Below are positions 1 through 36,290 of a stretch of 36,290 bases of DNA, piece by piece. Positions within the stretch are counted from its first letter, which is position 1. Each line of letters opens with the position of its first letter. The notes beneath the pieces were generated by a model. That model did not search any database and was not told the origin of the DNA. It saw only the letters and a list, made by a program, of their open reading frames with translations. The stretch is from Devosia insulae DS-56. GTDB lineage: Bacteria; Pseudomonadota; Alphaproteobacteria; Rhizobiales; Devosiaceae. The position numbers were made by a program, and so were the translations under genes. The stretch covers positions 1 to 36,290 of the forward strand of contig NZ_LAJE02000292.1 in assembly GCF_000970465.2 (NCBI RefSeq), given 5' to 3'.

Positions 1-71
1 GGGGGAGGGAGCGATCGCCTCACTCCCCATGGGCTGTCTCACGGGCGCTCAGTTCCGTTCCATGGCCCCCC

Positions 72-102
72 AAAAGCAAAACGGGCGCCCCGAAGGACGC
101 CC
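72..102 (-). terminator. Intrinsic terminator of the atp operon
   Basis: On the minus strand an 8-bp stem, GGGCGTCC / GGGCGCCC with one U-G wobble, closes on a TTCG tetraloop. It is followed by G, TTTT, GC, TTTT. It lies 25 nt past the atpC stop, so it should end the atpHAGDC transcript. Confidence 0.85.
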
Positions 103-126
103 GCCAAACTTCCGTTCCTGCCCCGC

Positions 127-549
127 TCAGTGCGCGGTGCTGGTCCCGACCGAGGCGTCGAGCAACAGGTTCCGCCAGCTGTCGATCTCTGCCTGTAGCC
201 GCATCTCTTCGTCGGCAGTGCTGGCGGCCTGCTGGGCGGTGAGCCCGGCGGCGATCAGCCCTTCGATCTTGGCGCGATCGAACTCGGCGATGTCCTGCGC
301 CTCTTCGGCGAGAATGGTCAGCCCCTCGGGCGACACATCCGCAAAACCGCCACGCACGTAGTAGACGTGGCTGATCCCGTCATTGCGAACGACGGTCACG
401 AAGCCCGGCTTCAGCGTCGTCATCAGCGGCGCGTGGTCGCCCAAGACGGTGAAATAGCCATCGGCGCCCGGCACGGTCACCGACTTCACGGTCTCCGACA
501 GCAGCAGCCGCTCGGGCGAGACGATTTCGAGTTTGGTGCCTTCAGCCAT
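127..549 (-). CDS. atpC: F1Fo ATP synthase epsilon subunit
   Basis: The 140-residue protein is the epsilon subunit of the F1 sector, part of the rotor stalk with gamma; its C-terminal helices can inhibit ATP hydrolysis. The N-terminal beta-sandwich is clear: LEIVSPERLLL near residues 7-17, the conserved GDHAPLMTTLKPG at about 37-49, and an acidic/alanine-rich helical tail from about 85. The length is normal for the family. It is the last gene of the operon, 96 nt after atpD, and that gap holds a long inverted repeat. The ATG at 549 has only a weak purine tract upstream, so translation may depend on the structure of the gap. An intrinsic terminator follows. Confidence 0.97.
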   Translation of the reverse strand: MAEGTKLEIVSPERLLLSETVKSVTVPGADGYFTVLGDHAPLMTTLKPGFVTVVRNDGISHVYYVRGGFADVSPEGLTILAEEAQDIAEFDRAKIEGLIAAGLTAQQAASTADEEMRLQAEIDSWRNLLLDASVGTSTAH

Positions 550-558
550 CTTTTGCTT

Positions 559-639
559 AGCGAGTAGCGAATAGCGAATAGCGAGTAGTTCGCCCGCTCT
601 TCTCTATCCCTATTCGCTACTCCCTATTCGCTATTCGCT
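559..639. repeat. Heptamer-based inverted repeat between atpD and atpC
   Basis: Two 30-nt arms, 559-588 and 610-639, are inverted copies of each other with 26 of 30 positions matching, around a 21-nt loop. Each arm is built from a roughly 7-nt unit of the type AGCGAAT / AGCGAGT. Transcribed from the minus strand it would form a long imperfect hairpin ending about 10 nt before the atpC start. The repetitive character suggests a dispersed genomic repeat. Confidence 0.8.
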
Positions 640-645
640 TCTAGA

Positions 646-2190
<1,545 letters not shown>

Positions 2191-2204
2191 TTACCTCGTT
2201 CCTG

Positions 2205-3083
2205 CTAGAGCGCTTCCGCGCCCGAAATGATTTCGATGAGTTCTTTGGTGATCTGGGCCTGGCGCTGCCGGTTGTAGACCAGCGTCAGCTTCTTGATCAT
2301 CTCGCCGGCGTTGCGCGTGGCATTGTCCATGGCGCTCATCTGCGCCCCGAAGAACGATGCGTTGTTCTCGAGCAAGGCCCGGAAGATCTGTACCGAGATG
2401 TTGCGCGGCAGCAGGTCCTCGAGGATCGCTTCCTCGTCCGGCTCGTACTCGTAGTTCAGCGTGTCCGGCGCATCGGCGGCCGGCGCGTCGAACTTCGCCG
2501 GGATCAGTTGATGCGCCGTCGGGATCTGCGCGATCACCGAGCGGAAGCGCGCGTAGAACAGCGTCGCCACGTCGAACTCGCCCGCCCCGTACATCGCCAA
2601 GAGCTTCTCGCCGACCGTCGCCGCATTGACGTATCCCAGCGTCCGCACTTCACGGAACGAGATCGTCTCGACGATCTTGTCGCCCAGCGTCCGCTTCAGG
2701 ATGTCGTTGCCCTTGCGGCCGACGGTGAGGATCTTCACCGTCTTGCCTTCGCCGATCAGCTTCTGCGCCGTTTCACGGGCGAGGCGGGCGATCGACGAGT
2801 TGAAGCCGCCGGCGAGGCCGCGCTCACCGGTCGCCACGACCAGGAGGTGCACCTGGTCACGGCCGTTGCCGGCGAGCAGCGCCGGAGCGTCCGCACGGCC
2901 GGCATAGGCTGCGCCCAGCGCCGCCAGCACGTTGCCCATGCGCTCGGCATAGGGACGCGCCGCCTCGGCTGCTTCCTGGGCGCGACGAAGCTTCGCCGCT
3001 GCCACCATCTGCATGGCCTTGGTGATCTTCTGGGTCGATTTGACCGAGGCGATCCGGTTCTTAAGGTCCTTTAGCGAGGGCAT
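2205..3083 (-). CDS. atpG: F1Fo ATP synthase gamma subunit
   Basis: The gamma subunit is the central rotor shaft of F1 and turns within the alpha3beta3 ring. The 292-residue protein shows both diagnostic ends: the N-terminal coiled coil [20 protein letters not shown] with [15 protein letters not shown] after it, and the C-terminal [20 protein letters not shown] helix that pairs with it. Length is normal. It sits between atpA (59 nt upstream) and atpD (17 nt downstream) in the standard H-A-G-D-C order. Confidence 0.98.
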
Positions 3084-3142
3084 TGGGCCGCTCTACTCCC
3101 ATAGCGAGGCCCGAACCGGACCCCGCGTTATTCTGAAAGGGC

Positions 3143-4674
<1,532 letters not shown>

Positions 4675-4675
<1 letters not shown>

Positions 4676-5235
4676 TATCCGACCTCTTTCATCGCGATCT
4701 TCATCGCCGTGAGCTTGGTTTTGAGTGAGCTGTCGATCATCTGGCTACCGACTTTGACCACGAGGCCACCGATCAGGCTGGGATCGACATGTTGGTTGAG
4801 CGTGACGGACTTGCCGATCTTCGCCTTGAGCGTATCGGCCAGCGTCTTGACCTGGGCCGCGGTGAGCGGCGTCGCCGAGGTCACGTCGGCACTGACTTCG
4901 CCACGCGCGCCGGCGGCGAGCTCGCGGAACGCCTTGATGATCTCGGGCAGCGCGAACAGCCGGCCATTGCGGGCGACGACCCTGACGAAATTGCCGACCG
5001 TGGTGTGCGCCTTGGCGCGCTCCAGTACGGCGTGGATGGCCTGCGCCTTCTCTTCGGTGTTGATCACCGGGGAGCGAAGGAACCGGGCAAAATCCGGGCT
5101 TTGTTCAGACAGGGCGAGGAGATTCACCAGCCCCTGCTCGACCGCTGCGACGGAACCGTCGGCTGCGGCGAGATCGTAGAGCGCCGACGCATATGGCCGC
5201 GCGATCTGGGTAAGCACTGAATTCTGCGCTGCCAA
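4675..5235 (-). CDS. atpH: F1Fo ATP synthase delta subunit
   Basis: The delta subunit caps F1 and joins it to the peripheral stalk. The 186-residue protein has the family's [11 protein letters not shown] helix at about 13-23 and the C-terminal [21 protein letters not shown] segment (near 154-175). The best start is TTG at 5235, with GAGGG about 11 nt upstream; no in-frame ATG or GTG lies nearby before the conserved helix. It is the first gene of the operon, 270 nt downstream of priA, and its stop overlaps the atpA start by one base. Confidence 0.96.
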
Positions 5236-5351
5236 TGCCCCGTCACCCTCGTGCTGCGCAACCCGAATCCGGCCGATAGAGGCGCCGGAGGCTGCTTTCG
5301 CTTATGATTGTTCGCCGGGAAAAGCCGATGGCCCCCCGGATTTCGCGCCCC

Positions 5352-5380
5352 CTCTAACATGCGAGATCGGCACCCGCAAG
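5352..5380 (-). promoter_or_regulatory. Candidate sigma-70 promoter for atpHAGDC
   Basis: On the minus strand CTTGCG is followed after 17 nt by TTAGAG, 117 nt upstream of the atpH start. The -35 resembles the alphaproteobacterial CTTGAC form; the -10 is weak. No clear terminator separates priA from atpH, so read-through from priA is also possible. Confidence 0.35.
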
Positions 5381-5505
5381 GCACCGGAACACGAGTCTTT
5401 CGGGGAGTTTTGTCGCAGGGGCGGGCCATCGTTTGGCTTCGTCCGCGAATCCGGTGCCGCACGTGCCCGGTGCTTCTGCGTTCACGCCCGATCAAGGCAT
5501 TTTCG

Positions 5506-7674
5506 TCACAGGAAACTCTGCGGGTCGATATCCACCTGTACCCTGAGATTCCCGGTCGCCTTGGGCGCCTGCTCCAGCCAGAACCGCACATAGCCGGAAA
5601 GGTCAAAATCCTTGCCGGACTGCGCCAGCAGCCGCACCCGGTGCCGGCCGCGGATCATCGAGATTGGCGCATCGGCCGGGCCGAACAGTTTCAGGCCTTC
5701 CGCCAGCGGCGCGACGCTCAACAGCTGTTTGGCATAGGCGAAGGCCGGGTCGTGCTCGTTGGCCGAAACGATCAGCGCCGCCAGCCGCCCGAACGGCGGC
5801 AGCCCGCCCGCCTCGCGCGCCAATAACTCATGCTTGTAGAACGCCTCGCGATCGCCTTTGACCATCGCCTTCATGACAGGGTGATCCGGATGATAGGTCT
5901 GGAGGAACGCCTTGCCGGCGCGGTTGGCGCGGCCGGCGCGCCCGGTCACCTGGGTCAGGATCTGGAAGGTCCGCTCCGCCGCGCGCGGGTCGCCGCGGTC
6001 GAGCCCGAGATCGGCGTCGAGCACCCCGACCAAAGTCAGCTTCTCGAAATGGTGGCCCTTGGCCACCAGCTGGGTGCCCACCACCAGGTCGTATTCGCCG
6101 CGCTCGATCTCGGCAAACCGCTCCCTGAGCTGCTGGTTCGAGCCCATGTCGGAGCTCAGGATCACCATGCGGGCGCCCGGGAAGCGCTCCGCCGCCTCTT
6201 CGGCGACCCGCTCGATCCCCGGTCCGATCGGCGTCAGCGAGTCGACCGCGCCGCACTCGGTGCAGGCCTTGGGCACTCGCTGCTCGTGGCCGCAATGGTG
6301 GCACATCAACACGCCGCGGAAACGGTGCTCCACCAGCCAGGCCGAGCAATCCGGGCACTGGTACTGATGCCCGCACGCCTTGCACAGAGTCAGCGGCGCA
6401 TAGCCCCGCCGGTTCAAAAACAGCAGCGCCTGCTCGCCCCGGTCGAGCGTCGCAAACACTTCGCGCGCCAGTTTTGGGGCGATCCACTGCCCCTTCTCCG
6501 GCGGCTCCTCGCGCATGTCGATCGGCGCGATGTCCGGCATTTCCGCCGCGGCAAAGCGCGAGGTCAGCACCACATGCTTGTAGCGGCCCTGGTTGGCGTT
6601 GTTGCGGCTCTCCACCGATGGGGTCGCCGAGCTCAGGATCACCCGCGCCTCGGCAAACCTGGCCCGCACCACCGCCATGTCGCGGGCGTGGTAGTTCACC
6701 CCATCGTACTGCTTGAACGCCCCGTCATGCTCCTCGTCGAGCACTACGAGCCCGAGCTCGCGGAACGGCAGGAACAGCGCCGAACGCGCCCCCAGCACCA
6801 CTCGCACATCGCCGTTCAGCACCGATCGCCAGGTCCGCGCCCGCTGCGCCGGCGTCATGTCGGAGTGCCACTCGGCCGGCTTGGTACCGAAGCGTTTGGA
6901 AAACCGCTCGACGAAGGTCGAGGTCAACGCGATTTCCGGCAGCAGCACCAGCGCCTGCCGCCCGGCCCTGAGCGTATCGGCCACCGCCTCGAAGAACACC
7001 TCGGTCTTGCCGCCGCCGGTCACCCCGTCGAGCAGCGCCACCCCGAAGCCGTTGACGTCGATCTCGCGAATCTGCGCCAGCGCGGCTGCCTGCTCGTCGT
7101 TCAGCGTCGGCGGCGCCGCATCGGGATCGGGCGGCAGCGCGATCGGTGGCGGCGCCATCTCGACCCGCTCGAGCGCCCCGGCTTTTTCCAGCCCCTCGAC
7201 CACCGAAGCCGACACCCCGGCTTCGCCGATGATCGCCGCTTTGGCCCAGGCCTGCCCGTCCAGCATCAGCTCGAGCACTTTGTCGCGCGATTTGGTGCGC
7301 TTGTCGGGCTCCACTCCGGTCAACCGGAACGCGGTGATCGGCCGCTCCGGCTCCAGCGCTTCGGTCGAACGCAGCACGCTCCTGAGCACCAGCCCGGGCG
7401 CCGCCAGCGTGTATTTCGACACCCAGTCGACCGTCTTCAGCAGCTCTTCACTGAGCGGCGGGGTGTCGAAGACCTGCGCGATATCCTTCAGCCGGTTATG
7501 CGCGTAATTGTCCTTGGGCAGCCCCCAGACCACGCCAAGCGTCGGTCGGCCGACCAGCGGCACCGCGACGATCGAGCCACGCTGTACCTCCATGCCATAG
7601 GGCACACGGTAGCTGTACGGCCCGTCGACCGACACGCTCACCATCACCGCCACGATGTCGGGGGACTTTTCCAT
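5506..7674 (-). CDS. priA: Primosomal replication restart helicase PriA
   Basis: PriA is a 3'-5' superfamily 2 helicase that recognises stalled forks and reloads the replisome. In the 722-residue protein the N-terminal DNA-binding region opens with VSVDGPYSYRVP (15-26). The Walker A motif GVTGGGKT is at 217-224 and the DEEH box at 313-316. Eight zinc-binding cysteines sit at 431, 434, 440, 443, 458, 461, 471 and 474, giving two zinc sites. The helicase C-terminal core has the DADLGLDRGDPRAAER and QVTGRAGRA segments. The ATG at 7674 gives the family's usual length. It lies just upstream of the atp operon, as in many Hyphomicrobiales. Confidence 0.97.
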   Translation of the reverse strand: MEKSPDIVAVMVSVSVDGPYSYRVPYGMEVQRGSIVAVPLVGRPTLGVVWGLPKDNYAHNRLKDIAQVFDTPPLSEELLKTVDWVSKYTLAAPGLVLRSVLRSTEALEPERPITAFRLTGVEPDKRTKSRDKVLELMLDGQAWAKAAIIGEAGVSASVVEGLEKAGALERVEMAPPPIALPPDPDAAPPTLNDEQAAALAQIREIDVNGFGVALLDGVTGGGKTEVFFEAVADTLRAGRQALVLLPEIALTSTFVERFSKRFGTKPAEWHSDMTPAQRARTWRSVLNGDVRVVLGARSALFLPFRELGLVVLDEEHDGAFKQYDGVNYHARDMAVVRARFAEARVILSSATPSVESRNNANQGRYKHVVLTSRFAAAEMPDIAPIDMREEPPEKGQWIAPKLAREVFATLDRGEQALLFLNRRGYAPLTLCKACGHQYQCPDCSAWLVEHRFRGVLMCHHCGHEQRVPKACTECGAVDSLTPIGPGIERVAEEAAERFPGARMVILSSDMGSNQQLRERFAEIERGEYDLVVGTQLVAKGHHFEKLTLVGVLDADLGLDRGDPRAAERTFQILTQVTGRAGRANRAGKAFLQTYHPDHPVMKAMVKGDREAFYKHELLAREAGGLPPFGRLAALIVSANEHDPAFAYAKQLLSVAPLAEGLKLFGPADAPISMIRGRHRVRLLAQSGKDFDLSGYVRFWLEQAPKATGNLRVQVDIDPQSFL

Positions 7675-7801
7675 CTGTGCTCGCTTTGTTCACGGCTGAG
7701 ATGGGAATTGCAAGTGCCTTCGCCAAACTCTTAGGCTGCTGCCGCGTTCTGTCAGCAGTCTCGGTTCAATTGCCCGTGCCCATCATCATGAGGAGCGTCC
7801 C

Positions 7802-8284
7802 ATGCCCAGCACGATTCCCGAAGGCTACACCACTGTCACGCCGTGGATCATTTCCACCGACACCCCGCAACTGATCGATTTTCTCATTGCCGCCTTCGAC
7901 GGCACAGAGCTCGGCCGCATGGCCAACGAAGATGGCAGCATCGGCCACGCCGAGATCCGCATCGGCGACGCCATCGTGATGGCATTCGACGCCCCGGCCG
8001 GCCTCGCGGCCATGCCTGCCTTTATCCGGCTCTACGTTCCCGACGCGCGCAAGGGCTTCGCCAAGGCGCTCGAGGCCGGCGCCACCGAGGTCACCAAGCC
8101 GACCCTCCTCGCCTTCGGTGACCGCGTCGCCCGCGTCCGCGACCCGCTCGGCAACATCTGGTGGCTGCAGCAGCGCGTCGAGGAGGTTTCGGAAGCCGAG
8201 ATGCAGCAACGCTGGGGCGACCCAAGATGGTCCGAACCCATGGCCTATGTGCAGCACTCACTGGCCGAAGCGCTGAAGCATTGA
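7802..8284 (+). CDS. VOC-superfamily (glyoxalase/PhnB-like) protein
   Basis: The 160-residue protein has the vicinal-oxygen-chelate fold pattern of the PhnB/glyoxalase-like group: TPWIISTDTPQLIDFLIAAF at the start, GHAEIRIGDAIVMAFD in the middle (48-63) and the closing DPLGNIWWLQQRVEEV (118-133). Related proteins bind metal or small ligands and include resistance and isomerase enzymes, but nothing here fixes the substrate. The ATG at 7802 has AGGAG six bases upstream. It is transcribed divergently from priA across a 127-nt gap and is probably monocistronic. Fold assignment is firm; function is unknown. Confidence 0.85.
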   Translation: MPSTIPEGYTTVTPWIISTDTPQLIDFLIAAFDGTELGRMANEDGSIGHAEIRIGDAIVMAFDAPAGLAAMPAFIRLYVPDARKGFAKALEAGATEVTKPTLLAFGDRVARVRDPLGNIWWLQQRVEEVSEAEMQQRWGDPRWSEPMAYVQHSLAEALKH

Positions 8285-8340
8285 GATCCGAGGAGGACGC
8301 TCGGCGCTTCGCTTCGAGCGCGCAACCTGCGGTTGCGATA

Positions 8341-8468
8341 CCCCTCATCCGGCCTTCGGCCACCTTCTCCCTCAAGGGGAGAAGGAAGTTGTGGCTCGAT
8401 CGTGCCACATCGCCCCTCTCCCCTTGAAAGGGGCGAGGGTGCCTCGCGGAAGCGAGGCGGGTGAGGGG
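8341..8468. repeat. Palindromic intergenic repeat element (copy 1)
   Basis: The element opens with CCCCTCATCC and closes with the inverted GGGTGAGGGG. Inside are several short hairpins: GGCCTTCGGCC, CCTTCTCCCTCAAGGGGAGAAGG as a stem, and GCCTCGCGGAAGCGAGGC. Its first 45 nt (8341-8385) match 24753-24797 at 44 of 45 positions. It fills the gap between the VOC gene and the L,D-transpeptidase gene, which converge, and could act as a bidirectional terminator. Confidence 0.8.
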
Positions 8469-8482
8469 CAGTGCTACAATGA

Positions 8483-9148
8483 TCACATCACCAGAATCGG
8501 CGATCCCGACGGCACCCGCTGATACAGGTCGATCACGTCCTGGTTGAGCAGCCGCACGCAGCCCGACGAGATCGCTTTGCCGATGGTCCGCTCGTCGGTT
8601 GCGCCATGCAGCCGGTAGATGGTGTCGCGCCCATCCTTGAAGATGTAGAGCGCTCGCGCCCCCAGCGGATTCTCGAGGCTCGGCGGCATGCCGTGGCGAT
8701 AGGGCTCGAGCTCGGGCTGCCGGCCGATCATCTCGCTCGGCGGCGTCCAGGTCGGCCATTCGCGCTTGTACTGGATTACGCCACGCCCCGACCAGGTGAA
8801 GCCGTCGCGGCCGATGCCGACGCCGTAGCGCATCGCCTTGCCGCCCTCGAGCACCAGATAGAGGAAGCGGTGCGCCGTATCGACCACCACGGTGCCGGGC
8901 CGTTCGCCTGTCGGATCATCAACCACCTGCCGCCAGTACTGCGGCTCGATCAGATCCATGCGCGCCGCCGGGATCGGGAAGCGCTCCTCGGGCCGCGCCG
9001 CATACATGGCGAGCACGTCGTCGGGGATGCGGACGGTTTCGGTTTCGAGTCGGGGCGCGCCGGAGGTGGCGCAGCCGGCGAGGGCGAGGGCGGCAAAGCT
9101 CGCCGCCCCGGCGAGCAGCGCCCGGCGGCCGATGATCAGGTCAGTCAT
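8483..9148 (-). CDS. L,D-transpeptidase (YkuD) lipoprotein
   Basis: A cell-envelope enzyme of the YkuD family, which forms 3-3 peptidoglycan cross-links or attaches proteins to peptidoglycan. The 221-residue protein starts with a signal sequence ending in the lipobox LAGC (Cys26), so it should be a lipoprotein; the GRRALLAGA segment also has a twin-arginine look. The catalytic domain runs from about 85 to the end and carries the HG...SSGCVRL signature with His181 and Cys197. Substrate-side blocks such as VVVDTAHRFLYLV (87-99) and NPLGARALYIF (160-170) are present. A small exported protein gene lies 69 nt upstream on the same strand. Confidence 0.93.
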   Translation of the reverse strand: MTDLIIGRRALLAGAASFAALALAGCATSGAPRLETETVRIPDDVLAMYAARPEERFPIPAARMDLIEPQYWRQVVDDPTGERPGTVVVDTAHRFLYLVLEGGKAMRYGVGIGRDGFTWSGRGVIQYKREWPTWTPPSEMIGRQPELEPYRHGMPPSLENPLGARALYIFKDGRDTIYRLHGATDERTIGKAISSGCVRLLNQDVIDLYQRVPSGSPILVM

Positions 9149-9217
9149 GTTGAAATATCTCGTTAGCGGCCGGTTGCGGCCGCGCTGGTCAGGAATGGTG
9201 GCGATGACGTGGGAGGA

Positions 9218-9538
9218 TCAGCCGAGCCGGGGTGGGGGCAGTTCCGCGATCGGCGACCGACCTTGCCGCATTGGCTGGTCGGCAAGGCCAAGCGCCCATT
9301 GCGCCACGGTAGCTCGCGGCACCTCGACAACCCTCCGGCTCAGTTCCGGCTGCGGCGGCATCACCCGCTTGCCACCCTGCATCTCGCAGGGGTTCGGCAA
9401 ATGCGCCGGCCCGCCATCGTGGCTGGCGCTCAGCGTCGGCAGCCCGCTATTGGCGATGCAAACCCCAGCCGCAAAGCTGGGGCTCAACAGCGCGAGCAGC
9501 GCGACGCAAAGCGTCAAGAGGGTGGTCAACCGATGCAT
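9218..9538 (-). CDS. Small exported protein, function unknown
   Basis: The 106-residue protein starts with a convincing signal peptide: a short basic start, the hydrophobic core TLLTLCVALLALL and an AFAA-like cleavage site (SFAAGV) near 21-26. The mature part is short and proline-rich, with two cysteines (VCIANSG and PCEMQGG), and has no motif I recognise. It shares strand with the downstream L,D-transpeptidase gene and could be co-transcribed. The start has only a G-rich purine tract (GGGGCGG) upstream. Coding is likely but not certain. Confidence 0.55.
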   Translation of the reverse strand: MHRLTTLLTLCVALLALLSPSFAAGVCIANSGLPTLSASHDGGPAHLPNPCEMQGGKRVMPPQPELSRRVVEVPRATVAQWALGLADQPMRQGRSPIAELPPPRLG

Positions 9539-9686
9539 GCCGCCCCGATAGCCCGCGAAATAAGGCAGGCAAAGGGCGCCTCACGCCCGCGTGTTGGGTA
9601 CCCGGGGGTTCGCTGGAGGGGTGGTGCAGATCTGCAACATGCCCCGCGTTTGCCGAATCCTAACCGCCCCGGCGCACACTGCCGCC

Positions 9687-10613
9687 ATGTCCCACGCCAT
9701 GTTCGCCGACGCCGGCCTTTCCGCCCATATCGCCAACTGGCAGCGCGATCTCGGCGCCATCAGGCGTCTCGCGCCGCTGACGCTCGAGGCCTATCTGCGC
9801 GACCTCGGCCAGTTCGTCACCTTCCTGAGCGCCCACACCGGCGGCGAAGTCACGCTGCAGACGCTGAAGGGGCTTCGCGCCGCCGATATCCGCGCCTTTC
9901 TCGCCGCCCGCCGCAACGAGAGCCTCGGCTCGCGCTCGCTGGCCCGGGCGCTCAGCGCCATCAAGAGCTTCTTCGGCTTTCTCGAACGCGAAGGCATCCT
10001 CGCAAGCGAAGCGCTGAACACCATCCGCACGCCAAAACAGCCGCGCTCGCTGCCCAAGGCGCTGACCGTGCTCGAAGCCAAGGCCACCATCCGGACCACC
10101 GACGAGCTCGAGGACACCCCATGGGTTGCCGCCCGCGACATGGCGGTGATCTCGCTCTGCTACGGCGCTGGCCTTCGTATCTCGGAAGTCCTCGGCGTCA
10201 GCCGCGCCGATCTCGAAGCAAGCGCGTTGCGCGTCACCGGCAAAGGCGGCAAGACACGGCTGGTCCCACTCATCGCGCCGGTGCGCCAGGCCATTGACAC
10301 CTATCTCAGCCTCACCCCGTTCCATCCCGGTCCGGACGAGCCGATCTTTCGCGGCAAGAAGGGCGGCCCGCTGTCGCCGCGGCTGATCCAGTTGCGGATG
10401 CAGCAGCTGCGTGGCGCCCTCGGTCTGCCGCCCTCGGCAACGCCGCACGCGCTCCGCCACAGCTTTGCCACCCACCTCCTCGGCAAAGGCGGCGACCTCC
10501 GCACCATCCAGGAACTGCTGGGCCACGCCTCGCTCTCGACCACCCAGATCTATACCGCGGTCGATACCGAGCGCCTGCTCGAGAGCTATCGCGCCGCCCA
10601 TCCGCGGGCCTGA
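9687..10613 (+). CDS. xerC: Site-specific tyrosine recombinase XerC
   Basis: XerC works with XerD at dif to resolve chromosome dimers before division. Counting from the ATG at 9687 the protein has 308 residues. The N-terminal SAM-like core-binding domain (about 12-110) carries LTLEAYLRDLGQFVTFL. The catalytic set is complete: Arg164 in GAGLRISEVLG, Lys186 in TGKGGKTR, His254 and Arg257 in HALRHSFATHLL, His280 in LLGHASLSTTQIYT, and the nucleophile Tyr289. An in-frame reading starting at 9591 would add 32 poorly conserved residues and is less likely. XerC is preferred to XerD from the sequence and from the neighbouring priA and atp genes. Confidence 0.92.
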   Translation: MSHAMFADAGLSAHIANWQRDLGAIRRLAPLTLEAYLRDLGQFVTFLSAHTGGEVTLQTLKGLRAADIRAFLAARRNESLGSRSLARALSAIKSFFGFLEREGILASEALNTIRTPKQPRSLPKALTVLEAKATIRTTDELEDTPWVAARDMAVISLCYGAGLRISEVLGVSRADLEASALRVTGKGGKTRLVPLIAPVRQAIDTYLSLTPFHPGPDEPIFRGKKGGPLSPRLIQLRMQQLRGALGLPPSATPHALRHSFATHLLGKGGDLRTIQELLGHASLSTTQIYTAVDTERLLESYRAAHPRA

Positions 10614-10621
10614 TGCCGCCC

Positions 10622-11377
10622 TCAGCGCCCCGGCGCCGCTATGACGTCGTGTGCCAGCGACAAGACTTCAGCCTTTGCCGCACTGCTCGCCGAAAAGAAC
10701 GCTTCCTGCAGGCGGATCACCGTCTCCGGCTGCACCAGCCAGGCGATGAACAGGTCACTGTCTGCCTTGCTCGACCACGACTCGCTCAAACGCAGGTGAC
10801 GCTGTCCCTTTGCCCAGGTCAGCTGCCAGTTGATGAACTCAGCGAGGGCCAGGCTCGCCGCCTCCGACCGATCATCCTCCCAAAGTTCGATATAGGGTCC
10901 GATGGGCTCTCCCGCCCTGACGAATGCCGCGATCAGCGCGCCGGGTTCGTCTCCCGACCGAGCCCCGGCGAGGCTTGCCGCCAGTACCCCCCGAAACACC
11001 TCGCGAACGGCCAGCCGCTCTGCCTCGGGCCAGTCTGGCAGCCCGGCTTCATTGAGCTTTCTGAACGTATACTCGGTGTTCCAATAGGGCCACGGCCCCT
11101 CGGCGCAGCATTCGAGCAACCGCGGCAGCAGCCAGCGCAGTTGCTGGCTGGCCAGCGCCCCGCTCGCCTCATGGGCCGAGTTCAGGTACTCCGAGATCTG
11201 CTCCGGCGTCAGCCGCTCGCGTGGCGTCTGCTCGATCTCGGCCTTTATGGCCTCGGACATGCAAACGCCGCAGGTGCAAACCAGCAGCGGGCCAGCCAGG
11301 CCCATATCGGGGAACACCTGATACGCTTTGGCCACGGCCAAGGGGAGGTCGGGATGAGGCTTCATACTGCCAAGCAT
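10622..11377 (-). CDS. Conserved hypothetical protein with N-terminal CxCxxC
   Basis: The 251-residue protein has a short Cys cluster near its start (CTCGVCM), then a helical region with EYLNSAH and LRWLLPRLLECCAEG. These blocks recall an unnamed family with a C-x-C-x2-C start followed by a Y-x-SAH segment and an LPR(Y/L)LE helix. The cluster could bind zinc, but that is inference. The chosen ATG at 11377 has GAGG eight bases upstream; an upstream TTG (11401) would add eight residues. The gene converges on xerC with only 8 nt between stops. No signal peptide is seen. Function unknown. Confidence 0.75.
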   Translation of the reverse strand: MLGSMKPHPDLPLAVAKAYQVFPDMGLAGPLLVCTCGVCMSEAIKAEIEQTPRERLTPEQISEYLNSAHEASGALASQQLRWLLPRLLECCAEGPWPYWNTEYTFRKLNEAGLPDWPEAERLAVREVFRGVLAASLAGARSGDEPGALIAAFVRAGEPIGPYIELWEDDRSEAASLALAEFINWQLTWAKGQRHLRLSESWSSKADSDLFIAWLVQPETVIRLQEAFFSASSAAKAEVLSLAHDVIAAPGR

Positions 11378-11564
11378 CGGGCATGCCTCGCAAAACCGCA
11401 ATCAGCCGACGAACGCACCGTTCACTCAACCGCCCACTTTACAGCCACCATGCCCGAGCGTACCTATCCGCTCATGACCGCTTGCATCCTAATTATTGGC
11501 AAAATCTGCCTCATCCCCTCCGGGGACCGGGACGCGACGGCTCTTTGACCCTCGTTTGCTCACC

Positions 11565-11611
11565 GGCCCCGCCATCAGGCGCGGGCAACCGGTGATCTGA
11601 TGGCAGGGGCC
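11565..11611 (+). promoter_or_regulatory. Inverted repeat in the leader of the EamA gene
   Basis: GGCCCC-GCCATCAG (11565-11578) pairs with CTGATGGCAGGGGCC (11597-11611), with one bulged base. The structure ends 17 nt before the ATG and includes the only purine-rich tract (AGGGG) that could serve as a ribosome site, so folding could hide it. No known riboswitch class is recognised. Confidence 0.5.
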
Positions 11612-11628
11612 AGAACTGGACCCGCCAA

Positions 11629-12618
11629 ATGTCTTCCGAGACTGCGTCTACTCCACCCACCGCCCGGCCAGGCTTTCGGCAGTTCGCCTGGGCCGGCATC
11701 GTGCTGGCGCTCGCCGGCGCCGCGTTTTTCGCCACCAAGGGCATCGTCATCAAGCTGGCTCTGCTCGAGGGCATCGACTCGGTGACGACGCTCACCTGGC
11801 GAATGATCGTCGCCGTGCCGATCTTTTTGACCGTCGGCATCCTCGGCTACCGCAAGAAGCTGGCCCAGCAGCCCCTGGGCGCCCCGCCGGTGCTCACCTG
11901 GCCCGTGCTGGTGCAGACCCTCGGCGTCGGCGTCATCGGCTATTATGTGGCGAGCTATCTCGACTTTTCGGCGCTCGAATACATCACCGCGCAGTTCGAC
12001 CGGCTGATCCTCTTGACCTATCCGTTCTTCGTCGTGTTGTTCGGTGCCATCTTCTTCAAGCGCAAGATCACCCTGCCGATGGTGGTGGCGCTGCTGGTGT
12101 CTTATCTCGGCATCGGCGTCATCTTCTGGCATGACCTCCGGATCGAAGGCGATAACGTGCTGCTCGGCGCCGCCCTGGTCTTCGGCTCGGCCATCGCCTA
12201 TGCCGCCTACCAGATCATGGCCAAGCCGCTGATCGACAAGCTCGGCCCGCAGCTCTTCACCTCCATCGCCATGAGCGGCGCCGGCCCGGCGGTGATCGCG
12301 CATTTCCTCTTCACCCACCCGGTGGGTGACTTGGCGGTGAGCGGCAACGGGTTCCTGTTGATGCTCGCCATCGGCACGGTCTCGACCGTGCTACCTGCCT
12401 ACTGCATCTCGGGCGCCATCGCGCTGATCGGCCCTGAACGCACTGCCATCATCGGCAATGTTTCGCCGGTGGTGACAGTCGGTCTCGCTATCTCCATCCT
12501 CGGCGAAGCGTTCACGCCATACCATGCGATCGGCACCGCCCTGGTGCTGGGTGGCGTCTTCCTGTTCACCCGCAAGGAAAAGCCCAAGGTGAAGGTGCTG
12601 GAGGAAAGCACGGCCTGA
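11629..12618 (+). CDS. EamA-family (DMT superfamily) transporter
   Basis: An inner-membrane carrier of the drug/metabolite transporter superfamily. The 329-residue protein has about ten hydrophobic segments in two EamA repeats, roughly 18-155 and 170-312. Typical blocks are AGAAFFATKGIVIKLAL in TM1, LILLTYPFFVVLFGAIFF closing repeat one, and PERTAIIGNVSPVVTVGLA near the end of repeat two. The cargo cannot be read from sequence; relatives export amino acids, metabolites or drugs. It stands alone, with an inverted repeat in its leader and an intrinsic terminator after it. Confidence 0.9.
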   Translation: MSSETASTPPTARPGFRQFAWAGIVLALAGAAFFATKGIVIKLALLEGIDSVTTLTWRMIVAVPIFLTVGILGYRKKLAQQPLGAPPVLTWPVLVQTLGVGVIGYYVASYLDFSALEYITAQFDRLILLTYPFFVVLFGAIFFKRKITLPMVVALLVSYLGIGVIFWHDLRIEGDNVLLGAALVFGSAIAYAAYQIMAKPLIDKLGPQLFTSIAMSGAGPAVIAHFLFTHPVGDLAVSGNGFLLMLAIGTVSTVLPAYCISGAIALIGPERTAIIGNVSPVVTVGLAISILGEAFTPYHAIGTALVLGGVFLFTRKEKPKVKVLEESTA

Positions 12619-12643
12619 GCGGCCTGCTCGACCCATAGCCAAC

Positions 12644-12668
12644 GCCCGCTCCGGCGGGCCTTTATGTT
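12644..12668 (+). terminator. Intrinsic terminator of the EamA gene
   Basis: A 6-bp GC stem, GCCCGC-TCCG-GCGGGC, is followed by CTTTATGTTT. It lies 26 nt after the stop at 12618. Confidence 0.75.
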
Positions 12669-12706
12669 TGCGTAGCCCCAGTTGATCGCCTCGCATAAAA
12701 AACACT

Positions 12707-12734
12707 GTTCATAATAAATTGAACGGTGTATAGT
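12707..12734 (+). promoter_or_regulatory. AT-rich promoter with inverted repeat before the membrane-protein gene
   Basis: GTTCA-N8-TGAAC (12707-12724) overlaps the place where a -35 would lie for the -10-like TATAGT at 12729-12734. The stretch is far more AT-rich than its surroundings. The predicted transcript start near 12741 suits the downstream start at 12760. The repeat may be an operator. Confidence 0.4.
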
Positions 12735-12759
12735 TTGCGCATCATCGATGGAGAAGACG

Positions 12760-13212
12760 ATGGCTCTGCTACGTTCTGGACTGGTGCTTTTTGTTTCGGT
12801 CACCCTCATGGCCGCTCTGACCCTTGGCGCCCTACTTGTTAGCACAGGCAATATCGGTGGCTGGCGGCTGGACACGAGCAGCGACTGGTCATTCCTGTTT
12901 CAGCTTTCGATTGTAACCCTGCCAACATCCATCCTTCTGGTCGTCCTGGCGTGGCGCGGCAGGCGACAGCCCTTGACGGACGGGGTGGCCCTGATGACCT
13001 GCATCGCCATCTTAGCGTGCCTCGTGGTCTACTTCTGGTGGAGCCTTTACCCTCCTCACTCAGGGCATGGCTACGCGATACTCGTTTGGATCTACGCTGG
13101 AATCGGTCTGGCAGCGCTCGTCCCTGCCTACCTGATCAGCTACCTGGCTCTTTGCCGCACTCCACTTCTACGTGGCCTTGCGCCACCGGCAAAAGCAAAG
13201 GGCGCCGCCTAA
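12760..13212 (+). CDS. Small integral membrane protein, function unknown
   Basis: The protein has about 150 residues and four hydrophobic helices: LVLFVSVTLMAALTLGALLV at the start, LFQLSIVTLPTSILLVVLAW, ALMTCIAILACLVVYFWWSL, and the segment around LVWIYAGIGLAALVPAYL. It ends in a short Ala/Lys tail. I recognise no family. The ATG at 12760 has GGAG seven bases upstream and suits the predicted promoter; the in-frame ATG at 12748 lacks a ribosome site. Codon use is less GC-extreme than in neighbouring genes, a hint of more recent arrival. It ends 51 nt from the convergent gene at 13264. Confidence 0.6.
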   Translation: MALLRSGLVLFVSVTLMAALTLGALLVSTGNIGGWRLDTSSDWSFLFQLSIVTLPTSILLVVLAWRGRRQPLTDGVALMTCIAILACLVVYFWWSLYPPHSGHGYAILVWIYAGIGLAALVPAYLISYLALCRTPLLRGLAPPAKAKGAA

Positions 13213-13263
13213 GGCAGGCACTGGAACATTCATGGGTCCGCAGCGGATCGGCCGCCCCGCGTG

Positions 13264-13701
13264 TTACATCCCGTCGCGCTCGCGCAGCAGGCCCAATTGC
13301 TCTGCCATGTACAGCTCGGCATCGTAATCACCGGCGAGGGTGGCGCGGAGCCAGTTGCCGCACGCCTCTTCCGGGTTGGTCGCCTGCTTGAGGATGTCGA
13401 CGATGCCGGTGGAGCCGGCGGCTTCGCTTTCCCCTGCGAGCGCCGGCGCTTCGCCCGAGGCGGCCAGCGTCGCGTCGAGCTCGTCGCGCACGATGACGTT
13501 GTTGGCCAGCCAGTTCTGGTGCGCCTCCATGTAGGCAACGTCGTAGTTCGCGGCCTCCCAGCAGAAATTGGCGGCCCCGTCCATCATCCCCCACAGCACG
13601 TAAACCTGCTGCAACAGCGCACCCTGCTGCACCTCCTGCGCCACTGCCAATTGCGGCAGCGGCATGAGCGCCAGTACGACAGCCAAAATCCTGAGTTTCA
13701 T
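13264..13701 (-). CDS. Periplasmic protein of unknown function
   Basis: The 145-residue protein starts with a clear signal peptide (MKLRILAVVLALMPLPQLA then VAQ), probably cleaved before EVQQG. The mature part is helical and acidic, with blocks such as AANFCWEAANYDVAYMEAHQ and EEACGNWLRATLAGDYDAEL. Its two cysteines could form one disulfide. The ATG at 13701 has GGGGGGA five bases upstream, which fixes the start. It lies beyond the sucB terminator on the same strand, so it is probably a separate unit. Confidence 0.75.
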   Translation of the reverse strand: MKLRILAVVLALMPLPQLAVAQEVQQGALLQQVYVLWGMMDGAANFCWEAANYDVAYMEAHQNWLANNVIVRDELDATLAASGEAPALAGESEAAGSTGIVDILKQATNPEEACGNWLRATLAGDYDAELYMAEQLGLLRERDGM

Positions 13702-13754
13702 GCCATCCCCCCGATGACACACTGTTCCTCAGCGCCGAGAATCTGTCCAGCATG

Positions 13755-13783
13755 CAAAGAAAAGGGCCCGCCGAAGCGAGCCC
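13755..13783 (-). terminator. Intrinsic terminator after sucB
   Basis: On the minus strand an 8-bp stem, GGGCTCGC / GCGGGCCC with one wobble, encloses a TTCG loop and is followed by TTTTCTTTG. It lies 25 nt past the sucB stop and ends the mdh-suc transcript. Confidence 0.88.
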
Positions 13784-13808
13784 TGAAACCTCTGCGCTGA
13801 CTGCCGGA

Positions 13809-15179
<1,371 letters not shown>

Positions 15180-15225
15180 CAGTTTGGTCCTTCAGTTTCT
15201 TGCCGCCGCTTCTTGGCGATTGCTG

Positions 15226-18219
15226 CTATTTGGCGAACGCTTCTTCGAGGAAGGCCTGCAACTGCTGCAGGTGCGTGCGCATCAGGCCGGTCGCCGTCGC
15301 CGCCGAGGCAGCACGGCCAACATAGTGCGGCCGGTCGCCCGGACGCCCCATCTGGTCCATCACCCAGTCGATATAGGGCTGGACGAACGCCCAGGCGCCC
15401 ATGTTCTTGGGTTCTTCCTGGCACCAGACGATCTCGGCGTTCTTGAACCGGTTGAGTTCGTCGAGCAGCGCTTTGGCCGGGAACGGGTAGAGCTGCTCGA
15501 GACGAAGCAGATACACGTCGTTGACGCCGCGCTTCTCGCGATCCTCGAGCAGATCGTAATAGACCTTGCCGGTGCAGAGGATCACTTTGCGGATCTCCTC
15601 GTCCGGCGCCAGCTTGATCGTCGTCTTGGGCACGCCCGGCGCTTCCGCATCGTCCCACAACAGGCGATGGAACGTCGATTCCGGCCCGAACTCGACCAGC
15701 CCCGACACCGCCTTCTTGTGGCGCAGCAGGCTCTTGGGCGTCATCAGCACCAGGGGCTTGCGGAAATCGCGCTTCATCTGCCGGCGCAGGATGTGGAAGT
15801 AGTTGGCCGGCGTCGTGCAGTTGGCGACCTGCATATTGTCTTCGGCGCAGCTCTGCAGATAGCGCTCGAGGCGAGCCGACGAGTGCTCCGGCCCCTGGCC
15901 TTCATAGCCATGCGGCAACAGCATCACGAGGCCACTCATGCGGAACCACTTGCGCTCGCCCGACGAGATGAACTGGTCGACCACCACCTGCGCGCCGTTG
16001 GCGAAATCGCCGAACTGCGCTTCCCACAAGGTCAGCGTCTTCGGCTCGGCCAGCGAATAGCCATACTCGAAGCCGAGCACCGCCTCTTCCGACAGCATCG
16101 AGTTGACGACCTCGTAGCGGGCCTGCAGCTCGGCGATGTTGTTGAGCGGTGTGTAGGTCTCGTCCTTGTCCTGATCGTACAGCACCGAGTGGCGCTGGCT
16201 GAAGGTGCCGCGCTCGACGTCCTGCCCCGAGAGTCGGACCGGATGGCCCTCCTCGAGCAGCGTCGCATAGGCCAGCGCTTCGCCGGTCGCCCAATCGATG
16301 CCCTCGCCCGACTCGATCGCGGCAAGCCGGTTGTCCATGAACCGCTTCACCGTCCTGTGGGCGTTGAAGCCGGCCGGAACCGTCGACAGCTTCTGGCCCA
16401 GATTGACCAGATCGGGGATGTCCACCCCGGTGTCGCCGCGGCGCGGGCCTTCGACGTCGGCGCGCTTCAGATCCTTCCACACGCCATCAAGCCAATCGGT
16501 CTTGTTGGGGCGGAAATCCTGCCCGGCCTCGAACTCGGCCTCGAGATGGGCCCGCCAATCGGCCTTCATCTTGTCGACATCGTCGGCCGACAGCACGCCT
16601 TCAGCGGCGAGGCGCTTCGAATAGATATCGAGCGTTGTCTCGTGGCTGCGGATCTTGGAATACATCAGCGGCTGGGTGAAGCTCGGCTCGTCGCCTTCGT
16701 TATGGCCGAAGCGGCGATAACAGAAGATGTCGATCACCACCGGCCGGGCGAAGCGCTGCCGGAACTCGGTGGCGACCTTGGCCACATAAACCACCGCTTC
16801 CGGGTCATCGCCGTTCACGTGGAACACCGGCGCCTCGATCATCTTGGCGACGTCGGTCGGGTACGGCGAGGAGCGCGAATACATCGGCGACGTGGTGAAA
16901 CCGATCTGGTTGTTGATCACCACATGGATCGAACCACCGGTACGGTGCCCCTTCAGCCCGGAGAGCCCCAGGCATTCGGCAATCACGCCCTGGCCGGCAA
17001 ATGCCGCATCACCATGCAGCAGCAGCGGCAGCACCACCGAGCGATCGGTCTGGCGCGTATCGGCGATGAACCGCCCATCGACCGCCGAGCGCTGGTCCTG
17101 CTTGGCGCGCGCCTTGCCCAGCACCACCGGATCGACGATCTCGAGATGCGACGGGTTGGCGGTGAGGCTCAGATGCACGTTATTGCCGTCGAACTCACGG
17201 TCGGCCGAAGCACCCAGGTGGTACTTCACGTCGCCCGAGCCTTCGACTTCCTCGGGGTAGAAGGCGCCGCCCTTGAACTCGTGGAACAGCGCCCGATGGG
17301 GCTTGGCCAGCACCTGGGTGAGGACGTTCAGCCGGCCGCGATGCGCCATGCCAAGCACGATGTCCTTCACCCCCAGCGAACCGCCGCGCTTGATGATCTG
17401 CTCGAGCGCCGGGATCAGCGCCTCCGAGCCATCGAGACCGAAGCGCTTGGTGCCGGTGAACTTGACGTCGAGGAACTTCTCAAAGCCCTCGGCTTCGACC
17501 AGCTTGTTGAGGATCGCCTTCTTGCCCTCGGGCGTGAACTTGATCTCCTTGTCCGGCCCTTCCATGCGCTCCTGGATCCACTGCTTGGCTTCGGGATCGG
17601 AGATGTGCATGAACTCGACGCCGACGGTCGAGCAATAGGTCCGCTTCAGGATCTCCAGCATCTGGGGAACCGTCGCGTATTCGAGGCCCAGATAGTTGTC
17701 GATGAAGATCTTGCGGCCGTAATCGGCTTCGGTGAAGCCGTAGGTTTGGGGATCGAGCTCGGGCGCCGGATCGTCGGCCTTCATCTTCAACGGGTCGAGA
17801 TCGGCATGCAGGTGCCCGCGCATGCGGTAGGCGCGGATCATCATGATGGCGTGGATCGAGTCGCGCGTCGCCTGCAGCACGTCGATGGCGGTCGGCGCCG
17901 GGGCGCCGGCGACCTTGGCCTTCTCGACCACCGCCTTCTGCACCTTGACCTGGATCTCGCCCCAGTTGCCGTCGAGCGCCGAAACCAGCTCGCCATTGGC
18001 CGACTGCGGCCAATCCTGGCGCTGCCAGCTTGGTCCCTCGGCATTCTTGTCGATGTCGGCGGGAGCATCCTCGAGCCGATCGAAATACGACGCCCAGGTC
18101 GGATCGATCGAGGCCGGATCGGCCTTGTAGCGGGCATACAGCCCTTCGATGTAATCGGCGTTGCCGCCATAGAGGAAAGAAGAGAGCAAGAACTGTTCGT
18201 TCTTTTCTTGTCGGGTCAT
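15226..18219 (-). CDS. sucA: 2-oxoglutarate dehydrogenase E1 component
   Basis: Thiamine-diphosphate-dependent E1, which decarboxylates 2-oxoglutarate and succinylates the E2 lipoyl arm. The 997-residue protein has an N-terminal E2-contact segment (FLYGGNADYIEGLYARYK, 15-32), the substrate segment MAHRGRLNVL (291-300), and the cofactor/Mg site HGDAAFAGQGV (402-412) with NNQIGFTT (436-443). The C-terminal part has CYRRFGHNEGDEP and the late block CQEEPKNMGAW. Length is typical. Its start lies 215 nt after sucD, and that gap holds two hairpins, so its level may be set separately from sucCD. Confidence 0.98.
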   Translation of the reverse strand: MTRQEKNEQFLLSSFLYGGNADYIEGLYARYKADPASIDPTWASYFDRLEDAPADIDKNAEGPSWQRQDWPQSANGELVSALDGNWGEIQVKVQKAVVEKAKVAGAPAPTAIDVLQATRDSIHAIMMIRAYRMRGHLHADLDPLKMKADDPAPELDPQTYGFTEADYGRKIFIDNYLGLEYATVPQMLEILKRTYCSTVGVEFMHISDPEAKQWIQERMEGPDKEIKFTPEGKKAILNKLVEAEGFEKFLDVKFTGTKRFGLDGSEALIPALEQIIKRGGSLGVKDIVLGMAHRGRLNVLTQVLAKPHRALFHEFKGGAFYPEEVEGSGDVKYHLGASADREFDGNNVHLSLTANPSHLEIVDPVVLGKARAKQDQRSAVDGRFIADTRQTDRSVVLPLLLHGDAAFAGQGVIAECLGLSGLKGHRTGGSIHVVINNQIGFTTSPMYSRSSPYPTDVAKMIEAPVFHVNGDDPEAVVYVAKVATEFRQRFARPVVIDIFCYRRFGHNEGDEPSFTQPLMYSKIRSHETTLDIYSKRLAAEGVLSADDVDKMKADWRAHLEAEFEAGQDFRPNKTDWLDGVWKDLKRADVEGPRRGDTGVDIPDLVNLGQKLSTVPAGFNAHRTVKRFMDNRLAAIESGEGIDWATGEALAYATLLEEGHPVRLSGQDVERGTFSQRHSVLYDQDKDETYTPLNNIAELQARYEVVNSMLSEEAVLGFEYGYSLAEPKTLTLWEAQFGDFANGAQVVVDQFISSGERKWFRMSGLVMLLPHGYEGQGPEHSSARLERYLQSCAEDNMQVANCTTPANYFHILRRQMKRDFRKPLVLMTPKSLLRHKKAVSGLVEFGPESTFHRLLWDDAEAPGVPKTTIKLAPDEEIRKVILCTGKVYYDLLEDREKRGVNDVYLLRLEQLYPFPAKALLDELNRFKNAEIVWCQEEPKNMGAWAFVQPYIDWVMDQMGRPGDRPHYVGRAASAATATGLMRTHLQQLQAFLEEAFAK

Positions 18220-18335
18220 GTCCAGCGTCGCGAGGCGTGAACCCCGCCATCCTTCTCAAACGCCCGGGAAATGCTCGACCGGGCCCTTCTTGCGTCGCGG
18301 GCCAACCTGCCCGCAACTTCTTTGTTTGACGTTAA

Positions 18336-18357
18336 GGCGCGGGAAACCACCCGCGCC
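18336..18357 (-). other. GC-rich hairpin in the sucD-sucA gap
   Basis: A perfect 8-bp stem GGCGCGGG / CCCGCGCC around a 6-nt loop lies 116 nt before the sucA start. On the minus strand it is followed by TTAACGT, not a U-tract, so it is more likely an mRNA stabiliser or weak attenuator than a full terminator. Confidence 0.6.
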
Positions 18358-18370
18358 CCGTCTTTCCATA

Positions 18371-18413
18371 GCGCTTTCAGGAAAAGTTGCAGACTTTTCC
18401 GGTTCGAAAGCGC
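18371..18413. repeat. Nested palindromic repeat in the sucD-sucA gap
   Basis: Two perfect 8-bp stems are nested: GCGCTTTC (18371-18378) pairs with GAAAGCGC (18406-18413), and GGAAAAGT (18380-18387) pairs with ACTTTTCC (18393-18400) around a 5-nt loop. The form resembles GCGCTTTCC-GGAAAAGT intergenic palindromes common in Rhizobiales genomes. It lies 21 nt past the sucD stop. Confidence 0.8.
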
Positions 18414-18434
18414 GTCTACAGACCAACCCTCGCC

Positions 18435-19343
18435 TCAGCCTTTTAGTACGTCGGCTAGGGTTTGGCCAATCCTCGCAGGCGACTGCGACACCTTTATGCC
18501 CGCCCGTTCCATTGCCGAAATCTTGTCTTCGGCGCCGCCCTTGCCACCCGAGATCACGGCACCGGCGTGGCCCATGGTCCGGCCGGCCGGAGCCGTGCGC
18601 CCCGCGATGAAGCCGGCCATCGGCTTTTTGCGGCCGCGCTTGGCTTCGTCGATCAGGAACTGCGCGGCGTCTTCCTCGGCGGAACCGCCGATTTCGCCGA
18701 TCATGATGATGGATTTGGTGGCTTCGTCGGCGAGGAACATCTCGAGCATATCGATGAACTCGGTGCCCTTGACCGGATCGCCGCCGATGCCGACCGCAGT
18801 GGTCTGGCCGAGCCCGGCATTGGTGGTCTGGAACACCGCTTCATAGGTAAGCGTGCCGGAGCGGGAAACAATGCCCACCGAGCCCTTGGAAAAGATCGAA
18901 CCCGGCATGATGCCGATCTTGCACTCTTCCGGCGTCAGGACGCCCGGGCAGTTGGGCCCGAGCAGCCGCGACTTGGATTTGTCGAGCCTGGCCTTCACCC
19001 GCACCATGTCGAGCACCGGGATACCCTCGGTGATGCAGACGATCAGCGGGATCTCGGCATCGATCGCCTCGATGATGGCGTCGGCGGCGCCCGGCGGCGG
19101 CACATAGACCACCGAGGCGGTAGCGCCGGTGCGCTCCTTGCCTTCGGCGACCGTCGCGAAGACCGGCAGCGTGGCGGAGCCGTCGAGCCCCGAGGTCCAT
19201 ACCTCACCGGCCTTCTTGGGGTTCACACCGCCCACCATCTTGGTGCCGTAATACGCCAGCGCCTGCTCGGTATGGAACGTGCCGGTCTTGCCGGTCAGCC
19301 CCTGCACCAGGACGCGAGTGTCTTTGTTGACGAGAATCGACAT
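18435..19343 (-). CDS. sucD: Succinyl-CoA synthetase alpha subunit (ADP-forming)
   Basis: The alpha subunit binds CoA and carries the phosphohistidine in the substrate-level phosphorylation step of the TCA cycle. The 302-residue protein has the N-terminal CoA-binding Rossmann fold with [17 protein letters not shown] (13-29), the [10 protein letters not shown] loop (about 160-169) and the active-site [10 protein letters not shown] with His259. Length and ends are typical. It follows sucC by 16 nt and is surely co-translated with it. Confidence 0.98.
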
Positions 19344-19359
19344 TGCTTGTTCCTGGGGC

Positions 19360-20556
19360 TCAGCGGGTCTTAACGGCAGCGACGATCTTCTGCGCCGCGT
19401 CGTCGAGGTCGTCGGCCGAGATCACATCGAGGCCGGATGAGTTGAGGATGGCTTTGCCTTCCTTGACGTTGGTGCCTTCGAGGCGCACCACCAGCGGCAC
19501 CTTGAGGCCGACTTCCTTCACCGCCGCGATCACGCCTTCGGCGATGATGTCGCAGCGCATGATGCCGCCGAAAATGTTGACCAGGATGCCTTTGACAGCC
19601 GGGTCGGCAGTGATGATCTTGAAGGCCGCCGTCACCTTCTCCTTACTGGCGCCACCGCCCACATCGAGGAAGTTGGCAGGCTCGGCGCCATAGAGCTTGA
19701 TGATATCCATCGTCGCCATGGCGAGGCCGGCGCCGTTGACCATGCAACCGATATTGCCGTCGAGCGCCACATAGGCGAGGTCGAACTTCGACGCCTCGAT
19801 CTCCTTGGCGTCCTCTTCGGTGAGGTCGCGCAGCGGGGCCAGTTCGGCGTGCCGGAAGGACGCATTGTTGTCAAAGCTCACCTTGGCGTCGAGCACGCGG
19901 AGGTGCCCGTTGGCCATGACGATCAGCGGGTTCACTTCGAGCAGCGACATATCGGTCTCGACGAACGCCTTGTAGAGCGCCGGGAACACCGACTTGGCGT
20001 CTTCCGCCGCCGAGCCGTCGAGCTGCAGCGCTGCAACGATCTCGGCCACGTCCTTGGCGCTCACGCCCACCGTCGGATCGATATCGACCGCGATGATCTT
20101 TTCCGGCGTGTCATGCGCCACCGCCTCGATGTCCATGCCGCCTTCGGTGGAGACGACGAACGACACACGGCCGGTGGAGCGATCGACCAGCAGCGAGCAG
20201 TAGAGCTCGCGCGCGATATCGGCGCCATCTTCGATATAGAGCCGGTTGACCTGCTTGCCGGCCGGACCGGTCTGCTTGGTCACCAGGGTATTGCCCAGCA
20301 TTTCCTTGGCATTGGCAGCGACTTCCGCCGCCGACTTGGCGAGCCGCACGCCGCCCTTGGCATCGGCCGGCAGTTCCTTGAACTTGCCCTTGCCGCGCCC
20401 GCCGGCATGGATCTGCGACTTCACCACATAGAGCGGTCCGGGCAGCTCCAGCGCCGCAGCTTCCGCTTCGTGCGGCGTGAAGATCGCCACCCCGTCGGCC
20501 ACCGGCAACCCGTAGGTCTTCAGCAGCGCCTTGGCCTGGTGTTCGTGGATGTTCAT
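19360..20556 (-). CDS. sucC: Succinyl-CoA synthetase beta subunit (ADP-forming)
   Basis: The beta subunit has an ATP-grasp domain for nucleotide and a C-terminal CoA-ligase domain. The 398-residue protein starts [19 protein letters not shown], as expected. Further markers are [14 protein letters not shown] (46-59), the metal-site segment [38 protein letters not shown] and the late VVRLEGTNV. Length is typical. It lies 152 nt downstream of mdh; that gap carries a strong hairpin, so the pair may have its own expression level. Confidence 0.98.
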
Positions 20557-20680
20557 GTCTACCTACCGCCTTGTATCGGAAGCTCTCCCACCCGCCGGGT
20601 CGTTCCCCCGCCTTGCGGGATGCTCAACAATGGTGGAGTGGGTTTGAAGTCCCCGCGCCGTTGCAGGGAGCACCAGGGTG

Positions 20681-20701
20681 GGGGCCGGTCGAACCGGCCC
20701 C
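20681..20701 (-). other. Strong hairpin between mdh and sucC
   Basis: A perfect 9-bp stem GGGGCCGGT / ACCGGCCCC with a 3-nt loop starts 7 nt past the mdh stop. The minus-strand sequence after it has no U-tract. It could lessen read-through into sucCD or protect the 3' end of mdh mRNA. Confidence 0.65.
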
Positions 20702-20708
20702 GCACAAA

Positions 20709-21755
<1,047 letters not shown>

Positions 21756-21821
21756 CTAACGCTGCCGATCTGCAGCGATTGCATGGCTTGCCTATTTGCT
21801 GAGCAACTTGCCGCCTGGCAA

Positions 21822-21866
21822 TTGACGAAGGGGATCACCACACCTAATTATGACCACATGTAGTCA
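21822..21866 (+). promoter_or_regulatory. Promoter and operator of the toxin-antitoxin operon
   Basis: TTGACG (21822-21827), a 17-nt spacer and TAATTA (21845-21850) form a near-consensus promoter. Directly after it a 16-nt palindrome with one mismatched pair (21851-21866, TGACCACATGTAGTCA) covers the expected transcript start. A GGAGG ribosome site follows at 21870-21874. This layout fits autorepression by the antitoxin. Confidence 0.7.
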
Positions 21867-21881
21867 CACGGAGGCTTTGCC

Positions 21882-22127
21882 GTGAAGCAGATGCAGGCCC
21901 GCGAGGCCAAGGCCAAGTTCGCTGAGTTGTTGCATAGCGCAGAACAGGGAGAGCCTATCACAATCACTCGCCATGGCACTCCCGTGGCAATGATCGTGCC
22001 TTTCGCCAAAGGCGAGGAGATGTATTCCCTAGAGGCTAATCGCACCTTCATTGAGCATTTGCTGGCTTTTCCGGGACCGCTCGAAGTCGACAAGGACCGC
22101 AGGCCGCCGCGTGAGATTGAGCTTTGA
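21882..22127 (+). CDS. Phd/YefM-family antitoxin
   Basis: An 81-residue antitoxin of the prevent-host-death group. The N-terminal half has the family pattern: MQAREAKAKFAELLHSAEQGEPITITRHG followed by PVAMIVPF, the fold that dimerises and binds operator DNA. The acidic/proline C-terminal tail (about 50-81) should wrap the toxin. The GTG at 21882 is chosen because GGAGG lies seven bases upstream; the ATG three codons later is possible. The end overlaps the toxin start by four bases (TTGA), implying coupled translation. The pair lies between zapE and mdh, which are usually neighbours, so it is probably an insertion. Confidence 0.9.
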   Translation: MKQMQAREAKAKFAELLHSAEQGEPITITRHGTPVAMIVPFAKGEEMYSLEANRTFIEHLLAFPGPLEVDKDRRPPREIEL

Positions 22128-22570
22128 CGACGCAGTACCTGCTCGATACCTCGGTCGTGTCGTCAATCGCGCCGGGTCGTGCCGGTATGGACGAGGGCTT
22201 TCTCAACTGGCTGATCGTCACGCTGCCGCGCACACACATGTCGAGTGTCAGCGTCTTTGAGATCGAGCAGGGCATCTGCAAGCTTGAGCGCGCCGGAGCC
22301 CGGGCCCGCGCGGAAGTGATGCGTCAGTGGCTGGGGCGCCTGCTCGAGCAATTCAACGGCACCCGCATGCTACCCATGGATGCGGAAGTCGCCCGCGAGG
22401 CCGGCCGGCTTTCAGACTGGGCCCTCGCTCGAGGAGTGCACCCGGGTACGGCGGATATCATGATAGCCGCAACGGCCACGACCCACGGCCTGGTGCTGCT
22501 GACGCATAACCTGAAGCACTTCGTCCCGTTGGAGATCGACGCGATCGACCCCTCCACGCTGCCCGGCTAG
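22124..22570 (+). CDS. PIN-domain VapC-like toxin
   Basis: A 148-residue PIN-domain ribonuclease toxin; relatives cleave tRNA or other RNA when freed from antitoxin. The first acidic residue is Asp8 (YLLDTSVVS), the second Glu46 (VFEIEQG), and the third Asp111 in the HPGTADIMIAATA helix. The closing strand reads LLTHNLKHF, with His where many VapCs have the fourth acidic residue; this also occurs in FitB-like members, so activity is not excluded. The TTG start overlaps the antitoxin stop. The 3' end overlaps the convergent zapE end by four bases. Confidence 0.9.
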   Translation: MTTQYLLDTSVVSSIAPGRAGMDEGFLNWLIVTLPRTHMSSVSVFEIEQGICKLERAGARARAEVMRQWLGRLLEQFNGTRMLPMDAEVAREAGRLSDWALARGVHPGTADIMIAATATTHGLVLLTHNLKHFVPLEIDAIDPSTLPG

Positions 22571-23715
22571 CCGGCGACGACCCCATCCCCGCGATGCGCG
22601 GCTGCCAGATACTCCGCCGACTGCATCTCGATCAGCCGCGATACGCAGCGCGCGAACTCCGCTTTGGTCTTGTCGTCCTGGCCCAACTCATCGAGCGGCA
22701 CGGCAAAGCTCGCCGCCAGCTTGGCGCCGCGGTCGTAAAGCGTGTCGACCAGGAGAATGAACCGCTTGGCGGCATTCGAGCGCAGCCGGTCGAACTGCGG
22801 GACATGGTCGATCATCACTGCTTCATAGGCGTGGCTGAGCTTGAGATAATCCCGTGCCCCCAGCGGCTTGTCGCACAACTCCGTGAACGTAAAGCGCGCC
22901 GCCCCCATGGCCGCCCGCGGCACCGGAATGGTCCGGCCCAGCGAATGGAGCTCCGCCGGCTCGCCGGGCGCCCCACCGGTGAGCTTCAGCCATAGCCGGT
23001 CCATCGCCGCGTCCACCTCCGCCCCGACGCCGAACTGGTACACTGCCTCGCCTTCGAACTTCAGCCGCCGGTAGTCGGTCGGCCCGTCGAGCTCGACAAT
23101 CTCGGCATGCTGCTTCAATTCGGCAATGAACGGCAGCACCAGCTGCCGGTTGAGACCATTCTCGTAAAGGTCGTCCGGCCGCGTGTTCGAAGTCGCAACG
23201 ATCGTCACCCCGCCAGCGAACAGCTTGTCGAACAGCCGCCCCAGCAGCATGGCGTTGGTGATGTCCTGCACCTGGAACTCGTCGAGGCATAACAGCCGCA
23301 CCTCTTCGAGCAGCGGTTTCACCACCGCTGCCACCGGATCGGCACTCTCGGCCTTGCCCTTGCTGGATTTGCGGAACGCCGCGATCGCCTCGTGCATCTC
23401 GTCCATGAACTCATGGAAATGCACCCGCCGCTTCTTCTCCGTCGGCGCCAGCGCAAAGAACAGGTCCATCAGCATGGTCTTGCCGCGCCCGACCTGCCCG
23501 ACGAGATAGGCGCCGCGGACCGGCGCCGGCCCGCCGAACAGCCCGCTCAGAAAGCCGCGCGAAGCCTGCTGCGCCGCGAGTTCCGTCGCCACGCGATCGA
23601 GCGCTGCCGCTGCTTTGAACTGCAATGGATCGGGCGTCAGCGCGCCGCTCCTGGTCAGCGCGTTCAGTTTCTCGGTAACTGGTGCGCCTGCGGGCCCCAA
23701 CCGCCGGCTGGTCAA
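22567..23715 (-). CDS. zapE: Cell division protein ZapE / AFG1-like ATPase
   Basis: A P-loop ATPase of the AFG1 family; in E. coli ZapE acts at the FtsZ ring, and mitochondrial Afg1 serves respiratory-chain quality control. The 382-residue protein has Walker A GQVGRGKT (73-80), the family HFHEFMDEMHEAI block (99-111) and Walker B LLCLDEFQV (141-149), then VTIVATSNTRP. Length is typical. The start appears to be TTG at 23715, one base after the omp19 stop; no other start codon lies before the conserved region. Co-transcription with omp19 is likely. Confidence 0.93.
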   Translation of the reverse strand: MTSRRLGPAGAPVTEKLNALTRSGALTPDPLQFKAAAALDRVATELAAQQASRGFLSGLFGGPAPVRGAYLVGQVGRGKTMLMDLFFALAPTEKKRRVHFHEFMDEMHEAIAAFRKSSKGKAESADPVAAVVKPLLEEVRLLCLDEFQVQDITNAMLLGRLFDKLFAGGVTIVATSNTRPDDLYENGLNRQLVLPFIAELKQHAEIVELDGPTDYRRLKFEGEAVYQFGVGAEVDAAMDRLWLKLTGGAPGEPAELHSLGRTIPVPRAAMGAARFTFTELCDKPLGARDYLKLSHAYEAVMIDHVPQFDRLRSNAAKRFILLVDTLYDRGAKLAASFAVPLDELGQDDKTKAEFARCVSRLIEMQSAEYLAAAHRGDGVVAG

Positions 23716-23716
23716 G

Positions 23717-24337
23717 CTAGCCGACCATCGTGATGCCCTGGCCGCCGGCCAAGGTACCGATGAACTGGCTGCCGCTGAGGATCAGCGAGGCGATGATGTC
23801 GCCATTCTCGTCGAACAGCTGCACCTGGTTGCCCACCAGCTGCCAGCTCGCCACGACCTTCAGCCCGTTGAGCCCGCAGCCCGGCGTCGAAGCCCGATAG
23901 CGCGAGGTGCCGGATTTCGCGGTCTGGGTCAGGTTGAGCTTGCACTGCTCGGCGCCCGACACCACGGTCCAGCCACCCAGCAGCTTTTCGACCGTCAGGC
24001 CGGTGGAGAGATCACGCCCCGAGGCCTGCGGCACCGATCCGAGGGTGGTGAACGACCCATCGGCATTGGCGACCTGCGCCGGCTGCCCGAGCTGGCCCGG
24101 CGCCGGTTGGCCGCCCGGGATCAGCGGCGCCGGCTCGCCGAGCGAGGCCTGCTGCACCGTGCTGCCCGGCAAGGCATTGAGGTCCGAGCTCGCCACCGAC
24201 GAATTCTGGATCGGGGTGAGGGTTTCACTCGAGGCGATGCTGGTCGCGGTCACGCCGCTCGAGGCGCAGCCGCTCAGAACGAGCGACAATGCACCCAGTA
24301 CGGCTATGGAAACGCCTGCGCGTCTCGAACTCATCAT
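23717..24337 (-). CDS. omp19: Outer-membrane lipoprotein Omp19 / AprI-Inh-domain protein
   Basis: A 206-residue lipoprotein with signal sequence and lipobox LSGC (Cys24), a long Ser/Pro/Gln/Ala-rich linker (about 25-110) and a C-terminal beta-barrel of the AprI/Inh protease-inhibitor type. That domain shows LLGGWTVVSGAEQCKLNL, ASTPGCGLNG, ASWQLVGNQVQLFDENG and the closing GGQGITMVG. Two cysteines in the domain should form a disulfide. The architecture and the end match Brucella Omp19, which inhibits host proteases; here protection from environmental proteases is the natural inference. The linker is longer than in Brucella. It precedes zapE, as in related genomes. Confidence 0.88.
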   Translation of the reverse strand: MMSSRRAGVSIAVLGALSLVLSGCASSGVTATSIASSETLTPIQNSSVASSDLNALPGSTVQQASLGEPAPLIPGGQPAPGQLGQPAQVANADGSFTTLGSVPQASGRDLSTGLTVEKLLGGWTVVSGAEQCKLNLTQTAKSGTSRYRASTPGCGLNGLKVVASWQLVGNQVQLFDENGDIIASLILSGSQFIGTLAGGQGITMVG

Positions 24338-24473
24338 CGGCCTGCTCCGCCAGATGGTTAAGAATTGGTGACCGGCGATACAGCCTGAACGGCAAAGCCG
24401 TCAACCGCCAAAGCCCCGCTTCCCCTATGCAGCGATTAATGTGGCGGAGTTAGGGAGTGGCACGCCTCCTGCT

Positions 24474-24865
24474 CCACCCCCTCCCGGCCTCCCCCATCAT
24501 GGGGGAGGTGAAGAGTCGAGGATGTGGCTCAATCGCGCCAAGTACACCGGCAGGCACCTCCCCCCTTGTGGGCAGGGGAATCGCATATGGAAAGCCACCG
24601 GCCGTTGTGTGAGTGCCTTCTCCCCTTGTGGTCAGCGGACGAGGGCGTTCGCCCTCGCCGCGAGGTGCCCGAAGGGCGGATGAGGGGTCTATCTCCGCGT
24701 ACTCAGTCGCTCGTCGCTTACGCTCCGACCGCGCTACACTTCGTTGCGCGGCCCCCTCATCCGGCCTTCGGCCACCTTCTCCCACAAGGGGAGAAGGCCA
24801 TCCAACTACTGTCAGTGCCCCATATGCGATAACCCTCCCCTTGTGGGAGGCTGGGAGGGGGGTGG
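24474..24865. repeat. Composite palindromic element, about 390 nt
   Basis: This fills the 549-nt gap between omp19 and the next gene; I see no convincing gene in it. The ends are inverted (24474-24509 against 24831-24865, CCACCCC-CTCCC type). Inside, ATCGCATATGG (24580-24590) faces its inverted copy ending at 24830, and GCCTTCTCCCCTTGTGG faces CCACAAGGGGAGAAGGC. GCGGATGAGGGG (24675-24686) faces CCCCTCATCCGG (24753 onward) across a 66-nt centre. The whole is one large imperfect palindrome. 24753-24797 matches 8341-8385 at 44 of 45 positions. Confidence 0.75.
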
Positions 24866-24886
24866 CCCCACGCACCGGCCGACGGC

Positions 24887-25111
24887 CTACCGCCGCAGCA
24901 TCTCCGCGACGAGCGCCTCGGCGAGGATCTTGCCATCCGCTGCCTCGTCCTCGGGCAACTCGATCGGAATCCCCTTCGGCCCATAGACGCCCGCGAGCCC
25001 CGGCAAGCCGTGCTCGCCGCCTTCCTTGGGATGAAACCCATGCGCCTTCAGCGCCGCGATCAGCACGCGGGCAACGGACGGGTCTTCCAGCTCGGCGACG
25101 ATCTCGTACAG
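24887..25111 (-). CDS. DUF2007-like small protein with CTG start
   Basis: A 74-residue reading frame begins just inside the gap after sdhB. Taking the CTG at 25111 as start gives (M)YEIVAELEDPSVARVLIAALK, then HGFHP, a Gly-rich turn, GVYGPKGIPIELPEDEA and a final helix ending EMLRR. The pattern (short beta strand, helix LIAALKAHGF, a later strand followed by LPEDEA) resembles DUF2007 proteins, called putative signal-transducing. No ATG, GTG or TTG lies in frame between the preceding stop and the conserved part; GGGAG lies ten bases before the CTG. One base separates it from the sdhB stop, so it should be the last gene of the sdh transcript. Confidence 0.65.
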   Translation of the reverse strand: MYEIVAELEDPSVARVLIAALKAHGFHPKEGGEHGLPGLAGVYGPKGIPIELPEDEAADGKILAEALVAEMLRR

Positions 25112-25112
25112 C

Positions 25113-25895
25113 TTATGCGAACTCCCGCGTGACCATCATCTGCTTGATCTCGGCGATTGCCTTGGCCGGGTTCAGCCCCTTGGGGCAGACCTTGGCGCAG
25201 TTCATGATGGTGTGGCAGCGATAGAGCTTGAACGGATCCTCGAGATTGTCGAGCCGCTCCTCGGTGGCCTCGTCACGGCTGTCGATCAGCCAGCGATAGG
25301 CCTGCAGCAGCACGGCCGGGCCGAGATACTTCTCGCCGTTCCACCAGTAGGACGGGCACGAGGTCGAGCAGCAGGCGCACAGGATGCATTCGTAGAGCCC
25401 GTCGAGCTTGGCCCGGTCGTCGCGGCTCTGCAGCCACTCCTTTTCCGGCGTCGGCGTCGTGGTCTTCAGCCACGGCTCGATCGAGCGGTGCTGGTCGTAG
25501 AAGGTGGTGAGATCCGGCACCAGGTCCTTGATGACAGGCATGTGCGGCAGCGGGTAGACGCTGATGTGACCGGCGAAATCGTCCATGCCCTTGGTGCAGG
25601 CCAGCGTATTGGCGCCCCCGATATTCATCGAGCACGAGCCGCAGATGCCCTCGCGGCACGAGCGACGCAGCGTCAGCGTCGGATCGACCTTGTTCTTGAT
25701 CCACAGCAGCCCGTCCAGCACCATCGGCCCGCAATCGTCGAGATCGATGAAATAGGTGTCGAGCCGCGGGTTCTCCCCGCTGTCCGGATCATATCGGTAC
25801 ACCCGATACTCCTTGAGCCGCGTCGCCCCCTGGGGTTTCGGCCAGGTCTTGCCCGGCTGGATCCTGGAGTTCTTGGGAAGGACGAATTCAGCCAT
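25113..25895 (-). CDS. sdhB: Succinate dehydrogenase iron-sulfur subunit
   Basis: Carries electrons from the SdhA flavin to quinone. The 260-residue protein has all cluster ligands: [2Fe-2S] Cys80, 85, 88 and 100 ([12 protein letters not shown]...C); [4Fe-4S] Cys170, 173, 176 and 237; [3Fe-4S] Cys180, 227 and 233 ([14 protein letters not shown]). Length is typical. The ATG lies 3 nt after the stop of a small lipoprotein gene, so it is co-transcribed, but five small genes separate it from sdhA, which is unusual. Confidence 0.98.
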
Positions 25896-25898
25896 CTC

Positions 25899-26231
25899 TC
25901 AACCTACAACTTTACATGTCTTGAGCGCCGCGGCCGACGTGTTGGTCACCGCCATCACGTCATTGGCGCTCACATTGCCGATCACTGCGGGATCAAACAG
26001 TTTTCCGGGATCGGTCTGGGCATAAGTCGCGAGCTTCATCAGCTCCGGCTTCAGCTTGCTCGACAATTCCTTGGCATAGCACTGGCAGCTTTCCGCCGTG
26101 GCGCCCGGCACCTTCGAGCAGGCATCGGCCACCGCCTGCGCATCCGCCGACAGCCCGCCGCAGCCGGTAAGCCAGAGCGTCGCGAACGCGCCGGCAACAA
26201 GTCCGAGGGCTTTCATGGGAATGAGCGACAC
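25899..26231 (-). CDS. Small four-cysteine lipoprotein, function unknown
   Basis: A 110-residue protein with a hydrophobic signal and lipobox LTGC (Cys24). Four further cysteines follow, C38-x10-C49-x-C51 and C106 close to the C-terminus. The cysteine layout and size of the mature part match the product of the next gene upstream (26252-26542), so the two are probably distant paralogs. The GTG at 26231 is favoured by AGAGG eight bases upstream; an in-frame ATG lies five codons later. It is packed between that gene and sdhB. The Cys pairs could be disulfides or a metal site; nothing decides this. Confidence 0.75.
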   Translation of the reverse strand: MSLIPMKALGLVAGAFATLWLTGCGGLSADAQAVADACSKVPGATAESCQCYAKELSSKLKPELMKLATYAQTDPGKLFDPAVIGNVSANDVMAVTNTSAAALKTCKVVG

Positions 26232-26251
26232 GGGCGGTACCTCTTTGTTGG

Positions 26252-26542
26252 TCAGTAGTTCGGCTTGCAGATCTGGTTCGATTTGGCGACGTAGGTGTTA
26301 TACGCCGCATACTGGCCTTCCGGTGGCGATTTGCCCTTCATCGAGGCGATGACCATGGCCATGAATTCCTCGTCGATCAGCGTCATCGCCGCGTCCGCCT
26401 TGCACGAACAGAGCGCATCGTCCGAAGCGATGCCCATGCAGGTCTTGTAGAAATCTGCCTTCTGCGCCTCGGTCGGCGCAGCCTGCGCCACGCTCGACAG
26501 CATCCCCAGCGCCAAGAGCGCCACCAAAACCCGCTTCATCAT
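26252..26542 (-). CDS. Small four-cysteine exported protein, function unknown
   Basis: A 96-residue protein starting MMKRVLVALLALGMLSSVAQA, a classical signal peptide probably cleaved after AQA. The mature part has C35-x9-C45-x-C47 and C92 near the end, the same layout as the neighbouring lipoprotein. The ATG at 26542 has GGGG six bases upstream; a GTG at 26560 overlapping the previous stop would spoil the signal peptide. It lies in the gene run between sdhA and sdhB. A role in respiratory-complex maturation or periplasmic redox is only a guess from position. Confidence 0.75.
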   Translation of the reverse strand: MMKRVLVALLALGMLSSVAQAAPTEAQKADFYKTCMGIASDDALCSCKADAAMTLIDEEFMAMVIASMKGKSPPEGQYAAYNTYVAKSNQICKPNY

Positions 26543-26556
26543 TCGCCCCGTCTCTC

Positions 26557-26985
26557 TCACCGCAATTCTTTGCGGATCATCAGTTTCAAACCCGACCAGA
26601 TTTCGCTGACCGCCGCCACCTTGATATCGACCAACCCGATCGGCAGCACCACCTCACGGATCACATCTTCGGTGATATCGGTCGGCACCTTTGAGGCCTT
26701 CTTCGGCCACGAAATCCAGATCACCCCATCACGAGTGATCGCCTCCAGCAGCGGCCGCGCATTGTCCTCGAGCACCCCGCGCGACGCGGTGAAGCCATGG
26801 ACGAAATCCCAGCCCTTGCTGCCGCGCCACGCATCCCACTGCGCATCGCGTACCTCGGCAAAGGCTCGCGCCGACCTCAGCTCCGCCAGCTCAACCGGCA
26901 ACGACAGAAACAGCACCCGCTGGCCGTCCTTGAGGCCGAGCTTTTTTGGCAGCGGAGTGCCGGAATAGCCAGCGGCGGCAGTCAC
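26557..26985 (-). CDS. DUF3052 family protein
   Basis: The 142-residue cytosolic protein shows the family's start, GYSGTPLPKKLGLKDGQRVLF, a middle region, and the end block WISWPKKASKVPTDITEDVI followed by REVVLPIGLVDIKVAAVSEIWSGLKLMIRK. The fold looks like a Rossmann-type methyltransferase remnant, but no activity is known. The GTG at 26985 is fixed by homology and overlaps the preceding stop (GTGA). An in-frame extension to 27105 would be Arg-rich and lie within the preceding gene, so it is rejected. Its first ~30 codons are duplicated at the start of the gene upstream. Confidence 0.88.
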   Translation of the reverse strand: MTAAAGYSGTPLPKKLGLKDGQRVLFLSLPVELAELRSARAFAEVRDAQWDAWRGSKGWDFVHGFTASRGVLEDNARPLLEAITRDGVIWISWPKKASKVPTDITEDVIREVVLPIGLVDIKVAAVSEIWSGLKLMIRKELR

Positions 26986-27542
26986 GGGCCCACCGTCCGA
27001 GAAAAGCGCCTCTCCTCCAACCATGCGCCGCCGCATCCACCGAGCGTAAGAACATTCTCTCTGATGTCGACGGTGCAGGTTGCGTCTCTGTCTCCAAACA
27101 GCCACCCGTCCGGGAAGTCGTATTCGTCGTGAACGTGTATGGACCGTCCGTCGAACGTGTAAGGCCCACTCGATTCCAGCCCTTCGTCGATACCGACGGT
27201 TACGGAATTGACTGTTCCCTTGGCATCAAAGCAGAGCTCGGCGTAGGGCAGCATCCCAATGAGTTCTTTGCCTGTCTCCGGGTCCACACCCCAGGACAAG
27301 CCTTCCTCTCCGGACGGCAGCGTTATGCGTGTGGCATTGCCGACGTCCTCCTCATAGTCGCGCCAACAGCCGACCAGCGCCGTCGCAATTTCCTCCTCGG
27401 AAGCAGGTCGCACCTCAGCTTCCGCCACCGCCGACCCTGACTGCAGGCTTAGGGCGACCGCAAAGGAGAGGACCCGCTGCCAAGTTCCTGGACCGAGCTG
27501 CCGCGGCAGCGGCGTGCCGGAATAGCCAGACGCCGCGGTCAA
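26982..27542 (-). CDS. Four-cysteine exported protein with DUF3052-derived start (paralog 2)
   Basis: A 186-residue protein. Residues 1-17 (TTG start, then TAASGYSGTPLPRQLG) are a copy of the DUF3052 N-terminus encoded next door, and the similarity continues weakly through QRVL (22-25). From there VLSFAVALSLQSGSAVA reads as a signal-peptide core ending near 40. The mature part (VRPASEEEIATALVGCW onward) is paralogous to the upstream gene, with cysteines 59, 104, 156 and 170 in the same order. The GxW-like start (LVGCW) and beta-rich pattern suggest a lipocalin-like barrel. The start overlaps the previous stop as TTGA. It looks like a product of tandem duplication. Confidence 0.75.
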   Translation of the reverse strand: MTAASGYSGTPLPRQLGPGTWQRVLSFAVALSLQSGSAVAEAEVRPASEEEIATALVGCWRDYEEDVGNATRITLPSGEEGLSWGVDPETGKELIGMLPYAELCFDAKGTVNSVTVGIDEGLESSGPYTFDGRSIHVHDEYDFPDGWLFGDRDATCTVDIRENVLTLGGCGGAWLEERRFSRTVGP

Positions 27543-27988
27543 TCGCGCACCTGCAAGCCGTAGCTCGAGTCAGGGATCGCCGTGTCGGCATCCTCTCCAA
27601 GCCCCACGCAGTTCAGCAATCGCATGGCGCGGCCCGGGCTCATGAGGACATCGCAATCGAGGTCGTTGACGTCAAAGGTCCAACCGTCGGAAGGCCCGGG
27701 TCCACGTAGCTGGAGCTTTCCAGCCGAGACTTCATAGGTGCCGGCGTCCTCAATTCCCTCATCGCCGCCGACCCAACCGGTAGAAACTACGCCGTCAGCC
27801 TCGAAACAGGCCGTCACAGTGTAAGGGATGCCCCAACTGGGCGCCTTTCGTTCGGCAAAGGTGCTTTCACGTTGCCAACACCCCACAAGTGAACGGGCTA
27901 TTTCCACCTCGGTGGCAGTGCGCACATCCATGGCAGCCGCACCGAATGAACTGGTCCCTAAAGCGGCAGTGACCAGAATCCACTTCAC
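27539..27988 (-). CDS. Four-cysteine exported protein (paralog 1)
   Basis: A 149-residue protein with an ordinary signal peptide (GTG start, then KWILVTAALGTSSFGAAA, cleavage near 19). The mature part has VRTATEVEIARSLVGCW (22-38) and cysteines at 37, 61, 112 and 127, matching the four of the next gene. Two disulfides and a small beta-barrel are likely; I recognise no named family. The GTG lies one base past the sdhA stop. Its stop overlaps the next gene's TTG. The signal peptide here differs from that of the second copy, which shows where the duplication breakpoint lies. Confidence 0.75.
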   Translation of the reverse strand: MKWILVTAALGTSSFGAAAMDVRTATEVEIARSLVGCWQRESTFAERKAPSWGIPYTVTACFEADGVVSTGWVGGDEGIEDAGTYEVSAGKLQLRGPGPSDGWTFDVNDLDCDVLMSPGRAMRLLNCVGLGEDADTAIPDSSYGLQVRD

Positions 27989-27989
27989 C

Positions 27990-29798
27990 TCAGTACACTC
28001 TCGCCTTCGGCGCGATCTTCTTCAGACTGATCCCGCCCTCGCTTTCCGGCGTCAGCGGGTCGACATGCACCGGCCGGTAGCCGAGGTCCACCTTGCCCGC
28101 ATCATTGATCCAGCTCAGCGTGTGCTTCCGCCAGTTCACGTCATCGCGGTTGGGGAAATCCTCGTGCGCGTGGGCGCCGCGGCTCTCGTGCCGGGCTTCG
28201 GCCGAGACCACCGTGGTCGCGGCGCAGGCCATCAGGTTCTCGAGTTCCAGTGTTTCCACCAGGTCCGAGTTCCAGATCATCGAGCGGTCGGAAACCTTGA
28301 GATCGCTGAGCTCGCCATAGAGCGCGGTGATGCGTTCGACGCCCGACTTCAGCGATTCCGAGGTGCGGAACACCGCTGCATCCTCCTGCATGATGCGCTG
28401 CATCCGGTCACGCACTTCAGCGGTCGGCGACGAGCCATTGGCATGCCGCAACCGGTCGAAGCGCGAGAGGATGCGCTCATCTTCCGAGGCGCGGGCCGCC
28501 GGCACCATCGAACCCTTGTCGACCACTTTGGCCGCCCGGAGCGCCGCGGCCCGGCCGAACACCACGAGGTCGGTCAGCGAGTTCGAGCCCAGCCGGTTGG
28601 CGCCGTGCACCGAGGCGCAGGCTGCTTCGCCCGCCGCCATCAGCCCCGCCACCACGCGGTCCGGATCGCCTTCGGTCGGATTCAGCACCTCGCCGTGATA
28701 GTTCGCGGGGATGCCGCCCATATTGTAGTGCACCGTCGGCAGCACCGGGATCGGCTCGCGCGTCAGGTCGACGCCGGCGAAGATCTTTGCCGATTCCGTG
28801 ATCCCCGGGAGCCGCTCATGCAGCACCTTCGGGTCGAGATGGTCGAGGTGAAGGAAGATGTGATCCTTCTTCGGCCCGACGCCGCGGCCCTCGCGGATCT
28901 CTATGGTCATGCAGCGGCTGACCACGTCGCGGCTCGCCAGATCCTTGGCGTTGGGCGCATAGCGCTCCATGAACCGCTCGCCCTCGGAATTGGTGAGGTA
29001 ACCACCCTCACCGCGCGCGCCCTCAGTAATCAGCACGCCCGCGCCATAGACGCCGGTGGGGTGGAACTGCACGAACTCCATGTCCTGCAGCGGCAGTCCG
29101 GCCCGCGCCACCATGCCGTTGCCGTCGCCGGTGCAGGTATGCGCCGAAGTCGCCGAGAAATACGCCCGGCCGTAGCCGCCGGTCGCCAGCACCACCAGCT
29201 TGGCGCGGAACCGATGCAGCGTGCCGTCATCGAGCTTCCAGGCCATCACGCCCTGGCACGAGCCATCGGCGCCCATGATCAGGTCGAGCGCAAAATACTC
29301 GATGAAGAACTGCGCGTTGTTCCGGAGGCTCTGCCCATAGAGCGTATGGAGAATGGCATGCCCGGTGCGGTCGGCCGCGGCGCAGGTGCGCTGCACCGGC
29401 GGGCCGTCGCCGAATTCCGTCATGTGGCCGCCGAACGGCCGCTGGTAGATGGTGCCCTTCTCGGTGCGCGAGAACGGCACGCCATAGTGCTCGAGCTCGT
29501 AGATCGCCGCCGGCGCCTCGCGCGCCAGGTACTCCATGGCGTCGTTGTCGCCCAGCCAGTCCGACCCCTTGACGGTGTCGTACATGTGCCACTGCCAGCT
29601 GTCGGGGCCCATATTGCCCAGCGACGCCGCGATGCCGCCTTGCGCCGCCACGGTATGCGAGCGGGTCGGGAAGACTTTGGTGATGCAGGCGGTGTTGAGC
29701 CCCTGCTCGGCCATGCCCAGCGTCGCGCGCAACCCGGCGCCGCCAGCACCGACAATGACCACGTCGAATTCGTGGTCGATGATCTCGTAAGCGGCCAT
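27990..29798 (-). CDS. sdhA: Succinate dehydrogenase flavoprotein subunit
   Basis: Oxidises succinate to fumarate with covalently bound FAD on the cytoplasmic side of the inner membrane. The 602-residue protein has the dinucleotide fold [12 protein letters not shown] (14-25), the FAD-linking His48 in [14 protein letters not shown] in the active-site region, and the late block [15 protein letters not shown] in the form [14 protein letters not shown]. Length is typical. It follows sdhD by 5 nt. The gene after it is a small exported protein, not sdhB. Confidence 0.98.
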
Positions 29799-29803
29799 GC
29801 GGA

Positions 29804-30199
29804 CTAACCCCAGAAGACGAGCTTGGCGATGGCGCCCAGTGCCACCACGAAGAAGAAACCGACGAACAGGTTGTTGGCGAGCATCGCCCAGCCATGTTCG
29901 CCCTTGTCGAAATAGTCCTCGACCGTGTCGCGCATGCCGTTGCGCATATGGATCGAGACATTGATCACCAAGAGCGCCAGCCCGATCGCGACGAACGGGT
30001 TGCGCGCCAGCTCGATCATCTCGGCCGGCGCGCGGCTCGCGAGGCTGACCACGAACCAGATGATGAAGATCGAAAAGACGATGTTGATCGCGCCGGTGAT
30101 GCGCTGGGTGATGAAGTGCCGGGTCGAGGCCTTGGCCTTGCCGTAACGTGTCGCCGGGTTCTGGATCTGCGCCCGCGTGGGTTTGCCGAGAACGCTCAT
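29804..30199 (-). CDS. sdhD: Succinate dehydrogenase membrane anchor subunit D
   Basis: A 131-residue membrane anchor with three helices: the segment around [38 protein letters not shown] with the conserved His, and [19 protein letters not shown]. With SdhC it forms the quinone site and helps hold heme b. The [14 protein letters not shown] and [13 protein letters not shown] segments are family marks. The ATG at 30199 overlaps the sdhC stop by four bases (ATGA), so translation is coupled. A longer in-frame reading upstream lies within sdhC and is rejected. Confidence 0.94.
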
Positions 30200-30582
30200 T
30201 TGAACCACACGAAGATTGCCCAGACGATCAGCGTCACGAGGATCGAGGCCCCGAGCTGGATCCGCACCGCCAGCTCGCGCCCGTTTGCATCCATCGCCTT
30301 GGCGGTATCCCAGACGAAGTGCCTTATGCCGCCGAACATGTGGTGGAACAGCACCCAGGTGTAGCCGAACAGCACGAGCTGCCCGAGCCACATGCCGAAC
30401 AGCCAGGTGACGAAATCGAAGAAGCCGCCGCCGACCGCCGCCGCCACCAGCCACAGCACCAACAGCAGGGTGCCGCCATAGAGCGCAATGCCGGTCGCGC
30501 GGTGCACGATCGACATCGTCATGGTGAGCGTGAAGCGGTAGATCGAAAGATGCGGCGAAAGCGGCCGTGAAGAGGGAGCCAT
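30196..30582 (-). CDS. sdhC: Succinate dehydrogenase cytochrome b556 subunit
   Basis: A 128-residue membrane subunit with three helices. It has the family start [12 protein letters not shown] (6-17), the quinone-site segment [11 protein letters not shown] (24-34) and the heme ligand His81 in [13 protein letters not shown]. Length is typical. It is the first gene of the sdh transcript; a good promoter lies 61 nt upstream. Confidence 0.96.
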
Positions 30583-30642
30583 GCTAGTCTCGCGCCTCGC
30601 CCGCCGAGAAGGCCGGGCGCTCCAGTTTGGAATGGTTCGAGA

Positions 30643-30671
30643 CTTCTAGCGGCGCTTTGCCCTGAGGTCAA
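30643..30671 (-). promoter_or_regulatory. Promoter of the sdh operon
   Basis: On the minus strand TTGACC is followed after 17 nt by TAGAAG, within CTAGAAG. The -10 ends about 60 nt before the sdhC start. The same CTAGAAG form serves two small exported-protein genes nearby. Confidence 0.6.
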
Positions 30672-30710
30672 AGGCTCTGCTTATGCGGAGCATTGCACTT
30701 TCGTCCCGCT

Positions 30711-30725
30711 ATGCACTGAGTGCAT
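30711..30725. promoter_or_regulatory. Perfect 15-nt palindrome upstream of sdhC
   Basis: ATGCACT-G-AGTGCAT is a perfect palindrome about 40 nt upstream of the sdhC -35 box and 3 nt past the end of the small gene at 30728. A further GCACT half-site lies at 30694-30698. It could be an operator for sdh; it is too short for a terminator. Confidence 0.4.
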
Positions 30726-30727
30726 CT

Positions 30728-30958
30728 CTAGCGGCGCGGGGAGCCGAGCACCTCGGGCGCGGCCCGCAGCGCCTCGAGTGTGAGCAACAGGCTCAGCACT
30801 CGCTCGCTGCTGGGTCCGGACGCCACCGGGGTGGCGGACGAAAGCGTGGTCGAAGCGATCAGCCTCTGGCTGTCTTCGGCCAGGACATCCCGCACCAGGT
30901 TGCCCTGCATCGCGAGAACCGCGAGTGCAATGACCGTTCCTGCTGCGAGTCTGCCCAT
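30728..30958 (-). CDS. Small exported protein, function unknown
   Basis: A 76-residue protein starting MGRLAAGTVIALAVLAMQG, a plausible signal peptide or single membrane anchor. The rest is Ser/Leu-rich and ends in a basic tail; I see no family. AAGGA eight bases before the ATG supports the start. Its upstream region shares a motif and exact spacing with the promoter of the gene at 32369-32611, which supports it being real. Confidence 0.55.
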   Translation of the reverse strand: MGRLAAGTVIALAVLAMQGNLVRDVLAEDSQRLIASTTLSSATPVASGPSSERVLSLLLTLEALRAAPEVLGSPRR

Positions 30959-31021
30959 CTCTTTCGTCCTTGTTGCGGGCGACCAGGCCTTTGGAACCCT
31001 GGTTTCCGCTGCTTGAGGAGA

Positions 31022-31078
31022 CTTCTAGCTGCCTTCACTTGGCCCGGCGCTGAAGCCGCTATTCACAATCGGTTCAGC
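31022..31078 (-). promoter_or_regulatory. Promoter with TGAAC direct-repeat box (copy 1)
   Basis: On the minus strand GCTGAACCGATTGTGAA (within 31056-31078) holds TGAAC and TGAA 11 bp apart. CTAGAAG (31022-31028) begins exactly 50 nt from the motif start and serves as -10. No -35 hexamer is seen, which suggests activator dependence. The start codon of the small exported-protein gene lies 63 nt further. Confidence 0.5.
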
Positions 31079-31119
31079 AACGCATGATCTTTGTGCCGGT
31101 TCCCGGAGGGAGAGATGAC

Positions 31120-31695
31120 GTGAACGAAAAAGTACGGGTGCTCGGCGAACAAGTGCTGTCGAACAACTGGGGCCTGGTGAAGAAAACCACTATCGAGCTC
31201 AAACGCCGCAATGGCGAATGGCAGCGCCAGGAGCGCGAAACCTACGATCGCGGCGATGGCGCCGGCGTGCTGCTCTACAACCGCGCCCAGCGCACCGTCA
31301 TCCTCACCCGCCAGTTCCGTTTCCCGGTTTTCGCCCACGGCGAGCCGGGCTGGCTCATTGAGGTCGTCGCCGGCAAACTCGACGGTGACCACCCGGTGAC
31401 CACGGCGAAGAAGGAAGCCGAAGAAGAATCCGGCTATCGCGTGCACGACGTCGAACTGGTGATGAGCGCCTATATGAGCCCCGGCTCGGTCACCGAAAAG
31501 CTGTCGCTGTTCCTCGCCGAATACGACGCCGACTCGAAAGTCTCTGCCGGCGGCGGTCTCGAGGATGAAGGCGAAGACATCGAAGTGCTGGAACTCGGCA
31601 TCGACGCCGCGCTCGACATGATCGCATCAGGCGAAATCGCCGACGCCAAAACCATCATGCTGCTGCAGCACGTGCGGCTTAAGCGGATTTTGTAG
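31120..31695 (+). CDS. NudK-like Nudix hydrolase
   Basis: A 191-residue Nudix hydrolase close to the GDP-mannose/ADP-ribose pyrophosphatase NudK. Blocks in order are VLSNNWGLVKKTTIEL (12-27), RGDGAGVLLYNRAQRTVILT (44-63), the loop FRFPVFAHGEPGWLIEVVAG, and the Nudix helix KKEAEEESGY (97-106) with the metal-binding glutamates. The spacing from the box glycine is one shorter than the standard motif, as in NudK relatives, and Lys replaces the usual Arg. The GTG at 31120 has GGAGG ten bases upstream and matches the family start; an ATG at 31084 lacks a ribosome site. Confidence 0.88.
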   Translation: MNEKVRVLGEQVLSNNWGLVKKTTIELKRRNGEWQRQERETYDRGDGAGVLLYNRAQRTVILTRQFRFPVFAHGEPGWLIEVVAGKLDGDHPVTTAKKEAEEESGYRVHDVELVMSAYMSPGSVTEKLSLFLAEYDADSKVSAGGGLEDEGEDIEVLELGIDAALDMIASGEIADAKTIMLLQHVRLKRIL

Positions 31696-31721
31696 GGGAA
31701 ACCTGGGGCCCATCCACCGGC

Positions 31722-31825
31722 GTCATTCCCGCGAAGGCGGGAACCTCTGTTTGCGGAGTTCTCAGCACGCTCAGAAAACAGAGGCCCCCGCTTTCGCGGG
31801 GGTGACATCGAGTGTGTGGCAAGCA
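31722..31825. repeat. Bipartite palindromic repeat flanking the GIY-YIG gene (copy A)
   Basis: It matches copy B (32255-32358) at 96 of 104 positions in direct orientation. The 85-nt core (31722-31806) is an imperfect palindrome with 31-nt arms, starting GTCATTCCCGCG and ending CGCGGGGGTGAC. Each arm has its own hairpin with a 5-bp CCCGC/GCGGG type stem and a four-base loop, and the inner arms are CTCTGTTT / AAACAGAG. It lies 26 nt past the nudK stop and may also end that transcript. Confidence 0.88.
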
Positions 31826-31917
31826 TGAGGTAGACGACCGGCTTCGCCGCCACGGCGTCTGCACGGTCTGCAAGAGATTCCGCTTTTGCGGGAATGACTC
31901 CGTGTTAGCCCTACCGC

Positions 31918-32217
31918 ATGAGCACAAGCGGGCGATTTTTCGTCTACATCCTGGCTAGCCGCAAATACGGCACGCTCTACACTGGCGTGACCGGCGACCT
32001 TCCGGTGCGGATCTATATCCACCGCGAAGACCTGATCCCGGGCTTCTCATCCCGCTATCATGTGCACAAGCTCGTCTACTTCGAGCAGCACGACGACCCT
32101 TACAACGCCATCACGCGCGAAAAGCAGATCAAGAAGTGGCTGCGAGCGTGGAAGATCGAACTGATCGAGAAAGACAATCCCCATTGGGATGATCTGTATG
32201 ATGGGTTGTTCGGGTAA
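31918..32217 (+). CDS. GIY-YIG nuclease-domain protein (YhbQ/UPF0213-like)
   Basis: A stand-alone 99-residue GIY-YIG domain. The signature strands are VYI (9-11) and YTG (21-23, Tyr21). Arg31 and His35 lie in LPVRIYIHRE, and Glu68 in ITREKQIKKWLRAWKIELI, the usual metal-binding glutamate. The PGFSSRYHVHKLVYFEQHDD block is typical of a group often called excinuclease-C-like. Family members cut DNA structures; the true substrate is unknown. No ribosome site is obvious. Immediately before it, 31876-31900 is another partial copy of the palindrome arm in inverted orientation. Two full palindromic repeats bracket it. Confidence 0.9.
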   Translation: MSTSGRFFVYILASRKYGTLYTGVTGDLPVRIYIHREDLIPGFSSRYHVHKLVYFEQHDDPYNAITREKQIKKWLRAWKIELIEKDNPHWDDLYDGLFG

Positions 32218-32254
32218 TCCGCAGTTGCCCACCTAGCATCACCTCACCCACCGG

Positions 32255-32358
32255 GTCATTCCCGCGAAAGCGGGAACCTCCGTTTGCGGAGTTATCAGCA
32301 CGCTCGGAAAACAGAGGCCCCCGCTTCCGCGGGGGTGACACCGAGTATCTGGCAAGCA
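32255..32358. repeat. Bipartite palindromic repeat flanking the GIY-YIG gene (copy B)
   Basis: Direct repeat of copy A with 8 differences in 104 nt. In this copy the left-arm hairpin is a perfect CCCGC-GAAA-GCGGG. Several differences sit in loops or turn pairs into other pairs, which suggests the fold is kept. It lies 37 nt past the GIY-YIG stop and 10 nt before the stop of the convergent small gene. Confidence 0.88.
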
Positions 32359-32368
32359 GGGAGCGTGA

Positions 32369-32611
32369 TCAGTTCGCGACCACCTCAAACGGGTCCGCAT
32401 CCACATCCAGCGTCGCATAGCCCTCGGGCAGCTTCACCGTGAATTCGGCGCCGGTTTCGCGCGGATCGAGCATCAGCATCGACAGGATCTGCGCCTTGGC
32501 CAGCGACGGCGCCGGCCTGACAGTCCCGTCCTGCGGCTGGCTGGCGAACACCGCGAGCGGCAGCGCCAGGGCGGCAAGTGCGGCGGCGGCAACAATCAGC
32601 TTGATCTGCAT
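32369..32611 (-). CDS. Small exported protein, function unknown
   Basis: An 80-residue protein with a signal peptide (QIKLIVAAAALAALALPLAV, cleavage near AVFA-SQ). The mature ~56 residues include AKAQILSMLMLDPRE and end in an acidic tail. GAGG seven bases before the ATG fixes the start. I recognise no family. The promoter shares its layout with that of the gene at 30728-30958, although the two proteins are not clearly related. Confidence 0.75.
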   Translation of the reverse strand: MQIKLIVAAAALAALALPLAVFASQPQDGTVRPAPSLAKAQILSMLMLDPRETGAEFTVKLPEGYATLDVDADPFEVVAN

Positions 32612-32656
32612 TTCGGGACCTCAAAACCTGGCGCATCCCAGCGCGTTTGTTATCCC

Positions 32657-32713
32657 CTTCTAGCCCCAGCCGTCCGAACCCGCCTTGAACCCACCGTTCA
32701 TGTTCGGTTTAGC
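32657..32713 (-). promoter_or_regulatory. Promoter with TGAAC direct-repeat box (copy 2)
   Basis: On the minus strand GCTAAACCGAACATGAAC (within 32691-32713) holds TAAAC and TGAAC 11 bp apart, followed by GGTGGGTTCA, which adds an inverted TGAAC half-site. CTAGAAG (32657-32663) begins exactly 50 nt from the motif start, as in copy 1; 16 of 23 motif positions match. The start codon lies 45 nt after the -10. Confidence 0.55.
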
Positions 32714-32719
32714 CCACCC

Positions 32720-33160
32720 CTACCGCTCCCCGCGCAACACCTTCGCCTCCGGGAGCACCAGATAGGCCTCCGGCACCGGCTGCGCGAGGTAATCCATGGT
32801 GAATTCCTCGCCCAGTTCCACCGCCCGGGCGCAGCGCATGTGCCGCCCGTCCGGGTCGATCACCACATTGGGGTCGGACGAATGGTTGATCAGCCCGTAG
32901 CTGGTCCTGAGCGGCCGGACCAGCAGCAGTTCCTGCGTCACCGCGTTCCACTCCAGCGTCTCGAGGACTTGCGGGAAGCGTTCCCACTCGACCAGTTGCC
33001 CATCGAGTTCGGCCAGGAGCTCCCCGGCCCTGCGAGCCCGGCTGCTGAACAGCCCGCGTCCGGCGATCCGGCTCGGCCCCACCACCGCGTCGGCGACGGT
33101 CGGCACGTACGCCCCGTCGCCGAGGAACGCCTCGGTAAAACTGTCGATATGGAGGTTCAC
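32720..33160 (-). CDS. SET-domain protein (putative lysine methyltransferase)
   Basis: A 146-residue protein that is almost only a SET domain: SRIAGRGLFSSRARRAGELL (30-49) with the cofactor-side GRGLF, the pseudoknot motifs INHSSDPN (91-98) and ELGEEFTMDY (115-124). These bind S-adenosylmethionine and lysine in known SET enzymes. The C-terminal cysteine zinc site of eukaryotic enzymes is absent. The GTG at 33160 overlaps the hydrolase stop (GTGA), so the two are translationally coupled. The protein target is unknown. A much longer in-frame reading upstream is antisense noise across the hydrolase. Confidence 0.9.
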   Translation of the reverse strand: MNLHIDSFTEAFLGDGAYVPTVADAVVGPSRIAGRGLFSSRARRAGELLAELDGQLVEWERFPQVLETLEWNAVTQELLLVRPLRTSYGLINHSSDPNVVIDPDGRHMRCARAVELGEEFTMDYLAQPVPEAYLVLPEAKVLRGER

Positions 33161-33831
33161 CTCGCCGCCTCCTCGAGCAGTTCGCTCAGTTCCTCCGGCT
33201 TGTCGACCGGGACGTCGTGGCCACATTTGACCTCGCGCACCACCCACCCGGGCTGATTGCGGAACCCATCGGCGATGCCCTGGAAACCGTCCCAGCCGGT
33301 GGCAACGATATAGGTCTTCCTGGGCACCGCCTTGTAGGCCCCCGTGACCTTCAGCCGCTCGGTCAGCGTTGCAGTCGGCTGCGCCGACGCCTTGCTTTCC
33401 ACCCAGGCGCGATCCGCCTCGTCGAGATAGTCGCCCGGCGAAGAGGGCGGCGACTCGGTGAGTTGCCCGCTCAGTTCCCAGCCCGGCGCGAAATCGGTAA
33501 ACCCCTGTCCATCCTCGGGCACAAAGGCATCGAGGTAGACAATCGAGCACACTTTCTTTCCGAGCTGCTCCACCGCTCCGGTCGCGACGATCCCGCCATA
33601 GGAATGCGCCACCAGCACGATGTCCTCGAGGTCGTTCCACAGCACCTCGTTGACGATGTCGTCGATATGGGTGCTCAGCGTGATCGGCAGCTGGTTCAGA
33701 TGCGAGCGCTCGGCCAGCCCGCTCAGCGTCGGTGCATGCACCTTGTGCCCCCGCGCCCGCAGCCGGTCGATCACCCGCACCCACGACCAGCTTCCCGTCC
33801 AGGCCCCATGCACGATCACGAACGTCGCCAT
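33157..33831 (-). CDS. Alpha/beta-hydrolase (esterase-like)
   Basis: A 224-residue hydrolase of the group with plant salicylate/methyl-ester esterase-like enzymes. HGAWTGSWSW (8-17) supplies the oxyanion region, the nucleophile is Ser77 in VAHSYGG (74-80), and His205 lies in KCGHDVPVDKPEEL. Asp101 or a later acid could complete the triad. The ATG at 33831 is fixed by GGAGG five bases upstream; an in-frame ATG at 33852 lies in the operator region and is less likely. It is divergent from hxlR, whose product probably controls it. Confidence 0.88.
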   Translation of the reverse strand: MATFVIVHGAWTGSWSWVRVIDRLRARGHKVHAPTLSGLAERSHLNQLPITLSTHIDDIVNEVLWNDLEDIVLVAHSYGGIVATGAVEQLGKKVCSIVYLDAFVPEDGQGFTDFAPGWELSGQLTESPPSSPGDYLDEADRAWVESKASAQPTATLTERLKVTGAYKAVPRKTYIVATGWDGFQGIADGFRNQPGWVVREVKCGHDVPVDKPEELSELLEEAAR

Positions 33832-33844
33832 CTCTTCCTCCAAT

Positions 33845-33896
33845 GATTGCATTTTGCAAGCGATTGCGTTTTACAACCAATGATTGTATTTTGCAA
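33845..33896. promoter_or_regulatory. Three tandem operator-like sites between hydrolase and hxlR
   Basis: GATTGCATTTTGCAA (33845-33859), GATTGCGTTTTACAA (33862-33876) and GATTGTATTTTGCAA (33882-33896) are near-copies. The first contains the perfect inverted repeat TTGCA-TTT-TGCAA. They are AT-rich and fill the 67-nt divergent gap, ending two bases before the hxlR start. Likely binding sites for the HxlR product. Confidence 0.7.
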
Positions 33897-33898
33897 GC

Positions 33899-34336
33899 AT
33901 GGAAAACCCCGAGGCGTCTCCCCATCGTTCCGGCTGCCCGATCAACCTCGGCCTCGAGGTGTTCGGCGATAAATGGAGCCTGTTGATCGTTCGCGACATG
34001 ATGTTTTCGGGAAAGCGGCATTTCCGCGAGTTCCTCGCCTCCGACGAGGGTATCTCCACCAACATCCTTGCCGATCGGCTGGTGAAGCTCGTCGAGGCCG
34101 GCGTGCTGACGCGCGCCGGCGACCCCGCCCACAAGCTGAAGGCGATCTATTCGCTGACCGAGATGGGGATCGAACTGTTGCCGATCGTTGCCGAGATCAG
34201 CCGCTGGAGCCGAAAATACCAGCCGGTCGATCCGCAGATGGCGGCGACCGGCGAGGCCCGCGATCGCGGCGGGCCGGGGGCGGTTGCCGCCCAGATGGAG
34301 GCCTTGCGGCGCATCCACCTGAACGGCGAGATCTAG
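33899..34336 (+). CDS. HxlR-family transcriptional regulator
   Basis: A 145-residue winged-helix regulator. SGCPINLGLEVFGDKWSLLI (11-30) contains the conserved Cys13, which senses electrophiles or oxidants in many HxlR members. The recognition region is KRHFREFLASDEGISTNILADRL and the wing follows (THKLKAIYSLTEMG-like, here HKLKAIYSLTEMG). The ATG at 33899 matches the family; there is no ribosome site, so the message may be leaderless. It is divergent from the hydrolase-SET pair, with three tandem operator-like sites between. Confidence 0.92.
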   Translation: MENPEASPHRSGCPINLGLEVFGDKWSLLIVRDMMFSGKRHFREFLASDEGISTNILADRLVKLVEAGVLTRAGDPAHKLKAIYSLTEMGIELLPIVAEISRWSRKYQPVDPQMAATGEARDRGGPGAVAAQMEALRRIHLNGEI

Positions 34337-34337
34337 G

Positions 34338-34367
34338 GCGCTTCCGACATTCCCACGCCGGAAGCGC
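34338..34367. terminator. Hairpin between convergent hxlR and DUF1737 genes
   Basis: GCGCTTCCG (34338-34346) pairs perfectly with CGGAAGCGC (34359-34367) around a 12-nt loop, two bases after the hxlR stop. No good U-tract follows on either strand, so it may be a weak bidirectional terminator. Confidence 0.5.
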
Positions 34368-34382
34368 GACAATCAAAAACGG

Positions 34383-34592
34383 CTAGACGTAGTCGACCAG
34401 TTTCTTGTCCGGGTCGTAGGGCTGGTCGCTGACCACTTTGGTCACCGCCTGTCCGCAGACCATCTTCTTGTTCATTGCGTCATACGCATAGCTGGCAGAA
34501 CCGTGCAGCACCCAGCCATCGCTCAAAGCCTTCGTAACCTTATGGCAGAAGGCGGAATCGTCCTCCCCCGAGAGGAACCGGTAGATCAACAT
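34383..34592 (-). CDS. DUF1737 protein
   Basis: A 69-residue protein with the DUF1737 pattern: IYRFLSGEDDSAFCHKVTKA, the DGWVLHGSASYAYD segment, then VCGQAVTKVV and YDPDKKLVDY. The whole length is the domain. Such proteins form a small alpha/beta fold of unknown function, often next to metabolic genes. It starts 75 nt from the divergent carbonic anhydrase gene. Confidence 0.88.
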   Translation of the reverse strand: MLIYRFLSGEDDSAFCHKVTKALSDGWVLHGSASYAYDAMNKKMVCGQAVTKVVSDQPYDPDKKLVDYV

Positions 34593-34667
34593 GCACTACT
34601 CCTTTTGCTCGCCCTCTTTGCCCCGGGCGATTGAAATTGCGTCCAGTTACCGCTAATCCGCTGCGGT

Positions 34668-35306
34668 ATGGATGGGTTTCCAGCATTTTTGCTCGACGGC
34701 TACAAGTCGTTCATGTCCGACCGCTACGACCCCGAACAGGGCCGTTACCGGGAATTGGCTGATCAGGGGCAATCCCCCACCACCATGATCATCGCCTGCT
34801 GCGACAGCCGCGCGGCGCCTGAGACCATCTTTTCGGCCGGGCCGGGCGAGATGTTCGTTCTGCGTAACGTCGCCAATCTGGTGCCGACGTTCCAGCCCGA
34901 TGGCGGCCAGCACGGCACTTCGGCGGCGATCGAATTCGCCGTCGCCGCGCTCGAGATTTCCAATATCGTGGTGATGGGTCATGGCCGCTGCGGCGGCATC
35001 AAGGCGGCGCTCGCACCCGACGCCGGCCCGCTGGCGCAGGGCGATTTCATCGGCAAGTGGATGGCGATGCTCGCCCCGGTCGCCGACGAAGTGTCGAAAT
35101 ACACGCTGCTGACCAACAAGGAGCGCCAGACCATGCTGGAGCGCTTCTCGATCCGCAACTCGATCAACAACCTCCGCACCTTCCCCTACGTGAAGCGCCT
35201 GGAGGACGAAGGCAAACTCGCCATCCACGGCGCCTGGTTCGATATCTCCACCGGTGAGCTGTGGGTGATGAACGACGAGGGTGACTTCTACCGGCCGGAC
35301 GTGTGA
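34668..35306 (+). CDS. Beta-carbonic anhydrase
   Basis: Interconverts CO2 and bicarbonate in the cytoplasm. The 212-residue protein has the zinc ligands Cys44 (CCDSR, with Asp46 and Arg48), His105 and Cys108 in HGRCGGI. Flanking blocks ETIFSAGPGEMFVLRNVANL and SAAIEFAVAAL are typical. Length is normal. The ATG at 34668 has no strong ribosome site. It stands alone between DUF1737 (divergent) and the GNAT gene (convergent). Confidence 0.95.
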   Translation: MDGFPAFLLDGYKSFMSDRYDPEQGRYRELADQGQSPTTMIIACCDSRAAPETIFSAGPGEMFVLRNVANLVPTFQPDGGQHGTSAAIEFAVAALEISNIVVMGHGRCGGIKAALAPDAGPLAQGDFIGKWMAMLAPVADEVSKYTLLTNKERQTMLERFSIRNSINNLRTFPYVKRLEDEGKLAIHGAWFDISTGELWVMNDEGDFYRPDV

Positions 35307-35347
35307 TCGCTTGAAGCTGGTGGAGGGCGGCCGCCGCGCAGCACTCC

Positions 35348-35800
35348 TCACCCGCTGCCGAATTCCCGCTCCCACCGGTACAGAATATCCGGTGCCTTCG
35401 CCTCGTTCGTGGCCCCATCGGTGAACTTCACCGCCTCGAACCCCATCCGCTCATAAAACGCCCGGCCGCGCAGGTTGTTGGCGAAGCACCAGAGCTGCAG
35501 GTCCTCGTTGCGCGATTGCGCATCGGCGATCAGCACCGAGCCGACGCCCGAGCGCAGCTGTGCCGCATCGATGTAGAGATGCTCGATCCAGCCTTCGAGC
35601 TCCGCCATGAAGCCGACGATCGCCCCGTCCCGCTCCGCCACCGTCACCCGGAAATCGCGCAGCACCTTGTCGCGGACATAGACCCGGTCCTCCTCGACGG
35701 TGTGGAGATCCGGCAGGAAGGTCAGCAGCCGCCGCGACGTCGCGAACAGCGCCGCAATATCAGCCGCATCTGCCTCCGTCGCCAGCCGGAGCGTGATCAT
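35348..35800 (-). CDS. GNAT-family N-acetyltransferase
   Basis: A 150-residue acetyl-CoA-dependent acetyltransferase. It starts MITLRLATEADAADIAALF, has the beta-4 region VTVAERDGAIVGFMA and IEHLYIDAAQLRSGVGSVLI (the acetyl-CoA loop, here RSGVGS), and ends with LQLWCFANNLRGRAFYERMG and FEAV, all GNAT marks. The substrate cannot be inferred. The ATG at 35800 overlaps the stop of the upstream transporter gene (ATGA). A longer in-frame reading into the transporter is rejected. Confidence 0.92.
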   Translation of the reverse strand: MITLRLATEADAADIAALFATSRRLLTFLPDLHTVEEDRVYVRDKVLRDFRVTVAERDGAIVGFMAELEGWIEHLYIDAAQLRSGVGSVLIADAQSRNEDLQLWCFANNLRGRAFYERMGFEAVKFTDGATNEAKAPDILYRWEREFGSG

Positions 35801-36142
35801 GCCGGCTTCCGCCGCAGCAGGCGTGGCCCGAACACGTTGAGCAGCAACCCGGCAAACACCAGCACGCTGCCGATGATCTCCACTTCGGTGATTGCCTCGC
35901 CGAGAAACAGCGCGGCGCTGGCGATCCCCGCCACCGGCACGAACAGGGCGAACGGCGCCACCTGCCCAGTATTGTAACGGCTCAGCAGCCACGCCCAGGC
36001 GCCAAAGCCGAACAGCGTTGCGATATAGGCCATGAAGGCGATCGAGCCGATCCCCTTGAGCGTCAGCTGCGACAGCGCCAGCGGCATCGCCCCCGGCCCA
36101 TCGAGCAGCAGCGAGACCAGCAGCAGCGGGATCGGTGGGATC
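35797..36142 (-). CDS. EamA-family transporter, 3' part only (contig end)
   Basis: About 114 codons of the C-terminal EamA repeat. Hydrophobic helices include LKGIGSIAFMAYIATLFGFG, QVAPFALFVPVAGIASAALF and IIGSVLVFAGLLLNVFGP; FVPVAGIASAALFLGEAI is typical of the last repeat. The 5' part is missing because real sequence stops near 36142. A start codon readable at 36192 comes from adapter-like sequence and is false. The end overlaps the GNAT start by four bases, so the two were co-transcribed. Confidence 0.85.
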
Positions 36143-36290
36143 CCGTCTCCTATACCCCTCTGCCGCCCTAGTGTGTAACAACAAACTTTCACATCTACCT
36201 TCCCCTTCCACCTCTGCCACCTTTCCGCACCTTCAATCCTGACACCTCTTACCCACTGCGTCTTACCTCACCTTCTCTCCTGTGTGGCGT
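36143..36290. other. Probable degraded sequencing-adapter read-through
   Basis: 36143-36161 matches the 19-base Tn5/Nextera mosaic-end adapter at 15 of 19 positions, with all four differences being changes to C. A CTGCCG...AGTGTGTA stretch resembling the next part of that adapter follows. The rest is C/T-rich with no coding signal and unlike the window's composition. It should be trimmed. Confidence 0.75.

Follow-up and report, generated by a model that had tools for sequence, protein, structure and literature searches.

The start of a DUF3052-like gene at the front of a probably exported, lipocalin-like protein in a variable slot between sdhA and its neighbor in Devosia insulae DS-56

How does a gene for a probably exported protein come to begin like the presumably cytosolic gene next door? 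This question is raised by a locus of Devosia insulae DS-56, within a stretch of 36,290 nucleotides (contig NZ_LAJE02000292.1) that is referred to here, at its full length, as the window. The gene order is sdhA, B, A, D, followed by two small genes ahead of sdhB, with the TTG start of A overlapping the stop of B and the GTG start of D overlapping the stop of A. A and B belong to one protein family, here called X, and the opening of A, LTAASGYSGTPLPRQLG, has its counterpart in the opening of D, VTAAAGYSGTPLPKKLG. The parts of the locus are as follows.

27990-29798, minus strand: sdhA, placed by ORF, gene order and the interval table; the variable slot is bounded on the left by its 3' end
27539-27988, minus strand: gene B, an unfused X-family protein, lipocalin-like (AF2 model) and probably exported
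26982-27542, minus strand: gene A, an X-family protein with a D-derived N-terminus
26557-26985, minus strand: gene D, DUF3052-like, of the family from which the D5' relic stems
27468-27542, minus strand: the D5' relic, A codons 1-25, homologous to D codons 1-25
26911-26985, minus strand: D codons 1-25, the counterpart of the relic
27417-27473, minus strand: A codons 24-42, VLSFAVALSLQSGSAVAEA, the putative hydrophobic core of a signal peptide together with its cleavage region (from hydropathy and an AF2 helix at 21-32)
26985-27416, minus strand: the predicted mature part of A, forming a lipocalin-like beta-barrel and containing the four conserved cysteines
27520-28024, minus strand: tract common to the window and genome G014 (B plus borders)

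The derivation of the start of A from a DUF3052-like gene, proposed in an earlier sequence-only reading of this DNA, is supported by local alignment of A with D, in which D nt 1-74 score 56, whereas 60 shuffles never exceed 23; with other scoring over the first 120 nt, the score is 34, where 500 shuffles reach at most 15. Ungapped, codons 1-25 share 51 of 75 nt, and the similarity stops at D nt 74, in agreement with the proposed breakpoint some 25 codons into the gene. The high nucleotide identity claimed for the shared start holds only in places, namely at codons 6-13 and 16-17, and the alignment needs small compensating gaps around codons 17-21. No ATG, GTG or TTG stands in frame from after codon 1 of A up to the hydrophobic core. 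The name DUF3052 is itself only approximate, because D resembles the Pfam family (PF11253; residues 79-138 matched) at 19.1 bits, short of the gathering cut-off of 22.7.

That A and B are paralogs with four matching cysteines proves correct: C37, C61, C112 and C127 of B each have a matching cysteine in A and do not vary across the 15 aligned X-family members, nor does the tryptophan following the first cysteine. AF2 models built on 15-row alignments (pLDDT 78 with 11 strands for A, 79 with 8 strands for B) fold each protein as an antiparallel beta-barrel after a short helix. With both, Foldseek returns lipocalin-like structures first, the best E values being 5.6e-4 for A (three matches at E 0.001 or below) and 1.0e-3 for B (no match at E 0.001 or better), and TM-scores on the query for the leading lipocalin-like hits are 0.38-0.40 for A and 0.50-0.54 for B. 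To the bacterial lipocalin-like proteins of PDB entries 4i95, 4gzv and 4iab, the predicted barrels are likened with a Foldseek probability of 1.00, but at only 13-18% identity and an rmsd over 6 Å. On these models, A and B may be small periplasmic or secreted ligand-binding barrels. Sequence searches of Pfam, NCBIfam, PADLOC and the PDB gave nothing convincing on function, and none of the 15 members had a Pfam match at E < 0.01. The best NCBIfam match, TIGR03066, was set aside (E 0.0076; 16.3 bits, far under the cut-off of 93.25), and for anti-phage defence the 15 members gave no convincing PADLOC match, four families giving weak hits in one member each (best E 0.015).

How widely is the fused start distributed? 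D is matched in 17 of 19 genomes of the genus and in 70 of 136 of the family at E 0.001, part of the latter only weakly, at 26-33% identity. The X family is sparser, its profile finding 16 places in 14 of the 136 family genomes, of which 15 were accepted as members; a match in G064 (E 0.016, one internal stop) was rejected since it overlaps a long ORF, which we take to be translation initiation factor IF-2. Far from all members carrying the fused N-terminus, an outcome considered with the sequence-only reading, just two of the 15 have it: A in the window and X2 of Devosia sp. Root413D1 (G011). A scan of 28 non-redundant sdhA-D intervals of at least 100 nt, each against the D5' of its own locus, gave clear relics in the same two places only, at D nt 1-74 in the window and D nt 15-76 in G011 (score 77, shuffle maximum 26), with no clear relic in the other 26. 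Thirteen loci repeating others were excluded from the scan and from the survey of slot contents, while L127 and L133, whose gene order differs so that sdhB falls inside the "interval", are counted both here and in the 64 loci of the spacing count below; the interval length of L056 is an overestimate, the end of sdhA being misplaced. Candidates in L058 (27 against a maximum of 25 in 60 shuffles) and L065 (25 against 23, 60 shuffles) were not accepted, each covering at most 17 nt of D.

A tree of 15 genus loci, built from the sdhA 3' end and downstream DNA, pairs the window with G011 as sisters (support 100/100) and places G010 and G014 next. Each of the latter two has a single X gene in the order sdhA-X-D, which is the two-gene state expected of relatives, and the fused start is therefore derived. 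It probably arose a single time, before the lineages of the window and G011 parted. The D of G011 itself (L048) has an unusual beginning, VDISSGYSG.

Spacing between sdhA and D is at most 40 nt in 57 of 64 loci (L083, L085-L147), mainly of Mesorhizobium and Maricaulis, and among the genus loci the slot is filled in 14/17 (about 0.3-2.6 kb) and empty in 3/17. The cargo varies, comprising X-family genes, Inh protease-inhibitor domains (in L066 and L080, two other loci tested), PIN-domain proteins with small partner ORFs, small cysteine-containing proteins and others; the slot protein of L050 is confirmed as PIN (E 2.1e-10). Judged by eye, the slots of L050, L055, L056, L057 and L058 appear to hold PIN-type proteins with small partner ORFs. 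An X-family gene also follows sdhA in L165 (G114) and L166 (G061), where a relative of the gene at window 26252-26560 and then sdhB come next; D was not found in these two 5-kb loci. Elsewhere in the window, an Inh protease-inhibitor domain (PF02974, E 9.2e-13) is present in the protein encoded at 23717-24337 (minus strand), and at 21882-22570 (plus strand) lie two adjoining ORFs that resemble a toxin-antitoxin pair with a toxin of the PIN type.

Although their flanks are 90-94% identical, G010 and G014 carry very different X genes, a sign that alleles are replaced in the slot generally. The sdhA-D gap is probably a recombination slot in this bacterial family, holding different small cargo genes in different species, and cargo would be exchanged by crossing over in two conserved stretches, the 3' end of sdhA and the 5' end of D. 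As a general rule this exchange is inferred; for B, comparing the window with G014, the exchanged tract itself is seen. The two B genes are 97.5% identical, with 11 differences in 449 nt as against 140/1809 in sdhA (Fisher p 2e-5) and 63/429 in D (p 2e-11), and at third codon positions B differs at 7/149 against 112/603 for sdhA. Because B is nearly identical between more diverged flanks, it has moved horizontally. On its upstream side, the final 35 nt of sdhA and the 75 nt that follow are free of mismatches; past B, a single difference occurs at 27537 (codon 2 of the A relic), and differences become dense from 27519 on (codon 8). As read from this identity tract, the exchanged piece is the B gene, with borders in the sdhA end and in D5'-like sequence. 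The start of A (TTG ACC GCG GCG TCT) resembles that of the D of G014 (TTG ACT GCG GCG TCT) and not that of the window's own D (GTG ACT GCC GCC GCT), which fits a crossover inside the relic. To judge from where the identity ends, then, the incoming B would later have used the relic as its landing site.

The reading that we favor, and on balance hold to be probable, is that of an sdhA-D slot using the 5' end of D as its right-hand homology arm, in which one non-homologous join left that arm fused in frame to a lipocalin-like X protein, the hydrophobic core being more likely X's own. In the lineage of the window and G011, one right-hand join would have been non-homologous, and the first ~25 codons of D would have been joined in frame to the start of a resident X gene. 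The resulting structure, sdhA-X-[D5']X'-D, is observed; the joining event is inferred. The D5' copy would supply A with its start codon, overlapping the stop of B, and with a ~23-residue n-region.

Much of the same structure would be expected had X and the 5' end of D simply been duplicated in tandem in the ancestor of the window and G011, the upstream copy being replaced afterwards by horizontally acquired alleles. Such a duplication predicts the same gene order, and the join in A does carry a partial copy of the downstream gene, a trait expected of tandem duplication of B and D5'. In BLASTP among the 15 members, moreover, the best match of X2 is X1 of its own genome (24%, E 6.5e-6), which fits an old tandem duplication in G011, and an AU test on the weak, long-branched X-family tree leaves all five groupings standing, among them A with B (p 0.445) and X1 with X2 (p 0.327). 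Against this stands the fact that the core of A is matched best by an unfused gene of another genus, G114_X, which lies directly 3' of sdhA (32.5%, E 6e-18), ahead of B (32.2%, E 1.7e-13), and that A shares with G114_X an insertion of ~20 residues absent in other members. B ranks in turn G014_B, then G063_X and G010_X, then A; and A and B are 32% identical, although the four species agree at 88-94% in their flanking DNA. With B a horizontally exchanged allele, the tandem duplication of the sequence-only reading is not upheld as a recent event, A being unlikely on sequence grounds to be a recent copy of B, and we regard the older duplication as unlikely too. Two independent fusions in the sister species, near the same codon of D, which would suggest a preferred breakpoint there, seem to us a little easier to credit, if still unlikely. 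Ungapped similarity stops at D nt 74 in the window and 76 in G011 with TCC as the next codon in both, and beyond it A and X2 have nothing detectable in common at the DNA level (p 0.9), so that a single origin needs later replacement of the body or fast divergence, and two events are possible. Likewise, among four D compared, the relic of X2 is nearest the D of G010 (64/75 nt, as opposed to 56/75 for its own D) and that of A nearest the D of G014 (55/75). Weighing against two events are the sister relationship, the identical codon after both junctions and the lack of a clear relic in the other intervals scanned. The shared leader and differing bodies of A and X2 suggest a further reading, which we consider doubtful: the first ~25 codons of D might serve again and again as a recombination arm and as a start of translation, by which cargo entering the slot is captured in frame.

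Where, then, did the hydrophobic core come from? The sequence-only reading had a DUF3052 strand reused as the signal-peptide core, that is, the hydrophobic strand after QRVL of D itself. Here the comparisons pull in two directions, and the proposal must be called improbable. In its favor, V24 and L25 of A align with D, the D of the window is the most hydrophobic at this point of four D profiled (2.03 against 1.16-1.23), and gapped local alignments (A with D14, X2 with D10/D11) run past codon 25 to D nt 88-89. There are also weak matches between A and D: p 0.017 at the DNA level for the core against its own D, p 0.048 and 0.084 at the protein level for residues 23-45 and 26-42 against window D, and p 0.003 each for rightward extension along the D of G005 and G006 (among 20 tests). 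X2 matches its own D at the protein level with p 0.038, as opposed to 0.29 for X1. None of these p values survives correction for multiple testing, however, and the p 0.017 match is non-collinear. Rightward extension of A along D is non-significant in 8 of 10 species (p 0.06-0.32), and for X2 no species of ten falls below p 0.05.

The N-terminus of G010_X matches A better, at p 0.0005 for residues 23-45 (protein level, partly via the mature EVR residues) and 0.016 for residues 26-42. X2 matches the signal peptide of X1 at the DNA level (p 0.001, 1000 shuffles), and all of the unfused X members compared possess their own hydrophobic N-terminus. At the DNA level, the core of A matches no X signal peptide (G010_X p 0.23), and leftward extension from EVR gives p 0.14 for G010_X, 1.0 for B and 0.26 for X1. 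Taken together, the core is more probably the X family's own than D's, and the pattern is suggestive of a division in which D gave A the start codon and n-region and the X gene would have given the core and cleavage site. If so, A is probably still exported, as a disulfide-bonded lipocalin-like barrel. AEA precedes the predicted mature start of A, and AF2 places a helix at residues 21-32 (pLDDT about 55); in X2, the core ends in VSAC, which we take to be a lipobox by consensus. Export is nonetheless not assured, since the hydropathy peak of A, 1.92 at residue 24, lies below that of the presumably cytosolic window D (2.03) and below those of 10 of 13 unfused X proteins.

The slot resembles known integration hotspots between core genes in its conserved flanks and differing cargo, with one cargo gene bearing clear marks of exchange. 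It differs in being small (about 0.3-2.6 kb) and inside the sdh operon, and in that a coding fragment of one flank has stayed behind, fused to cargo. In homology-facilitated illegitimate recombination, as described in PMC3240628, homology joins one end of the incoming DNA and non-homologous joining the other; the slot would similarly have had one homologous and one non-homologous end, though here the process is read from an old sequence outcome and not seen happening. Autotransporters, according to PMC2805444, have long signal peptides with N-terminal extensions. Like these, A carries additional residues ahead of a putative Sec-type core, but its extension is a recognizable fragment of a neighboring gene. 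No report of this gene arrangement was found among the literature matches listed.

With outgroups and a sister species at hand, the locus offers an example of a gene start, presumably cytosolic in origin, that came to head a probable export signal. It illustrates how cargo may be traded in an operon slot by way of homology arms, and how a join that fails can give rise to a chimeric gene that stays open. Were the leader of D reusable, repeated non-homologous joins would yield exported proteins in which the leader, taken from a cytosolic gene, is fixed and the body is interchangeable. If export of A is confirmed, a Sec signal would be seen to tolerate a foreign n-region of ~23 residues gained in one step.
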